Source: Nocardia nova SH22a (GTDB taxonomy: Bacteria; Actinomycetota; Actinomycetes; Mycobacteriales; Mycobacteriaceae). Taken from it: a DNA stretch of 64,000 nt. The position numbers and the translations under genes were made by a program. The stretch spans positions 7,626,001 to 7,690,000 of the forward strand of contig NZ_CP006850.1 of the NCBI RefSeq assembly GCF_000523235.1. The letters are read 5' to 3'. Shown here piece by piece: positions 1-64,000 of this stretch. Under the pieces are notes generated by a model. That model searched no databases and had not been told where the DNA came from. It worked only from the letters and a program-made list of their open reading frames with translations. Each line of letters opens with the position of its first letter. Within the stretch, counting starts at the first letter, position 1.

Positions 1-701
1 TCGCCGACCTCGTAACCGCCGTAGAACGCGGAGTTCTCCGGGTCGACCACGGCCAGCCTGGTCTTGTGCCGTCGATAGCGGATGTAGCGCCCGATCGTCG
101 CGCTGGTGCCGCCCGTCCCCGCGCCGACCACGATCCAGTCCGGAATCGGATGGGTCTCCAGCACCATCTGCTGATAGATGGATTCGGCGATGTTGTTGTT
201 CCCGCGCCAGTCGGTGGCCCGCTCGGCGTAGGTGAACTGATCCATGTAGTGGCCGTCGCATTCGGACGCCAGCCGCACCGCCTCGGTGTAGATGTCCGGC
301 GGGCGCTCCACGAAATGGCAGCGTCCACCCTGCGCCTCTATCAGCGCGATCTTCTCCGGTGACGTCTTCGCGGGCACCACCGAGACGAAGTCCAGACCCA
401 GCAGCTTCGCGAAATACGCCTCGCTGATCGCCGTCGAACCCGACGACGCCTCGACGATCGTCGTCCCCTCGCGCACCCAGCCGTTGCAGATCGCGTACAG
501 GAACAGCGACCTGGCCAGCCGATGTTTCAGACTGCCGGTCGGATGGGTGGACTCGTCCTTCAGATACAGCCGCACACCCCACTCGGGCGGCAGCGGATAG
601 CGCAACAGATGGGTATCGGCGCTGCGCTGCGCATCGGCCTCGATCAGCCGCACCGCATCGTCGACCCACTCCCGCGAGATACTGCGATCGCAGTACCTCA
701 C
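1..701 (-). CDS. cds1: PLP-dependent cysteine synthase / L-cysteine desulfhydrase-like enzyme (Cds1 type), C-terminus off the window
   Basis: A fold-type II PLP enzyme of the cysteine synthase family; members either make cysteine or release sulfide from it. About 233 codons are visible and the gene runs off the left edge. The start is GTG at 701, five bases after GGAGG. Residues 54-61 read PTGSLKHR, with Lys59 as the likely Schiff-base lysine. A substrate-binding EASSGST stretch lies near residue 84 and the PLP-phosphate loop GAGTGGT near 205. The family and the resemblance to mycobacterial Cds1 are recognised by eye; which reaction this copy catalyses cannot be told. It lies downstream of the DUF4229 gene and is joined to it by a micro-ORF that overlaps both. 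Confidence 0.82.
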
Positions 702-754
702 CGCCCCTCCCGCACCCGGTCGGGCCGACGAGCCGCTGCGCGATTGTCGCTCAC
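698..754 (-). CDS. 18-residue micro-ORF bridging the DUF4229 gene and cds1
   Basis: GTG at 754 overlaps the TGA of the DUF4229 gene (751-753), and the micro-ORF TGA (698-700) overlaps the GTG of cds1 (701), so three reading frames are chained by GTGA overlaps. The peptide reads [18 protein letters not shown]. Its first 15 codons are a copy of the repeat at 1580-1627. The overlaps are seen in the sequence. Translation, and a role in translational coupling, are inference. Confidence 0.4.
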
Positions 755-756
755 CG
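709..756 (-). repeat. Inverted 48-base copy of the 71-base repeat unit
   Basis: The minus strand here is identical over 48 bases to plus-strand 1580-1627, the start of the tandem repeat downstream of bldC. It fills the gap between the DUF4229 stop and the cds1 ribosome binding site. Confidence 0.85.
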
Positions 757-1089
757 CCCCTCCTCGCCCCGCATCCTCGCGCGCAGGTTCGCCTTGTCGT
801 TGCGGCGCTTCGCATCGACCGCGGCGATGTCCTCGTTCACCCGGGTACGCAGCTTCTTGAACAGCACCAGCGACAGCGGCATCGCGACGACCAGCGCGAA
901 CAGCAGCGCGACGATCAGCGGGATGTCCACATGCACCAGATTCGCCACCACCAGGATGATCGCGGCGATCACCGCGACCAGCGCCAATCGCGCCAGGGTG
1001 TACAGCGCCAGGTTGCCTGCGAGCCGCCGCCCCGCCGAGGCCGGGGCCCGATCGCTCGCGGCGTCGTCGGGTCGGGATGCTTCACTCAC
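751..1089 (-). CDS. DUF4229 family membrane protein
   Basis: A 112-residue protein with two hydrophobic segments (about residues 28-48 and 55-76) between a charged N-terminus and a basic, Arg/Asp-rich C-terminus. This is the usual size and layout of DUF4229 proteins, which lie near menaquinone and cytochrome genes in mycobacteria. The function is unknown. The start is GTG at 1089. A TACCCT box ends six bases upstream, so the mRNA probably begins at the GTG (leaderless). The stop codon overlaps the bridging micro-ORF. Confidence 0.75.
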
Positions 1090-1095
1090 AAGACC

Positions 1096-1101
1096 AGGGT
1101 A
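1096..1101 (-). promoter_or_regulatory. -10 box TACCCT of the DUF4229 gene (leaderless type)
   Basis: TACCCT on the minus strand, separated by GGTCTT (6 bases) from the GTG at 1089. This spacing puts the transcription start at or next to the start codon. Confidence 0.5.
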
Positions 1102-1312
1102 GGCGACGCCCGGATACCCGTTCCGACCTGCCCGGCCCCCTGCCGCGGAGGTCGCTCGCGGTTCGCTGCCCCGATTACTTCCAATCGAACGTATATCCGT
1201 TTTGTCTATTACTTCCCCTTTACCAACGTTAGATCGTTCGAGTACCCAGGGGTCCGGGTGTAACTATGTCGCTATCTGATGAGGGATCTGTCGATTACGG
1301 AAAGGTTTGCGA

Positions 1313-1546
1313 ATGACTGCGATCACCGCGGCGAGCCGCACGTTGGGTTCCGTCAACGGCCAGGAGGCCCTCCTGACCCCGGGCCAGGTGGCGGCGCTGT
1401 TCCACGTCGATCCGAAAACGGTGACCCGGTGGGCACACGCCGGGCGACTGGGCTCGCTGCGTACCCCGGGAGGACATCGCCGCTTCCGTGAGTCCGAGGT
1501 CATGCAGCTGCTGAGGTCGCTGACCACCGAGGCCACGCGGCCCTGA
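1313..1546 (+). CDS. bldC: BldC-like MerR-type DNA-binding regulator
   Basis: A 77-residue, one-domain DNA-binding protein resembling Streptomyces BldC, which binds direct repeats and delays development. The winged-helix core (about residues 20-70) carries LLTPGQVAALF, DPKTVTRWAHAGRL and TPGGHRRFRESEV, as in BldC. ATG at 1313 is preceded by GGAAAGG with 7-base spacing, so it is preferred to an upstream TTG. A relatively AT-rich region (about 1185-1310) precedes it and probably holds the promoter. The bldC frame stays open for 12 codons after its stop and closes at the TGA that overlaps the first micro-ORF start at 1582. Confidence 0.85.
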   Translation: MTAITAASRTLGSVNGQEALLTPGQVAALFHVDPKTVTRWAHAGRLGSLRTPGGHRRFRESEVMQLLRSLTTEATRP

Positions 1547-1581
1547 GTTACGAAAAGTCCCGCAGACCCACAGGAGGGCCG

Positions 1582-1656
1582 GTGAGCGACAATCGCGCAG
1601 CGGCTCGTCGGCCCGACCGGGTGCGGGTGTCCCGCAGAACACAGCTGAGCCGGTGA
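1582..1656 (+). CDS. 24-residue micro-ORF in repeat unit 1
   Basis: GTG at 1582 follows GGAGG (1573-1577) with 4-base spacing, a plausible ribosome binding site. The peptide begins [18 protein letters not shown] and the stop (1654-1656) overlaps the GTG of the next micro-ORF. It is encoded entirely by the repeat; expression is inferred. Confidence 0.35.
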   Translation: MSDNRAAARRPDRVRVSRRTQLSR

Positions 1657-1727
1657 GCGACAATCGCGTAGCGGCTCACCTGCCCGACCGGGTGCGGGTG
1701 CCCCGCAAAACACAGCCGGGCCGGTGA
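1653..1727 (+). CDS. 24-residue micro-ORF in repeat unit 2
   Basis: The peptide begins VSDNRVAAHLPDRVRVPR. Its start overlaps the previous stop and its own stop (1725-1727) overlaps the next GTG. It has no good ribosome binding site of its own, so any translation would depend on coupling. Confidence 0.3.
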   Translation: MSDNRVAAHLPDRVRVPRKTQPGR

Positions 1728-1828
1728 GCAGCACTTACCGGTCCGGCTCGGTGCGGGAAGCCGCACGAATCTCACGGTCACCGTGCCCCGGGTGCGTACA
1801 CGGGATTACCCTCGATGGCAGGAGGTGA
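1724..1828 (+). CDS. 34-residue micro-ORF leading into the small membrane protein gene
   Basis: GTG at 1724 overlaps the stop of repeat unit 2. The frame runs into unique sequence and ends at the TGA at 1826-1828, inside the AGGAGGTGAGC that serves the next gene. It completes a run of GTGA overlaps from 1582 to 1828. Expression is inferred. Confidence 0.3.
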   Translation: MSSTYRSGSVREAARISRSPCPGCVHGITLDGRR

Positions 1829-1833
1829 GCGAC

Positions 1834-2037
1834 GTGGCGTACCTGTTGGCACTCATCGCGGTCGTGGCTGTCGCGGTGTTGTGCTGGAAAGCTTTCGGAC
1901 CGGAGCGTATGCCCCGAATCGGCACCGGCCGCACCGCCGGTAACCGTCGCCGGGCCATCGGTCCCGACGACGATCCCGAATTCCTGTGGCGGATCTCCCG
2001 CCAGCATCGTGACGGTGATCCCGGCTCGGAACGCTGA
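1834..2037 (+). CDS. Small single-pass membrane protein, unknown function
   Basis: A 67-residue protein with one N-terminal hydrophobic segment (residues 2-18, AYLLALIAVVAVAVLC) and a polar, Arg/Asp-rich tail. GTG at 1834 is chosen because AGGAGG (1820-1825) lies 8 bases upstream; the in-frame GTG at 1825 overlaps that box. No family was recognised. It is the last member of the micro-ORF chain. Confidence 0.55.
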   Translation: MAYLLALIAVVAVAVLCWKAFGPERMPRIGTGRTAGNRRRAIGPDDDPEFLWRISRQHRDGDPGSER

Positions 2038-2040
2038 AGC

Positions 2041-2952
2041 TCACCCCAGAGCGAAAGCACCGGTCCGGACATCGTCGGACAGTAGCTCGAGGGCGGCCAG
2101 CGCCGCGGCAGTGGCGTCGTGACCGGCCGGGAGCAACGGTAGCCGTACCGCCGCGTGCGGAATGCGGCCCTGTGCGGCCAGTACCGCCTTGACCACCGCC
2201 GGATTGGGTTCCGCGAACAGCGCCCGGGCCGGTTCCACAAGCACGTCCCCATAGCGCCGGGCCGCGTCGACCCGGCCCTCGCGCCAGGCCGCGACCAAGG
2301 CCGCATATGCCGCGGTCGCCACATTCGCGCAGGTCAGTATGGCCCCGCGCGCGCCGAGCGCCAGCAGTGGCGCGGTGAACAGATCATCGCCGGACAACAC
2401 CGCGGTCCGCTCGGCGGCCGCCGCCAGAAATGCCACCGTGGTCTCGTCGACCGCGCCCACGGCGTGCTTGAATCCGGCCACATTCGGCACGTCCGCCAGG
2501 CTGCACAAGGTCACCGCGTCGAGCGGCCTGCCGGTGCGATGCGGCACGTTGTAGATCACCAGCGGAACCGGGCTCACCGCCGCCAGCCTGCGGAAATGTT
2601 CGACCACCCCGGCCGGTGAGGGCTTGGTGTAATACGGCACCACCGTCAGCGCGCCCGCGGCCCGCGGATCCAGTTCCGCCAGTTCCCGTTCCGATGCCGC
2701 GGTCGAATTCCCGCCGGTGCCCACGATCAAGGGCGCGCCCCGATCCAGGCACACCTCCGCACACACCTCGACCACCGAGCGTCGCTCCGCCGCCGTGAGG
2801 GTGGCCGGTTCGGCGGTGGTGCCCAGCGCCACGATGCCGCTCGCACCCGCGTCCAGGGCCTCGGCCGCCAATCGTGCGAGGACGTCGTAGGCGGGTTCGT
2901 CCCGCTCGGTGAAGGGTGTGATCAAGGGGACGAAGAGACCACTGAATGTCAT
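2041..2952 (-). CDS. dapA: Dihydrodipicolinate synthase family aldolase (DapA paralogue)
   Basis: A 303-residue class I aldolase of the DapA/NanA fold, which condenses pyruvate with an aldehyde through a lysine Schiff base. Visible features: GTTAEPATLTAAER near residue 43 (family form GTTGE), VPYYTKPS with the active-site Tyr, YNVPHRTG with the catalytic Tyr and Arg, and GFKHA with the Schiff-base Lys. The length is normal. The Ala in GTTAE and its place beside a LysR gene, not in a lysine operon, suggest a paralogue with another substrate, but DHDPS activity is not excluded. ATG at 2952 has no obvious ribosome binding site; a weak -10 (CAGGCT, 2960-2965) lies 7 bases upstream. Confidence 0.75.
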   Translation of the reverse strand: MTFSGLFVPLITPFTERDEPAYDVLARLAAEALDAGASGIVALGTTAEPATLTAAERRSVVEVCAEVCLDRGAPLIVGTGGNSTAASERELAELDPRAAGALTVVPYYTKPSPAGVVEHFRRLAAVSPVPLVIYNVPHRTGRPLDAVTLCSLADVPNVAGFKHAVGAVDETTVAFLAAAAERTAVLSGDDLFTAPLLALGARGAILTCANVATAAYAALVAAWREGRVDAARRYGDVLVEPARALFAEPNPAVVKAVLAAQGRIPHAAVRLPLLPAGHDATAAALAALELLSDDVRTGAFALG

Positions 2953-2997
2953 ACCCGTCAGCCTGATGGAGGCCCCGATTCAGGTCCAGTTCACATA

Positions 2998-3009
2998 TCT
3001 ATCCATAGA
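2998..3009. promoter_or_regulatory. Possible LysR operator between dapA and the LysR gene
   Basis: A short palindrome, TCTAT-CC-ATAGA, in the otherwise AT-rich 106-base divergent gap. LysR proteins typically bind such dyads between themselves and a divergent target. This is inferred from placement only. Confidence 0.35.
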
Positions 3010-3046
3010 CGTAAGTAAAACTGATGCTCGATGGGCGGCACAGAGC

Positions 3047-3052
3047 TACGCT
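3047..3052 (+). promoter_or_regulatory. -10 box TACGCT of the LysR gene (leaderless type)
   Basis: TACGCT, then GAGCCG, then ATG at 3059. The 6-base gap places transcription start at the ATG. Confidence 0.45.
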
Positions 3053-3058
3053 GAGCCG

Positions 3059-3955
3059 ATGCTCGATGTCCGGCGACTGCGGTTACTGCGAGAACTGTTC
3101 CACCGGAGCACGATCGCGGCCGTCGCCGAGGCCGTGTCGTATACGCCGTCCGCGGTGTCACAGCAGTTGAGCGCGCTCGAGCGGGAGGCCGGAGTGGCGC
3201 TGCTCGAACGCTCCGGACGCGGAGTACATCTCACCCCGGCGGCACGGCGCCTGGTCGAGCACACCGAGGCCGTGCTCGCGATCCTCGAACAGGCCGAGGC
3301 CGAATTGGCCACGGCCCCGGCCCAACTCGGCGGCACCCTGCACATCGGCGCGTTCCCGACGGCGGTCCAGCACATCCTTCCCGATGCGCTGGTGACGCTG
3401 AGCCGCGCGCATCCGCGGCTGGAACTGCATGTCACGGAACTGGATCCGGCCGGTGTCCCGGCCGCGCTGCGCACCGGAGTCCTCGACATCGCCCTGATCC
3501 AGGAGTACGACTACGTGCCCCTGCCCGCCGAACCCGGCCTGCACAACGAGCCGTTCCTGGAGGAACCGGTGTACCTGGCCGCGTGTTCGACGGAACCGCT
3601 CACCGCCCACCGTGATTCGCCGTGGATCGCCGCCACCCCCGGAACGCTGTGCCACACCATGACCGTGCGGGCCTGCGAGGCGGCCGGTTTCATTCCCCGG
3701 ATCCGCCATCACACCGACGATTTCGGGACCGTACTCGCCCTCGTCGACGCGGGCCAGGGCGTCGCCTTCGTCCCGGAGCTGGCCATCCCCCCGGAATCCG
3801 AGAACCGCACCTCCGCAGTGGAACTGACCGCGCTGCCGATCCGCCGCCGCACCCGCATCGCGTACCGCGCCGGAACCCGGGACCACCCCGCCGTGGCCGC
3901 CGCCCGCATCGCCCTGCACGCCACCCAGGGGACCATCCCGCCCGCACAACCGTGA
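3059..3955 (+). CDS. LysR family transcriptional regulator
   Basis: A 298-residue LTTR. The N-terminal winged HTH (about residues 4-62) contains LRELFHRSTIAAVAEAVSY and TPSAVSQQLSALEREAG. The C-terminal two-lobed co-inducer domain starts near residue 90 (GTLHIGAFPT). It is divergent from the dapA paralogue, the classic arrangement for a LysR and its target, so it probably controls that gene in response to a small molecule. No ribosome binding site precedes ATG 3059, consistent with a leaderless message. Confidence 0.85.
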   Translation: MLDVRRLRLLRELFHRSTIAAVAEAVSYTPSAVSQQLSALEREAGVALLERSGRGVHLTPAARRLVEHTEAVLAILEQAEAELATAPAQLGGTLHIGAFPTAVQHILPDALVTLSRAHPRLELHVTELDPAGVPAALRTGVLDIALIQEYDYVPLPAEPGLHNEPFLEEPVYLAACSTEPLTAHRDSPWIAATPGTLCHTMTVRACEAAGFIPRIRHHTDDFGTVLALVDAGQGVAFVPELAIPPESENRTSAVELTALPIRRRTRIAYRAGTRDHPAVAAARIALHATQGTIPPAQP

Positions 3956-3962
3956 GCGGGCC

Positions 3963-3993
3963 TTGACCTTGACACTGTGACAAGGAGTCGAAT
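3963..3993 (+). promoter_or_regulatory. MerR-type promoter with dyad operator
   Basis: TTGACC at 3963-3968 is followed, with an unusually long 19-base spacer, by TCGAAT at 3988-3993. The spacer holds the dyad CCTTGACACTGTGACAAGG (3967-3985), whose arms CCTTG/CAAGG and CAC/GTG match exactly. MerR regulators bind dyads in such over-long spacers and untwist the DNA. The next genes are a HEAT protein and a MerR-HEAT regulator, so autoregulation is the natural inference. Confidence 0.6.
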
Positions 3994-4017
3994 CGTCGGC
4001 GAAGGAGGTGGCCGACT

Positions 4018-4671
4018 GTGAATACCACCCATCGCGAGCCCGATGCTCGCCTCGTCGCCGCACTCGCCGGTCCGGAATCGTCGACTCGGCTGCGGGCCGC
4101 TCTGGCGGCCGGTACGGATGGAGACGTCCGGCTGGCGGAGGTCCTGGTGGCCCGATGCGCCGTCGAACCGGACTTCTTCGTACGCGACATGTTGACCTGG
4201 GCTCTGTGCCGAATGCCCGCCGAAGTCACGGTCCCGATGCTGCTCGCGGAACTCGATTCCGGAGTCGCTCAGGCCCGTAGTCAGGCGTTGCACACGCTGT
4301 CCAAGATCGGGGAGCGCAGCGCGTGGCCACAGGTTGCTGGAATGTTGCACGATGCGGACGAGGAGGTCGCGCTCAGCGCCTGGCGGGCCGGTGCGGCGCT
4401 GGTGCCGCCGGGGTCGGAGCCCGTTCTGGCGGCGGAGCTGTCGAAGGAGTTCGGGCGCGGTTCGCATTCGGTTCAGCGCAGCCTGAGCCGGGCACTGGCG
4501 ACGCTGGGAGATGCCGCCGATCCTGTGATCGATGCCGCGGCGGACTCCGCCGATCCGCACATCAGGGCCCATGCCGAGGCGACCCGGCGGTTGCGCCTGG
4601 ATCCCGAGAGTGGGTTCACACTGTCGCTGGAGTTCGCCAAACGTGTCGCCGCCACCGGAACGGACGGTTAG
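4018..4671 (+). CDS. HEAT-repeat protein
   Basis: A 217-residue, all-helical protein built of HEAT-like repeats, recognisable as recurring A-x-x-A-L/D-x-x-V helices (for example near residues 75-105 and 108-140) and DPHIRAHAEATRR near the end. There is no signal peptide, membrane segment or catalytic motif, so it is probably a protein-binding scaffold. GTG at 4018 follows GAAGGAGG (4001-4008). It precedes the MerR-HEAT gene by 34 bases and probably shares its promoter. Confidence 0.7.
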   Translation: MNTTHREPDARLVAALAGPESSTRLRAALAAGTDGDVRLAEVLVARCAVEPDFFVRDMLTWALCRMPAEVTVPMLLAELDSGVAQARSQALHTLSKIGERSAWPQVAGMLHDADEEVALSAWRAGAALVPPGSEPVLAAELSKEFGRGSHSVQRSLSRALATLGDAADPVIDAAADSADPHIRAHAEATRRLRLDPESGFTLSLEFAKRVAATGTDG

Positions 4672-4705
4672 CGGCGAGAAGGTCGATCGGAGAGGAGACG
4701 ATGCG

Positions 4706-5716
4706 ATGTTGATCGGTGAGGTCTCGCGCCGTTCCGGCGTCAGCACTCGCATGCTGCGCCATTACGACCGGCTCGGCCTGGTGCGACCGACCGGCCGCAC
4801 CACCGGCGGGTACCGCGAGTACTCCACCGACGACATCCGTCGTCTCTTCCATGTCGAAAGCCTTCGGACACTGGGACTTTCCCTCGCCGACACCAAGCGG
4901 GCACTCGATGATGCCGACTTCGCGCCCGGCGCCCTGGTAGGCGACCTGATCCGGCACACCCGGGCCCGCATCGCCGCCGAAACCGAACTGCTCGCGAAAC
5001 TCGAGCGGGTGGAATCGGCCGCCCCGGCGCAGTGGGAGGACGTGCTGAACGTCATCACCCTGCTGCGAGCACTCGAATCGAATCTGGGCGATCACCGCCA
5101 GCAGGCAGCCCTGGCCCAGTACGAGGGCGCGGCGCTGCCGGTCGACGCACTGGTGGAGGCGGCGTTGGCGGAAGAGGATCCGAATGTCGCCGGTGCGCTG
5201 CGCTGGGCGCTGGCCCGTGCGGGCGATGCCGGGCTCGCGAACCTGGCCGCAGGGCTGCGATCCCCGGACCCCGATCGCAGGCACCGGGCCACGGTCACCA
5301 TCGCCGAAGTCCCCGGCACACAGGCGACCGCCCTGCTCATCGAGGCCCTGAACGACAGCGCCGTCATCGTGCGGGACCGCGCGGCGCTGGCCTTGGGCGC
5401 CCGGCAGGTGATCGACGCCGTCCCCGCCCTACTGGAAATGATCGTCACCGGACGCACCGATGTCGAAGCAGCCGAACTACTGGGCCTGCTGGCCGAGACC
5501 CCGGACGCCGACATGATCCGAAACCTGCGCCACGAACTCGACATTCGCACCGATCCCGCGGCACGCCTGCGACTCACCCAGGCACTGGCGGAGATTCCGG
5601 GAACGACAGCACAACTCACCGCCTTGACCGAGGACTCCGATCCGGTGATCGCGGGAACGGCGGCCGCCATCCTGCGTACCCGGGAAAGACGGAACCGGCG
5701 CAGCGGTCCGCAGTGA
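4706..5716 (+). CDS. MerR-family regulator fused to HEAT repeats
   Basis: A 336-residue protein. Residues 1-70 are a MerR winged helix (MLIGEVSRRSGVSTRMLRHY, then RLGLVRPTGRTTGGYREYS), followed by a dimerisation helix (about 80-115). From about residue 150 to the end are HEAT-type repeats (for example DPDRRHRATVTIAEVPGTQA and DSAVIVRDRAALALGARQV). Typical MerR proteins are 120-280 residues with a small ligand domain; here a solenoid takes that place. ATG 4706 follows AGAGGAG. Its HEAT part resembles the preceding HEAT protein, suggesting duplication or a physical partnership. Regulation is probably through the dyad at 3967-3985. Confidence 0.8.
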   Translation: MLIGEVSRRSGVSTRMLRHYDRLGLVRPTGRTTGGYREYSTDDIRRLFHVESLRTLGLSLADTKRALDDADFAPGALVGDLIRHTRARIAAETELLAKLERVESAAPAQWEDVLNVITLLRALESNLGDHRQQAALAQYEGAALPVDALVEAALAEEDPNVAGALRWALARAGDAGLANLAAGLRSPDPDRRHRATVTIAEVPGTQATALLIEALNDSAVIVRDRAALALGARQVIDAVPALLEMIVTGRTDVEAAELLGLLAETPDADMIRNLRHELDIRTDPAARLRLTQALAEIPGTTAQLTALTEDSDPVIAGTAAAILRTRERRNRRSGPQ

Positions 5717-5772
5717 ACGTTCCCGTCATCGTCACCGGAACAGCGACCGGAGACAGGCTGGTCGAATCGATC

Positions 5773-5778
5773 TACTCT
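5773..5778 (+). promoter_or_regulatory. -10 box TACTCT of XRE-TPR gene 1 (leaderless type)
   Basis: TACTCT is followed by CGGTGG and ATG 5785. The same 19 bases (ATCGATCTACTCTCGGTGG) precede the second XRE-TPR gene, so the promoter lies within the duplicated block. Confidence 0.55.
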
Positions 5779-5784
5779 CGGTGG

Positions 5785-6945
5785 ATGGGCGAACACGTGG
5801 GGCGGCGGATCGCGTCGGAGCGCAAGATCGCGGGTCTGGGGCAGCGGCAGTTGGCTGCGCGGGCGAATTACTCGTTGTCGATGGTGAAGGCGGTGGAGCA
5901 GGGGCGCGAGGTCGCCTCGCCGGGGTTCGTGTCCGCGGTGGCACGCGCGTTGCACATCACGCCGGAGCAGTTGACGGGGGCACCCTACGACGACGGAAAG
6001 CCCTTGTCCGACGCGGTGAACGGGCTGTCGGTGTTGCTGGCCGAGGGGAGATTCGTCCGTGCCGACGAGCCCGGAACTCTGGCGCAGCTGGAGTCGGATC
6101 TGACTGCGGCGCAGCGGCTTTACCGTCGTGATCGGACGCGGCAAACCATCGAGGTGCTTCCCGATCTGGTTCGCCGACTGCACGGCGCTGTCCGAGAACT
6201 GTCCGGAGACGAACAGGCGCGGGCATACACGCTGCTGACCTCGGCCTACCTACTCGCGGAATGGTCGGTGCGCCGGACAGGCCATATGACGCTGGCGCTT
6301 CCCGCACTGGAATTGGCCGACGGTTACGCCGCATCGGCCGACGATTCGACCTTCGCGCCGTTGTCGAGGTTGGCGCGAGCCCGCGTACTCACGCACTACG
6401 GTGAGTCCGATGTGGCCGCGCGGCTGATCGATTCGGCCGTGGAAGCGGGTGACAGTTCACGCGCGGGGACCGTTCTCGCTGGGTACTCTCATCTCGCCGG
6501 AGCCGTGAACGAGGCTCGGTCACTGAATTACAACGGTGCCATGGCGCATATCGAGTCCGCCCGGGAACTGGCGGCGCGCACCGGTGAAACCGACTTGTAC
6601 ATGACCGCATTCGGACCACTGAATGTCGAAATCCACGCGCATGCAATCGAATTGGAATCCGGCGATCCCAACAAGGCCGCTGTGGAAGGTGCGCGACTCA
6701 CGCACTCGCCGGATGCGCCACCGACGCGAATCGCACACCATTGGCAGGACAATGCGCGGGCGTGGTTGATGTCGGGTAAGCCGGATCGGGCATTGGCGGC
6801 GTTGAACAAGGCGCGGGCCGCGGCCCCGCAGCAGACTCGGTTGCATCCGTCGGTGCGGGAGACGGTGTACGGGATCGCGTCGGTGCAGCGGCGGCAGTCG
6901 GAGGGGTTGTTGGGGTTCGCTTCCTGGCTGGGAGCGGGACTGTAG
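5785..6945 (+). CDS. XRE-family HTH regulator with TPR-like sensor domain (copy 1)
   Basis: A 386-residue protein. Residues 5-48 form a Cro/C1-type HTH (LGQRQLAARANYSLSMVKAV). The rest is helical TPR-like repeats, as in actinobacterial regulators whose TPR domain senses a ligand or peptide. Residues 1-48 and the last 69 are almost identical, also in DNA, to the inverted copy at 11385-12563 (2 of 144 base differences by eye at the 5' end; 1 of 69 residues at the 3' end), while the middle is only distantly related. ATG 5785 is preferred because the shared block and the -10 box sit right before it and upstream residues are unrelated. The target is unknown. Confidence 0.8.
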   Translation: MGEHVGRRIASERKIAGLGQRQLAARANYSLSMVKAVEQGREVASPGFVSAVARALHITPEQLTGAPYDDGKPLSDAVNGLSVLLAEGRFVRADEPGTLAQLESDLTAAQRLYRRDRTRQTIEVLPDLVRRLHGAVRELSGDEQARAYTLLTSAYLLAEWSVRRTGHMTLALPALELADGYAASADDSTFAPLSRLARARVLTHYGESDVAARLIDSAVEAGDSSRAGTVLAGYSHLAGAVNEARSLNYNGAMAHIESARELAARTGETDLYMTAFGPLNVEIHAHAIELESGDPNKAAVEGARLTHSPDAPPTRIAHHWQDNARAWLMSGKPDRALAALNKARAAAPQQTRLHPSVRETVYGIASVQRRQSEGLLGFASWLGAGL

Positions 6946-7012
6946 GTTTTCGTTGGGGGCGAACTACGTCCGGAACAGTTGACCGATCAATCCTGTTCCC
7001 GCCCGGCGGAAT

Positions 7013-7453
7013 TCAGGTGGTCGGTTCGAATGCCTGGGCCACTGCCAGACTGTCCTCGTAGACGTGGTGGCGGGTGATCAGGCCGTCCGTGACTGTGAGG
7101 TGGAGGGCGAAGCGTGCCCGGTACGCGTTGCCGGTGGGGCGCGCGGTCTGCCGAATTTCACCCATTACCACCGCATTCGGGCCATCCACGAGGATGTGTT
7201 CGACGATGGTGCCGACCTCTTCCGGTATGTGGTGATCGGCGATCGTGCGGTAGTGGTCGGCGGGCGTCGGGTGATCGCGGACCCATGGTGTCGCGCTGCG
7301 GCCGTGCTCGGATTCCGGCCAGTTCAGTTTCCAATCGCAGGACGGGGAATACAGTTCGGCGATGGCCTCCGGATCGCCGGAACCGATGCGGGACAGCAGT
7401 TCCTGAACGGTGTGCCGAGTTGTGGTCGTTTCGTCGCTCACGGATGACAACAC
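7013..7453 (-). CDS. SnoaL-like / NTF2-fold polyketide cyclase family protein
   Basis: A protein of about 142-146 residues with the cone-shaped NTF2 fold. The pattern is typical: VQELLSRIGSGDPEAIAELY, a central acidic and Trp-rich part, and a C-terminal strand pair with ARFALHLTVTDGLITRHHVYED. Many such proteins are small hydrolases or isomerases; no specific substrate can be assigned. The start is uncertain between GTG 7453 and GTG 7441, as neither has a good ribosome binding site. It is followed on the same strand by no obvious partner. Confidence 0.65.
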   Translation of the reverse strand: MLSSVSDETTTTRHTVQELLSRIGSGDPEAIAELYSPSCDWKLNWPESEHGRSATPWVRDHPTPADHYRTIADHHIPEEVGTIVEHILVDGPNAVVMGEIRQTARPTGNAYRARFALHLTVTDGLITRHHVYEDSLAVAQAFEPTT

Positions 7454-7529
7454 TGCCTGGGGTGGGTGCAGGGTGTCGATTACCTCCGGGGTAAGGGCGG
7501 GACTGTAGGTGCGCTGGTTGGGGGCCGAA

Positions 7530-7964
7530 TCAATCGTGCACTCCCGGCCGATCCATCGGGAATTCCCGAAATTTCGTAGAGGTTTGCACGGAAAATTCGC
7601 CCGGTGGGCAGAACCAGGAAGTGTTGTCCGGCAGACAGGCGGCCCATGCCTCGTAGTCCGGATCCGGCGGGCAGGCGATCCGGGCGCCGGTATCGAAGGT
7701 GAGGGCGAGTTCCCAGTTGCGGACCTCGGCGGCTGTCACCCGATGGTTCAGCAGAGACAGGACCGGGCCCGCCGTGCGTGGATCGTCTTCGACACGGACC
7801 TCCTGTTCTCCGGTGTCGTCGGTGTACAGGAAATCGGTCAGGTCCACGTAGGCGGCAGGCGCTGTGCCGCCGCCCATGTCGAATACCAAGCGCAGGTAGG
7901 ACTTCCAGACCCAGACTTGTTCGACCTCGAGGCCGTTCAGGGTCGCGAAGTTGGCGATGGTCAC
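7530..7964 (-). CDS. Conserved hypothetical protein (DUF6188-like)
   Basis: A 144-residue soluble protein with alternating beta-strand patterns (VWVWKSYLRLVFDMGG, WELALTFDTGARIACPPDPDY). It looks like the small actinobacterial DUF6188 family, whose members often accompany toxin-immunity or accessory genes; this match is by eye. GTG 7964 starts 13 bases after the stop of the DUF899 gene, so the two are probably one transcript. No catalytic motif was seen. Confidence 0.5.
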   Translation of the reverse strand: MTIANFATLNGLEVEQVWVWKSYLRLVFDMGGGTAPAAYVDLTDFLYTDDTGEQEVRVEDDPRTAGPVLSLLNHRVTAAEVRNWELALTFDTGARIACPPDPDYEAWAACLPDNTSWFCPPGEFSVQTSTKFREFPMDRPGVHD

Positions 7965-7977
7965 GGACGGAGGGTAT

Positions 7978-8646
7978 TCAGTATTCGTCGCGCTTGCGGG
8001 GCCAGTTGTCGAAATTGTCGCCCCGGCCGTTCGGGGCGCGGTCGAGTAGTTGCCAGGTCGCGTTGAGGGCATCGGTGCCGCGATCGTAGGTCGAATACGT
8101 GTGATAGACCTGCCCGTCGGCGAGGGCGAAACTGCTCAATGCCATCAGTTCCATGACATCGAGCATGTCGCCCGGCGGGCGTTTCACGCTCGACGTGCGC
8201 ATGATTTCGTAGAAATCCTCGTTGAAGCCGTTGTCGCCCATGGAAACCCATTCGATGTCCCAGCCGAAGCGGCTCTTGTAGTCGTTGAGCGTGGGCAGCG
8301 GTGAACGTGAGGCCAGGATGAAGGTGACGTCGCGGTGGGCCAGATGCGGGACCGCGCCGACCAGATTGTCGGTCTCGAAGGTGCAGCCGGGGCAGCCCTC
8401 CGGCGTCTTCGGACCGTGCATGAAATGGCGGATGATCAGCTGCGAACGGCCGTCGAACAGTTCGGGGAGGGTTTTGACGCCCGCGTTGGTGTCGAAGCGA
8501 TACTCCTTGGTGACCGGCACCCAGGGCAGAGCCTGACGCTCGCGGGCCAGGGCGTCGCCGCGCCTGGTCAGTTCCTTCTCCTGGGTGCGCAGATCCTCGT
8601 ACGCGCTCCGCCATTGTTCCCGGGTGCCGACTTCGTGTGCGGGCAT
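7978..8646 (-). CDS. DUF899 family thioredoxin-like protein
   Basis: A 222-residue member of DUF899, a thioredoxin-fold family of unknown chemistry. Typical features are an N-terminal helical region with VTKEYRFDTNAG, the motif FMHGPKTPEGCPGCTFE (CPGC in the redox position), the DVTFILASRSPL strand, and the C-terminal DRAPNGRGDNFDNWPRKRDEY signature. ATG 8646 follows GAAAGGAC. The next 260 bases toward plsC hold no gene. A dithiol role is inferred from the fold. Confidence 0.8.
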   Translation of the reverse strand: MPAHEVGTREQWRSAYEDLRTQEKELTRRGDALARERQALPWVPVTKEYRFDTNAGVKTLPELFDGRSQLIIRHFMHGPKTPEGCPGCTFETDNLVGAVPHLAHRDVTFILASRSPLPTLNDYKSRFGWDIEWVSMGDNGFNEDFYEIMRTSSVKRPPGDMLDVMELMALSSFALADGQVYHTYSTYDRGTDALNATWQLLDRAPNGRGDNFDNWPRKRDEY

Positions 8647-8906
8647 GGTCGTCCTTTCGCGGTCGGTCGCTCTATACGTAGGACGGCGCGGGCGGGCGGA
8701 AATCATCGGTGGGCTCGGTCGCGCGCCGTCGGCGTGCGGTGTGGAGCCGGGTTGCCGACGCACGCGGCCGGTCGGTGCGTCCGAGGCGATCGGGATGTGT
8801 GGATCGGCTGGGCGGTGCGGTCGCAGCGTGGGAGTTCGGGAGCAGAACTTGTCGGTGGTGGATGGGAAGATGGGAGTCGTTCCGGACACACTCTGGGGGG
8901 GTACGA

Positions 8907-9578
8907 ATGAGCGAGCGGGAACGTCCACGGGCCGATCGGCCCAAGGGGCTGGGTAAGCGGGCATGGCTCACCACCAAGTTCGTGCGGCGCATTCTGCGCA
9001 CCCTGGCATGGTCGAATTTCGTGCACGTCACGGTGGTCGGCCGAGAGTTGGTGCCGAAATCCGGTCCGGTGATCGTGGCGAGTAATCACATCTCGATGCT
9101 GGACGCGGTCTTCCTGTGGGGTGCGTTGCGGCGCAGGGCGATCGCCATCGCGATGGCCGAACTGTGGTCGTGGCCCGTGGTGGGGTGGCTGGTCCGACGG
9201 CTGGGGCACATTCCGGTGGTGCGGCGCGACAACGCGTCGGGGCAGTCGGCGATGGCGCAGGCGGAGCAGATCCTGCGGTACGACGGCGTCCTGATCATCT
9301 ATCCCGAGGGCCGATTGGTGTCGGAGGGCGAGCACGAGCCCTACAAACCGGGCGTCGCGAAACTCGCGCTGGCGACCGGGGTTCCGATCATTCCGGTGGG
9401 TACCACGGGAACGGACCGGGTGCTGCCGTTGAAACGCAATCGGGGCGACGGACCGGCCTTCGATCGGCGCCAGCGGGTGACCATCCACTTCGGCACACCC
9501 GTCGACCCCGCCGAATTCGACGATCCGGACAAGTTACTCGACCATCTACGGGAGCGCATCGAGGAGCTGCGGACGTGA
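8907..9578 (+). CDS. 1-acyl-sn-glycerol-3-phosphate acyltransferase family protein (PlsC-like)
   Basis: A 223-residue acyltransferase that transfers acyl-CoA or acyl-ACP chains to lysophospholipid-type acceptors at the membrane. Motif I NHISMLD (NHx4D, about residue 58) holds the catalytic His/Asp, and motif III YPEGRLV (about 133) is the FPEG acceptor-binding box. PIIPVGTTGTDR follows (motif IV). The N-terminus is basic. ATG 8907 has only a G-rich stretch upstream. Confidence 0.82.
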   Translation: MSERERPRADRPKGLGKRAWLTTKFVRRILRTLAWSNFVHVTVVGRELVPKSGPVIVASNHISMLDAVFLWGALRRRAIAIAMAELWSWPVVGWLVRRLGHIPVVRRDNASGQSAMAQAEQILRYDGVLIIYPEGRLVSEGEHEPYKPGVAKLALATGVPIIPVGTTGTDRVLPLKRNRGDGPAFDRRQRVTIHFGTPVDPAEFDDPDKLLDHLRERIEELRT

Positions 9579-9665
9579 GCGGCCGAGTGCGCCGGGCTCT
9601 CGCTGCGGTCCGGGCCCGTACGGTCGGGGCATGCGAATATCCGGCTCGACGCGGAGGAAACTGTC

Positions 9666-10310
9666 GTGACCTCGGAATACATCTGGTATGCGGCCTACGG
9701 CTCCAATCTGTTCGAGCGGCGGTTCACCTACTACCGCGAAGGTGGGAATCCGCCCGGAACATCGCGGGTCTATCCCGGATTCCGGGATCGCACACCGCCG
9801 CCTCGGAGCCGGCCGCTGTCCCTGCCCGGATGTATCTATTTCGCCTGGGAGAGCCCGGTGTGGACGGGCGGGGTCGCGTTCTACGCGCACCGGCCGCCGC
9901 CGTCGTGGCCGGTGGGCGCCGCCGCCCGGGGATATCTGCTGACCGTCGAACAGTTCCGCGATCTGATGGCCCAGGAGATGCACCGACAGCCGGGCGAGGT
10001 GGACGAATTCGATCCGGCGGAGGTCGTGCGCCGGGGCGTGTTGCAGTTGGGGGACGGACATTACGAAACCCTCTGGCATGTGGACGATCTCGACGGTTGT
10101 CCGGTGCTGACCTTCAGTTCACCCTGGGACCCGCACGCCATCGGGCTGAACCGGCCGTCGGCTCACTATCTGAGCATGCTCGCCGCCGGTCTGGCGGAAT
10201 CGCACGACTGGTCACCGGCGGAGATCGTTCGCTATCTGTCCGAACGTCCGGGCGTACAGGGAAATTGGGATCCGGAAGAACTCGGCGACGTGGTCGGCGC
10301 CCACGGGTGA
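9666..10310 (+). CDS. Gamma-glutamylcyclotransferase-like protein
   Basis: A 214-residue protein starting with WYAAYGSNL, the signature loop of the GGCT/AIG2 (BtrG-like) fold that binds the gamma-glutamyl moiety. A ladder of strands follows (GCIYFAWESPVWTGGVAFY). Such proteins are sometimes mis-labelled histone deacetylase in actinobacterial genomes. A catalytic Glu cannot be fixed by eye. GTG 9666 follows GAGGAAA. The substrate is unknown. Confidence 0.65.
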   Translation: MTSEYIWYAAYGSNLFERRFTYYREGGNPPGTSRVYPGFRDRTPPPRSRPLSLPGCIYFAWESPVWTGGVAFYAHRPPPSWPVGAAARGYLLTVEQFRDLMAQEMHRQPGEVDEFDPAEVVRRGVLQLGDGHYETLWHVDDLDGCPVLTFSSPWDPHAIGLNRPSAHYLSMLAAGLAESHDWSPAEIVRYLSERPGVQGNWDPEELGDVVGAHG

Positions 10311-10326
10311 GTGCGGCTTCCGGGCC

Positions 10327-11238
10327 TCAGGCCGCGTTCAGGCGATCGAGCAGCCAGGGCCGCAGGGACGGTCCGTAGTCGTCGGAGTCGAGCGCGAAAT
10401 CGACTGCGGCACGCAGATATCCGGCCGGATTGCCGATGTCGTGACGAGTGCCGCGATGGACCACGATGTGCACCGGATGTCCCTGCGCGATGAGCAGATC
10501 CACGGCATCGGTCAGCTGCAGTTCACCACCTGCGCCCGGCTCGATTCGTCGCAGCGCGTCGAACACGGCACGGTCCAGCAGGTAGCGGCCCGCGGCGGCC
10601 AGCCGCGAGGGCGCCGTGCCCGCCTCGGGCTTCTCCACCATCGCCTCGACCCGCAGCACATCGGGATCCGGATCGGAGGTCGCGGTGACATCGAAGATGC
10701 CGTAGGCGCTCACCTCGTGCTCGGCTACCTCGATCGCGCACAGGACACTGCCGCCCCAGCGCTGCCGCACCCGCGCCATCGCGTCCAAAACCCCGTGCGG
10801 GAGTATCAGATCATCGGGCAACAGGACGGCCACGGCGTTCTCGTCCGCGTCCAAGGCCGGTTCCGCCTGGAGCACCGCATGGCCGAGCCCCAGCGGCTGC
10901 TGCTGGACGACGGTACCGACCTCCAGGAGTTTCGACGCGTTGCGCACCTTGTCGAGCTGAGCGAACTTCCCACGCTGGGCGAGTGCGTTCTCGAGTACCG
11001 GATCCTCCTCGAAATACGCTGCCAGACCCGGCTTTCCGGGCGAGGTCACGAGGATCATCCGATCGGCACCTGCGTGCGCGGCCTCCTCGGCGACCAGTTC
11101 GATGCCGGGTGTGTCGAGTACCGGCAGCAGTTCCTTCGGCACGGTCTTGGTGGCGGGGAGGAAGCGGGTGCCCAGACCTGCGGCGGGCACCACGGCGGTG
11201 CGGAACTGGCGCGGGATATCCAGGGTGGCGGGTGCCAT
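10327..11238 (-). CDS. galU: UTP-glucose-1-phosphate uridylyltransferase
   Basis: A 303-residue nucleotidyltransferase that makes UDP-glucose from UTP and glucose-1-phosphate for cell-envelope glycans and trehalose. The signature GLGTRFLPATKTVPKELLPV sits at residues 21-40, with VVQQQPLGLGHAVL, LLPDDLI (metal-binding Asp) and VEKP further on. The length is normal. ATG 11238 follows AAGGAG. It stands alone on its strand; a 146-base gap separates it from XRE-TPR copy 2. Confidence 0.9.
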   Translation of the reverse strand: MAPATLDIPRQFRTAVVPAAGLGTRFLPATKTVPKELLPVLDTPGIELVAEEAAHAGADRMILVTSPGKPGLAAYFEEDPVLENALAQRGKFAQLDKVRNASKLLEVGTVVQQQPLGLGHAVLQAEPALDADENAVAVLLPDDLILPHGVLDAMARVRQRWGGSVLCAIEVAEHEVSAYGIFDVTATSDPDPDVLRVEAMVEKPEAGTAPSRLAAAGRYLLDRAVFDALRRIEPGAGGELQLTDAVDLLIAQGHPVHIVVHRGTRHDIGNPAGYLRAAVDFALDSDDYGPSLRPWLLDRLNAA

Positions 11239-11384
11239 GTCGATACTCCTTCGTCGTCGGATGTCGTGGCGGGTCAGGCCCGACGAAGACGACGGTAGGA
11301 AGCCGATATCGGCGCCGCGTTGGTGCGACCTGCGAATTTCATGGGAATGCGCGCGGTTCGCCCGAACCTTCGGGCCGGGCGGCC

Positions 11385-12563
11385 CTACAGTCCCGCTCCC
11401 AGCCAGGAAGCAAACCCCAACAACCCCTCCGACTGCCGCCGCTGCACCGCCGCGATCCCGTACACCGTCTCCCGCACCGACGGATGCAACCGAGTCTGCT
11501 GCGGCGCCGCGGCCCGCGCCTTGTTCAACGCCGCCAACGCCCGATCCGGCTTACCCGACATCAACCACGCCCGCGCATTGTCCTGCCAATGGTGACCCGC
11601 ACGCGGAGCGGCGAGGTCGACCGGCATGCGCAAGTCGGCGCCGTCGCGAGCGGCCTTGCCCGGGTCGCCCGCTTCCAATTCGACCGCACAGGAATGTATT
11701 TCGACATTGCCGGGACCGAAATCGGTGGTGTACAACATGCTCTCGCCGGTCATCGGCCGCGCGATCTCTCGTGCCGCCGCGATGTGGTCTCGCGCGAGTT
11801 CCAGCCGACGCCCCCGCGCCGCGACGATGGCAGCCCGCAAATGCCCGTACCCTCGCAGGACCTGTTCGCCGTCACTGCTTCCCGGTACCAGCGACAGGCC
11901 GCGCTCGACCAATGACATTGCCACATCGGTCGATCCGTGCGTCATGAGCAGTCGCGAACGTTTCATGAGGCTGCGCACCGCGTAACCCGGATCCTCCGAA
12001 CGCGCGGCAACGGTGTCGAGCCGATCGAGCACCAGCGCCGTCAACGAGGAATATCCGAGGCGGCAGCAGGCTCCCTCCGCCGCGATGTAGGCCGCGCACA
12101 GCATGTCGTCGGCCCGGATGCGTTCCGCCTCATCGCCCGCGTCCTCGACCGCGCCGTGCAACCGGCGAATCAGGTTGGGCAACAGGGCAAGAGCACGACG
12201 CGTCCGGTCATTGTGCAGCGCATCTTCGACCGCGACCAGTTCCGCGCGCAAGTCCGCCACGGTCGGCGGTTCGAGCGCTTGTACGTACGCTCCCTCCGCC
12301 AGCACGGCACGCAATTCGGACAGCCCTTCGAGCGGGCCGTCCTCCTCGAGGGTGTCCAGATATGGCGTGCCCTGCAACCGGTCCGGATCGACGCCCAGCA
12401 CCTTCGACACCGCCGCGATGAACCCCGGCGAGGCGACCTCGCGCCCCTGCTCCACCGCCTTCACCATCGACAACGAATAATTCGCCCGCGCAGCCAACTG
12501 CCGCTGCCCCAGACCCGCGATCTTGCGCTCCGACGCAATCCGCCGCCCCACGTGTTCGCCCAT
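11385..12563 (-). CDS. XRE-family HTH regulator with TPR-like sensor domain (copy 2)
   Basis: A 392-residue paralogue of the gene at 5785-6945, in opposite orientation. Residues 1-48 are the identical HTH and the last 69 residues differ from copy 1 at one position. The middle (about residues 49-320) is divergent, with its own helical repeats and a longer linker. ATG 12563 lies 6 bases after a TACTCT box. It is divergent from a small gene pair at 12666-13147 that it may control. The ends look homogenised by recombination or gene conversion. Confidence 0.8.
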   Translation of the reverse strand: MGEHVGRRIASERKIAGLGQRQLAARANYSLSMVKAVEQGREVASPGFIAAVSKVLGVDPDRLQGTPYLDTLEEDGPLEGLSELRAVLAEGAYVQALEPPTVADLRAELVAVEDALHNDRTRRALALLPNLIRRLHGAVEDAGDEAERIRADDMLCAAYIAAEGACCRLGYSSLTALVLDRLDTVAARSEDPGYAVRSLMKRSRLLMTHGSTDVAMSLVERGLSLVPGSSDGEQVLRGYGHLRAAIVAARGRRLELARDHIAAAREIARPMTGESMLYTTDFGPGNVEIHSCAVELEAGDPGKAARDGADLRMPVDLAAPRAGHHWQDNARAWLMSGKPDRALAALNKARAAAPQQTRLHPSVRETVYGIAAVQRRQSEGLLGFASWLGAGL

Positions 12564-12569
12564 CCACCG

Positions 12570-12575
12570 AGAGTA
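12570..12575 (-). promoter_or_regulatory. -10 box TACTCT of XRE-TPR gene 2 (leaderless type)
   Basis: Minus-strand TACTCT-CGGTGG-ATG(12563), identical to the promoter of copy 1. Confidence 0.55.
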
Positions 12576-12665
12576 GATCGATACCGCGCCGCTGTCCCCC
12601 TGTCCCTTCACTGTTCTTCGGTGCCCTCACCTGCATCGAATCTGGGATATACACAGAGGAGGGGC

Positions 12666-12998
12666 ATGATGAGAGCACATCCGACAGCGCTGGCGTGGAT
12701 AGATCCCGAGATCAGCACCGCACCGGACTGGGAAGCGGCGCAGATCGCGCGCCTGGCCAGACATCTCGGATATGCCCTCACCTGGCCGGTGGTGACGCGG
12801 ACGGTTCCGCTGATCGACCAGATCAGGTCCGCCGACATCGACGCGCTCGTTCTGCCCGCGCCGAACCATCTCGACGCCTTGACGCTCAACCTCGCCATGC
12901 ACCTGGTCGATGTCGAAACCGTCTGTCCGCGAATGTCGTTCGCACGGTGGCGCGCGATCGACGTAGGGGCGCGCGACGCACGGCCCGCGCCGCGATGA
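12666..12998 (+). CDS. Small recombinase-like hypothetical protein
   Basis: A 110-residue protein with IARLARHLGYALTWP, then an alpha/beta half resembling the start of a serine-recombinase catalytic fold (IDQIRSADIDALVLPAPNHLD). The nucleophilic Ser and the rest of the domain are missing, so recombinase activity is unlikely. Small proteins of this look occur beside HTH regulators in actinobacteria; this is from memory and uncertain. ATG 12666 or 12669 follows AGAGGAGGGG. The stop overlaps the next start. Confidence 0.45.
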   Translation: MMRAHPTALAWIDPEISTAPDWEAAQIARLARHLGYALTWPVVTRTVPLIDQIRSADIDALVLPAPNHLDALTLNLAMHLVDVETVCPRMSFARWRAIDVGARDARPAPR

Positions 12999-13147
12999 TC
13001 GGCCTGACAATAGCCGCAGGACTGCCCCTTTCCGTCTTGATCTGGGCCATCTGCTGGCCGTTACCGACGACCGGCTCCACCGACGAGAACGGAGACTCGC
13101 ATGACCCCGGCGACTCGCCCGACCCCTATTCCGCGCCACGCGGTTAG
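12995..13147 (+). CDS. 50-residue single-pass membrane microprotein
   Basis: ATG 12995 overlaps the TGA of the preceding gene (ATGA), indicating translational coupling. One hydrophobic segment (residues 2-22, ending CWPLP) is followed by an acidic Asp/Pro/Ser tail. No family was recognised. A partner role with the upstream protein is inference. Confidence 0.5.
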   Translation: MIGLTIAAGLPLSVLIWAICWPLPTTGSTDENGDSHDPGDSPDPYSAPRG

Positions 13148-13180
13148 CCATGCGGCACGGTTTGGGCTTGTATGGAAGGT

Positions 13181-13843
13181 ATGCGCACCCAGTACCACGA
13201 AAATCTGCGGCAACTTGCGGAGTTGCTGCACGCGATGTGCCTGCAGGACCGCACCGCGGTCGAGGCCGCGACGAATGCTGTGGTCGACGCGGATATCGAG
13301 CAGGCCGAGGCCGCGATAGACATCGCGGCCCAGGTGGAGACCATGCAGCAGCAGGCCGAACAGGAGGCGATGCGCCTGCTGGCCCTGCAATCACCAGTGG
13401 CGAGCGAACTACGGCAGGTCGTCAGCGCCATCCAGCTCATCGGCAACCTGCAGCGCATGGGCGCGCTGGCCGGGCACATCGCCACCAGCGCCCGCCGCCG
13501 CCACCCGGATCCGGTGATCATGGAATCGGTGCGCCCGCTGGTCTCCCGCATGGGCGCCGCGGCGGTCGCGGTCGCCACGAGCGCCGCCGAAGTCCTCGAA
13601 TCGGGCGACCCCACCGCCGCCGCCGAACTGGACGCCCAGGACGACGTCATGGACCACCTCCACGAAGAACTCCTCGGCACGGTCCTCGACCCGGAGTGGA
13701 CCTTCGGCATCACCCCGGCCGTCGACCTCACCCTCCTGGGCCGCTACTACGAACGCTTCGCCGACAACGCCGTCGAGGTAGGCCGCCGCACCATCTTCCT
13801 CGCCACCGGGGAGTCGGCGGAGACCTGGACCGCCGACCAGTGA
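13181..13843 (+). CDS. phoU: Phosphate signalling complex protein PhoU
   Basis: A 220-residue protein with two PhoU three-helix bundles. It links the Pst phosphate transporter to a sensor kinase and represses the Pho response when phosphate is ample. The start MRTQYHENLRQLAELLHAMC resembles mycobacterial PhoY. The repeats carry VVSAIQLIGNLQRMGALAGHIA and YYERFADNAVEVGRR, the E/DRxxD metal-binding signature. ATG 13181 is chosen over an ATG three codons upstream by homology. The likely partner pair senX3-regX3 lies 30 kb away in this window, and no pst genes are nearby. Confidence 0.88.
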   Translation: MRTQYHENLRQLAELLHAMCLQDRTAVEAATNAVVDADIEQAEAAIDIAAQVETMQQQAEQEAMRLLALQSPVASELRQVVSAIQLIGNLQRMGALAGHIATSARRRHPDPVIMESVRPLVSRMGAAAVAVATSAAEVLESGDPTAAAELDAQDDVMDHLHEELLGTVLDPEWTFGITPAVDLTLLGRYYERFADNAVEVGRRTIFLATGESAETWTADQ

Positions 13844-13915
13844 TCCGGACAGCCGGAACACAGCGGTGAGCGCCGATCCGGCACCGGCACAGGGGAATCC
13901 GGCGCAGGTACGCGG

Positions 13916-14839
13916 CTACGGCCGCGGTGGGGTTTCACCACGGCTGATGGTGCGCTGGATTTCGAGCGCGGCCAGTTTGTCGGGGTTGCGAATGCCGTAG
14001 CCGTTGGCGATCCTGCCGTCGGCGATTTCGAATACGAGCACGGCTTCCAGGCTGTCGCCGATATAGCAGGCCAGGGCGGACTGGCCGTTGCAGTTCACCG
14101 CCTCGATGCGCACCTCCGGTCGCCGTCGCGCGTACCGGAAGACGCCCATGAGAATCGCGCCCACCGGTTCGGCGCCGACCATGATCAGCTCGGGCAGCGC
14201 GTTCACCTTGCCGCCGCTGTCGGTGGTCCAGGTGATGTCCGGCGCGAGTATCGACAGCAGGCCCTCCAGGTCGCCGGTGGTCGCGGCGGCCATGAACCGT
14301 TCGGTGACCTCGGCCGTTCTGGCGGTGTCGACCGGACCGTACCGCTTACGGCGCGCCCGCACGTGCTCACGGGCGCGATGCGCCATCTGGTGCACGGCGG
14401 CTACGGATCTACCTACCGCCGAGGCGATTTCGTCGTAGTCGAAGCCGAAGACGTCACGCAGCACGAACACCGCCCGCTCATGGGGTGTGAGCGTTTCCAG
14501 CACCACCAGCATCCCCATCGACACCGACTCGGCGAGCACGACATCGGCGGACGCGTCACCGTCGGCCAGCAGCAGCGGCTCGGGCAACCACGGGCCGACA
14601 TACTCTTCACGACGACTCGCACCGGCGCGCAACGTGTTCAGCGCTTGCCGGGTCACCAGCTGCGCCAGATACGACTTGGTGTCGCGAACGACGGCCGGAT
14701 CCACCCGAACCCACCGCAGATAGCTGTCTTGCAGCACATCGTCGGCCTCGGTCGCCGAACCGAGGATTTCGTAGGCGATGGTGAACAGCAGCGGTCGCAG
14801 ATGAACGAAACGCTCGGTGTGCTGATCGGCGGCGGTCAC
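13916..14839 (-). CDS. sigJ: ECF41-type RNA polymerase sigma factor (SigJ-like) with SnoaL domain
   Basis: A 307-residue sigma factor. Region 2 is in residues 10-75 (YEILGSATEADDVLQDSYLR), region 4 about 105-165 (LTPHERAVFVLRDVFGFDYDEIA). A C-terminal NTF2/SnoaL-like domain from about 175 contains DSGGKVNALPE, matching the DGGGK motif of ECF41 factors, whose C-terminal domain replaces an anti-sigma factor. ATG 14839 overlaps the stop of the upstream FAD oxidoreductase. ECF41 factors normally control an adjacent carboxymuconolactone decarboxylase, oxidoreductase or epimerase gene, so that oxidoreductase is the likely target. Confidence 0.85.
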   Translation of the reverse strand: MTAADQHTERFVHLRPLLFTIAYEILGSATEADDVLQDSYLRWVRVDPAVVRDTKSYLAQLVTRQALNTLRAGASRREEYVGPWLPEPLLLADGDASADVVLAESVSMGMLVVLETLTPHERAVFVLRDVFGFDYDEIASAVGRSVAAVHQMAHRAREHVRARRKRYGPVDTARTAEVTERFMAAATTGDLEGLLSILAPDITWTTDSGGKVNALPELIMVGAEPVGAILMGVFRYARRRPEVRIEAVNCNGQSALACYIGDSLEAVLVFEIADGRIANGYGIRNPDKLAALEIQRTISRGETPPRP

Positions 14840-16020
14840 GGCCGCACAACCGTCTCGGCCGCGGGCAGGTCCTTACGCCTGCCGAGTCCCAGGAAGGACG
14901 GAATCGAGCCGGGCTTACGCGCTTCCTTGCGAATGGTCGCTATCGGGCCCGCGAGACCCACTCGCTCCTTGATCACTCCGGCGGTACGACCGCCGATGTG
15001 GAAATTCACCGGCAGGTCGTTACGGCGGCTGAACTGCATCGCACCGGCTCGGCTGCCCAGTCCGACAGTGCATGCCGTGAACGCCACATCGAGTACGGCG
15101 GGTTCGCCTCCGTCCATCCGGGCCATCACATTGTCGGCGGCCTGCGCCCCCAAGGGCTGAGCCGCGTAACAACTCATGCGCAGCGGGCGGCCCGACGGTG
15201 CGACGGCATCACCGGCGGCGACGATCCGATCGTCGTCGATGCTGGTCAACGTCTCGTCGGTGAGCAACCTGCCCGTCGCGTCGGTGCGCAGTCCACTGTG
15301 TGCGGCCAGACTCGGCACACCGAATCCCGCCGTCCAGACGGTGATCGCGCTCGGCAGCAGACTGCCGTCCGCCAGGACGACAGCATCCGACCGCACCTCG
15401 CTCACCCGGGCACCGTCACGCACGTCCACTCCGTTCCCCGTGAGCCACTTCGTCACCGAACGCCGTGTCGATGTCGAGAAGGTGGGCGCCAATGTACCGC
15501 CGCCGAGCAGCGTGACAGCGCGCCCCTGCTCGACAAGTTCCGCGGCTGTTTCGATTCCGGTGAGCCCGCCGCCGACGACAACGATCGGTGCGTCGGCCGG
15601 TATCTCCGAGATCGCGTCCCGCAGTCGCCGCGCGTGCTCCAATTCGGCGATGGGATAGGCATATTCCGCAGCCCCCGGCACCGACGCCGGTACCGCCGCG
15701 GTGCTACCGACCGCGTACACCACGTAGTCGTAATCGAGCGCGCGCCCCGACTCCAACTCGACGGTCCGGACGGCGGTATCGATGCGGACGGCACTGTCGA
15801 CAACCAGATGCACACCCTCGCCGAGCAATTCGGCGTAGTCGATGGTGGCCTCGTGGGTACCCGCCACGAACTGGTGCAGCCGCATCCGTTCGACGAAGGC
15901 CGGTCGGGGGTTGACGAGCGTGATGTCGATGTCGCCGCGCACGCGCAGCCGATTGGCGGCCACGGCCCCGGCGTAACCGCCGCCGAGAACGACAACCTTG
16001 GTGCTGGTGGATTCAGTCAT
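14836..16020 (-). CDS. NAD(P)/FAD-dependent oxidoreductase (NDH-2-like)
   Basis: A 394-residue two-dinucleotide-binding-domain flavoprotein resembling type II NADH dehydrogenases. It has the FAD Rossmann motif VVVLGGGYAGAVAANRL at residues 9-25, the NAD motif IVVVGGGLTGIETAAEL about 150-166, and VAAGDAVAP as the second FAD contact near 290. It lacks a clear membrane-anchor helix, so it may be soluble or peripheral. ATG 16020 was chosen because the fold begins directly after it; a start 16 codons upstream is possible. It probably forms an operon with the ECF41 sigma gene. Confidence 0.8.
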   Translation of the reverse strand: MTESTSTKVVVLGGGYAGAVAANRLRVRGDIDITLVNPRPAFVERMRLHQFVAGTHEATIDYAELLGEGVHLVVDSAVRIDTAVRTVELESGRALDYDYVVYAVGSTAAVPASVPGAAEYAYPIAELEHARRLRDAISEIPADAPIVVVGGGLTGIETAAELVEQGRAVTLLGGGTLAPTFSTSTRRSVTKWLTGNGVDVRDGARVSEVRSDAVVLADGSLLPSAITVWTAGFGVPSLAAHSGLRTDATGRLLTDETLTSIDDDRIVAAGDAVAPSGRPLRMSCYAAQPLGAQAADNVMARMDGGEPAVLDVAFTACTVGLGSRAGAMQFSRRNDLPVNFHIGGRTAGVIKERVGLAGPIATIRKEARKPGSIPSFLGLGRRKDLPAAETVVRP

Positions 16021-16057
16021 GCCCTCGAGACACGCCACACCGCCCAGACCTGACACG

Positions 16058-16075
16058 AAGTGACGCACATCACTT
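16058..16075. promoter_or_regulatory. Palindrome resembling a Crp/GlxR-type site
   Basis: AAGTGA-CGCACA-TCACTT has perfect 6-base arms around 6 bases; the core GTGA-N6-TCAC matches the Crp/GlxR pattern. It lies 38 bases upstream of the oxidoreductase ATG at 16020, and just beyond the ccsB stop at 16090. It could also act as a weak transcription stop after ccsB. Confidence 0.4.
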
Positions 16076-16089
16076 CCGCGCGGCAGGGC

Positions 16090-17076
16090 TCAGTTCAATC
16101 CGGCGTACGAGTGCAGTCCGCTCACCACGATGTTGATGATGAAGAGGTTGAACAGCATCGCCACGAACCCGGCGACATTGATCCACGCCGCCTTGGTCTC
16201 GCGCCAGCCCGAGGTCGCGCGGGCGTGCAGGTAGGCCGCGTAGATCACCCACGCGATGAAGGACACCGTCTCCTTCGGGTCCCAGCCCCAGAAGCGGCCC
16301 CAGGCGGATTCGGCCCAGATGGCGCCCAGGATGATGCCGGTGCCGAAGAGGGGGAAGGCCACGATCGTGGTGCGGTAGGCCAGGCGGTCGAGGGTGCGGG
16401 CGTCGGGGAGGCGGCGGGCCAGGGCGCCCAGCGGGTTGTTCGACTCCGCGCCCTCGGGCTGGTTCATGCGCAGCAGGAACAGCAGGCTGGCGATGCCGGC
16501 GAGCATGAAGATGCCGCTGCCGATACTGACGATGGTGACGTGGATGGGCAGCCAGTACGACTTGAGCGCGGGCACCACGGGCGCGGCGTCGGCGTAGAGC
16601 ACCTGACCGGCCAGGAACATCAGGACCAGAACCGGGACCAGCAGGAACACCCACATCGAGCGATACCGCCGCTCATGGATGAAGACCAGTCCGGTGACCA
16701 TCGCCGCACAGGTCGCCATGGTGATGAACTCGTACATGTTGCCGAGCGGGAAGCGATGGGTCGCGAAGCCGCGCAACACGATCGAGGCCAGATGCAGGCC
16801 GATCGCCACGAAGACGACGGCGAATGCCATATTGCCCAGCCGCTCGGCCAGCGGCGCCTTGGCGACGGGTTCGAGTTTGCCGGGAGCGGCCGGGCGATCC
16901 GCACCGCCGGAGGCGCCCACGCCGACCAGCTCGCGTTCGCGTTCCTGCGCGCTGGTGACCTTCTTCTTGGCCGAGGCGTACTGCACGATCAGCATCGCGA
17001 GCACGAGCAGATAGACGACGAACGCCGTCTTGAAGGCGAGATTGCTGTAACCGGCGAGCGTTTCGTCGATCGGCAT
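16090..17076 (-). CDS. ccsB: Cytochrome c biogenesis protein CcsB (CcsA/ResC family), heme handling
   Basis: A multi-pass membrane protein of about 328 residues that moves heme across the membrane and, with ResB, ligates it to apocytochrome c. Eight hydrophobic segments are apparent. The heme-binding WWD-type motif is present as WGRFWGWDPKE near residue 260, with conserved His residues in LPIHVTIVSIGSGIF and YAAYLHARA. ATG 17076 has GGGAGAG at proper spacing; the GTG at 17082 overlaps the resB stop but sits on the ribosome binding site. It is last in the hemL-ccs operon. Confidence 0.9.
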   Translation of the reverse strand: MPIDETLAGYSNLAFKTAFVVYLLVLAMLIVQYASAKKKVTSAQERERELVGVGASGGADRPAAPGKLEPVAKAPLAERLGNMAFAVVFVAIGLHLASIVLRGFATHRFPLGNMYEFITMATCAAMVTGLVFIHERRYRSMWVFLLVPVLVLMFLAGQVLYADAAPVVPALKSYWLPIHVTIVSIGSGIFMLAGIASLLFLLRMNQPEGAESNNPLGALARRLPDARTLDRLAYRTTIVAFPLFGTGIILGAIWAESAWGRFWGWDPKETVSFIAWVIYAAYLHARATSGWRETKAAWINVAGFVAMLFNLFIINIVVSGLHSYAGLN

Positions 17077-17078
17077 GT

Positions 17079-18767
17079 TCACTCTCCCGTGCTCTCGGTC
17101 CGGGCGACCGGGCGCTGATCAGTGGGACCGCCGGAGTCTTCGGAGCCCAGCAGCCGCATCCGCAAGCGGTCGAACTCGCCGCCCCAACCCGCCTGGTCGG
17201 TGCGTGCTAGTCCACCCATTTCTACTACAGTACGTCGTTTCTCGGAGCCGTCATCGTCCGGGTAGGCGCGCAACCAGATGCGGCGCCGCTTCACGACCAG
17301 CGAGACCAGCAGCCCGGCCATCATCGTCACCGCGCACACCAGCACCCAGTTCTGCGCCGGATCGTGCGAGACCTGCAGATTCGCGTACTGCTGAGCCCCG
17401 TCGAAGGTCACCTTCGACCCGTCGGCCAGCGTGGTCGACTCCCCCGGCCGCAGATTGACCCGGGTCTGCTTGACCAACCGGCCCTGTTTGATCATCTCGG
17501 GATCGAGCGAGAACAGCGACTGCGCGCGCCCGGTGTCCAGGCCGGTCTCACCGCGATAGACGTCGACCGCCACCGCCGGATCGTCCAGGCCCGGATACCG
17601 CGAGGTCAGCAGGCTGCCGTGCATCAGCGCGGTGGGCGCGAACAGGCCCTCGATCGCGATCTGATTCTTGCGGCGTTCATCCTCGCTGCCGTACATCCCG
17701 CCGGGCGGATCGAATCGCATCACACCGCTGGACAGGAACGTTGCGCCGTCGTCGGGCCGCCACTGGATGGTCTCGGTGCGCGTCTGCCCGTTCGGATAGG
17801 TGACGGTGAAGGTCGGCGCGTACCCGTGTCCCTGCAGGTAGACGCGGTCACCGGAGACGCGCAGCGGATGGTTGACCTGGATGGTGGTGTCACGCCAGGT
17901 GTCGGCCGCCAGATCCTTACCGGTCTGGTACGAGATGTTCGCGGTGAACATCTCGGCCTGCCCGTTGGGCAGATAGTCGGCCTTGAAGTCCTTGACCCGC
18001 ACGCAGATCGGGGTGAGTCCGGTGCCGTCGTTGACCCGCCCGGCCTTGAACGAATCGAAGGCCGCCGGTGAGGTGGTGCAGAATCCGGGCCCGCCGTCCG
18101 CGACGACGATGACATTGCCCTCGTACCCGAACAACTTGCCCACCGCGATCGCGACCAGCAGTCCGACGAGCGCCAGATGGAAGACCAGGTTGCCGAGTTC
18201 GCGCAGATATCCCTTCTCCGCCGACAGCGTCACCTCACCGGGACGCCCGTTGCGCACCTCGGATTCGTCGCGCACCACGACCCGCCAGCCGCGCAGCCCG
18301 CGCCGCGCGCGCTCGATCGCCTCCGCGGGCGTGTCGGCGGATTCGGCCGACACATGATGCGGCAGCCGGGACAGATTGCGCGGCACCATGACCGGCGGTG
18401 TCCGCAGCGCCTTGTAGTGGTCGAAGACGCGCGGAACGATGCAGCCCACCAGCGAAACGAACAGCAATGCGTAGATCGCGGTGAACCAGAAGCTGGAGAA
18501 CACGTCGAACAGTTGCAGCCGGTCCATCCACGGGCCGAGCATGCCGCGATCGGCGATGTACTTGTCGACCTTCTGCGGATTGAGACTGCGCTGCGGCAGC
18601 AGAGCACCCGGAATCGCGGCCAGCGCCAGCAGGAACAGCAGCATCAGCGCGGTGCGCATACTCGTCAGCCCGCGCCAGGTGTTGCGCAGCAGGGCGAGCG
18701 CGCGGCGCGGCAGCGACTGGCGCGGTGGCTTCGCGGCGGTGGGCGGGGGTGTCAACGTGGCAGTCAT
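17079..18767 (-). CDS. resB: Cytochrome c biogenesis protein ResB (Ccs1)
   Basis: A 562-residue membrane protein, the partner of CcsB in the system II heme-lyase complex. Three transmembrane segments lie in the N-terminal 215 residues (LMLLFLLALAAIPGALLPQ; FTAIYALLFVSLVGCIVPRV; LVFHLALVGLLVAIAVG) and one near 480 (WVLVCAVTMMAGLLVSLVV). Between them is the large extracytoplasmic domain typical of ResB. The Cys pair FCTT...ICVRV could be structural. It begins 8 bases after the ccdA stop and ends against ccsB. Confidence 0.92.
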   Translation of the reverse strand: MTATLTPPPTAAKPPRQSLPRRALALLRNTWRGLTSMRTALMLLFLLALAAIPGALLPQRSLNPQKVDKYIADRGMLGPWMDRLQLFDVFSSFWFTAIYALLFVSLVGCIVPRVFDHYKALRTPPVMVPRNLSRLPHHVSAESADTPAEAIERARRGLRGWRVVVRDESEVRNGRPGEVTLSAEKGYLRELGNLVFHLALVGLLVAIAVGKLFGYEGNVIVVADGGPGFCTTSPAAFDSFKAGRVNDGTGLTPICVRVKDFKADYLPNGQAEMFTANISYQTGKDLAADTWRDTTIQVNHPLRVSGDRVYLQGHGYAPTFTVTYPNGQTRTETIQWRPDDGATFLSSGVMRFDPPGGMYGSEDERRKNQIAIEGLFAPTALMHGSLLTSRYPGLDDPAVAVDVYRGETGLDTGRAQSLFSLDPEMIKQGRLVKQTRVNLRPGESTTLADGSKVTFDGAQQYANLQVSHDPAQNWVLVCAVTMMAGLLVSLVVKRRRIWLRAYPDDDGSEKRRTVVEMGGLARTDQAGWGGEFDRLRMRLLGSEDSGGPTDQRPVARTESTGE

Positions 18768-18775
18768 CGGGCAGC

Positions 18776-19609
18776 TCAGATCGGCAGGGTTACCTGGGAG
18801 ACGAATACATTGCGGACCCATCCGACGAACTGGTCCCACATACCGGTGACCAGCGCGATTCCGACGGCGACGAGCAGTACGCCGCCGATGACCTGGATGG
18901 TTCGCGAATTGCGGCGCAGCCAGCCGACCCCGCGCAGGGCGGTGGCGGATCCGAAGGCGAGGATCACGAACGGCAATCCCAGCCCGAGGCAGTAGGCCAC
19001 GATCAGCGCGACACCGCGCACGGCGGTCGCACCCTCGGTTCCGGCGGATACGGCCATCACACCCGACAGCGTCGGACCCAGGCACGGCGTCCAGCCCAGT
19101 GCGAAGACCGCGCCCAGCAGCGGTGCGCCGACGACGCCGGTGAGCCGGCGCGGATGCATTCTGGTGTCGCGCTGCAACATCGGCACGAGCCCGACGAACA
19201 CCAGCCCCATCACGATCGTCACCACACCGCCGATGCGTTGCAGCAGTTCACGATTGACGTTCAGGGTCTGGATGACGCCGAAGACGGTCGCCGACGCGAG
19301 CACGAACACCACGGTGAACCCGGCCACGAACAGTCCCGCCGCGCCCGCGACCCGCATCCGCCCGGTGCGCAATGCCACCGCGTTCGAACCCCGCGCCTCG
19401 CCTACGGTCACCGGCGGCGCCTCCGCACCCACCAGACCGGCCAGATAGGACAGATATCCGGGCACCAGCGGCACCACACAGGGCGAGGCGAACGACACCA
19501 GCCCGGCGAGCACGCACGCGCCCAGCGCCAGCAGCAACGGCCCGGTGGCCGCGGTCTGCTGGAAGGAATCACCCACCGAAGCCAGGGCGGGAGCGGCGAA
19601 TCCGGTCAC
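18776..19609 (-). CDS. ccdA: Cytochrome c biogenesis protein CcdA (thiol-disulfide carrier)
   Basis: A 277-residue membrane protein that carries reducing equivalents from cytoplasmic thioredoxin to the extracytoplasmic TlpA/ResA. It has six transmembrane segments. The two redox cysteines are in [18 protein letters not shown] (segment 1) and [15 protein letters not shown] (segment 4), both in the usual PC-x-P/GP context. GTG 19609 overlaps the tlpA stop and has GGAGG with 8-base spacing. Confidence 0.92.
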
Positions 19610-20214
19610 TGCCGATCCTCCGCGGCGATCCGGTCGACGGCCGGTTGCAGATCCTGCGCCAGCAGCGAGCGCAGGAAGACCGCGGCCACCCGGTGCTGCC
19701 GGTCGAGAACCAGCGTGGTCGGGATGACGCTGGTCGGGAACTTGCCGCCGAGGGCGAGCAGGCTGCGCATCTCGGGGTCGTAGATCGAGGGATATCCGAC
19801 GTGGTTGTCGGTGACGAAGTCGCGCGCCTTGTCCTGTTGCGGATCACGCACATTGATCCCCAGGAAGGCGACGCCCTTGTCCTTGGACGCCTCGTAGACC
19901 TGTTCCAGGGCCGGCGCCTCGGCCCGGCAGGGACCACACCACTGGCCCCACAGATTGATCACGACGACCTGATTCGGGAAGTCGTCGACGGAGACGGTCT
20001 TGCCGGTCACGAGGTTCGGCCCGGACAACTTGCCGATGGTGCCGCGTGCGGCCGGCGGGTCGTACAGGATGTCGGTCTTACCGCCGGGCGAGACGAAATC
20101 GAAGGTGCCGCCCTGGGCCACCGCATCACTACCGGTCGAGCAACCGGCCTGCGCGGCGACGACCGCCACGCAGGCCACGAGCATCGGCACCAGCCGTCGC
20201 AGGGCCCCGCTCAC
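19606..20214 (-). CDS. resA: TlpA/ResA-like thiol-disulfide oxidoreductase lipoprotein
   Basis: A 202-residue extracytoplasmic thioredoxin-fold protein that keeps the CxxCH cysteines of apocytochrome c reduced, using electrons from CcdA. A lipoprotein signal covers residues 1-23 with lipobox AQAGC. The active site is [13 protein letters not shown] (WCGPC near residue 90), and the cis-Pro region is [16 protein letters not shown] 20214 overlaps the stop of the upstream phosphatase gene. Confidence 0.88.
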
Positions 20215-21047
20215 GCTCCCGTCACCCGGGGATCCGAACCGCCGGAAGGCTCGGAATAGACGATGTCGATGAGCGTATCGCCTTGATACACAAGGGAAGT
20301 CAGCGATGCGAGCGAGCACTGCCGCGCCCGCGGATCGTGCCACAGCCGCTTCCCCTCGAGGAACCGCCGCAGCGTCCACACCGGCAGCTGATGCGAGACC
20401 ACCACGGCCTCGTGCCCGGCCGCCTCCACCCGCGCCTTGTTGACCGCGGCGAGCATCCGATGCGCGATCTGCAGATACGGCTCACCCCACGACGGCGTGA
20501 ACGGATCGCGCAGCTTCCACCAGTGCCGCGGCTTGCGCAGGGCGCCGTCGCCGACCGAGACTCGCAGGCCCTCGAAGGTGTTACCGGCCTCGATCAGGTT
20601 GTCGTCGGTGCGCACGATCAGACCGTGCTGCGACGCGATCGGCGCGGCGGTCTCCTGGGCGCGCTGCAGCGGTGAGGCCACCACCAGCGCGATGTCGTGA
20701 TCGGCGAGGGTCCGGGCCACGGTCGCCGCCTGCGACCGGCCGGTCACCGACAGGCTGAAACCGGGCAACCGGCCGTAGAGGATGCCCTTCGGGTTGTGCA
20801 CCTCGCCGTGGCGCATGACGTGCACGATGGTCTCGGTGTCGGAGGCGACATCGCCGGGAAGTGCCGGGGTGGCGCCGGAATCCGACCCCGATTCCGGAGC
20901 GGGCTCGGCCGCCTTCGCCTCCGCGGACTCCTTCGATGCCCCGGCCGGTCCGGACGCCGCCGTGGGCCCGGACGATCCGGCCTCGGCTACCGCTGGCCCG
21001 GATTCGGTTGTCTCGGTGACGGATTCGAGCTGATCTGAGTCGCTCAC
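20211..21047 (-). CDS. Histidine phosphatase family protein with disordered N-terminus
   Basis: A 278-residue protein of the phosphoglycerate mutase/phosphatase superfamily. The phospho-His motif is [11 protein letters not shown] near residue 78, with the second conserved His in [10 protein letters not shown]. The first 70 residues are Ser/Ala/Glu/Pro-rich and probably disordered. It resembles the protein encoded between hemL and the thioredoxin gene in mycobacteria; its substrate is unknown. GTG 21047 overlaps the hemL stop. Confidence 0.8.
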
Positions 21048-22381
21048 GCGCGGGATCCTTCGGGTGTGGCGGCCGCTGCTGCCGACGCGGCGGCGGGCAG
21101 GGCGGCGGCGATTCGGTCGAATGCGTCCTCGTCGAGCGCCGCGGAGACGAACCACGCTTCGAACGGGCTCGGCGGTCCGTAAACTCCACGCTCGAGCAAG
21201 GCGTGGAAGAAAGCGGGGAAGCGCCAGGTGGCGCTGGCCTTGGCGGCAGCGTAGTCGGTGACCGGGTCCTCGGCGAAGAACACGCCCACCATATTGCCCG
21301 CGTATTGCACGGTGTGTGCGACACCCGCCGTGGTCAGGGCGGATGTGATCAGACCGCCGAGGCGTTCGGCATTGCGGTCGAGTGCGGCGTAGACGTCCGC
21401 GTCGGCGGCGCGCAGGGTCGCCAGTCCGGCCGCCACCGCCACCGGATTACCCGACAGCGTGCCCGCCTGATACACCGGGCCGAGCGGTGCCAGGTTGTTC
21501 ATCACCTCGGCGCGGCCACCGAAGGCCGCGGCCGGGAGTCCGCCGCTCATCACCTTGCCGAAGGTGAACAGGTCGGCCTCGACCGGCTCGCGCCCGTACC
21601 AACCGGCCGCGCTCACCCGGAATCCGGTCATCACCTCGTCCATGACGAGCAGCGCGCCGTGATCGGCGGTCAGGCGCCGCAGACCCGCGTTGAATCCCGG
21701 CAGCGGCGGAACCACACCCATGTTCCCGGCGGCCGCCTCGGTGATCACGCACGCGATCTGATCGGGGAATTCGGCGAAGGCCGCGGCCACGGCGTCCAGG
21801 TCGTTGTACGGCAGCACGATGGTGTCGGCCGCCTGCGCGCCGGTGACGCCCGGCGAGGTCGGCAGGCCCAGCGTCGCGACACCGGACCCCGCGTCGGCGA
21901 GCAGCGCGTCGACGTGACCGTGGTAGCAGCCGGAGAATTTGATGATCTTGCTGCGCCCGGTGAATCCGCGGGCCAGCCGCACCGCGCTCATGGTGGCCTC
22001 GGTACCGGAGTTCACCAGCCGCACCCGCTGCACCGGCTCGACCCGGGCGGCGATCGCCTCGGCCAGTTCGATCTCGGCCTCGGTCGGCGCGCCGAAGGAC
22101 AGGCCGCCGGTGGCCGCCCGCTGCACGGCGTCGACCACGGCGGGATGCGCGTGCCCGAGGATCATCGGGCCCCACGAGCACACCAGGTCGACGTAGTCGT
22201 TACCGTCGGCATCGGTCAGGGTGCAGCCCCGGGCGGAAGCGATGAATCTGGGCGTCCCGCCGACCGAATTGAAGGCCCGCACGGGCGAGTTCACGCCGCC
22301 GGGAATGGTCGCGGCGGCGCGTTCGAAAAGTTGGGCGGAGACCGGCACGTTCACCTGGGTAGCGCGCGGAGAAAAACTCAC
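21044..22381 (-). CDS. hemL: Glutamate-1-semialdehyde 2,1-aminomutase
   Basis: A 445-residue PLP enzyme that isomerises glutamate-1-semialdehyde to 5-aminolevulinate, the step after Hem[20 protein letters not shown] opens the fold. [16 protein letters not shown] and SGCYHGH are PLP contacts, MDEVMTGFR holds the PLP-binding Asp, and [18 protein letters not shown] carries the Schiff-base Lys. GTG 22381 gives an N-terminus of family-like length; GTG 22354 is an alternative. A weak -10 (GACACT) lies 7 bases upstream of 22381. First gene of the operon ending with ccsB. Confidence 0.93.
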
Positions 22382-22554
22382 GGCATCCAGTGTCGCAGCC
22401 CGCGCCGAACCGGTCGACGACAGGGTGTAGTGGGGTGAGCCAACCCACAGCCGGAACCGCAACACGCCGCACCTGTTCGATGCCCATAACGGGACCGGCC
22501 GCAGCGCTCATGCGTAACCTCGAACCACTATCACGCCCACAGCCGGGAGGGTTC

Positions 22555-22938
22555 ATGCGTACAGCGATTTTCGGGCTAGCCCTGTTGACAACCCTCGCCG
22601 GTACGGTCGCCGCGGCGGCCGGAGCGAGCGCGGCCGCACCCGTCGTCCAACCGGATCAGGGCCGCGCCGGACTGCTCCTGAGTCATGACGAAACCGATGC
22701 CCTCGCCGACGGACCGATCCCGGCGCTGGTGACCATGGTGATTCCGGAGAACCGCATCGGCGCGGGCCTCAAACCCGACACCCAGCTCTATCACGACGAG
22801 AACGGCAACGTGCACGCCTCACTGCGCCAGGTGATCCAGGAGGCCGCGAGCCATCCGGACGGCAGCGTCGCGGTATTCCTCGACGTGCCCGGATCGCACG
22901 GCACCCGCATTCTCGACGTCTACCAGCAGTGGCACTGA
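22555..22938 (+). CDS. Secreted protein of unknown function
   Basis: A 127-residue protein with a Sec signal peptide (residues 1-26, ending GASAAA) and a mature part of about 100 residues without cysteines. ATG 22555 follows GGGAGG. It stands alone on the plus strand, divergent from hemL and converging on 22946. No family was recognised; motif-like stretches are LLLSHDETDAL and QLYHDENGNVHASLRQV. Confidence 0.6.
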   Translation: MRTAIFGLALLTTLAGTVAAAAGASAAAPVVQPDQGRAGLLLSHDETDALADGPIPALVTMVIPENRIGAGLKPDTQLYHDENGNVHASLRQVIQEAASHPDGSVAVFLDVPGSHGTRILDVYQQWH

Positions 22939-22945
22939 CCGACGA

Positions 22946-23188
22946 TTATCGCGGCCGGATCGCGAAACGCACGACCAGATCGATCGCCGCGACCCCGGCC
23001 GCCGCGACCAGCAGTGCGGCCAGTCCCAGCCAGGGGCCGGAATAGCGGGTCGATTCGAACGCGGGCTGATCGCCGATCGCGGCGAACCAGGTGGTGCGAA
23101 CCCCGTGCTGCCAGAGCGGAACCGCCGCCACCGCGCACGCCACCACGAGCACCAGATCGAGCAGGATCAACAGCCGGCGCATCGTCAC
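22946..23188 (-). CDS. Small two-pass membrane protein
   Basis: An 80-residue protein with two hydrophobic segments (about residues 5-25 and 53-72). GTG 23188 overlaps the stop of the preceding gene, with GGAGGG 7 bases upstream. By position it corresponds to the small membrane protein found two genes after hemB in mycobacteria. No function known. Confidence 0.55.
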   Translation of the reverse strand: MTMRRLLILLDLVLVVACAVAAVPLWQHGVRTTWFAAIGDQPAFESTRYSGPWLGLAALLVAAAGVAAIDLVVRFAIRPR

Positions 23189-23868
23189 GCCACGCCCTCC
23201 TTGCCGTCCTCGTCCGGTGTGCCGGTCACAGTCTCACCGATGCGAGCACCCGGTACGTCGTCGGGCGACGGCGAGTCGTGCGCGATTCGATCGTTCGCCC
23301 GCGCCGGGTTGTCCGATGCGATGTCACCCGGCGCCTCGACCGCGGTGGACTTCTCCGACGCGGGGGCCGTGCCGGACCGGCCGTCGATCGCGGCCTCCAG
23401 CGCGGCACGCAGGTCCCGGTGATTGCGGGCCCAGGCCTGGACCATGCCTCCGTCGCGGAGTTTCAGGCCGATTCCGGTGCGCCGCCGCGGTACACCGGAC
23501 AGCTCGCCCAGCGCCCGGGCCGACTCCCACGGGTCCTCGTCCCAGGACTCCTCGTCGTGTTCGGGAAAGACGCGCGCGATGGATTCCAGCGGCAGCGTCT
23601 CGGTGCCCTCCCGCAGGGCGGTGTCGGTGAGTTCCACGCTGACATGCCGCTTACCGGCCACGACCTGCAGGGTGACGAATCCGGCGAGGAGCGCCGCGCA
23701 GAAGGCGAGTCCGAACCAGTGCACGGGCCCGCGCCCGAGAATCAATTCCAGGATCAGCACGATCAGGCAGAGCAGCGGGCCGTAGGCGACCGAACGCCAG
23801 CGTGCGCCGGGCTCACTGAACAACACCGAATCCGGCCGGACCTCGGTGGCAGGGTGTGCGTCGTTCAC
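23185..23868 (-). CDS. Membrane protein with cytoplasmic tail (downstream of hemB)
   Basis: A 227-residue protein. Two close transmembrane segments (about residues 28-72) are followed by a PH-like beta-strand region (HVSVELTDTALREGTETLPL) and a long acidic, disordered tail from about 160. It is probably the counterpart of the mycobacterial membrane protein gene that follows hemB; function unknown. GTG 23868 follows GGAGG at 6 bases. Confidence 0.6.
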   Translation of the reverse strand: MNDAHPATEVRPDSVLFSEPGARWRSVAYGPLLCLIVLILELILGRGPVHWFGLAFCAALLAGFVTLQVVAGKRHVSVELTDTALREGTETLPLESIARVFPEHDEESWDEDPWESARALGELSGVPRRRTGIGLKLRDGGMVQAWARNHRDLRAALEAAIDGRSGTAPASEKSTAVEAPGDIASDNPARANDRIAHDSPSPDDVPGARIGETVTGTPDEDGKEGVA

Positions 23869-23932
23869 GCGAAACCTCCGAATACGACGCGCGGACTGCC
23901 CCGATCGAACAGCCGAGCGGGTGGCGGCGAAG

Positions 23933-24052
23933 TCAGCCGACCATCCCCGGGAGCAACAGAACCACGAGTGTGAGCAGCCCGAAGAGCAGCAGCAGGCCCA
24001 TCACCAGAACGTCGCGTCGAATGCTTTGCCGTTGCTGAATCACCACGCGCAT
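23933..24052 (-). CDS. 39-residue membrane microprotein
   Basis: Minus-strand ATG 24052, 6 bases after GGAGA, to TGA 23933-23935. A basic start (MRVVIQQRQSIRRD) precedes a strongly hydrophobic helix (VLVMGLLLLFGLLTLVVLL), with the short end PGMVG. The basic-then-hydrophobic layout and proper ribosome binding site support a real gene. It sits inside the hemB-downstream cluster. Confidence 0.5.
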   Translation of the reverse strand: MRVVIQQRQSIRRDVLVMGLLLLFGLLTLVVLLLPGMVG

Positions 24053-24238
24053 CGATGTCTCCGATCCACCGAAGCCATCCGTGCCGGGCCCTCATCGCAG
24101 TGATCGGCCGGTGCGAACACCGACCGAAAAACCTCATCCGAAGAACAACGCACGACCAACGACTTTCAGTTCCCGAGCTGTCTGTGACAACCCTCACGAT
24201 ACATCCTGACCGGCAGGTAACAAACTCGCCCCGGCGCC

Positions 24239-24757
24239 TCAGCGCACGGCCGCCCGGAAGTAGGCATTGGATTCACTTCTGCGGCAAAGGAATACGGCTC
24301 CACAGGCCATGACCGCCTGCAAGATCACCGCGGCCCCGACGAGCATCGCCGTGACGCCCGTCGCCGAGCCGAGACCGAAGAGTGATCCGATCGCACCGAG
24401 AACGAGCACCACGGTCGCCACTTCGGCGATCGCGCGCGCCCACAGGCGCCCGAGCCCGAGCTGATGCACGACGGCCACCGCGCCGACCGCCACCGCCAGC
24501 CCGTAGGTCACGATGAGCACTTCGATGATCGAGACCGCGAACTCCATCTGCGACAGACTGAATTCACCCTGCTCGGGGCGCAGTTGGTCGTAGAAGTTCT
24601 TCGCCGTCTCGTGCCGCTTGCCGAAGCCGTCGACGGCGCCCAGGGCCAGGCGGACGATGCCGAGCGCGATCACCGCCCACCACAGCTGGCAGGCGGTGCG
24701 CACATCCTCGGGTCTGGTTCGGATACCGGGCTCGGCCGGCAGTGTCGTCGGGTTCAC
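24239..24757 (-). CDS. Four-pass membrane protein overlapping hemB
   Basis: A 172-residue protein with four predicted membrane helices (about residues 22-45, 75-100, 108-130, 135-158). GTG 24757 overlaps the hemB stop. No family signature was recognised. The overlap implies co-expression with heme synthesis but says nothing certain about its role. About 190 bases downstream are free of genes. Confidence 0.6.
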
Positions 24758-25732
24758 GACAGCCAGTGCGCGGCCTCGGTGGCCCAGTAGGTCAGCACGA
24801 AATCGGCGCCCGCACGGCGAATGCCGACCAGCGATTCCAGAATGGCGCCGCGGCGGTCGATCCAGCCGCGTTCGGCGGCGGCGGTGATCATCGAGTACTC
24901 GCCGGAGATCTGATAGGCCGCGACCGGAACCGGCGAATGATCGGCGACCTCGCGGAGGATGTCCAGGTACGACATGGCCGGTTTGACCATCACGATGTCG
25001 GCGCCCTCGGCCAGATCCAATTCGAGTTCGCGCAGGGACTCGCGCCGATTGGCCGGGTCCTGCTGATAGGTCCGGCGATCGCCCTGCAGCGACGAGCCGA
25101 CGGCCTCCCGGAACGGGCCGTAGAAGGCGGAGGCGTACTTGGCGGCGTAGGCGAGGATGCCGGTGTCGGCGTACCCGGCCGCGTCCAGACCGGCCCGGAT
25201 CGCACCGACCTGACCGTCCATCATGCCGCTGGTGCCGAGCAGATCGGCTCCGGTCGCGGCCTGCGCCAGCGCCATGTCCACATACCGGTCCAGGGTCGCG
25301 TCGTTGTCGACCGAGCCGTCGGACGACAGCACACCGCAGTGGCCGTGATCGGTGAATTCGTCCAGGCAGGTGTCGGCCATGACGACCGTGTCGCCGCCCA
25401 CCTCCTCGGCCAGCGCGCGCAGGCCGCGATTGAGAATGCCCTCGGGCGCACTCGCCTGGCTGCCCACCGGATCCTTGTCCTCCGGCCGCGGCACACCGAA
25501 CAGCATGACGGCCCCCGACACCGGCGGCAGTGGCCGCCACGGCGGCCTTGCGCAGCGAGTCCATCGAGTGCTGGTACACACCCGGCATCGAGCTGATCTC
25601 GCGGGGTTCGTCCAGCCCGTCGGCGACGAACATGGGCAGCACCAATTGCCTTGGCTGCAGGGTGGTTTCGGCGACTAGGCGACGCATCGCGGGGGTACGA
25701 CGCAACCGCCGCGGGCGGTCCATTCCGGTCAT
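24754..25732 (-). pseudogene. hemB: hemB, delta-aminolevulinic acid dehydratase, with a one-base frameshift
   Basis: Porphobilinogen synthase, which joins two 5-aminolevulinate molecules. The first 70 codons ([18 protein letters not shown] to [12 protein letters not shown]) are in one frame and the rest in another, resuming [13 protein letters not shown]. One extra base in the GGCCCCC run at 25510-25516 explains the break. Everything else is intact: [14 protein letters not shown] (metal site), [13 protein letters not shown] and [10 protein letters not shown] (two active-site lysines), and a normal C-terminus. The enzyme is normally indispensable and the rest is undecayed, so a sequencing or assembly error is more likely than true loss. 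ATG 25732 looks leaderless. Confidence 0.88.
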
Positions 25733-25738
25733 AACCGC

Positions 25739-25744
25739 ACACTA
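25739..25744 (-). promoter_or_regulatory. -10 box TAGTGT of hemB (leaderless type)
   Basis: Minus-strand TAGTGT-GCGGTT-ATG(25732). Confidence 0.5.
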
Positions 25745-25873
25745 CGCCGCACCGATACCCGGCTCCCAGGCACCTCCCGCCCAGGTTGGCGTGGGTCACA
25801 CCGGCAAATTCCGGGCACTCCGGCGGGCCGCCGAAACCCGTTGCGAGGACCGGTTTCTGTCGGTGCCCTCCGG

Positions 25874-25879
25874 TAGAAT
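25874..25879 (+). promoter_or_regulatory. -10 box TAGAAT upstream of the 89-residue gene
   Basis: TAGAAT, a near-consensus -10, lies 28 bases upstream of the ATG at 25908, leaving room for a short leader with a ribosome binding site. Confidence 0.5.
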
Positions 25880-25907
25880 CGAAGATGTGTTCGAGGGGAG
25901 GATTCTC

Positions 25908-26177
25908 ATGCCCACCACACCGACGATCATCGATCCCTATGTGCCGCTGACGAAGCAGAAGCTACCCGCGGGCCGTCCGCGGTCCTGGTACGTCATGCAC
26001 AACCGCCGGCTCAAGGCCATGCGGCTGGCCATCGCACTGCTCGATTCGGGCGTCTATCGCGCGAATCTGGCCGACAACACCACCATCCGCCGCACCGCCG
26101 ACACGATCGGCATCCGCCCGCCCTCGGACAAGACCTGCCGCCTTGTCCGCGATCTGATGCGGGTGCGCCGGAACTGA
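25908..26177 (+). CDS. Small basic hypothetical protein
   Basis: An 89-residue, Arg/Lys-rich soluble protein. The C-terminal half could form two helices (KAMRLAIALLDSGVYRAN; DKTCRLVRDLMRVRR). ATG 25908 follows GAGGGGAGGA. No family was recognised. Its basic charge would fit a nucleic-acid or phosphate-binding role, but this is only a suggestion. It is divergent from hemB and converges on hemD. Confidence 0.55.
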   Translation: MPTTPTIIDPYVPLTKQKLPAGRPRSWYVMHNRRLKAMRLAIALLDSGVYRANLADNTTIRRTADTIGIRPPSDKTCRLVRDLMRVRRN

Positions 26178-26191
26178 GGGCGGCGTGATGT

Positions 26192-26220
26192 GTGCTCGCC
26201 GACGCGTCGTCGGCGAGCAC
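26192..26220. terminator. Bidirectional hairpin terminator
   Basis: Perfect 13-base stem (GTGCTCGCCGACG pairs with CGTCGGCGAGCAC) around a CGT loop. It lies between two converging genes (stops at 26177 and 26237). No U-run is present, as is usual in high-GC genomes. Confidence 0.65.
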
Positions 26221-26236
26221 CGTCGCCAGGTGATCG

Positions 26237-27808
26237 TCAGCGGCTGCGGCGGCTCTTCTTGCGCGGCGGGGGCAGCAGGCCCTCGGCGCGCAGGTGGGCG
26301 GCGTGTTCGGCCAGGGCGTCGACCAGCGGGCCGACCTGGGCCGTCTCCGGCTGCACGTCCACGCGCAGGCCGAATTCGATTGCCGTCTCGGCGGTTTTCG
26401 GGCCGATGCAGGCAACGATGGTGCGCGCGTGCGGTTTTCCGGCGATACCCACCAGGTTCCGGACGGTCGAGGACGACGTGAACAGGACGGCGTCGAAACC
26501 GCCGGTCTTGATCATCTCGCGGGTTTCGGCGGGCGGCGGCGAGGCGCGCACCGTGCGGTACGCGGTCACGTCGTCGATCTCCCAGCCGCGGTCGCGCAGA
26601 CCTTCGGCGAGGGTTTCGGTTGCGATGTCCGCACGCGGCAACAACACTCGGTTGACCGGATCGAAAACGTCGTCGTAGGGCGGGAAGTCGGCCAGCAGGC
26701 CCTCGGAGGACTGTTCGCCGCTGGGCACCAGTTCGGGATTGATGCCGAACGAGCGCACCTTGTCCGCGGTGGCCTCACCGACGCAGGCGATCTTCACGCC
26801 GGAGAAAGCCCGTGCGTCCAAACCGAATTCGCCGAACTTCTCCCACACCGCGCGCACCGCGTTGGTGGAGGTGAAGACCACCCACTGGTAGCGGCCGTCG
26901 ACCAGGCCCTTCACCGCACGCTCCATCTGGGCGGGGCTGCGCGGCGGCTCGACGGCGATGGTCGGCACCTCCATCGGGATGGCGCCGTGCATGACGAGCT
27001 TCTCGCTCATCTCACCGGCCTGCTCCTTGGTGCGCGGCACGAGGACGGTCCAGCCGTAGAGCGCCCGCGACTCCCACCACGACATCTTGGTGCGCTTCTC
27101 GACCTCCTTGCCGACCGTGACCACGAGCGGGCCGACCAGTTCGGAGGCGGCGGAGTTCAGGGTCGCCAGCGTCGCCTCGATGGTGCGCTGCTGGCGGGTG
27201 GTGCCGCGGACGGTCACCGCGACCGGGGTCTGCGGCGCGAGGCCGTTCTCGACCAGCGCGCTCGCGGTCTCGGCCAGGTGGCCGGAGGTGGCGTGCAGGA
27301 CCAGCGGGCCGGGTGCGGCCGCGACCGAGGCCCAGTCGACCTCACCGCGCACATCGACCTCGGTGTGCGAGGAGCCCAGCGCGATCCCCGCGTAGGCGGG
27401 CACCGTCGTGGCCGACGGCAGACCGGGCAGCACCTCGAACGCCATGTGCGAACGGGTGACGGCGTTGACCTCGGCGATCACCGCGTCGGTGGTCATCGGA
27501 TCACCCGACACCAGGCGGACGACGTCGTGTCCGGCGCGCGCCTCGTGGACCAGGGTCTTGGCGACCTCGGCGGGCTCACCCAGCGCCGGGCGCACGTCCA
27601 CGGTGGACTCGCCTTCGGGGCCGGGTTCGACGGCGGTGCCGATCATGGCCAGGACGCCCTTGTCGACGTCCGGATCGGTGAACGCCAGCTCTGCTCGCCG
27701 GAGCACCTCGCGGGCGCGGACGGTGAGCAGCGCCGGGTCGCCAGGTCCCGACCCGACGAACAGAATCCGACCGGGATGCTTCTTGGTGGCTCGGCTGCGC
27801 TCGCTCAT
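26237..27808 (-). CDS. hemD: Fused uroporphyrinogen-III C-methyltransferase / uroporphyrinogen-III synthase
   Basis: A 523-residue two-domain protein. Residues 15-245 are a SAM-dependent methyltransferase of the CobA/CysG-A type ([46 protein letters not shown]), which leads to siroheme and cobalamin. Residues 260-505 are the HemD synthase ([33 protein letters not shown]), which closes the uroporphyrinogen-III ring. This fusion is usual in actinobacteria. ATG 27808 overlaps the hemC stop. Confidence 0.93.
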
Positions 27809-28800
27809 GGCTGGTTCTCCATCGGGCTGGAATTGGTGTCGGACACGGCCGGATCACCGGCCAGCAGGTCGCGCGCACCCAACTCCAGGAGCTCGCGAGC
27901 CAGCTCGCGGCCCAGGCGCTCCGCATCCGCGAGCGCACCGACCGCAGAGGCCCGGATGACATCCGAGCCGTCGATTGCCGCCGCACATCCGCGCAGCGAC
28001 AATTCCTCCACCACACGGCCGTCGTCGTCGAGGGATTCGACGACCTCGGCCAGCGCACCGATCGGTGCCGTGCAACCGGCCTCGAGTTCGGCCAGCAACG
28101 CACGTTCGGCGACGACCGAGGCTCTGGTGGCCGGGTCGTCCAGGGTGGACAGGATGGTGACGAGATCGCCTTCCTCGCTGCGGCATTCGACCGCGAGCGC
28201 GCCCTGGGCCGGAGCGGGCAACATCTGCACCGGTTCCAGGGTTTCGGTGATCGAGCCGAGGCGATCGGTGCGGGACAGCCCGGCCCGCGCGATCACGATG
28301 GCATCGAGTTCGCCGTCGGCGACCTTACGAAGTCTGGTGTCGATATTTCCGCGCAGCGGCAGAATCTCGAGTCCGAGCCCGAGGGCTCGCAATTGGGCGG
28401 CACGCCGGGGGGCGGAGGTACCGAGCCGGGAACCGGCCGGAAGTTCGCCGAGGACGAGTCCGTCGCGCGCCACCAGGGCATCGCGCGGGTCCTCGCGCAC
28501 CGGGATCGCGGCGATGGTGAAGCGCGGGTCCTGCGCGGTCGGCAGATCCTTGTAGGAATGCACCGCGATGTCGACGGTTCCCGCCGCCAGTTCCTCGCGC
28601 AGTGCGGCGGTGAACACGCCGACGCCGATCTTCTCGACCGGATCGGAGGACTTGTCGCCCGCGGTCTTCACGATGACCAGTTCGGCGTGCTGTCCGTCGG
28701 CGATCAGCGCGTCGCGGATGGTGCCGGCCTGGGTGAGTGCCAGCACACTGCCGCGCGTGCCGATCCGCCACGGCGTATCCGGCATTCCGCGTCGCGTCAT
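27805..28800 (-). CDS. hemC: Hydroxymethylbilane synthase (porphobilinogen deaminase)
   Basis: An enzyme of about 331 residues that polymerises four porphobilinogens into hydroxymethylbilane. [15 protein letters not shown] opens domain 1; HSYKDLPT holds the catalytic Asp region, and [12 protein letters not shown] and [10 protein letters not shown] bind substrate. Cys243 in [11 protein letters not shown] carries the dipyrromethane cofactor. ATG 28800 has GGAG 8 bases upstream. A GTG at 28863 overlapping the hemA stop would add 21 residues unlike the family and has no good ribosome binding site, but coupling from there cannot be excluded. Confidence 0.92.
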
Positions 28801-28859
28801 GTCGTGCTCCTGCAAGTCCGCCTCGCTCGCGTTATCGATGGCGACTGCCGTGTCAGCGC

Positions 28860-30248
28860 TCACTGCGGATGCCCCTGTTCGTCTCCGAGATGGCTCGTGG
28901 TGAAGTCGTCGGCCAGTTCGCCGCCGAGCGTGGCGATTTCCATCGGCGCCGCGACCGCTTGTGCCGCACCGGGTTTCAGTTCGAACAATTCGCGCAGCGC
29001 CTCGGCGTAACTGCCGCCGCCGGGCACCGCGGCCAACTGCTTGACCCGCACCGTGGGCGCGTGCAGCAGTTTGTCGACCACCCGGCGCACCGTGCGGGCG
29101 ACCTCCTCGCGCTGCGGATCACCCAGATCCGGCAGCTTGGATTCCAGCCGCATCAGTTCGGCCTCGACCACCTCGGCCGCGCGCTGGCGCAGCGCCGCGA
29201 CGGTCGGGGTCACCTCGGCCATCCGCTGACCGGACAGATATTTGGCGAGTTCCTCGGCGACGAGGGCCCGCGCGGCGGTGGTGTCGTCGGCGGCCGCACC
29301 GGCGGCGGGGTCGCGCTGCAGGGTCTCCATGTCGATGACGGTGATGTCGGGCAGGCCCGCCACCGCCGGGTCCACATCGCGCGGCAGCCCCAGATCGCAG
29401 ATCACCATCTGATGTCCGGGCGTCGAGACGTTCAGTGCCCGGTGCGCGTCGGCGAGGGAGACCACGGAGCCGACCGCACCCGTGCTGGTGATGACGATAT
29501 CGGCGTCGGCCATCGCCTCGACCAGATTCGACAGCTCCATCGCCGTGGCCGTGGCGCCGTGCATGGTGGCGGCGGTCTGCGCCAGCCGCTGCGCCCGCTC
29601 GAGTGTCCGGTTGACCACCACGATCCGGCCGATCCCGGCCCGCGCCAGATGGGCCGCCGACAGCCCGCCCATCGCACCCGCGCCGACCACGACCGCGGTA
29701 CGACCGGTCAGATCACCGAGTACCGCGGTGGCCCGGTCCAACGCCACCGACACCACCGAGGCGCCCGCGCGGTCGATCCCGGTCTCCGAATGCACCCGCT
29801 TGCCGACCCGCAGCGCGTGCTGGGCCAGTTCGTGCAGGGTGCGCCCGGCGGCCTGCTGCGCATCGGCGGCGGCGTAGGCGGAGCGGATCTGGCTGAGTAC
29901 CTGCTGTTCACCCACGACCATCGAGTCCAGGCCGCTGGCCACCGCGAACAGATGTTCCGCGGCCGCTTCGGAGTAGCGGACGTAGGCGTGTTTGGTCAGT
30001 TCCGGCAGCGACAGCTCGGCATGCTTGGCCAGCAGATCACCGACCTCGGCCAGACCGCCGTGGAAGGCGTCGACCACGGCGTAGACCTCGACGCGATTGC
30101 AGGTGGAGACGATCATCGCCTCGGAGATGTGCTGGGAGGCCAGCATGCGGTCGGTTAGCTTGGGCCGGTCCTCCTCGGTCACCGCGACCTTCTCGAGCAC
30201 CGCGACGGGTGCGCTGCGATGCGAAATGCCCACGAGAAGCACACTCAT
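28860..30248 (-). CDS. hemA: Glutamyl-tRNA reductase
   Basis: A 462-residue NADPH enzyme that reduces glutamyl-tRNA to glutamate-1-semialdehyde, the first committed step of the C5 heme pathway. [13 protein letters not shown] opens the catalytic domain, Cys50 in STCNRVE is the nucleophile, and [13 protein letters not shown] [12 protein letters not shown] starts the NADPH domain near residue 185. The C-terminal dimerisation helices follow. ATG 30248 overlaps the stop of a 27-residue micro-ORF. It is the second full gene of the rex operon. Confidence 0.93.
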
Positions 30249-30328
30249 GCCAGGCCCTCGCTAGCGCTCGGGGCCGGCCTGAGCGTGCGCACAGCTGTAT
30301 CCATTGATCGTTCGCTTCGCTCACTCAT
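30245..30328 (-). CDS. 27-residue micro-ORF bridging rex and hemA
   Basis: ATG 30328 overlaps the rex stop (30325-30327) and the TGA at 30245-30247 overlaps the hemA ATG at 30248. The peptide begins [18 protein letters not shown]. It fills the whole gap between the two genes without a spare base. The SERSERS start recalls repetitive actinobacterial sequences. Translation is inferred from the paired ATGA overlaps. Confidence 0.45.
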
Positions 30329-31257
30329 GGTGCGACCACCGATCCCTTGCTGGTTGGCTCCGTTGCCGTATGCGAGGTTGTCTTGCGGGGGTTCGCCGCC
30401 CGTGCCACCCGGCGGCCGATCGGGGTCGAGACCGCGTGCACGGTCTCCCCCGCGGCGACGCGCTCGGTGTCCCCGGCGGTCTCGAGTTCGGCGCTGCGGG
30501 CCCGTTCGAACGACAGCATCTGCAGTTCGACGGCCAGATCGACGCGGCGCACCTCGACCGAGTGCGGCACATTCAGCGCCACCGGCGAGAAGCTGAGCAC
30601 ACACTGCACACCGGCGGCGACGAGTTCGTCGCACACGCTCTGTGCCGCGGCGTCGGGAACCGTGATCACGGCGATCGTGGGTGCGAGCTGGGCGACCGCG
30701 GCGCGCAGCCCGGCCGTGTCCTGGACGCGCAGGCCGCTGACCGGGGTACCGATCACGGCGGGGTCGTTGTCGAAGATGCCGACCGTGGTGAATCCGCGCC
30801 GGGAGAAACCGCCGTATCCGGCCAGCGCCCGGCCCAGATTTCCGGCGCCGACCAGGATCACCCGGTGACCGTCGGCCAGTCCGAGCACGTCCTCGATGCG
30901 GCGCCGCAGTTTGGCCACGTCGTAACCGACCCCGCGCACACCGTTGGGACCGAGGAAGGACAGATCCTTGCGAAGCTTCGCGGAACCGACACCCGCCGCG
31001 ACAGCGAGTTCTTCACTCGATACGATGAGGACACCCTCGTCGGCCAGGACGGCGAGCACCCGGAGATAGGTGGCCAGGCGGGTCACCGTAGCCTGCGGGA
31101 TGTCCTTATTGATGGATTTGCCGGAAACGCTGTTCAGAGCTCTGCCGGAGACGCCACCGGGCGTCTCATGCTGCTCTGTCACGTCGTTCGGCTCCTCGTC
31201 CGGCCGGGGGTAGGGTCCGGGCTTCGCTTGTCCACCACCGACACCGGGGTCGGACAT
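30325..31257 (-). CDS. rex: Redox-sensing transcriptional repressor Rex
   Basis: A 310-residue regulator that senses the NADH/NAD+ ratio and represses respiratory and heme genes until NADH accumulates. A poorly conserved 45-residue leader precedes the winged HTH (PQATVTRLATYLRVLAVLAD; SAKLRKDLSFLGPNGVRGVGY) and a Rossmann NADH domain (VILVGAGNLGRALAGYGGF, about residues 130-148; GIFDNDP). The C-terminus is longer than in many Rex proteins. In Streptomyces coelicolor rex heads a hemACD operon under its own control; the same order is seen here, with a Rex operator upstream. ATG 31257 lacks a clear ribosome binding site, so the start is uncertain. Confidence 0.92.
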   Translation of the reverse strand: MSDPGVGGGQAKPGPYPRPDEEPNDVTEQHETPGGVSGRALNSVSGKSINKDIPQATVTRLATYLRVLAVLADEGVLIVSSEELAVAAGVGSAKLRKDLSFLGPNGVRGVGYDVAKLRRRIEDVLGLADGHRVILVGAGNLGRALAGYGGFSRRGFTTVGIFDNDPAVIGTPVSGLRVQDTAGLRAAVAQLAPTIAVITVPDAAAQSVCDELVAAGVQCVLSFSPVALNVPHSVEVRRVDLAVELQMLSFERARSAELETAGDTERVAAGETVHAVSTPIGRRVARAANPRKTTSHTATEPTSKGSVVAP

Positions 31258-31330
31258 CGGTATCGAATAAGTCTTGGTACACGGGGTGCGGGTGCGTCCG
31301 CCGCCAGAAGCAGGCGGTTCGCTTGTCACC

Positions 31331-31359
31331 ACCGTAACTGCTTGTGAAGCCCTGCACAA
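31331..31359 (-). promoter_or_regulatory. Candidate promoter of the rex-hem operon
   Basis: On the minus strand TTGTGC (31354-31359) and TACGGT (31331-31336) are separated by 17 bases. The Rex operator (31342-31359) covers the -35 box and part of the spacer, the expected layout for repression. Confidence 0.5.
31342..31359. promoter_or_regulatory. Rex operator (ROP)
   Basis: TTGTGAAGCCCTGCACAA differs from the published Rex consensus TTGTGAANNNNTTCACAA at one position. It lies 85 bases upstream of rex, in the 323-base divergent gap with the glutaredoxin-like gene. The rest of that gap holds no other recognised element except the promoters listed. Confidence 0.75.
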
Positions 31360-31568
31360 AGTCGGTGAATTCAGTCACTCTCCACCAGTCGGCCGGGCGA
31401 ATGTCTGCTCACATTCAACCGCCGCGCACCACCCCCTTCCACGCAGGCGCGCCGGACCGGCCATTTCGGCGGGCATATCCCGCGATTCGCGATGTGCGCG
31501 ACCGGCCGGACACCGCGGCGAACGGCGATCGGCGACCGGGTATCGGCGGCACTGTCGGTGCGGTGGCA

Positions 31569-31574
31569 TTTAAT
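31569..31574 (+). promoter_or_regulatory. -10-like box TTTAAT of the glutaredoxin-like gene (leaderless type)
   Basis: TTTAAT-GGCGAT-ATG(31581); the 6-base gap again puts transcription start at the ATG. Confidence 0.4.
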
Positions 31575-31580
31575 GGCGAT

Positions 31581-31841
31581 ATGAGTACTGCCACACATTC
31601 GGTCACATTGCTGACCCGCGAGGGGTGCGGTATGTGCGCCGTCGCGCTCACGCAGTTGCGCGGTATCTGCGCGGACTTCGGCCTGGAACCGGACACCGTC
31701 GATGTCGACGAGGCGGCGGCCACCGACCCCGCCCTGCGTGCCGAGTTCGGCGACCGGCTGCCGGTGGTATTGCTCGACGGCCGCGAACACAGTTACTTCG
31801 ATGTCGACGAACCGCGGCTGCGCGCCGATTTGAGTCGCTGA
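31581..31841 (+). CDS. Glutaredoxin/thioredoxin-like small protein
   Basis: An 86-residue thioredoxin-fold protein. The redox pair is C16-G-M-C19 in TREGCGMCAVAL, followed by LPVVLLDGREHSYFDVDEPRL, the strand-turn-strand of glutaredoxins. The same kind of gene lies beside hemA in mycobacteria. Its electron donor is not known; in a mycothiol organism it may act as a mycoredoxin or with thioredoxin reductase. No ribosome binding site precedes ATG 31581. Confidence 0.75.
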   Translation: MSTATHSVTLLTREGCGMCAVALTQLRGICADFGLEPDTVDVDEAAATDPALRAEFGDRLPVVLLDGREHSYFDVDEPRLRADLSR

Positions 31842-31922
31842 GCACACATCGCCGAGCAGCCATCGAGACAACGCGTCCCTCGGCTAATGTTGGGGTGTTC
31901 GCGCGGACAGGCGGAGGTACTG

Positions 31923-32960
31923 GTGCCGGAACGATCGAAAGATGCGAGGACGGGTTTCATCGCGGGCAGGTTCGGCGAATTCCCGGCGCGCTGGGGGCAG
32001 GGTCTGTCGGACCAGCTCACGCGGATCGCGCGCAGCCCGTTCGGACCCAGCGAGGAGGAGGTCCGCGCCAATCTGGCCGGTGAGGCCAGTGCGGACGCCG
32101 CCCTCGCACTGCACGATGCGGAATTGGCGGAATCCGATGCGGCCGAATCGGATTCGGAATTGCCGCCGCATGCGCGGCCGCCCCGGGATCTGACCGCGGC
32201 CGCATTCTTCGATGTGGACAACACGATGGTGCAGGGTGCGTCGATCGTGCACTTCGCGCGCGGTTTGGCGGCGCGGAAATATTTCAAAACATCGGATCTC
32301 GCCGATATGGCGTGGAAACAGGTGAAATTCCGGGTCACCGGCAAAGAAAGCCAAGGCGATATGGCCAGCGGCAAGGAAAAAGCGCTGTCATTCATCGCGG
32401 GCCGTTCCACCGCCGAACTGGCGGCCCTGGGCGAGGAAATCTACGACGAAATCATCGCCGACAAGATCTGGCCCGGCACCCGCGCGCTCGCGCAAATGCA
32501 TCTCGACGCGGGCCAGCAGGTCTGGCTGGTCACCGCGACTCCGGTGGAACTCGCCCAGGTCATCGCGAAACGTCTGGGCCTGACGGGTGCATTGGGCACG
32601 GTCGCCGAAAGTGTGGACGGCGTCTTCACCGGGCGTCTGGTCGGCGATATTCTGCACGGCCTCGGTAAAGCGCACGCGGTCCGCACGCTCGCCATTCGCG
32701 AGGGTCTGAATCTCAAGCGCTGCACGGCCTATTCCGACAGCCACAACGATGTGCCGATGCTGTCTCTGGCCGGTACCGCGGTGGCGATCAACCCGGATTC
32801 GGACCTGCGCGAGGTCGCCAAGAACCGGGGCTGGGAGATCCGCGATTTCCGCACCGGACGCAAGGCCGCCAAGATCGGCGTCCCGACCGCACTGGCGCTG
32901 GGCGCCGCCGGTGGCGCCGCCGCCGCGATCCTGACCCGCAGGCGCGACCAGCACGACTAG
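31923..32960 (+). CDS. HAD-IB family phosphatase (SerB1-like)
   Basis: A 345-residue protein with the HAD nucleophile motif [13 protein letters not shown] near residue 97, motif [13 protein letters not shown], the motif III Lys in [19 protein letters not shown] and a C-terminal Gly/Ala-rich membrane helix ([15 protein letters not shown]). It resembles mycobacterial SerB1-type proteins; phosphoserine phosphatase activity is uncertain, and lipid-linked or other phosphates are possible. The first 85 residues are acidic and low-complexity. GTG 31923 follows GGAGG; TAATGT at 31885-31890 is a likely -10. Confidence 0.8.
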
Positions 32961-32968
32961 CAGCGGTA

Positions 32969-32998
32969 CGGCCGCCGGTCCGTACGAACCGGCGGCCG
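32969..32998. terminator. Bidirectional hairpin terminator
   Basis: An 11-base perfect stem (CGGCCGCCGGT with ACCGGCGGCCG) around 8 bases, between converging stops at 32960 and 33013. Confidence 0.6.
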
Positions 32999-33012
32999 CA
33001 TACCGCGAATAC

Positions 33013-34023
33013 TCAGCCTGTGAACGGGTTACGCCGCTTGGTCAGCAGTTTGTAGAGGGTCTGCTGAATGGTCTCGCGGACCTGATCGGTGACCTCGAAC
33101 ATGGTCATCGGGTCGTCGGCCGCCTCCGCCGAGTAGCTCTCGGTCGAGATGGGGGCGCCGAATTCGATCGTCCACTTGGACGGCAGCGGCAGCGCACCCA
33201 GCGGACCCAGATGCGGGAACAGCGGGGTGACCGGGAAGTACGGCAGCCCCAGCAGGCGGGCCAGCGGCTTCACATCGGCGAGTTTGGGGTAGATCTCCTC
33301 GGACCCGACGATCGAGCACGGGATGATCGGCACCCCGGTCTTCACGGCCGCCGAGACGAATCCGCCGCGGCCGAAACGCTGCAGCTTGTACCGGTCGGCA
33401 TAGGGCTTGCCGATGCCCTTGAAGCCCTCGGGGAACACCCCGGCCACCGCACCCGAGCGCAGCAGCCGCTCGGCATCGGCCGGGCAGGCTAGGGTGTGCC
33501 CGGCCTTGCGGGCGAGACCGCCGACGACCGGAAGTTCGAAGACCAGATCCGCCGCCAGCAGCCGCAGCGTGCGATGGGCCGGATGCCGGTCGTGCACCGC
33601 GAGCTGCAACATCATCGCGTCCAGCGGCACCACGCCGGCGTGATTGGACACCACCAGCGCACCGCCGGTGGCGGGCAGGTTCTCGATGCCGTTGACCTCC
33701 ACCCGGAACCAGAGGTCCGACAGCGGGCGCAGGGTCGGCAGGATGACCGACTCGAGCAGATGCTCGTCCAGGCCGAATTCGTCCACCCGATAGTCGCCGG
33801 TGATCCGGCGGCGGGCGAATTCGGCGGTGCCGCGAATTCCGTCGGCGACCGCTCCCCGGACGACATCTCCCAGTGAACGCGGCGGCGCGGATTCGGCCAG
33901 CCGCTCGGTCAGTGAGGTGACCGGTTCCAGCACCGACTGTCCGGGCCAGCGGCGTGAAACCTGCCGCGGCCGGGATTCGAAATCTGTCTCGTGCAGATGG
34001 ATGACCTTGGCCACGTCGTTCAT
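33013..34023 (-). CDS. Lysophospholipid acyltransferase family protein
   Basis: A 336-residue PlsC-superfamily acyltransferase. SNHAGVVPLDAMML is the NHx4D-type motif in the variant form NHAGVVPLD, and VAGVFPEGFKGIGKPY is the FPEG box. IIPCSIVGSEEIYPK follows. The variant spacing is typical of the mycobacterial homologue next to galE2-like genes. It may act on membrane or storage lipids; the acceptor is unknown. ATG 34023 overlaps the epimerase stop, so the two genes are translationally coupled. Confidence 0.8.
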   Translation of the reverse strand: MNDVAKVIHLHETDFESRPRQVSRRWPGQSVLEPVTSLTERLAESAPPRSLGDVVRGAVADGIRGTAEFARRRITGDYRVDEFGLDEHLLESVILPTLRPLSDLWFRVEVNGIENLPATGGALVVSNHAGVVPLDAMMLQLAVHDRHPAHRTLRLLAADLVFELPVVGGLARKAGHTLACPADAERLLRSGAVAGVFPEGFKGIGKPYADRYKLQRFGRGGFVSAAVKTGVPIIPCSIVGSEEIYPKLADVKPLARLLGLPYFPVTPLFPHLGPLGALPLPSKWTIEFGAPISTESYSAEAADDPMTMFEVTDQVRETIQQTLYKLLTKRRNPFTG

Positions 34024-35126
34024 CGATGTGCTCCTGTCCCGGCCCCGACGAGGCCGAGGAGTCTGGTTTCAGCGGCGTCGATCCAGCGCGGATCGATGAC
34101 GGGCCGCAACGCTGCGCCCCCGATGAAGTCGTCGAACGCCTGCACCGTCGTCCAGCGCGGTGCGAAGCCGAGTTCGGTACGCATTCTCGTGGTGTCCAAT
34201 CCACAGCCGAAGTGGAAGTAGTCGATCTGCTCGGTGGTGAACTCCCGCATCACCGGGCCCATGAGCGATCGGCCCACGGTTTGGAACACACTCATCGGTA
34301 CTGGTAGTTCGACGCGACCGGCACGGCGGATGGCCTGCGACAATGCCAGCGCACCGTCCCCGGCGACATTGAAGGTGCCGCCGGGCGCGGACCGCGCCGC
34401 ATGAGCCAGCGCGGCGATCGCGTCCTCTTCGTGCAGCAACTGCATCCGCGGATCACGCCCGAAGATCGTCGGCGTGATCGGGGAACGGAAATACTGTAGT
34501 CCCCGGCTCGCCAGCCGCGGACCCACAATCGGTGGAAATCTCAGAATTGCCACGGCGATATCCGGGCGCCGCCGCGCCAGCCCGCGGGCGAAGCCCTCGA
34601 CTTCGATCATGTCGCGCGCGAACCACCCGTGCGGCGGCGTGCGCGCACTCATTTCCTCGGTGAACTTCGCCGGATCCTTCGGTCCGCACCCGTAGACCGC
34701 GGAAGAGGAGCGGACCACGACGCGGCGCACACTGGGCGCCTTCTGGCAGACCGCCGTCAACTGCATGGCGCCGAAGACGTTGTAATCCTTCATCGCCGGA
34801 CGGCCACCGCTGGCGGGCGGGCGCGACAACGCCGCCGGATGCACCACCGTGTCGACCTGATTACCGTCGATCACCTTGCGGATCATCGGATTTCGAATAT
34901 CGGCGCGCACGAATTCGGCGCGGCCCATGCGACGCAGCAGATCGCGGCTGGGCATCCGGGCATCGACCGCGATGACACGTTCCACGGCCGGGTCGGCCAC
35001 CAGCCGGGTCACGATATTGCCGCCGAAGAAGCGGCTCGCGCCGGTGACCAGAACAACTTTGGGCGGCTGGTCGTCGCGGCCAGCCGTATGCCCGTCACGC
35101 ATATCCGAACCCACGCCGAATCCCAC
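34020..35126 (-). CDS. NAD-dependent epimerase/dehydratase (SDR extended family)
   Basis: A 368-residue protein with an N-terminal Rossmann fold (VVLVTGASRFFGGNIVTRL, near residue 25; the usual GxxGxxG is GASRFFG) and DIRNPMIRKVI, then a SSSAVYG motif with the catalytic Ser/Tyr region. The second helix YxxxK is not obvious, so catalysis may differ from GalE. It is overlapped by the acyltransferase gene, suggesting lipid or glycolipid modification. GTG 35126 is the chosen start; ATG 35102 is possible. Confidence 0.75.
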   Translation of the reverse strand: MGFGVGSDMRDGHTAGRDDQPPKVVLVTGASRFFGGNIVTRLVADPAVERVIAVDARMPSRDLLRRMGRAEFVRADIRNPMIRKVIDGNQVDTVVHPAALSRPPASGGRPAMKDYNVFGAMQLTAVCQKAPSVRRVVVRSSSAVYGCGPKDPAKFTEEMSARTPPHGWFARDMIEVEGFARGLARRRPDIAVAILRFPPIVGPRLASRGLQYFRSPITPTIFGRDPRMQLLHEEDAIAALAHAARSAPGGTFNVAGDGALALSQAIRRAGRVELPVPMSVFQTVGRSLMGPVMREFTTEQIDYFHFGCGLDTTRMRTELGFAPRWTTVQAFDDFIGGAALRPVIDPRWIDAAETRLLGLVGAGTGAHR

Positions 35127-35263
35127 CTGTGCACCCCTGCTTGGCTAGTTCCGGTTCCCAGAGTAGCGGCTGTCACCGAGGCCGCCGAGACTATTAACCA
35201 GGTTCTAACGATGACTTCAGTCACCGGAAACAGGGAGCTTAGAAAACACGGTGATTCCAAACC

Positions 35264-35295
35264 GGAAGCCCGCCACCGAGGGGTGGCGGGCTTCC
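35264..35295 (-). terminator. Strong hairpin terminator of the bS22 gene
   Basis: A perfect 14-base stem (GGAAGCCCGCCACC with GGTGGCGGGCTTCC) around a GAGG loop, 25 bases past the bS22 stop and upstream of the epimerase start. Confidence 0.75.
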
Positions 35296-35320
35296 GGTGT
35301 CAATGCTCAGCGCATAAGGC

Positions 35321-35422
35321 TTATTTGCCGAGTTTGCGACGCTGCACACGCGTGCGACGAAGCAGCTTGCGGTGCTTCTTCTTCGACATCCGCTTACGGC
35401 GCTTCTTGATCACAGAACCCAT
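35321..35422 (-). CDS. Ribosomal protein bS22 / AURKAIP1-COX24 domain protein
   Basis: A 33-residue, extremely basic protein reading [19 protein letters not shown] and ending RRKLGK. It matches the tiny small-subunit protein bS22 described in mycobacterial ribosomes, with the COX24 domain [18 protein letters not shown] 35422 follows GAGGA. Its own strong terminator lies downstream, consistent with high independent expression. Confidence 0.92.
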
Positions 35423-35677
35423 AGGGTTGTTCCTCGCGTTCTCTCTCTACCCTCGGCACGCACGCCGGTTACGTACGCCCATCTTGCGGTTCGCTCGGCG
35501 GCCGCCTGGCAACCGGTGTTCAGCTGCCGAGCTGACCCAGCATCGGCAGCCGGTAACACAACGGTGGTTCATCGTACCGGGCCGACCCACGGCGAACGAA
35601 ACGGGCACCTGAGGTGCTCGCCCGTCACTGCCGCGGACCGACGACATCGATCGCCTCCGAACCGGCCGTCACACGTT

Positions 35678-35905
35678 CTAGCCGGCGTCGAAATACGACG
35701 TCTGCAGATAGTCGTGCACCGCCTTGGCGTGCACCCGGAACGATCTGCCGACTCTCACCGCGGGTAGTTCTCCCGAATGAACCAGCCGATACACCGTCAT
35801 CTTGGAAACCCGCATCAGATTCGCCACCTCGGCGACAGTGAGGAACTGGGTTCCTCCTCCGCCGAGGACGGGACCGGGACTGGCAGAGCTGTTTCCAGAC
35901 ATCAT
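35678..35905 (-). CDS. Excisionase-type / MerR-like HTH DNA-binding protein
   Basis: A protein of 74-75 residues with one winged HTH: FLTVAEVANLMRVSKMTVYR, then LVHSGELPAVRVGRSFRV. It resembles the conserved small HTH protein encoded between proC and bS22 in mycobacteria. ATG 35905 or 35902 lies 11 or more bases after GGAGG. The 255 bases between its stop and bS22 contain a possible weak hairpin (about 35605-35630) and no gene. Its targets are unknown. Confidence 0.8.
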   Translation of the reverse strand: MMSGNSSASPGPVLGGGGTQFLTVAEVANLMRVSKMTVYRLVHSGELPAVRVGRSFRVHAKAVHDYLQTSYFDAG

Positions 35906-36084
35906 TGCACCACTGACCTCCGGCACGTCCGCGCCGCCGGCTTCCCCACCGGCGGAACAGACACGCACGTGCTCCCCTGAGCTTAGCGGGACCAGTGGGA
36001 TTGCTGCGACGGGTGGGAGAAATAGCAGTGTCACCGGCGGATGTCATGCCACACGCCGGGTGATATCAGGTTGCCATGCGACGG

Positions 36085-36903
36085 TTACTCGCCGGTCGCC
36101 CCTTGTTCGACCGACCGGCGCTTCGCGGCATGCAGGGCTTCCCAGAAGGCCGAGCGCACACCACCGCGCTCGAGTTCCCGGACCGCCGCGGCCGTCGTAC
36201 CGGCCGGAGAGGTCACGGCGGCCCGCAGCTCGGCGGCGTCCTGTTCGGACTCCTCGAGCAGTGCCGCGGAGCCGAGCATGGTCTGCACCACCAGCCCGGT
36301 GGCGACGTCGCGGGTCAGGCCCAGGCCCACGCCCGCCTCGACCATCGCTTCGACGATGAGGAAGAAATAGGCCGGGCCCGAACCCGAGACCGCGGTGACG
36401 GCGTCCATCTGGGACTCGTTGACGGCCACCACCTTGCCGACCGCACCGAGCAGTTCCGACACCGTCTCCAGTTCGGCGGCCTTCGCGTAGCGGCCGGGCG
36501 CGATCGCGCTCATGCCCTGACCGACCAGCATCGGGGTGTTCGGCATGACCCGCACCACCGGGAAGCCCGCGGGCAGTTTCGCCTCCAGGCGGGCGGTCGG
36601 GATGCCCGCGGCCAGCGAGACCAGGATCTGATCGCGGTCGCTGTCGAGTTCGATCTTGCCGAGTTCGGTCAGCACCGCGTCCACATCGTGGGGTTTGACG
36701 GCGACCACCAGGACGTCGGCTCCGGTCGCCGCCTCGGACAGGCTGTCGGTGATCCGGATGCCGAAACGCTCCCGCAGCACCTGCGCGCGGGTCGCGAACG
36801 ACTCGACCACGACCAGGTCCTTGGCAGGCCGCCCGGCCTCGAGCAGTCCGGCGACCAACGCCTCGCCGATCCGTCCGCCACCGATCACCGCAATTCTTGT
36901 CAT
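36085..36903 (-). CDS. proC: Pyrroline-5-carboxylate reductase
   Basis: A 272-residue NAD(P)H enzyme, the last step of proline synthesis. The dinucleotide motif is IAVIGGGRIGEALVAGL at residues 4-20; VVRVMPNTPMLVGQGMSA and VTAVSGSGPAYFFLIVEAM are the family signatures. ATG 36903 is preferred to a TTG nine bases upstream. A -10-like TAGCCT lies 8 bases before the ATG. Confidence 0.92.
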   Translation of the reverse strand: MTRIAVIGGGRIGEALVAGLLEAGRPAKDLVVVESFATRAQVLRERFGIRITDSLSEAATGADVLVVAVKPHDVDAVLTELGKIELDSDRDQILVSLAAGIPTARLEAKLPAGFPVVRVMPNTPMLVGQGMSAIAPGRYAKAAELETVSELLGAVGKVVAVNESQMDAVTAVSGSGPAYFFLIVEAMVEAGVGLGLTRDVATGLVVQTMLGSAALLEESEQDAAELRAAVTSPAGTTAAAVRELERGGVRSAFWEALHAAKRRSVEQGATGE

Positions 36904-36953
36904 GAGGCCCAAGGCTATCCGTGCCGCGTGACGACCGGCGCGGCGGGACGATC

Positions 36954-37841
36954 TCAGCGGGGCAACGGAATCAGCGCGAGCTGGCGGGTCTGCGCCACGA
37001 CCGCACCGGTGCTGTCGAGAACCAGCTGATCCTCGTCGAACATGCGCTGACCGATCTCCTGGGCGGTCGCGATGACCCGCAGCCAGCCCGGCGCCGGGCG
37101 ACGCCGCAGGTAGGTGGTGAGCTGCACGGTCGGGGCCCAGCCGAAGCGGCCCATATTCATCGGGACCGGCGGGCTCATATCACCGGCCATCATGGCGAAG
37201 TAGGCGGCGACGTCGGGATCGCGGCCGTCGGCGGCGCGCGGCCGGATCCACAGCCGCAGCCGCGGCTCGCCCCGTTCACGGGACAGGAACCGCGCCCACG
37301 ACGGATCGATGGCGACCGAGGCGCCCTGCGCGACGTTCACCAACCGGCCCATCGGCGAATCGGGCGCATAGGTCTCGGCCCCGGCGGGCGGCTCGGGCGG
37401 CATATCGGTGACATCCTCGCGGCGATACGCGGGCTCGGCGTCGTCGAGGTGGCCGAAGGTGAAGGCGGAGTGCACGAGCGTGCGCCCGCCCTGGACGAGA
37501 TCGGTGTCGACCAGGCAGATCTGGCGGCCGGTCTTGCGGATCCGCACCTCGTACTCGACCTCGCCCGGATCCGGCGCACCGAGAAAATCGGTGCTGACCG
37601 CGATCGCGAACATCTCGGCGAGTTCGGGCCGCTCCGCACGCAACAGGGTGGTCGCCGCGGCGGCCGAGGCCGCCACCATCGTCCCGCCGTGCACCTTGGG
37701 CCCGATCGTCCAGACCGGATCGATCACCCCGCGATAGCGCGCGACGCCGTCACCGACCGTCACCTCGGTCATCGCACAGACCTGGCTGAACGGCGCATCG
37801 TCCACATCCGGCCGCGCCGACTCGATAGTCAGTTCCGTCAC
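36954..37841 (-). CDS. Acyl-CoA thioesterase-like double hot-dog protein
   Basis: A 295-residue protein with two hot-dog halves. The first half shows GPKVHGGTMVAASAAAAT, the usual HGG loop, and the second PTVQLTTYLRRRPAPGWLRV. It resembles TesB-like thioesterases of mycobacteria located beside proC. Substrate chain length is unknown. GTG 37841 follows GGAG at 8 bases. It is one of a series of minus-strand genes (36.0-41.5 kb) that are probably partly co-transcribed. Confidence 0.75.
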   Translation of the reverse strand: MTELTIESARPDVDDAPFSQVCAMTEVTVGDGVARYRGVIDPVWTIGPKVHGGTMVAASAAAATTLLRAERPELAEMFAIAVSTDFLGAPDPGEVEYEVRIRKTGRQICLVDTDLVQGGRTLVHSAFTFGHLDDAEPAYRREDVTDMPPEPPAGAETYAPDSPMGRLVNVAQGASVAIDPSWARFLSRERGEPRLRLWIRPRAADGRDPDVAAYFAMMAGDMSPPVPMNMGRFGWAPTVQLTTYLRRRPAPGWLRVIATAQEIGQRMFDEDQLVLDSTGAVVAQTRQLALIPLPR

Positions 37842-37958
37842 CCGCCGCTCCTGTCGATCAGTGATGAGAAATGGCCGCCCCAGCCTCGTACAGCGTACAA
37901 GTCTGCCGGACGACCAGAAGATTCCTCCACCCACTGTGAGGCAGGTTGCACGAGCGGG

Positions 37959-38858
37959 CTACCGCGCTCCGGAGGGGGCGGGGTCGGGTACCGGGGTGCG
38001 GTTGTTCAGGTGGGTTCTGGCGAAGTCCAGCGAGCGCTTCAACAGCACCGCGCGTTCGTTCGTGGTCCGGGCGTTCTGGGTGTTGACCTCGATGACCGCG
38101 TGTCCGCGAAAACCGTTGCGCACCAGGGATTCACATACTTCCACACAGGGTTGCGCACCATCGCCGGGCACCAGATGCTCATCGTGTGCCGCGCCGCGGC
38201 CGTCGGCCAGGTGCAGGTGGGTGAGGCCGCTGCCCATGCGGTCGGCGAGGATCAGCGGGTCCATCCCCGCGGTGGCGGTGTGGGACAGGTCCAGGGTGTA
38301 GTGCCGGAATCCGGTGTCGGTCGGATCGTAGGAGGGACTGAACGCGGTGACCGAGAGGCCGGGTCCGCCGCGACGTTCCAGGCGGCGCGCCGAACCCTCG
38401 CGGCGGCCGAACAGCGTGTCGGCGCGCATCGGGAACATGTTCTCCACCGCGACCGCGACGTGGCTGTCCTCTTCCAGTTCGGCGACCTGGGCAGCGAATC
38501 CCTCGGCATAGCGACGCTGCCAGCGGAACGGCGGATGCACCACGACGGTGGTCGCGCCGAGCACTTCCGCGGTGCGCACACTGCGTTCGAGTTTGCCGAC
38601 CGGATCGGCCCCCCAGACCCGCTGGGAGATCAGCAGGCACGGCGCGTGCACCGCCAGGACCGGCACCGCGTAGCGGCGCACATAGGCCTGCACGGTGGCG
38701 ATGTTCTGACTGGCGGGCTCCGCCCAGACCATCAGTTCCACACCGTCGTAACCGAGTTCGGCGGCGTACCGGAACGCCGCCTCGGTGTTCTCCGGATAGA
38801 CCGACGCCGTCGACAACCCCACCTGGACGGTGGTACCCACCTGGTCGCTGTGCCCCAC
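37959..38858 (-). CDS. Sugar phosphate isomerase/epimerase family TIM-barrel protein
   Basis: A 299-residue xylose-isomerase-like TIM barrel (AP endonuclease family 2 fold). It has GLSTASVYPENTEAAFRYAAELGYDGVELMVW, written here in part, metal-ligand candidates in VHAP, VVVHPPF, VENMFP, LDLSHTA and LHLADG, and Glu in GHAVIEVN. The substrate is unknown. GTG 38858 follows GGGAG. It lies 14 bases after the stop of the upstream membrane-protein gene, implying one transcript. Confidence 0.78.
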   Translation of the reverse strand: MGHSDQVGTTVQVGLSTASVYPENTEAAFRYAAELGYDGVELMVWAEPASQNIATVQAYVRRYAVPVLAVHAPCLLISQRVWGADPVGKLERSVRTAEVLGATTVVVHPPFRWQRRYAEGFAAQVAELEEDSHVAVAVENMFPMRADTLFGRREGSARRLERRGGPGLSVTAFSPSYDPTDTGFRHYTLDLSHTATAGMDPLILADRMGSGLTHLHLADGRGAAHDEHLVPGDGAQPCVEVCESLVRNGFRGHAVIEVNTQNARTTNERAVLLKRSLDFARTHLNNRTPVPDPAPSGAR

Positions 38859-38872
38859 TGCCCGCTCCCTGC

Positions 38873-40485
38873 TCAGTTCGTGCTGAGAAGAAAGGCTAGC
38901 GGTCCGAGCGTGACGAAGATGCCGACTACGACCGCGATCACGGTACTGAGAATGTCGTCGGTGCGGCGCAGCACGCGCACCAGCGCCACCAGACCGAGGA
39001 TGACGACCATCGCCAGGATCAGCGCCACGAACGGCATGGTGTCCCAGATCTGCTCGAATCCCTTGAACAGCAACATTCCCGCGACCGCGGCGCCGACGGC
39101 CTGCCCGCCGAGGATCAGCCACTGTTTGCGGTTGGGGTCGCCCTGCGCGGACGACGCCGAACGCGGCAACCGCAGCGACAGCGCGGACATCGCCGGGAGG
39201 GACGGCTTCCGGAACGCGGCCGCCCGCTTCCACCGCGAGGGCTGCTCGTCCTCGTCGTCGAGCAGGTCGTCGTCGTACTCGTCGTCGATGTCGTCATCGG
39301 GGTCGAGCGGCTCGTAGAACTCGGTGGCGGCCTCCGCGGGATCGAGCAGATCGATCACACCGCGCCGCGGGCCGCGCGTGCGCCGCCGCGCACCGCCGCC
39401 GCGCTCGTTGGCATCGCGCAGCAGATCACCGGCAACGGTCTGGCCGGACAGCAGTTGCGCGTCCCGCCCGGCCAGCGACCAACCGGCCGCCCGATCCTCG
39501 TGCTGTTCGCCGACGGCATCGGCCGCGGGCGCATCGAATTCGGGACCGCCGAAATCCGGCTGCGCGAAATCCTGCGGCGCTGGGTTCTGCGGCACCGGGT
39601 TCGGTGGCGCGAAGTTCTGCTGGCCGAAGCCGGGCTGATCGAAGTCACGGGGAGCGGGCGCGGGGGCGCGCCGCCGCGCCGACCAGGCGGGCAGACCGCG
39701 TGGCGCCTCGGCGCCGTTCCATCCCGGCGCGGCCGGTGGCGGAATATCCGGAGCACCGAATTCGCGCGGCGGCGGAGCACCGAATTCCGGACGGCCCGCA
39801 TCGGGCGCCCAGGGGGCGGCCACCGGATCCACCTGCGGCGCACCGGAGAACGGCGGCACGACCATGGTGTGCCGCTCATCCGGTTCGGGCCGGTGCCGAC
39901 GGCCGGGACGGCCGGTGTCGGCCGGTTGCTCCGGCGCGTAGGCGGCGGCCTCCTGTTCGGCCAGTGCCTCCCGCAGCTCGCGCCGGGCCCGCCGCCCGGA
40001 CGGTGCGGGCGCGGCATCGGGGGTGAACGGCGCACTCTCCGGCGCGCCGTACCGGGGCGGTTCGGCGGGTGCGCCGTAGGCGTCCGGCGTACCGAATCCG
40101 CCGAAACCGGGCGCGGCCTGATAACCCGGATCGGGCGCCGGCGCGGGTTCGAAGGCGGTGGGCTGGAACGAATTCGGCTGCTGCCAGGACGGAGTGCTCG
40201 GCTGCTCGCCCGCGAGCGGATCGTAATAGCTGATCGGCCCGGACACCGGTGATTCGTTGTCGTATTCCGGTGCGGCGAGCTGGAAGTCGGGCATCGGTTC
40301 CGGTTCCGGCTCGGCGTCGGGCGCGGCATGGGAGGAGCCCGCCCGGACCTCCGGGATGTCACCGGTGAGATCGGTGACCGCGATGCCGCGTCCGCCCCGC
40401 CGCCGACGCCCACCACCGGAGGACGGAACCCCCTGGCCGTTGCGCGCGAGCAGTTCGGCGACCGACAACTGCGTCGAGTCCTCAC

Positions 40486-40489
<4 letters not shown>
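38873..40489 (-). CDS. Large membrane protein with disordered Pro/Ala/Gly-rich N-terminus
   Basis: A 538-residue protein. Residues 1-400 are low-complexity (many P, A, G, E, with repeats such as PxxFGAP and QNFAPPNPVPQNP), then an acidic DDDxDDEYDDD run near 410, and three transmembrane helices in the last 90 residues (ILGGQAVGAAVAGMLLF; FVALILAMVVILGLVALV; VIAVVVGIFVTLGPLAFLL). A conserved transmembrane protein with this layout lies between the isomerase-like gene and ppx in mycobacteria. ATG 40489 overlaps the ppx stop, after GAAAGGAT. Function unknown. Confidence 0.7.
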
Positions 40490-42498
<2,009 letters not shown>

Positions 42499-42522
42499 TC
42501 CGCCAACGCATTTCGTACCGGT

Positions 42523-43068
42523 ATGGGAATTCGAATCCTGTTGATTTCCGGGAGTACCCGGCCGGGATCCACCAATACCGCCGCACTGCGTACATTCGCG
42601 GAAACGGTCCCGCCGGATATCACGACGGAACTGTTCACCGATCTGGTCGATATTCCGGCATTCGTCCCCGGCGATGAACCGTCACCGCCCGCGGTCGAGG
42701 CCGTGCGCGGGAAATTGGCCGCCGCCGATGCCGTGGTCTTCTGCACACCCGAATACGCGGGAATGATCCCGGGCGCCCTGAAGAATTTGCTCGAGTGGAC
42801 CGTCGGCACCGCTGATCTGCACGAGAAACCGGTGGCCTGGATCTCGGTGGCGGCCCCTGGACGCGGCGAAGCGGCGATCACCTCGCTGCGCACCGTCCTC
42901 GGATACGTGGGCGCGACGGAAATCGAATCGGCGTGCCGTCGAATTACGGTGCAGGCCACCATGGTCGGCTCCGACGGAACGGTCGCCGACGCCTCGGTGC
43001 GCGCGGTTCTCGCCGAATCCGCGGCCGCGATCGGCGCATATCTCTCCGCCGCGGCGTCGTCGCGGTAA
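42523..43068 (+). CDS. NADPH-dependent FMN reductase family protein
   Basis: A 181-residue flavodoxin-like protein. The FMN phosphate loop is ISGSTRPGSTNTAAL (residues 8-22) and the flavin-contact motif is FCTPEYAGMIPGALKNLLEW (about 73-92), as in SsuE/ChrR-type NAD(P)H:FMN or quinone reductases. The electron acceptor is unknown. ATG 42523 begins 24 bases after the previous stop. Confidence 0.85.
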   Translation: MGIRILLISGSTRPGSTNTAALRTFAETVPPDITTELFTDLVDIPAFVPGDEPSPPAVEAVRGKLAAADAVVFCTPEYAGMIPGALKNLLEWTVGTADLHEKPVAWISVAAPGRGEAAITSLRTVLGYVGATEIESACRRITVQATMVGSDGTVADASVRAVLAESAAAIGAYLSAAASSR

Positions 43069-43137
43069 TTGTGAAGCAACTCTGTACGGTCACCGTCTCG
43101 CCATGCGCACTTCACATACCCGTGATAGGTGTAAGTC

Positions 43138-43467
43138 ATGATGAGGAAATCCGTGGTTACTGCAGTACTCGCCGCCGGGGCGGCCCTGATGCTGGCTCCC
43201 GCCGCACATGCCGATCCGACCGCCGATCCGGCCCACTACTCGCTGCAGAACGACAACTTCGTCCCGTACAACGACCCCGCGGTGTTGCAGGCCCAGCAGA
43301 ACGGCAAGCAGGTCATCGTGAGCCCGTACGGCACGTCCCGGCCGATCGCCTGCCACGACGGCACCGCGCCGCTGGACGACTGCTGGCAGAAGGATGACTT
43401 CGGCTGGTTCCAGCTGCAGAAGCAGGAGCTTCCGCAGATCGGCACCGCCTGGGTGCACGTCGTCTGA
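43138..43467 (+). CDS. Secreted protein of unknown function
   Basis: A 109-residue protein with a Sec signal peptide (residues 1-25, ending APAAHA) and a mature part with two cysteines (RPIACHDG and DDCWQKDDFGWF) that may form a disulfide. ATG 43138 or 43141. No family was recognised. It ends at a strong shared terminator. Confidence 0.6.
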   Translation: MMRKSVVTAVLAAGAALMLAPAAHADPTADPAHYSLQNDNFVPYNDPAVLQAQQNGKQVIVSPYGTSRPIACHDGTAPLDDCWQKDDFGWFQLQKQELPQIGTAWVHVV

Positions 43468-43496
43468 TCCGGCTCGTCAGCCGCCGATATCGACGA

Positions 43497-43531
43497 GAAA
43501 GCCGCGCGACCGGTTCGGCCGCGCGGCTTTC
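43497..43531. terminator. Bidirectional hairpin terminator
   Basis: A 12-base outer stem (GAAAGCCGCGCG with CGCGCGGCTTTC) plus an inner CCG/CGG stem around GTT, between converging stops at 43467 and 43544. Confidence 0.75.
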
Positions 43532-43543
43532 GTCGTAGCTTCG

Positions 43544-44233
43544 TCAGGCTTCGAGTTTGTAGCCCAGCCCGCGCACGGTGACCAGATGTTCCGGCTTGGC
43601 CGGATCGGCCTCGATCTTCGACCGCAGCCGCTTGACGTGCACGTCCAGGGTCTTGGTGTCGCCGACGTAATCGGCGCCCCACACCCGGTCGATCAGCTGG
43701 CCGCGGGTCAGCACCCGGCCGGAATTGCGCAGCAGATATTCGAGCAGGTCGAATTCCTTCAGCGGCAACGTCACCGATTTGCCGTTCACCTGCACGGTGT
43801 GACGATCCACATCCATCCGCACCGGGCCCGCCTCGAGGACACCGCTGTCGCTGGAACCGTCCATTTCCTCACCCGCGCCGCGGCGCAGTACCGCGCGAAT
43901 GCGGGCGATCAGCTCGCGCGAGGAATAGGGCTTGGTGACATAGTCGTCGGCGCCCAGTTCCAGGCCGACCACCTTGTCGATCTCGCTGTCGCGCGCGGTC
44001 ACCATGATCACCGGCACACTGCTGCGGGTCCGCAGTTGCTTGCACACGTCCGTGCCGCTCATTCCGGGCAGCATCAGATCCAGCAGGACGATATCGGCGC
44101 CGGAGCGGTCGAATTCCGACAGCGCGGAAGGCCCGTCGCCCACGACCGTGACCTCGAAGCCCTCCTTGCGCAGCAGGAACGCGAGCGGATCGGCCAGCGA
44201 CTCCTCGTCCTCGACGATCAACACACTGGTCAT
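43544..44233 (-). CDS. regX3: Phosphate-responsive response regulator RegX3
   Basis: A 229-residue OmpR/PhoB-type regulator. The receiver domain (residues 1-120) has acidic pocket residues in VEDEE, phospho-acceptor Asp52 in VLLDLMLPG and the Lys in VTKPY. The winged-helix effector domain (about 135-229) carries [20 protein letters not shown] and [14 protein letters not shown]. In mycobacteria SenX3-RegX3 controls the phosphate-starvation response. ATG 44233 overlaps the senX3 stop. Confidence 0.93.
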
Positions 44234-45480
44234 CGGGTTGCCTCCACACCGTTTTGTCCGGTCCGCCGGCGCGAACCTTCGTCGTTCTTGCCCACCCCGT
44301 TTGCGGTGGGATTCTTCCACTCCGCCGGTTCGGCGGAATTCTGATTGCCTGTTTCGCACGCGGGAATGCGCAGGGTGAACGTGGAGCCGGTACCCAGTTT
44401 GCTCCACAGCGTGATCTCACCGTTGTGGTTGGCCGCGACATGTTTGACGATGGCCAGCCCCAGCCCGGTTCCGCCGGTGGCGCGCGAACGCGCCTTGTCC
44501 GCCCGGAAGAACCGTTCGAAAACCCGCTCCTGATCTTCCTTGGCAATTCCGATACCGCGATCGGTGACCGCGATGTTCACGTGCCCGTTGCGCAGCGACC
44601 GGCTCACCGAGACGTGCGATCCCTTGGGCGAATAGTTGATGGCGTTCTCGACCAGATTCGACAGCGCGGTCACCAACAGGGTTTCGTCCCCGAGGATTTC
44701 GAGCCCGCTGTTGGCATCGGTGCTGACGGTGATTCCGGCGGCCTCGGCGGCGGTGCGGGATCGCTCCAGCGCGGCATGCACCACGGTGTCCACATCCACG
44801 GCCTCGAGTTGCGGCAGTTTCTCCGCCCCCTGCAACCGCGACAGCGCGATCAGCTCGGTGACCATCTTGCCCATCCGGTTGGATTCGGTCACCAGCCGCT
44901 GCCCGAAATGACGGACCGAATCCGGATCGTCGGCGGATTCCAGCATCGCCTCGGCAAGCAGGCTCATCGCGCCGACCGGAGTTTTGAGTTCATGGCTCAC
45001 ATTGGCGACGAAATCGCGGCGGGTGGCCTCCATCCGGGCCTGTTCGGAATCGTCGTCGGCGAACAGCACGACGAAATTGGAGTCCCCGCGCGACAGCGGC
45101 CGCGCCACGCCGCGTACCGCGATGGATCTGCGACCCGGCAGCGGGTTCTTCAGGGTCTGATCGAATTCGACATCCTCGCCGGTGGCGATGACCTTCTCGA
45201 CCGCCGCCCAGGCCCGTTCGTCGAGCAGCCGGTTGCGCACCAGCCCCAATTCCTCGGCCCGCGGATTGACCAGCACCACATCACGGTATTCGTCGACCAC
45301 GGCGATACCGCTCTCCGACGCGAGCACGATCAAATCCAGCACTTGGGACATCGTCAGACCCGATTCGGCCGCGCGCCGCTGCGCCTGCCGGGCGTTCACA
45401 TACGGAATGACCAAGCCACCGACGGCCAGACCGACTACGGCCGCGAGTACTGCCAGCAGCACGGCCTGGGGAACGCTCAC
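44230..45480 (-). CDS. senX3: Sensor histidine kinase SenX3
   Basis: A 416-residue membrane kinase. One or two N-terminal membrane segments (residues 3-28) are followed by a PAS-like region (about 45-145) and the HisKA box [15 protein letters not shown] with His163. HATPase motifs follow: N box [14 protein letters not shown]1 DRGIGI, F box ERFFR, G2 [12 protein letters not shown] 45480 is preceded by TACGAT with 7 bases between (leaderless). Confidence 0.93.
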
Positions 45481-45487
45481 ATATGGA

Positions 45488-45493
45488 ATCGTA
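45488..45493 (-). promoter_or_regulatory. -10 box TACGAT of senX3-regX3 (leaderless type)
   Basis: Minus-strand TACGAT-TCCATAT-GTG(45480). TTTGGC, 17 bases further upstream, could be the -35. Confidence 0.5.
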
Positions 45494-45795
45494 CGGTCGC
45501 ACACACGCAGGCCAAACCCGGGTTGACGAAGTTTCGTGCAGGTCACGGCCGATTATGCGATCGTTGGCCACTTGTTCACGCAAAGTTGGCCGTGGCGAGG
45601 ATTAGCTCTGAACGGCGGGTTCCGGCCACCGGATCGGCCATTCGGAACCCCATTCCGTTGCGGCGCCGCAGATCTGCGACCTCGGCGTGTCACGGACAAC
45701 GCGCCTCGGCGTGTCGATCCGTGCGCGCGGGTTGCCCGCCCGTCGCCCCACGTGTGAGGTTGACCTCAGTCCCGGCCGTCGCGGACCCGGCCCGA
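45494..45795. other. Intergenic region between senX3 and the kinase gene
   Basis: About 300 bases without a gene. It holds the senX3 upstream region, including a GTTCAC motif near 45574 that may belong to a phosphate-type operator (weak), and a direct repeat CCTCGGCGTGTC (twice around 45680-45720). Nothing else was recognised. Confidence 0.4.
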
Positions 45796-47628
45796 TCAGA
45801 TCGGCGCCTGCGCCCACCAATTCGCCTGTACATCTGAGCCGCCCGAGCCGCCGGAGGCCGTCACCACACAGAAATTGCGGGCGGGATCGTCGAAAGCCAC
45901 CGACAGCAGGCCGAATCCGGCGGTGTTGTCGGTGGCCCAGCGCACCGTGCCCGATCCCGAATCCCGGGTCCACCGCTCCTCGTGCACATCGGTCAGTCCC
46001 GGATCGTCGACGTAGGTCTGCGGTGTCCGGTTCGGATCGCAGAAGACGTTCACGCTGAATCCGGAATCCGACGGGCAGTGCAACCGGCTGGCGTCCGATT
46101 GCGAGGCATCACAGCGCAGACCCTGGTAGCCGGTGGATTCCGGGCTGAGCGGCAGCAGATCGGGGAAGGCGTCGATGATGTAGGCGACCGGGCCCCACGC
46201 GGCGGAAGCCCTGGGCGGTGCGGTCGTCGCCGTGGTCGGTCGTTCGGTGGTCGGTGCGGCGGAGGTCGGTTCATCGGAGGTCGGCAACACCGAAGTGGTC
46301 GGTGCGGCAATATGATTCGTGTTATTCGCCCCATTCCGGAGAACCAGCAGCGTCACCACGACCGACAGCGCCACCACCACGGCGGCTCCGACCGCGATCA
46401 GCGGGCCGCGTCCACTGTGGCCCGCCCGCCGGGCAGACTCCGCCGGAGCGTGACCGGAGTGATTGCCCTGATATGCCGGACGATATTGCGGTACACCAGC
46501 GTTCGCACCCGGAGGTACGGACCCCCGGGGCTCGGAGTGAGCACCGTACCCGCCCGCGACGGCCGGGACCCGTGGCACACTCCCGGCCGCACCCGTAAGG
46601 CCCCGAGCCGTCCCTCCGATGCCCGGATGCTCACCGGTCGCGGGTGCCATCGCCGAACTCGCCACGGTGTCGAGATACCGTGCGGTTCCCGGGTTTCCAT
46701 CCGGCGTACGTGAAACCCCCTGTGCAGCAGTGGCATCCACTCGGCGCCCGGCCACCGGAACACCGTGTGGCGGTGCCGGGGCCGGGAGATCCTCCGCAAC
46801 GGCCCTGCCCGCGGCCTCCGCCAGCTCACCGCAGCTCGCATACCGGTCACCGGGCTGCTTGGCCATGGCCCGCGCGATCACATCGTCGAGGGCGGCAGGA
46901 AGGCGCGGATCGGCTGCGGACGGCCGCGGCGGCGCGGCGCCCAGATGCGCGGCCATCATCGCGGCGGGTGAGCGACCCGCGAAAGGCACCGCGCCGGTGA
47001 GCAATTCGAACAGAGTGCAACCCAGGGAGTAGACATCCGCGCGATGATCGGTCGCGCCGCCCTCGAACTGTTCGGGCGCGGCGTAGGCGAGGCTGGCCAG
47101 GATCGTGCCGGTGCGCGTCAGCGCGGTACCGGACTCGGCCGGACGCGCGATACCGAAGTCGGTGATGCGGACGGTCTCGCCGTCGGTATCGGCCGCCAGC
47201 AGGATATTCGCGGGTTTCACATCGCGATGCAGGAGTCCGGCGCGATGGACGACATCCAGTCCGCGCGCGGCCTCGGCGACGATCCGCACCGCCCGCTCCG
47301 GCCGCACAGGTCCGTGTTCGCGCAGCAGCGCGGCGGCGTCGCGGCCGTCGACGTACTGCATCGATATCCAGACCGACTCACCCTCCACCCCGCGGTCGCG
47401 CACGGCCACCACATTGGGATGGTCGATCCGCGCCGCGAGTTCGGCCTCGCGCTGGAACCGAGCCCGGAATTCCGGATCGGCGGCGAGTGCCGGATCCAGG
47501 ATCTTGATCGCGTCGAGGCGCGGCAGCCGTGGATGTTCCCCCACGTAGACCGTGCCCATCCCACCGGCCCCCAAGCGCCGGACGATCCGATATCCGGCGA
47601 ACAGCTCGCCGGGCAGTAATCCCGTCAC
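45796..47628 (-). CDS. Membrane Ser/Thr protein kinase (PknB-like) with extracellular sensor domain
   Basis: A 610-residue Hanks-type kinase. The kinase domain covers about residues 10-275: Gly loop GAGGMGTVY, Lys42 in AIKIL, HRDVKPANILL with Asp136, DFG, and AYAAPEQ. A Pro/Gly/Ala-rich linker leads to one transmembrane helix (about 408-430) and a 180-residue outer domain with a Thr/Pro stalk and four cysteines (probably two disulfides). The outer domain is not of PASTA type. GTG 47628 or 47631 follows GGAGG. Placed between senX3 and gpmA, unlike the mycobacterial order as remembered. Confidence 0.88.
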   Translation of the reverse strand: MTGLLPGELFAGYRIVRRLGAGGMGTVYVGEHPRLPRLDAIKILDPALAADPEFRARFQREAELAARIDHPNVVAVRDRGVEGESVWISMQYVDGRDAAALLREHGPVRPERAVRIVAEAARGLDVVHRAGLLHRDVKPANILLAADTDGETVRITDFGIARPAESGTALTRTGTILASLAYAAPEQFEGGATDHRADVYSLGCTLFELLTGAVPFAGRSPAAMMAAHLGAAPPRPSAADPRLPAALDDVIARAMAKQPGDRYASCGELAEAAGRAVAEDLPAPAPPHGVPVAGRRVDATAAQGVSRTPDGNPGTARYLDTVASSAMAPATGEHPGIGGTARGLTGAAGSVPRVPAVAGGYGAHSEPRGSVPPGANAGVPQYRPAYQGNHSGHAPAESARRAGHSGRGPLIAVGAAVVVALSVVVTLLVLRNGANNTNHIAAPTTSVLPTSDEPTSAAPTTERPTTATTAPPRASAAWGPVAYIIDAFPDLLPLSPESTGYQGLRCDASQSDASRLHCPSDSGFSVNVFCDPNRTPQTYVDDPGLTDVHEERWTRDSGSGTVRWATDNTAGFGLLSVAFDDPARNFCVVTASGGSGGSDVQANWWAQAPI

Positions 47629-47776
47629 CACCCGTACCTCCCGGCGGCACACTATCGCACTCGGCGCGAAACCGGTACGAACCGGATATCCGCAGGCAGC
47701 GGACCACAAGAATCCGTTAAGCGCCGCCCCGCACAATCAGCGGGTCACAACGCGTGCGGCTGAAGTGGAGAATGTG

Positions 47777-48343
47777 ATGCGTGCGGTGAAATCTATACGA
47801 GCACTGGCGGATTCGGCGATGCCGACAGCCCTGGGGGCCACATCGGCGCCGATGGGCTCAGCACCTGCCCCGATGCGGCCGTCCCGGCGACCGGCGAAGG
47901 GCGCCCTACAGGCTTTCGCGGTCGCGGCGGCGCTGGCGGCCGCGACTCTCACCGCCGGTACCGCGCAGGCCCATCCGGGCGGACCGCAACATTCCTACGC
48001 CGCCTTCCGCACCCCGAGTGGCAATATCGCCTGCCTGATCGACGACAGCGGAGCCGGTGTGCGCTGTGACGTGGTCGACTACACCTTCACCCCGCCGCCC
48101 CGCCCCGCCGAGGGATGCGGCGAGACCGGCTACGGCCATTCGGTCGAGGTGGCCGTGGACCGCCCCGCGCGATTCATCTGCGCGGGCGATACCGTCGCGG
48201 CGCCGGATCTGCCCGTCCTCGGCTACGGCGAGACCACCGGCATCGGCCGGGTCGAGTGCTATTCGACGGAGGACTATCTCTACTGCGGCGTCGACGACGG
48301 CGCCGAATCCTTCCAGCTGTCCCGCGACAGCTACCGGCTCTGA
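47777..48343 (+). CDS. Secreted cysteine-containing protein (DUF6636-like)
   Basis: A 188-residue protein with an unusually long positively charged N-terminus before the hydrophobic signal core (about residues 40-62, ending GTAQA). The mature part begins with YAAFRTPSGNIACLIDD, the F-TPSGNI-C pattern of DUF6636-type secreted proteins, and has six cysteines, probably three disulfides. It is divergent from the kinase gene. ATG 47777 follows GGAG. Function unknown. Confidence 0.65.
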   Translation: MRAVKSIRALADSAMPTALGATSAPMGSAPAPMRPSRRPAKGALQAFAVAAALAAATLTAGTAQAHPGGPQHSYAAFRTPSGNIACLIDDSGAGVRCDVVDYTFTPPPRPAEGCGETGYGHSVEVAVDRPARFICAGDTVAAPDLPVLGYGETTGIGRVECYSTEDYLYCGVDDGAESFQLSRDSYRL

Positions 48344-48359
48344 GTCCGGAAACGCAAGA

Positions 48360-48395
48360 GTCCCGGATACACACGCCGTTGTGCGTATCCGGGAC
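48360..48395. terminator. Bidirectional hairpin terminator
   Basis: GTCCCGGATAC pairs perfectly with GTATCCGGGAC, extended by CAC/GTG after one mismatch, around GCCGTT. It lies between converging stops at 48343 and 48416. Confidence 0.7.
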
Positions 48396-48415
48396 AGTCG
48401 GTGAGCCCTACGGGT

Positions 48416-50467
48416 TCACCAGCCCGAGTCCCCCTTGACCGGAATGTTCACGAAGCTGGGGGCATTCGGATCGAGTTGCAGATGTTCGGGTTTCAGGCCG
48501 GTGTCGATGAGCATCGGCATGATCGGCAGTCCCTTGGGGAAGTTACCGGCGAACACGTCGATCCGCAGCCGATGGCCCGGCGCGAGGACCGCCTGGGTGG
48601 CCGACAGCGCGATATTCAGTTCGGTCACCTCACCCGGTACCGTGGGCTGCCGCTTGTCCAGTGAGGTGTAGGCCCGCGGATCGGTGTAATCGCCACTGTC
48701 GGAACGACTGCTGTTCGCCTCATCGACCTGGCGCAGCGAGGCCATCAGCTGCCCGGAGGACAGCACCGTCGACTGCCCGTCGGGGGCGACATCGTTCACC
48801 GTCACGGTCCAGTAGCCGTCGGCGGCGTCCTGAACGGTGTTGAGCCGCACCGCGATCGGTCCGGAGATGGTGGTCTCCCCCGCCACCGGCGCACTGGTGA
48901 AGGTGAGCGCGTTGGTCTCCGCGATCCGGGAATCCTTGGCACAGCCGTCGATCACCGCGAGCACACCCGCGGTGGCCTGCGCCGCATCGTTGGAGCACAG
49001 CGTGGTGAGGCCGGGCGCGACCGTCAAACGGGTTGGCGCACCGGAGAATTCGCTGGTGAGCGATCCGTCGTAGACGCTGCCCGCGGTACCACTGTGGTCA
49101 CCCGACAGATACATGCGCCGGTAGCGGGCCGCCTCCTCGGCCGAGGCCGACGGGCCGAATCCGCCCTGGGTGATCCAGCCGCCGCCCTGCTGGCGCAGGG
49201 TCACCGGGCCGTAGGTGTCGATTCCGTTGTCGATTCCCTTGAGCCACTTGTCGAACCACGCGCGCTGCAGCACGTCCAGCCGCGGCGGCAGGCCCGGCTT
49301 GCCGTATTCGTTACCCGAGTTCAGGTGGTAGGTGTTGCCCATGAACAGCTGCTTCTGTCCGGGCGGCAGCGGAATCTCGTTGTAGATCTTGGATTCCGAG
49401 TAGGTGAACAGATCGTGCCAGCCGCCGGTGACGAAGATCGGCACCTGGATCCGGCTGGGATCGCCCAGCCAGCCCTGCCGCTCCGAGGACATGTCGGTCA
49501 ACATGTTCTTCACCCGCGGATCGAGGGTTTCCATATTCGTATTCGTGTAGGCGTTCAGCAGCACATCCATATAGGTGTACGGATCGCTGATCCGGTCGTT
49601 GAGCCAGGTGTTGTCGAATTTCCCGGTCAGGATGGATTGCACATCCGGAACCCATTTGAGGCTGTTGATCGCGGTCAGCCACAGCGGGATGAAATTGAAT
49701 CCGAAGCCGCCGCCGGGAGCGAGCACATCGTCGACCAGATCGCTTCCGGGCACCACCGGGAAGATCGCCTTCAGCGCGGGCGGCGCCTTCTCCGCGACCT
49801 GCACCTGATTGATGCCCGAATAGGAAATGCCGTTCATGCCGACCTTGCCGTCGGACCACGACTGCTTCGACGCCCAGTCGATCACCTCGACGGTGTCCTG
49901 CTGTTCGCGCTGCCGCAACATATCCCATTCGCCCTGGGAGAAGCCGGTACCGCGAACATCCACCACGACCTGCGTGTAACCACTCTTGATCAGCTGCCGG
50001 TCGACCGCGAAATTGCGGAGTTCCCCGCCGCCGAACGCCTTGGTCAGATCGGTGACGCCGGACAGCGGAGTGCCGCTCAGATCGATCTGCCGGAACAGGT
50101 TCAGCAGCGCATCCGACAGTCCCGGAACGGAATTGGCGTGGTCGGCCAGATTCGACACCAGTTTCGTGTACGGGGTCATGTTCACGACCACGGGCGTCCG
50201 GGTGTCGACGGGGTGGCTGGCGGCGTCCGCCGGGCGGTACACATTGCCCTTCAGCACGGTGCCGTCACTCATCGTGATGGGCACATCCCAATCGATGTGG
50301 ATATTCGGAAACTGCTGGGGCCCGTCCTCGGCGGCGGTCCATGCCGCGCCCGCGGCGCCACCGTCCGGACCGGTCGAAACGGGCCCGGCATGGGCGGGAA
50401 TCGCGAAGAAGGGAACCGTCACCGCGGTGGCGACGGCGGCCACTGTGGCGCGTAACGCAGACTTCAT
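48416..50467 (-). CDS. Secreted CocE/NonD-family (X-Pro dipeptidyl-peptidase-like) hydrolase
   Basis: A 683-residue exported serine hydrolase. A signal peptide (residues 1-27, ending IPAHA) precedes the alpha/beta-hydrolase fold. Ser215 in MNGISYSGINQ is the nucleophile, VDVRGTGFSQGEW matches the family, and VTGGWHDLFTY carries the likely acid region. A C-terminal jelly-roll-like domain follows from about 470. CocE-type enzymes cleave esters or X-Pro peptides; the substrate here is unknown. A -10-like TACACT lies at 50517-50522. Confidence 0.82.
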   Translation of the reverse strand: MKSALRATVAAVATAVTVPFFAIPAHAGPVSTGPDGGAAGAAWTAAEDGPQQFPNIHIDWDVPITMSDGTVLKGNVYRPADAASHPVDTRTPVVVNMTPYTKLVSNLADHANSVPGLSDALLNLFRQIDLSGTPLSGVTDLTKAFGGGELRNFAVDRQLIKSGYTQVVVDVRGTGFSQGEWDMLRQREQQDTVEVIDWASKQSWSDGKVGMNGISYSGINQVQVAEKAPPALKAIFPVVPGSDLVDDVLAPGGGFGFNFIPLWLTAINSLKWVPDVQSILTGKFDNTWLNDRISDPYTYMDVLLNAYTNTNMETLDPRVKNMLTDMSSERQGWLGDPSRIQVPIFVTGGWHDLFTYSESKIYNEIPLPPGQKQLFMGNTYHLNSGNEYGKPGLPPRLDVLQRAWFDKWLKGIDNGIDTYGPVTLRQQGGGWITQGGFGPSASAEEAARYRRMYLSGDHSGTAGSVYDGSLTSEFSGAPTRLTVAPGLTTLCSNDAAQATAGVLAVIDGCAKDSRIAETNALTFTSAPVAGETTISGPIAVRLNTVQDAADGYWTVTVNDVAPDGQSTVLSSGQLMASLRQVDEANSSRSDSGDYTDPRAYTSLDKRQPTVPGEVTELNIALSATQAVLAPGHRLRIDVFAGNFPKGLPIMPMLIDTGLKPEHLQLDPNAPSFVNIPVKGDSGW

Positions 50468-50854
50468 CGGACGTGACCCGCCTCTCGAAATGGTCGAACG
50501 TCCGAGAGTGTATCTACCGTCGAGTAAGTTGCAAACCAGCGGTTACGACCCATGTGAAGAAATCGTCTCAACTTCTCAGCCTCTCACCACAGATCCACGA
50601 CCAGCAGAAATTCCGCCGGTTCACCTACCGGAAGTTATCCACACCACTCCCTACCGGCTCGAATGCGACTACCGCCGAGCGCGATCCGAGAAGCGTTCGC
50701 CGCCACAGCAATTCGATAGCAATAGCGGGTGGGGAGAGATGGGGATCACATATCGGTGAGTCTGGCATATCGGCCGACCGAATCGGCGGAATTCGGCCGC
50801 GAGAAATCGCGCGGCCACCTCGGCGAACGACCCCGGCCGGTATCGTGGCCCGCC
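50468..50854. other. Intergenic region upstream of the CocE gene and the sigma gene
   Basis: About 390 bases, more AT-rich than the surroundings, with no convincing gene. It holds minus-strand TACACT (50517-50522, probable -10 of the hydrolase), one TTATCCACA (50635-50643, identical to a DnaA box but single), and plus-strand TATCGT (50841-50846, likely -10 of the sigma gene, 8 bases from its ATG). Confidence 0.45.
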
Positions 50855-51790
50855 ATGACATCTCCGCCGGGTGCGATGGAGCTCGAGGCGCTGCGGATTC
50901 CGCTCACCGGGTATTGCTACCGAATGCTCGGGGGTTCGTCGGAGACCGAGGATGCGGTGCAGGAGACGCTGTTACGCGCATTCCGCGAGATCGGGACCTT
51001 CGATCCGGCGCGGGCGCGGCTGACCACCTGGGCCCATCGCATCGCGCACAACGTCTGCGTCGATCTGCTGCGGGCCGCGGGACGGCGCGCCGCCCCGATG
51101 GATGTCGGCAGCCTGGGCGAACCCGGCGTTTTCGGTGAGCCGATGCCCGGCGCCTTCGTGGAACCGATGCCGGACGCCCGGCTGATCGCCGGGGCCGATC
51201 CCGCGCAACGGGTCGTCGAGCGCGAATCGATCCGGCTCGCCTTCGTGGCGGCTCTCCAGTTGCTGACCCCGCCGCAGCGGGCCGCCCTGATCCTGCGGGA
51301 TGTGCTGTCGTTCTCGGCGAACGAAACCGCCGAGATCCTGGGCAGCAGTACGGCCGCGGTCAACAGCGCACTCCAGCGGGCGCGGGCCACGCTCGCCGAG
51401 AACCGGACCGTCTCGGTCCCCGAGGCGACGGCGCGGGATCTGGCCGAACGCTATGCGCGGGCATTCGAGGCCCACGACCTGGACGGCCTGGTCGCCGTAC
51501 TGCACGCCGATGCGACCACCTCGATGCCGCCGCTGCGCTGGTGGATGCGGGGCGCGACGACGATCGCCGAACTCATGGCGACCAGCGATGCGTGTGCCGC
51601 CGACCGGCTGCTCGTCACGGAGATCAACGGGCAGATCGGATTCGGCCAGTACCGCCCCGGCGACACCGGCGCACTGGAACCGTTCGCGCTGGTAGGGCTC
51701 GAATTCCGGGACGGCCGGATCGGACATACGACGACTTTCCTCGGCACCGGCGAGCGGTTCGCGGAGTTCGGGCTGCCCACGCGGTTCTGA
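50855..51790 (+). CDS. ECF RNA polymerase sigma factor with C-terminal SnoaL-like domain (SigG-like)
   Basis: A 311-residue sigma factor. Region 2 (about residues 8-75) reads YCYRMLGGSSETEDAVQETL and ARLTTWAHRIAHNVCVDLLR. Region 4 (about 128-185) has LTPPQRAALILRDVLSFSAN and an HTH in AEILGSSTAAVNSALQRAR. The C-terminal NTF2-like domain from about 195 is of the type that replaces an anti-sigma factor in SigG/SigJ-like groups. No adjacent anti-sigma gene is present. ATG 50855 looks leaderless. Confidence 0.85.
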   Translation: MTSPPGAMELEALRIPLTGYCYRMLGGSSETEDAVQETLLRAFREIGTFDPARARLTTWAHRIAHNVCVDLLRAAGRRAAPMDVGSLGEPGVFGEPMPGAFVEPMPDARLIAGADPAQRVVERESIRLAFVAALQLLTPPQRAALILRDVLSFSANETAEILGSSTAAVNSALQRARATLAENRTVSVPEATARDLAERYARAFEAHDLDGLVAVLHADATTSMPPLRWWMRGATTIAELMATSDACAADRLLVTEINGQIGFGQYRPGDTGALEPFALVGLEFRDGRIGHTTTFLGTGERFAEFGLPTRF

Positions 51791-51968
51791 GTTCCGGAGG
51801 GTGCTGTTTCCGGGTAGCGCCGTCTTCCGGCCAGCCCGTTCTCTGGGTATTCGCCCCGCGCCGAACCGTCCGCGATGAGTTTCACGTCGCCCGGTCGTAC
51901 AAATACCGTCGACGCCACACGGGTCGACATCATCGCCTGGCGCGAATCGACACCGAGGAGATCCGATC

Positions 51969-52565
51969 ATGACCGCGACCGAATCCACGCTGCGGAGCGA
52001 GACCTTCGCCGAACGACGGCGCCTGGCCGACCTGCTGGCGGAACTGACACCCGCGCAGTGGGCAGCGCCATCGCTGTGCGCGGGCTGGCGGGTGCGGGAG
52101 GTGGTCGCCCACATCACCCTCGCCTATCGGCATTCAGGGCTGCGGGTGATCGGTGGCATCGTCGCAGCGGGCGGCAACTTCAACCGGTTCAGCGACCGCA
52201 TCGCACACCGCGACACCGCCCGGCTGTCCGATGCCGAACTGCTGACATCGCTGCGCGCGAATATCGAGCATCCCTGGCGGCCGCCGCGCGGCGGGCAGCA
52301 GGGAGCACTGGCCCACGATGTCTTCCACGGCCTCGACATCACCGAGCCGCTGGGCCGCACCGGACCGCCCGCCGACCGAATCGCCCTGGCGGTCGGCGAC
52401 CCGGATCGGCGGGCACTGGCCTATTTCGGCGTCGATCTGGACGGCATCGCACTCGACGCCACCGACACCGATCTGCACATCGGCGACGGAAAGCCCATTC
52501 CCTTGTCCGCCAAAGAGATCGCGCTGATCGTCGGCGGGCGGCGGCCGGTACCCGACGGGCGGTGA
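51969..52565 (+). CDS. Maleylpyruvate isomerase/DinB-fold (MDMPI) family protein
   Basis: A 198-residue four-helix protein of the mycothiol-dependent maleylpyruvate isomerase metal-binding family. The helices carry the metal-ligand pattern: WRVREVVAHITLAYRH and LAHDVFHGLDI (His residues). A second small C-terminal part (GIALDATDTDLHIGDG) resembles the MDMPI C domain. Members use mycothiol as a thiol cofactor, fitting mshA in this window. ATG 51969 follows AGGAG. The substrate is unknown. Confidence 0.75.
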   Translation: MTATESTLRSETFAERRRLADLLAELTPAQWAAPSLCAGWRVREVVAHITLAYRHSGLRVIGGIVAAGGNFNRFSDRIAHRDTARLSDAELLTSLRANIEHPWRPPRGGQQGALAHDVFHGLDITEPLGRTGPPADRIALAVGDPDRRALAYFGVDLDGIALDATDTDLHIGDGKPIPLSAKEIALIVGGRRPVPDGR

Positions 52566-52580
52566 CCGGGTGGCGCGGGA

Positions 52581-53318
52581 CTACTTACCGCCCTGGTTCG
52601 CCACGGCGGCGGCACCCGCGGCGGCGGCCTCGGGGTCGAGATATTCGGCCGGGCCCACCGGGCGGAGGTTCTCGTCCAGTTCGTAGCGCAGCGGAATACC
52701 GGTGGGGATGTTCAGCCCGGCGATGTCCTCGTCGGAGATTCCGTCCAGGTGCTTCACCAGCGCGCGCAGCGAATTACCGTGCGCCGCAACCAGAACCGTC
52801 TTGCCCGCGACCAGATCCTTGGAAATGGTGGACTCCCAGTACGGAACCATGCGCGCCACCACGTCCTGCAGGCATTCGGTCGGCGGGACCTCGATACCGG
52901 CGTAGCGCGGATCGCCGACCTGGCTGTATTCGCTGTCGTCCTCGATCGGCGGCGGCGGGGTGTCGTAGCTGCGACGCCACATCATGAACTGGTCGTCGCC
53001 GTACTTGTCCCGGACCTGCGCCTTGTTCTTGCCCTGCAGCGCGCCGTAGTGACGTTCGTTGAGCCGCCAGTCCCGGACCACCGGAATCCAGTGCCGATCG
53101 GCGGCGTCGAGCGCGATGTTCGCGGTGCTGATCGCACGGCGCAGCAGCGAGGTGTAGACGATATCGGGCGCGATACCGTGTTCGGCCATCAGCTCACCGG
53201 CCCGCTTACCCTCGGCGACACCCTTGTCGGTGAGGTGCACATCCACCCAGCCGGTGAACAGATTCAGGGCATTCCATTCGCTTTCGCCGTGGCGCAGCAA
53301 CACGAGGGTGTACGTCAT
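52581..53318 (-). CDS. gpmA: 2,3-bisphosphoglycerate-dependent phosphoglycerate mutase
   Basis: A 245-residue glycolytic enzyme converting 3- to 2-phosphoglycerate. [20 protein letters not shown] holds the phospho-His, [12 protein letters not shown] is the second signature, and [13 protein letters not shown] carries the other catalytic His. Normal length with a short Ala-rich tail. ATG 53318 lies 6 bases after TAGCAT (leaderless). In mycobacteria gpm1 is next to senX3; here about 7 kb intervenes. Confidence 0.95.
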
Positions 53319-53324
53319 GCGCCC

Positions 53325-53330
53325 ATGCTA
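53325..53330 (-). promoter_or_regulatory. -10 box TAGCAT of gpmA (leaderless type)
   Basis: Minus-strand TAGCAT-GGGCGC-ATG(53318). Confidence 0.5.
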
Positions 53331-53720
53331 GCGGTGCGGTCACCCGGTGGCGCCGCCACGTCGGCCACCGGCGAAATGGATCGTGGGCAGGTAATTCACA
53401 CATGTTTACTCGTACAACTTCCCTCTCGGCGGGCATCCATGGCGGCCACACTCATCTCCCCGGTTCACCGCTATGAGGTACTTCATCGATCCGTCGCACG
53501 GCCCGGAAGCCGCATTTCCGAATTCTCGGGAGATCCCCGCTCGAATCGCGTCCGGCGATCGCCACGTCCGACTGCACGCCCCGCATACGGTGAGCACGAA
53601 CACGGGACCGCCAGTTCTCGAATCTCGGTGATTGCATTACTTTTCGGCCGGGACGGCGAACCTCATGATGACGGCTGATCGCGGGAACGCACCGCGATCG
53701 GCCGCGATGAGGGAGTCGGC
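53331..53720. other. Intergenic region between gpmA and the YeiH gene pair
   Basis: About 390 bases. Several short open frames exist but none has a good ribosome binding site or family look. It is less GC-rich in places (about 53390-53420 and 53620-53650). No riboswitch or operator could be assigned. Confidence 0.35.
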
Positions 53721-53876
53721 ATGAGTGAACCTGTTGTGTCCGAGGGAGATCCGGGGCCCGCGGCCTCGGAGTCGTCCGTTTTCCGGCGCCTCGGCGTCGA
53801 CTGGTGGGCGGTGATCGTCGCGGGCGTATTCGTCGTACTCGCCCTGGGCGATGTCCTGCCGAAGATTCCGTGGTGA
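53721..53876 (+). CDS. 51-residue membrane protein preceding YeiH
   Basis: An acidic/polar N-terminus ([18 protein letters not shown]) precedes one transmembrane helix ([19 protein letters not shown]) and ends PKIPW. ATG 53721 follows GAGGGAG and the stop is four bases before the yeiH ATG, so the two are one translational unit. A role as a small transporter subunit is inference. Confidence 0.6.
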
Positions 53877-53880
53877 TCCG

Positions 53881-54987
53881 ATGAGCGTCGAAACAACCAC
53901 GCCCGCCGAGGAATCCGGAACACTGCGCGGCGTCCTGGCCTATCTACCGGGTATCGCATTGCTGATCGCGGTCGGCCTGCTCGGCAAATACACCCAGATC
54001 TGGGTGAACGATCTGGTACATGATCACCATTGGCGCTTCCCCGATATCGAATATGTGCTGTGGGCCATCGTCTTCGGGCTGATCATCGCCAATACCGTGG
54101 GCGTGCCGCGGATTTTCAAGGCCGGAATCGGCACCTACGAATTCTGGTTGAAGGCCGGAATCGTGGCACTGGGGTCCCGGTTCGTCCTGGGTGACGTCGC
54201 GAAATTGGGCGGCACCAGTTTCGTGCTGATCCTGATCGATATGACGGTGGCGGGCGCGATCATCCTCGTCGTCGCGCATCTGCTCGGTCTGTCGGGAAAG
54301 CTGGGTTCGCTGCTGGCCGTGGGGACTTCGATCTGCGGCGTCTCCGCGATCGTCGCCGCGCGCGGCGCGATCAGGGCCCGGAATTCGGAGGTGAGTTATG
54401 CGATCGCCGCCATTCTCACCCTCGGCGCGGTTTCTCTGTTCGCCCTGCCCGCCATCGGTCACGGACTGGGCCTGACCGATCACGAATTCGGCCTGTGGTC
54501 CGGTCTGGCGGTGGACAACACCGCCGAGACCACCGCCACCGGCTACGCCTTCTCCGAGGAGGCCGGAAAGCTCGCGGTGCTGGTGAAATCCACCCGCAAC
54601 GCGCTGATCGGCTTCGTGGTGCTCGGTTTCGGCCTGTACTGGGCATCGCGCGGTGAGGCCGACGCCATCGCACCCGGATTTCGCGCCAAGGCGGCGTTCG
54701 TCTGGGCGAAATTCCCGAAATTCGTCCTCGGGTTCCTGGCGGTGTCGGCCCTGGCCACCGCGCACTGGATCGACAAGGACCAGCTCGCGAACCTGGCCAA
54801 TGTGTCGAAGTGGGCGTTCCTGCTCACCTTCGCCGGAGTCGGCCTCAATACCGATTTCCGGGAATTGGGCCGCTCCGGCTGGCGGCCGCTCGCCGTGGCG
54901 GTGGTCGGACTGGTCGTGGTCGCGACGGTGTCCCTCGGGCTGGTGCTGTTCACCTCCCGGGCACTGCATTGGGGCGTGGTCAACTGA
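53881..54987 (+). CDS. YeiH family putative sulfate/anion exporter
   Basis: A 368-residue membrane protein with about ten helices. The family signature region [20 protein letters not shown] (about residues 145-165) and [19 protein letters not shown] (about 205-223) are present. YeiH proteins are predicted sulfate or sulfonate-linked anion exporters related to cysteine and taurine metabolism. ATG 53881 follows the small membrane gene by 4 bases. Confidence 0.8.
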
Positions 54988-55012
54988 TCTGTTCGGGATC
55001 CCCCGCACCTGG

Positions 55013-55708
55013 TCAGAAGCCGATGGTGGTCTCGAAGGTGTCGCGAGTCCGGCTGAGGTGGTACCAACGGTCCGCGATGGCGTCCGGGTCACCGTCGCCC
55101 GCTCCGGAGGCGATGGGCAGGCCGATCGAGACGTGGCCGACGTACACACCGTCGGCAGCCAGGTCGTCGCGAATCGCGCTGGCCCAGTTGCGGAGTCCGG
55201 CCAGTGCGATGCCGGCGTTGCCCATCATGGCCAGCGGGACGATCGCGGACATGCCGGTGGTGAACAGCAGTGCGCCGTCGCGTGCCGCGCGCATGGCGGG
55301 CAGAACCGCGCGGGACGCGGTCAGCGCACCGGAGACCAGAAGGTCGAACTGGGCGCGGGCAGTGGTGGGCGTGGTGTCCAAGGCACTGGTGAAGCCCAGG
55401 TCGGCCGGATTCGGGAACCGGCCCGAGGTGTGGTCCCAGGTGGCGCCGGGGCTGTAGGACATGACGCCGATCCGCCCGAGCCGGTCGGCGGCGGCGGTTA
55501 GGGCCGTGGTCAGCGCCGCCTCATCCGTGACATCGGCGGGAAAGACGCCCGCGGTGATGTCCTCCTCGCGCAAAGAGGCGGCGATCGCATCGAGTCCGGC
55601 CTCGTTGCGAGCGATCAGTGCGACCGGATGTCCGGCGGCACCGAAGCGACGGGCGATCGCGCGCCCCAGGCCGGGTCCGGCGCCGACGACGGCAATGGTG
55701 GAAGGCAT
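55013..55708 (-). CDS. Short-chain dehydrogenase/reductase
   Basis: A 231-residue SDR. The nucleotide motif is AVVGAGPGLGRAIARRF (TGxxxGxG form GAGPGLG, residues 6-22), with ADVTDEAAL. The canonical Ser-Tyr-Lys triad is not evident (MGNAGIALAGLRNWASA replaces YxxxK), so it is an atypical member or a non-catalytic dehydrogenase. ATG 55708 follows AGGAG. It is divergent from the HxlR gene, its likely repressor. Confidence 0.75.
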   Translation of the reverse strand: MPSTIAVVGAGPGLGRAIARRFGAAGHPVALIARNEAGLDAIAASLREEDITAGVFPADVTDEAALTTALTAAADRLGRIGVMSYSPGATWDHTSGRFPNPADLGFTSALDTTPTTARAQFDLLVSGALTASRAVLPAMRAARDGALLFTTGMSAIVPLAMMGNAGIALAGLRNWASAIRDDLAADGVYVGHVSIGLPIASGAGDGDPDAIADRWYHLSRTRDTFETTIGF

Positions 55709-55722
55709 GGCTCTCCTGTTGG

Positions 55723-55739
55723 TTACTATTTGTATGTAA
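55723..55739. promoter_or_regulatory. HxlR-family operator between the SDR and HxlR genes
   Basis: TTACTATTTGTATGTAA has TTAC/GTAA ends and TAC-T-N7-T-GTA symmetry, close to operators of the HxlR-type regulators YodB and relatives as remembered. It stands in an AT-rich 75-base gap. Confidence 0.5.
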
Positions 55740-55783
55740 TGCCACGCTAACGAGCCGCGCGGCCGTCCACAAAAGGCACTTTC

Positions 55784-56185
55784 ATGTCAGAAACGCAGGT
55801 CACGACCATCGAGGGGCCCATGCATCCGTGTGCGGCCTGGCCCGACAACGGCCGCACCATCCGACAGACGCTCGACCGGGTCGGCGACAAATGGTCGGTG
55901 CTCGTAATCGGGATCCTCGCGGTGTCCGGACCGCTGCGATTCGGCACGCTGCATCAGCGCGTGCCCGGCATCTCCCAGCGCATGCTCACTCTCACCCTGC
56001 GCCACCTCGAACGCGACGGGCTGCTCACCCGCACCGCCTACGCGGAATTCCCGCCGCGAATCGAATATGCCCTGACCCCGCTGGGCGACAGCCTCCGAGC
56101 GGTGGTCACCGAGCTGGCACAGTGGGCCACCGACCACAATGCCGAGATCGAGGCCGCGCGCCGGGAATTCGACTCGGCCGGGTAG
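55784..56185 (+). CDS. HxlR/MarR-like transcriptional regulator
   Basis: A 133-residue winged HTH of the HxlR family. CAAWPDNGRTIRQTLDRVGDKWSVLVIGILA, given here in part, shows the conserved Cys16 near the start and the GDKW core. The HTH LRFGTLHQRVPGISQRMLTLT and the wing RTAYAEFPPRIEYALTPLG follow. Cys16 could sense electrophiles or oxidants. ATG 55784 follows AAAGG. It probably represses the divergent SDR gene. Confidence 0.85.
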   Translation: MSETQVTTIEGPMHPCAAWPDNGRTIRQTLDRVGDKWSVLVIGILAVSGPLRFGTLHQRVPGISQRMLTLTLRHLERDGLLTRTAYAEFPPRIEYALTPLGDSLRAVVTELAQWATDHNAEIEAARREFDSAG

Positions 56186-56232
56186 CCGCCACCGAACTCG
56201 CCGAATCCCGTGGCAGGAGCCACGATCGGTCC

Positions 56233-56238
56233 TACGGT
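56233..56238 (+). promoter_or_regulatory. -10 box TACGGT of the DinB-like gene (leaderless type)
   Basis: TACGGT-ATCTCC-ATG(56245). Confidence 0.5.
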
Positions 56239-56244
56239 ATCTCC

Positions 56245-56826
56245 ATGAGCCACACCCATTACCCATGGGAGCCGCCGCTGGCGGGTAGCGAGGTCGAACA
56301 TCTGCTCGGTGCGCTCAACCGGCTACGCACGACCTTTCGCTGGAAGGCCGACGATCTCGGGGAGACCGGGCTGCGGACCCGGATCGGCAGTTCCGCGCTC
56401 ACCCTCGGTGGTCTGCTCAAACACCTTGCGGCAGCCGAGGATTGCATGTTCACCACCAAGTTGAGCGGAACGCCGATGGGTGCGCCCTGGGAGGGCATGG
56501 GCTGGGACTGCGATCAGGACTGGGACTTCACCTTCACCTCCGCCGCCGCAGACACGCCCGAACAGCTCTACGCCCTGTGGGACAGCGCCGTCCGCCGATC
56601 CGGAGTACGGCTCGACGCCGCCCTGGCCGCGGGCGGCCTCGACCAGCTGGTCCACCTGTCCTGGACCGACGGGCGTCATCTGAGCCTGCGCAGACTGGTG
56701 TGCGATCTGATCGAGGAATACGGCCGCCACACCGGACACGCGGATCTGCTGCGCGAGGCCGTGGACGGATTGGTCGGCGAAGATCCACCGGCCGGATGGC
56801 GTCCTCGGAGCGGACCTTCCGTGTGA
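56245..56826 (+). CDS. DinB family protein (DUF664-like)
   Basis: A 193-residue four-helix protein. It shows LLGALNRLRTTFRWKADDLG, the metal-type His in LGGLLKHLAAAEDCMF, and the C-terminal LIEEYGRHTGHADLLREAVDG (given in part), the HxxxH pattern of DinB/DUF664. Members are metal-binding thiol-transferase-like enzymes, often bacillithiol- or mycothiol-dependent. No ribosome binding site is present before ATG 56245. Confidence 0.78.
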   Translation: MSHTHYPWEPPLAGSEVEHLLGALNRLRTTFRWKADDLGETGLRTRIGSSALTLGGLLKHLAAAEDCMFTTKLSGTPMGAPWEGMGWDCDQDWDFTFTSAAADTPEQLYALWDSAVRRSGVRLDAALAAGGLDQLVHLSWTDGRHLSLRRLVCDLIEEYGRHTGHADLLREAVDGLVGEDPPAGWRPRSGPSV

Positions 56827-56882
56827 CCCGGATCATATTTCCGAATGGATGAGTTTCGTGAGCGAGCCTCGTCCACACGATC

Positions 56883-57110
56883 ATGAGCGCACAGCAGAGC
56901 AGCAAGGACCAGGTCAAGGGCCCCGCCTCCTATTTCCCGTCCATCGAGAAGAAGTACGGGCGGCCGGTCGAGGAATGGTTCGATGTCATCCGCGGGTCCG
57001 AGCTGACCAAGCATATGGAACTGGTCGCGTGGCTGAAGAGTGAGCACGGACTCGGCCACGGCCACGCCAATGCCCTGGTCGCCCACGTACGCAGCATCGA
57101 CGGGCAGTAA
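56883..57110 (+). CDS. DUF4287 domain protein
   Basis: A 75-residue protein with the DUF4287 pattern SYFPSIEKKYGRPVEEWFDV, MELVAWLKSEHGLGHGHANAL. This helical domain is found alone or before DUF5655. Function unknown. ATG 56883 lacks a clear ribosome binding site; 56 bases separate it from the DinB gene. Confidence 0.75.
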   Translation: MSAQQSSKDQVKGPASYFPSIEKKYGRPVEEWFDVIRGSELTKHMELVAWLKSEHGLGHGHANALVAHVRSIDGQ

Positions 57111-57118
57111 CGCCCGGG

Positions 57119-57314
57119 GCGTCGGCGGGTGTATTCGAAGAGTTCGACCGGGTTGCCGCTGGGGTCGTCGGGCGGAATCCGCTTGCCGCCGACTCCGGTG
57201 ACGATGTCGTCGCGGCAGGACGCGTGCGACACGAAGGCGGTCCATCTCGGCGACGATATCGGTCATCGCCAGCGAAAAATGATGCCAGCCAGCGGGTTCC
57301 GGGATCGTGCAGTC
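57119..57314 (-). pseudogene. Remnant of a glyoxalase/VOC-family gene
   Basis: The minus strand shows two out-of-frame pieces of a VOC domain: IPEPAGWHHFSLAMTDIVAE then, after a frame change near 57235, CRDDIVTGVGGKRIPPDDPS followed by GNPVELFEYTRR. The N-terminal half and the start are missing, and no stop fits. It is decayed. The remaining sequence up to 57431 holds nothing recognised. Confidence 0.6.
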
Positions 57315-57431
57315 AGATATCGCCTGCCCCACCTGGATCACTCTCCACCGCCAGCGCCCACCGCAAAGCACTACGGACAGCATCGCGAATTGCGGAACGG
57401 GATGCATCACCCTCCGAGAAGGGCATAGCTG

Positions 57432-58493
57432 CTACCCGGGCGATCCCGGTGTGTTCCCAGGGGACGCGAGCAGTGCGGCGCCGACCAGCGTGGCGCCGTC
57501 GGTGATCTCGGACTTCTCGATCCGCAGCGAGCGGGTGAAGGTGAGCCGCGCGTGCCGGGATACGGCCTCGCGCAGCGGATTCCACAGGTGGGGACCGGAT
57601 TCGGCGAAGCCGCCGCCGATCACCACCCGGTCCAGATCCAGCGTCGCCGCGGCGGAGGAGATCGCCTGTCCCAGTGCGGTTCCCGCTCGATGCAGGGCTG
57701 CGACGGCGATGTTGTCCCCGGCGTTGGCATCGTGGGCCAGCTCCGTGCCGGTGGTTCCCGCCCAACCCTGTTCGCGCGCCCAGCGCACCGAGGACATACC
57801 GCTCGCGACGGCCTCCACACATCCGACCCCGCCGCACGCGCACGGCACATCCCAGCCGGGTACGACGATATGACCGACATGGCCCGCATTTCCCGTGCGG
57901 CCGAACAGCACCCGGCCGTCGTCGATGATGCCGCCCCCGATGCCCGAGGACACCGTCATCGCCAGGCCGGAGCGAACGCCGCGCAGGCCACCGATCCGGT
58001 ATTCGGCCAGCGCCAGTGCGGCGCCGTCGATGGCGAAGTGAATCTCCGCTCGCGGGAACAACTCTCGCACCGCGGCGACGATGCCGAAGCCGTCCCGCCA
58101 TTCGGGGATGTTGAGCGGCGCGGCGCTACCCGCCCGCACATCCACCGGACCGGCGGCGGCGATGCCCACCGAGGTTACCTCGAATCGCTCACCATCACCG
58201 GAGGCGTCCTCGACCACCCGATGCAGCAGATCACGGCAGGCGGCCCAGACATCGCGCGCGGGCACGTCGACCCGTCGCTGATGAAAGAGCGGGAAGGGGG
58301 ATCCGGGACCGCCGGCTCCATCGACCGGTAGCCCGGCTGAATCAGCTTGTGGGACAACCACACCGCCCGCCTTGGCAGCGCGATCGGACGACAGCGCGGC
58401 CGGATCAGCACCGGTCTGCGCGGTCGCGCGGTTTCCCGGCAGCACGGCAGCGGCGAATTTCGTCGCACCGATATCCAGCGCCAGCACACCCAT
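57432..58493 (-). CDS. ROK family sugar kinase / transcriptional-regulator-like protein
   Basis: A 353-residue ROK protein. LALDIGATKFAAAVL is the ATP phosphate loop, and GHVGHIVVPG followed by CACGGVGCVEAVASG is the ROK zinc site (CxCGxxGCxE). FAIDGAALALAEYRIGG is the sugar region and VVIGGGFAESG the adenosine motif. There is no N-terminal HTH, so it looks like a kinase, not a ROK repressor. It includes an unusual 40-residue insertion rich in Ala/Gly/Pro near 25-70. ATG 58493 follows GAGGAGG at long spacing. It lies near mshA, as in mycobacteria. Confidence 0.8.
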   Translation of the reverse strand: MGVLALDIGATKFAAAVLPGNRATAQTGADPAALSSDRAAKAGGVVVPQADSAGLPVDGAGGPGSPFPLFHQRRVDVPARDVWAACRDLLHRVVEDASGDGERFEVTSVGIAAAGPVDVRAGSAAPLNIPEWRDGFGIVAAVRELFPRAEIHFAIDGAALALAEYRIGGLRGVRSGLAMTVSSGIGGGIIDDGRVLFGRTGNAGHVGHIVVPGWDVPCACGGVGCVEAVASGMSSVRWAREQGWAGTTGTELAHDANAGDNIAVAALHRAGTALGQAISSAAATLDLDRVVIGGGFAESGPHLWNPLREAVSRHARLTFTRSLRIEKSEITDGATLVGAALLASPGNTPGSPG

Positions 58494-58713
58494 ATCGACA
58501 ACCGCCTCCTCAGCAACAGCTCCGAGCTTGACGCAGGCTACCGGTTTCAACGTCCGGATGGTCCGCGCGAGCCGGGGGCGGGTCTGCCGCGACGCGCACC
58601 CTGGCACGCCTCACATGACGGCAAATGTGCACCTGCCCTATCGCACCGCCGCGATGCGGGGTCTGTCGATATTCGTGCCTCGGCCCAGACCGGATGGCCG
58701 AGCCGCCCACCGC
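58494..58713. other. Gap between the YbjN gene and the ROK gene
   Basis: About 220 bases with no gene or hairpin recognised. Confidence 0.35.
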
Positions 58714-59217
58714 TCAGGATTCCTCGGACTCCACCAGATGTTCGAAGGCACGCAGATTCTTCAGCGACTCACCACGCGAGACGCGCCATTTCCATTCGCG
58801 CCGAATGGATTCCGCGAAACCGAGTTCGAGCAGAACATTGAAGTCGCCGTCGACGGCCTCCAGGATCTGGCCGAAGATGCGATCGAGTTCGTCCGCGGTG
58901 ACGGCATGGGTGGCGATGCGGCCGACGAGATAGATGTCGCCGACGCGGTCCAGGGTGTAGGCCACGGCGTAGAGGCGGCGGTTGCGGCGCAGCAGGTATT
59001 TGTAGACGCCCTCGAAATTCTCGTCCGGTTTACGGCAGACGAAACATTCGAAGCGCACACCGTGTTTGCCGACCGTGAGCATGATCGTCGTCTTCAGCTT
59101 GCGCTCACCGGGCAGCACCACGACGAAGGTGCCCTCGCCGTCGCGGGTGTAGTCGATCTCCCGTTCGCGGACGGTGTCCTCGATCAGTTGCGCGGTCTGC
59201 GCGACAGTGTCACTCAC
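58714..59217 (-). CDS. YbjN domain-containing protein
   Basis: A 167-residue protein of the YbjN/T3SS-chaperone-like fold: [40 protein letters not shown] (given in part) and [20 protein letters not shown]. This is the conserved gene beside mshA in mycobacteria; it is thought of as a chaperone-like or regulatory protein. GTG 59217 overlaps the mshA stop, so it is co-translated with mshA. Confidence 0.8.
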
Positions 59218-60560
59218 CGGTGCACCACTCCCATCCGGCGCCGCCACAGCGCCCGCGACCTGGCCTGATTACCTTCGGTGAGCAAGGTACTCCGCGGCCG
59301 CGCACCCCGGTGCCCGGCCAATGCCTCGCCGTAGCAGTCGAGCAGGCCGTCGGCGGTGTGCTCCCAGGAGAATCCCGCCGCATGCTCCACCGCGGCCGCG
59401 CCCATCTGCCGCAGACCGGCCGGATCGTCGAGCAGCCCGCGCAGCGCCGCACCCCACTCCCCGGCGCGGTGACCGGACACCAGCGCACCCGAAACGCCGT
59501 CGCGCACAGCGGTACTCAGACCGCCGACATCCGCGGCCAGCACCGGAGTTCCGCTGGCCTGCGCCTCGATCGCGACCAGGCCGAACGACTCGTTGTAACT
59601 CGGCACCGCGACCACATCCGCCGCCCGGTACACCTGGACCAGCCGATGCGGCGGCTGCGGCGGGAGGAAGGTGACCCGCTCGGAGATGCCGAGGGTGGCG
59701 GCCAGTTCGATCAGGGCATCGGGACGGTCCAGACCGGTACCCGACGGGCCGCCCACGATCAGGACCCGCAGCTTGCGATGCGGTTCGGCGCGCAGTACCT
59801 CGGCCGCCGCGTGGATCAGCACATCCGGCGCCTTCAACGGCTGGATGCGCCCGACGAAGGCCACCACCTGCTCGTCCTGGGCGATCCCCAGCTCGGCGCG
59901 AGCGACCACCCGATCGCCGGGATGGTAGCGGGACAGATCCGCACCCGGCGGCACCACATCGATGCGCTCGGGTTCGGCGCCGTACAGCTCCACCAGCTGC
60001 CGGGCCTCCTCGACGGTATTGGCCACCAACCGATCCGATTCGGCGATGATCTGTTTCTCGCCCACCACCCGTGACAGCGGCTCCGGCGTATCGCCCTCGG
60101 CCAGGAAGGCGTTCTTCACCGCGGCCAGCGTGTGCGCGGTGTGAACCAGCGGCACCCGCCAGCGATCGCGCGCCAGCCAGCCGACCTGCCCCGAGAGCCA
60201 GTAGTGCGAATGGATCAGGTCGTAGTACCCCGGCAGCTGCCGGGCCTCCTGCCGCAGCACCTCCGCCGCGAACGGGCACAGCTGCGTGGGCAGATCGTGT
60301 TTGTCCAGCCCCTCGAAGGGCCCCGCCACCACATGGCGCACCAGCACCCCCGGCGCCGCCTCGACCACCGGTTCGTCATTCGACGAGGTGGCCCGCGTGA
60401 AGATCTCCACCTCCACACCCCGGCGCGCCAGCTGCACCGCCGACTGCAGCACATAGACGTTCATCCCGCCCGCGTCACCGGTACCCGGCTGCGCGAGTGG
60501 GGAGGTGTGCACCGACAACACCGCGATCCGATGCGGACGTTGCTCCGGGCGATAACTCAC
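59214..60560 (-). CDS. mshA: D-inositol-3-phosphate glycosyltransferase (mycothiol biosynthesis)
   Basis: A 448-residue GT4 enzyme that adds GlcNAc to 1-L-inositol-1-phosphate, the first step of mycothiol synthesis. [20 protein letters not shown] is the N-terminal acceptor loop, HSHYWLSGQ the acceptor pocket, [17 protein letters not shown] the nucleotide domain, and [20 protein letters not shown] (E-x7-E) the donor-sugar motif. GTG 60560; the upstream promoter is unclear (weak CACACT 7 bases away). Confidence 0.93.
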
Positions 60561-60638
60561 ACACTCCAGTGTGCACGCAGCGGGCGGGCGGGCGTTATGC
60601 CGTTGGTGGCTAAGTGAGAGCTGTCACAGGAGGTTCCC

Positions 60639-61463
60639 TCAGCCGAGGCTGTCGATGAACCCGCTCAACTCCTCGGCAAACCGCTCCGGGTCCTCGATGA
60701 ACACCGCGTGCTGGGAGTCTTCCCAGAACGACGTGCGGGCATCGGGAGTGTTCTCGGCAACGTATCGCCCGTTCTCCACCGGAACCACCGGATCGGCAGT
60801 GCCGTGGATGACGAAAACAGGAATATCCAGCGACTTCAAAGTCCCGGTGTTGTCGCTCGTCCGGTAGAACAGCGCCTTGCGCACCCGCGGCGGAGTGGCG
60901 AGGCTACCGCCGAACAGCCGCTGTGCCTCCTCGCCCCGGTCGCGGCGGGAGCCGGTGTTGGCGTTTCCGAAGGCGGCGAAACCGCGCATGGCGCGACCGG
61001 GACTCTCCTCGAAGACATCGGGGATCGCCTTCTGCATGGCGGGGCCGGGCTCCGAGCCCTCGATGCCGCGACCGACACCGGATTGCGAACCGCAGTACAC
61101 CACCCCGGCCAGCGCGCCGGTGCCGTGCACCGTCAGATAATCGCTGAGCACGATGCCGCCGTAGGACCAGCCCAGCAGCACCGCGTCCGCGGTGATGTCC
61201 TCACCGGCGAGCACCGCGGCCACGTCGGCGGCCCAGTTCGCGGGATCGTCGTAGCCGGTCTCGGGCGCACCGGAGTAGCCGTGCCCGCGCAGATCCACGG
61301 CGATCACCCGGAAGCGCCGGGCCAGCAGATCCGCGGCCGTCCCCCAGCACCGCAGCGAGGCCGCCCAGCCGTGCAACAACACCAGCGGACGTCCCTGTTC
61401 GGGTCCCTCGACCCGGTACACGATGTTGGTTCCGTCCGCACTGACCACTTCCCGAATCGCCAT
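60639..61463 (-). CDS. Alpha/beta-fold hydrolase
   Basis: A 274-residue protein with LLHGWAAS (oxyanion loop), nucleophile elbow LGWSYGGIVL (Ser about residue 100), acid in VIHGTADPVVPV and His in EDSQHAVFIEDPERF. The fold resembles haloperoxidase/esterase-type enzymes. The natural substrate is unknown. ATG 61463 lies 7 bases after TAGCCT (leaderless). It separates mshA from the SDR gene. Confidence 0.85.
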   Translation of the reverse strand: MAIREVVSADGTNIVYRVEGPEQGRPLVLLHGWAASLRCWGTAADLLARRFRVIAVDLRGHGYSGAPETGYDDPANWAADVAAVLAGEDITADAVLLGWSYGGIVLSDYLTVHGTGALAGVVYCGSQSGVGRGIEGSEPGPAMQKAIPDVFEESPGRAMRGFAAFGNANTGSRRDRGEEAQRLFGGSLATPPRVRKALFYRTSDNTGTLKSLDIPVFVIHGTADPVVPVENGRYVAENTPDARTSFWEDSQHAVFIEDPERFAEELSGFIDSLG

Positions 61464-61470
61464 ACCCGCC

Positions 61471-61476
61471 AGGCTA
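61471..61476 (-). promoter_or_regulatory. -10 box TAGCCT of the alpha/beta hydrolase (leaderless type)
   Basis: Minus-strand TAGCCT-GGCGGGT-ATG(61463). Confidence 0.5.
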
Positions 61477-61509
61477 ACGCCCGTTAACTTCCGCCACCCG
61501 CCCAGCCGC

Positions 61510-61515
61510 TAGGCT
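61510..61515 (+). promoter_or_regulatory. -10 box TAGGCT of the SDR gene (leaderless type)
   Basis: TAGGCT-CGGTGCC-ATG(61523). Confidence 0.5.
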
Positions 61516-61522
61516 CGGTGCC

Positions 61523-62257
61523 ATGAGCACTCGCTACGCGGTCGTCACCGGAGCAAGTTCGGGCATCGGCGAAGCCACCGCCCGTGAACTCGCGAAACAG
61601 GGCTATCACGTGTACGTGGGCGCGCGCCGGATGGATCGGCTGCGGCGGCTGGCCGACGAGATCGGCGGTACCGCAATCGAATTGGATGTCACCGACGAGG
61701 AATCGGTGCGGCGGTTCACCGATGCCGTGGAGCGGGCCGATGTGCTGGTCAACAACGCGGGCGGGGCGAAGGGCCTGGCCCCGGTCGCCGAGGCCGACCT
61801 GGACGACTGGCGCTGGATGTGGGAGACCAACGTCCTGGGCACCCTGCGCGTGACCAAGGCCCTGCTGCCGAAACTGATCGACTCCGGCGACGGCCTCATC
61901 GTCACCGTCACCTCGGTGGCCGCCTTCACCGCCTACGACAACGGCTCCGGTTACACCTCGGCCAAACACGCCCAGGCGGTCCTGCACCGCACCCTGCGCG
62001 GGGAACTGCTGTGCAAGCCGGTGCGGCTCACCGAGATCGCCCCGGGCGCGGTCGAGACCGAATTCTCCCTGGTCCGCTTCGAGGGCGACGCCGAACGCGC
62101 CGCCAAGGTCTACGAGGGGATCGACCCGCTGCTGGCCACCGACATCGCCGAAATCATCGGCTTCGTCGCGAGCCGCCCCCCGCACGTCAACCTCGACACC
62201 ATCGTGGTCAAGCCCCGCGACCAGGCGGACGCGGGCCGTTTCGCCCGCCGCAGCTGA
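61523..62257 (+). CDS. Short-chain dehydrogenase (classical SDR)
   Basis: A 244-residue classical SDR: VVTGASSGIGEATAREL (residues 7-23), NNAGG near 80, Ser in VTSVAAF and YTSAKHAQAV with Tyr and Lys of the YxxxK motif. It corresponds by position to the SDR gene between the L,D-transpeptidase and mshA genes in mycobacteria. The substrate is unknown. The ATG has no ribosome binding site. Confidence 0.88.
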   Translation: MSTRYAVVTGASSGIGEATARELAKQGYHVYVGARRMDRLRRLADEIGGTAIELDVTDEESVRRFTDAVERADVLVNNAGGAKGLAPVAEADLDDWRWMWETNVLGTLRVTKALLPKLIDSGDGLIVTVTSVAAFTAYDNGSGYTSAKHAQAVLHRTLRGELLCKPVRLTEIAPGAVETEFSLVRFEGDAERAAKVYEGIDPLLATDIAEIIGFVASRPPHVNLDTIVVKPRDQADAGRFARRS

Positions 62258-62278
62258 CCCACTACGCCGCCGGACGGC

Positions 62279-63538
62279 CTAACTTCCACCACCGGCCGGT
62301 GCGGGTGTCACCGGAGTCGCCGAAACCACCGGGGCGGGTTCGCCCTTGATCGCCGACAGGGTTTTCCAGGTGTCCCAGTCGATGGTCCAGTCGTAGAGGT
62401 CGCCGTCGGCGGCCGACAGGGCGATCGAGGTGCCGGTCACCTCGACCGGGTCGCCGTACAGCGCGGTCGGGAAATAGGCCTGGGCGTCGCTGGTGCTCAG
62501 GTTGATGCAGCCGTTGGTGACGTTGGTATTTCCCTGTGCGCCGGCCGATTCCGGGTTCGCGTGGATGAATTCGCCGTTGTTGGAGATGCGGACGGCCCAG
62601 CGCTCACGGACATTGGTGTAGAACGGCGGATTCGACATCATGAAGTCCTCGTACTTCTCGGTCACCACGTGGATGCCCGAGCGGGTCACATTGCGGGACT
62701 CGTTGCCCTCGCCGTAACTGCACGCGAAATCGAACACGGTCGAACCGTCGCGAACCACCTGGACGCGATGGCTGGGGGCATAGCCCTTGACGATCTGGCT
62801 GCGGCCGATGGTGAACTGCGAGGACAGATCGGAATTGCCGTAGTCCCCGGCGCCCAGCTCGAGGCCGTACAGCTTGGCGCTGAAGTTCACCGCGGTGCCG
62901 GGCGCCCAGTACTCACGCGGGCGCCAGTGGGCGCGGGAACCGCCGTTCTCGTCCGGCAGCCAGCCCCAGCCGCCCTCGGTCGCGGGCGTGGTGGTGACGG
63001 TGAGCGCCTTCTCCACGGCCTCTTTGTTCTCGACATGCTTCTTGAACTGCAGGATGATCGGCGCCGCGATGCCGACCTCCTGGCCGTCGCCGATGTTCAC
63101 CGTGGCCGAGACCACGTGCTCGGGCGCCAAGGTGGTGATCTTGCCGTCGATCTGGACGGGTTTGCCGTCGGTACCGGTCGCGGTGCCCGACCAGGTGTAC
63201 TCGACGCCGTAACCGAGCGGCTCGTCGATCTTGTAACTGGTTCCGTCCGGCGACAGGGTGCCCTTGACCTGCTTCCCCTCGGGATTGGTCAGCGCCACCT
63301 GGCCGATCCGGCCGGAGGCCACCCGCACCGATACCGGCGCGACCGGGCTGACGTCCTTGGTTCCACCGGCCGGTTCGAAGGTCACCTTCGCCACCGGGCC
63401 CTTTTCCTTGGCTTCGCCCGAACCGCCGCTGCCACCGCTCGAACATCCGGCCACCACCGCGGCGACCGCGAGCTGGCCGGCTCCGAGCAGCACGGCACGA
63501 CGGCCGGTACGTCCGGAAAGTCCGGGAATTCGAGACAT
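62279..63538 (-). CDS. L,D-transpeptidase lipoprotein (LdtMt5-like)
   Basis: A 419-residue envelope enzyme that makes 3->3 peptidoglycan crosslinks. The lipoprotein signal ends at VVAGC (Cys near 32), followed by a Gly/Ser linker and Ig-like domains (about 50-270). The YkuD catalytic domain has [14 protein letters not shown] and the catalytic Cys344 in VTNGCINLS. The motif reads NGC where most Ldts have S/T-HGC, as in LdtMt5. ATG 63538 follows GGAAG. It is adjacent to murB, as in mycobacteria. Confidence 0.88.
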
Positions 63539-63608
63539 GCTCACTTCCGCGAATCTACCGCCAGCCTCCGACACGTCCGCCCGATCGAACAGTGGCGCCC
63601 GCCACGTC

Positions 63609-64000
63609 TCAGAGGTGCAGCCCCACCGTCACCGGTTCGGGTTCCAGCCGGATTCCGAAGCGCCGGTCCACTCCGTCCCGGACGGTGCGGGCCAGCTCGA
63701 CCAGATCCGCCGCGGTCGCCGAACCCCTGTTGGTCAGGGCCAGCGTATGTTTCGTGGACAACCGGACCGGGTACTCCGGACCGGGAAATCCCTTGGCGAA
63801 CCCCGCGTGCTCGATCAACCAGCCCGCGGAGAACTTGACGCCGTCCTCCGCCGGATAAGTCGGGACAGTGATATCCCCCACATCGGCCCGGATCGCCGCC
63901 AGCACTCGCGGCGCCCGATCGTGGCCGACGACCGGATTGGTGAAGAACGACCCCGCGCTCCAGGTGTCGTGATCGGCGGCGTCCAGCACCATGCCCTTCC
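63609..64000 (-). CDS. murB: UDP-N-acetylenolpyruvoylglucosamine reductase, 3' part
   Basis: The last 130 or so codons of MurB, which reduces UDP-GlcNAc-enolpyruvate to UDP-MurNAc using NADPH and [14 protein letters not shown] holds the catalytic Ser; [13 protein letters not shown] and the C-terminal PEPVTVG (catalytic Glu) are typical. The N-terminal FAD domain lies beyond the right edge of the window. Confidence 0.9.

Follow-up and report, generated by a model that had tools for sequence, protein, structure and literature searches.

Two XRE-TPR regulator genes, here called XA and XB, face opposite ways in the 64,000-nucleotide stretch of Nocardia nova SH22a DNA that was analyzed (the window). 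A first-pass annotation of this DNA, made from the sequence alone, had described their ends as almost identical and their middles as only distantly alike. We asked how such a mosaic arises, and what an exchange between two genes of this kind would change in the regulators that they encode.

XA and XB share their ends and differ in their middles

Both proteins gave Pfam matches above cut-off to HTH_31 and HTH_3, which identifies an N-terminal Cro/C1-type HTH domain, and in both the HTH is followed by a TPR solenoid, the layout of an XRE-type HTH regulator with a TPR domain; the TPR_2 match of XB lies below its cut-off. In an AlphaFold model, made for XA (mean pLDDT, 90.1), the HTH helices (residues 5-15, 20-27 and 31-38) are followed by a helical TPR-like solenoid. 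The features of the pair and of the DNA around it are collected in Table 1.

The mosaic proved to be real, with end blocks that are 98-99% identical. We observed 2 mismatches in 163 bp when the 5' blocks of XA and XB were aligned, and the 3' blocks, which end one base past the stop codon, were 98% identical over 211 nt. Over the 263 aligned residues of the middle, in contrast, identity was 42% for amino acids and 52% for nucleotides. Both end blocks are inverted in XB relative to XA, and 4437 nt separate the 3' arms. The promoters had also been called almost identical; this holds for 19 nt upstream of the ATG, which include the -10-like box, and farther 5' the two sequences differ. The comparison with paralogues that the first-pass annotation had proposed confined the end blocks to this pair: DNA searches of the 8.35-Mb genome (1 contig) found them at no locus besides XA and XB, and the other XRE-TPR paralogues of the genome showed at most 40% identity over a part, or 24-26% over the length.

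Table 1. Coordinates of XA, XB and associated features in the window
Feature	Position	Strand	Basis
TACTCT, -10-like box 6 nt before the XA ATG	5773-5778	+	Sequence
XA 5' end block: -10 box and codons 1-48 (HTH helices 1-3, including the recognition helix)	5766-5928	+	Alignment; XA model
XA, A-type XRE-TPR regulator, 386 aa	5785-6945	+	Intact ORF; HTH_31 E 4e-10
A-type middle: rest of the HTH domain and putative TPR sensor	5929-6735	+	Identity, four-fold sites
XA 3' end block: last 69-70 codons, C-terminal helices	6736-6946	+	Inverted repeat I1
Inverted segment: SnoaL-like / unknown / DUF899 / acyltransferase / 214-aa protein	7013-10310		Gene order of 11 relatives; Pfam
Extra nucleotidyltransferase (galU-like), between the inverted segment and XB	10327-11238	-	NTP_transferase (Pfam)
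XB 3' end block	11384-11594	-	Repeat search
XB, B-type XRE-TPR regulator, 392 aa	11385-12563	-	ORF from ATG at 12563; HTH_31 E 1.5e-10
B-type middle	11595-12419	-	Alignment, four-fold sites
XB 5' end block	12420-12582	-	Alignment, repeat search
ACAG-type direct repeats (putative operator) upstream of XB	12592-12613	-	Sole exact own-genome match to CAGNNNAGGGACAGNNNGACAG
Small gene, 110 aa, divergent from XB	12666-12998	+	Paralogous family often adjoining HTH regulators

Two types of middle are spread through Nocardia

In a protein search of 150 genomes of the genus, 69 had relatives at E 1e-60 or better. Of 301 sampled genomes from the family, 23 had relatives at E 1e-40 or better, all of them in a single one of 31 genera. 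We used 83 full-length genes from 90 rows, leaving out one row with a distant paralogue (L071 747-1937) and six with short or broken genes (L075, L076, two of L077 and two of L079); the relatives' loci G030:C44, G045, G117, G036:C2, G094 and G085 are not part of the set. With cut-offs of 64% identity to XA for type A and 69% identity to XB for type B, 36 genes (35 genomes) were A-type, 25 genes (25 genomes) were B-type and 22 were neither. Both types were present in seven genomes, namely the window genome (G000), G031, G087, G090, G103, G129 and G142. A-type copies were found interrupted or shortened in G005, G034, G137 and G141 (L079, L077, L075, L076), indicating that the gene is dispensable in some lineages.

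On trees of the 61 A- and B-type genes, a single type change was needed for the middle, compared to 15 for the ends, 13 for the N block alone and 18 for the C block alone. The ends tree (357 columns; 20 of its 58 branches open) puts XA together with XB, and branches with support of at least 95 force 7 of its 15 type changes. These 15 changes lie below the mean of 19.6 obtained by shuffling, with equally low counts in 6-10 of 500 shuffles; thus, deeper clades tend to keep their type, and mixing is not full. Judged from sequence, the A and B middles are both old types, and both are dispersed over the genus.

One locus carries either type in sister species

Eleven relatives have a gene of this family (X gene) at the same place. 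Wherever its neighbors were found in these relatives, the 3' side of the X gene adjoins a SnoaL-like gene and the 5' side a small divergent gene. Six relatives carry B only (N. nova NBRC 15556 [G133], N. africana [G037], N. kruczakiae [G078], N. aobensis [G035], N. vermiculata [G010] and G079), four carry A only (N. cerradoensis [G002], N. mikamii [G102], N. nova MDA0897 [G056] and N. elegans NBRC 108235 [G148]), and one, N. veterana (G103), carries A and B in tandem. N. nova NBRC 15556 has type B and N. elegans type A. Over 3378 sites, their flanking genes show 97.6% identity; in their X genes, the N block reaches 97% and the C block 98%, but the middle falls to 55%, a drop spanning about 780 bp. 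A similar pattern was observed for N. cerradoensis (A) and N. aobensis (B), with 97% in the N block, 53% in the middle, 93% in the C block and 95.8% in the flanks. On a flank tree of the clade, in which 4 of 9 inner branches are well supported, the ten single-copy genomes needed at least 4 type changes. Since sister species carry A or B while ends and flanks follow the species, at least four cassette replacements of the middle have taken place in this small clade. Exchange of the middle as a unit, which had been suggested from XA and XB alone, is thus seen among relatives at one locus. No linked signal gene changing with type was found between N. nova NBRC 15556 (B) and N. elegans (A) within 1.2 kb upstream and 1.5 kb downstream, where the flanks are mostly 85-100% identical per 60-bp window (lowest, 78-80%) and the neighboring genes are alike regardless of type.

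We consider it probable that XA and XB are versions of one Nocardia HTH-TPR family, in which a common DNA-binding end is combined with exchangeable TPR sensors that are swapped by homologous recombination in the ends. Recombination in the ends is well supported by the comparisons of these genes, and we infer that the TPR middle functions as a sensor. The sequences show that homologous recombination, by gene conversion or crossover, acts between copies within a genome and keeps the DNA-binding and C-terminal ends alike. The middle is too diverged to recombine and persists as the two old types; recombination through the shared ends would replace it as a cassette and simultaneously keep the ends alike. 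The replacing middle would come from incoming DNA or from the collapse of tandem pairs such as that of N. veterana. Such an exchange would alter sensing and leave DNA binding unchanged, because the 5' block common to both genes carries the recognition helix and the middle forms a TPR solenoid. This suggests that recombination in the ends exchanges what the regulator senses and keeps what it binds.

The same distribution could also have arisen by differential collapse of an ancestral tandem B-A pair, each single-copy species having lost one type through recombination of the tandem ends, with no import, and gene conversion having made the ends identical. We give this explanation a sizeable minority chance. 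Tandem B-then-A pairs do exist in N. veterana, G031 and G090, and, as would be expected after collapse, single-copy genes of either type are preceded by the small divergent gene and followed by the SnoaL-like gene. However, the tandem pair was found in 0 of 8 genomes of the N. nova subclade despite at least three A/B sister contrasts, and the spacer before XA in N. veterana still contains, by eye, a piece of the small divergent gene from its start, as though B had gone in ahead of a native A.

Inverted orientation of the XA-XB interior

Both types are present in the window genome, where they form an inverted pair flanking a segment whose orientation is opposite to that in relatives. With the outer genes placed in the same orientation, the order in the relatives, some of which show only part of the genes, is merR-HEAT(+) (where present), 214-aa gene(-), acyltransferase(-), DUF899(+), SnoaL-like(+), X(-), small gene(+). 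The order in the window is merR-HEAT(+), XA(+), SnoaL-like(-), DUF899(-), acyltransferase(+), 214-aa gene(+), galU(-), XB(-), small gene(+). The XA-XB interior was inverted in the window compared to 10/10 relatives in which a gene beyond it allowed orientation; N. nova MDA0897, which ends in the SnoaL-like gene, was left out of this count.

The galU-like gene is 74% identical to a second copy in the same genome (G000:C1:7286513), which the relatives also have. The window genome thus has two copies, compared to one, located elsewhere, in 7/7 relatives searched, and galU was absent beside the X gene at every other X locus compared. The copy next to XB was probably acquired. The spacers between XA and the SnoaL-like gene and between galU and XB had no convincing match in relatives, and the 50 bp upstream of XA are similar to the promoters of other X genes (82% over 35 bp). 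No dedicated recombinase was found among the Pfam matches of five proteins between the repeats, the ORF at 7530-8072 aside.

Recombination in either end block had been predicted to invert the DNA in between and to swap sensor domains between promoters. Gene order bears out an inversion and leaves two routes to it: the window order is what may be expected from a crossover between inverted copies, if X and galU had inserted beside merR-HEAT, but a tandem pair with a nonhomologous inversion gives the same order. We also considered the inversion breakpoints (merR-HEAT/214-aa gene and XA 5'/XB 3') as a misfit to the end blocks; this objection was dropped, since an inserted X-galU unit with a 3' or 5' crossover would give the same order. 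As for the swap, only a crossover in the 5' block exchanges the sensors between promoters, whereas one in the 3' block keeps each sensor behind its own promoter and swaps the last codons and the downstream flanks.

An active inversion switch, in which the inverted end blocks recombine often and single cells carry XA behind either promoter, would be in keeping with the near-identity and opposite orientation of the 163- and 211-bp blocks, the inverted interior and the unlike upstream regions of XA and XB. Yet such a switch seems improbable, given that sensors would be switched through the 5' block only, that a single arrangement was seen, in one assembly, and that the other genomes with both types do not show the inverted-pair arrangement of the window. 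Homologous recombination over blocks this short is, moreover, expected to be rare.

Four-fold degenerate sites distinguish exchange from constraint

Four-fold degenerate sites were counted where both genes have the same first two codon bases. XA and XB agreed at 29/29 sites in the N block, 32/66 in the middle and 37/39 in the C block (ends 66/68 versus middle 32/66; Fisher p = 3e-11). The uniform divergence that had been named beforehand as speaking against the mosaic is absent, and protein constraint fails to explain these counts. By the same measure, the four-fold sites of the XA/XB middle are saturated and those of the ends nearly fresh. For the same blocks, agreement between the window and N. 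veterana was 0.63-0.67 for XA or XB, and that between the window and the N. nova group was about 0.3-0.7.

It is very improbable that the ends are simply under strong purifying selection, with no exchange; the four-fold sites refute this, barring constraint on synonymous sites in a single lineage. The ends are indeed also better conserved between species at the protein level, but their near-complete agreement between XA and XB far exceeds that of the same blocks between species, and the ends tree groups XA with XB. Purifying constraint, which the first-pass annotation had offered as the alternative, is therefore insufficient in view of the four-fold sites and of the exchange among relatives. 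A recent duplication after which one middle changed fast and adaptively would likewise leave near-identical ends, but it has next to no likelihood and is refuted by the middle tree, with A and B middles having relatives in many species (36 and 25 genes), each type on one side of a branch, and with the middle saturated at four-fold sites.

The tandem A/B pair of N. veterana agreed at 64/66 four-fold sites in the ends and at 30/73 in the middles. The exchange in the ends that had been proposed for XA and XB is thus visible as homogenization that occurred separately in N. veterana and in the window genome. In G142, a tandem pair of other types gave 0.93 for the C block and 0.33 for the middle, and the G031 pair gave 0.76 and 0.38. 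Among the 26 within-genome pairs of the 83 genes, C-block agreement of at least 0.76 was found in 4/6 linked pairs and in 0/20 separate-locus pairs, indicating that ends are homogenized between neighboring copies, in separate lineages. Two linked pairs, those of G090 (C block, 0.47) and G033 (C block, 0.38), were unhomogenized, and the G129 pair, located on different contigs, was partly homogenized (C block, 0.66). The pair in G033 (L071 4075-6673) consists of an A-type and an other-type gene that face each other 266 bp apart. A codon-permutation test of 16 within-genome pairs gave p values of 0.0005 (floor) in 8, 0.0025-0.05 in 7 and 0.28 in 1. Because this test also responds to conserved codons, our conclusions rest on the four-fold sites.

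Comparison with known sensor types

By analogy, the nearest known kinds are RRNPP paralogues with pocket-focused divergence and pherotype polymorphisms. XA and XB may resemble the RRNPP regulators of Firmicutes and their phages (Rgg, Rap, NprR, PlcR, AimR and ComR) in having an HTH followed by a TPR solenoid; a sequence search of solved structures gave matches to HTH domains only. According to the available text of one study, ScuR and SarF of Streptococcus salivarius are 82% identical and diverge in three stretches, one of which overlaps the peptide pocket, and DNA-binding domains shared among the ComR, ScuR and SarF paralogues are discussed there as well (PMC6703854). Unlike ScuR and SarF as described in that text, XA and XB are only 42% identical in the middle, their ends are homogenized by recombination, and the types alternate at one locus between sister species. 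Pherotype polymorphisms, as presented for comQXPA of Bacillus and comC/comD of Streptococcus in accessible parts of the literature (PMC4408185, PMC5629823), likewise consist of discrete specificity types at one locus in close relatives, and two discrete types are what we observed here. In those systems, signal and membrane receptor are swapped together, whereas in Nocardia the swap is limited to the middle of a single cytoplasmic regulator that has no linked partner.

A bolder version of our explanation, which we think unlikely, would make A and B signal-specificity alleles of an intracellular HTH-TPR receptor under balancing selection across Nocardia species, similar to pherotypes but in actinobacteria, with the sensor swapped by recombination in the common ends, the reading of the operator fixed and the two alleles of the window linked by an invertible segment. 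If A and B are specificity alleles, lineages would change the signal that they obey without rewiring its targets. The usual evidence for exchange of sensor domains comes from deep protein families. At this locus, the exchange can be seen in sister species with flanks that are about 97% identical, and both types also occur together in some genomes, with homogenized ends. We found no earlier report of such an exchange of a sensor middle among open papers. The locus offers a natural experiment, with the same DNA-binding end and position and two sensors, which could reveal what actinobacterial HTH-TPR regulators sense and whether selection maintains two specificities.

Promoters, putative operators and the small divergent gene

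The distance from the -10-like box to the ATG was 6 nt in 50/61 and 7 nt in 9/61 A- and B-type genes, and a leaderless XA transcript is inferred from the sequence. ACAG-type direct repeats recur upstream of 54/61 of these genes. Those upstream of XA are degenerate, and XA and XB may thus not be regulated alike. The regulators probably act on the ACAG-type repeats before their own gene and, at XB, before the divergent small gene. Pattern searches of the genome did not rise above control and were rejected as support for a regulon beyond XB: GGRCAG-N5-GGRCAG gave 11 matches, none of them at the XA or XB promoter, versus 5 in the reversed control, and the three-repeat pattern with at most 2 mismatches gave 7 versus 7, its only exact match being at XB.

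The small protein encoded next to XB had no Pfam match above cut-off and none to DUF397 (best E 0.12, to other families). Its family has 16 matches in the genome, mostly beside divergent HTH regulators, and a divergent small gene was counted at at least 26 of the 83 X genes, those of the window and of G079 lying outside the count. This family may be the Nocardia counterpart to the XRE-small-protein modules of Streptomyces. As with the XRE-DUF397/WhiJ-BldB systems, to judge from the portions of their descriptions that are available (PMC6262351, PMC10364602, PMC10294661), multicopy XRE regulators stand beside small-protein paralogues. Unlike in those systems, the Nocardia small protein lacks a DUF397 match and is encoded divergently instead of downstream, and its XRE neighbor contains a TPR middle. 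WhiJ9 was found to bind direct repeats in a divergent intergenic region (PMC10294661, in part), and the same portions of the three sources do not report sensor swapping of the Nocardia kind.

Upstream of XA, at 4018-5716, a HEAT-repeat-like gene precedes an ORF that is MerR-like at its start and otherwise HEAT-like, both named by eye from the sequence. Farther upstream, a 71-bp repeat is present at 709-764, 1569-1639 and 1640-1710, as two direct copies and one inverted copy; with 34 matches in the genome, it is a dispersed element.
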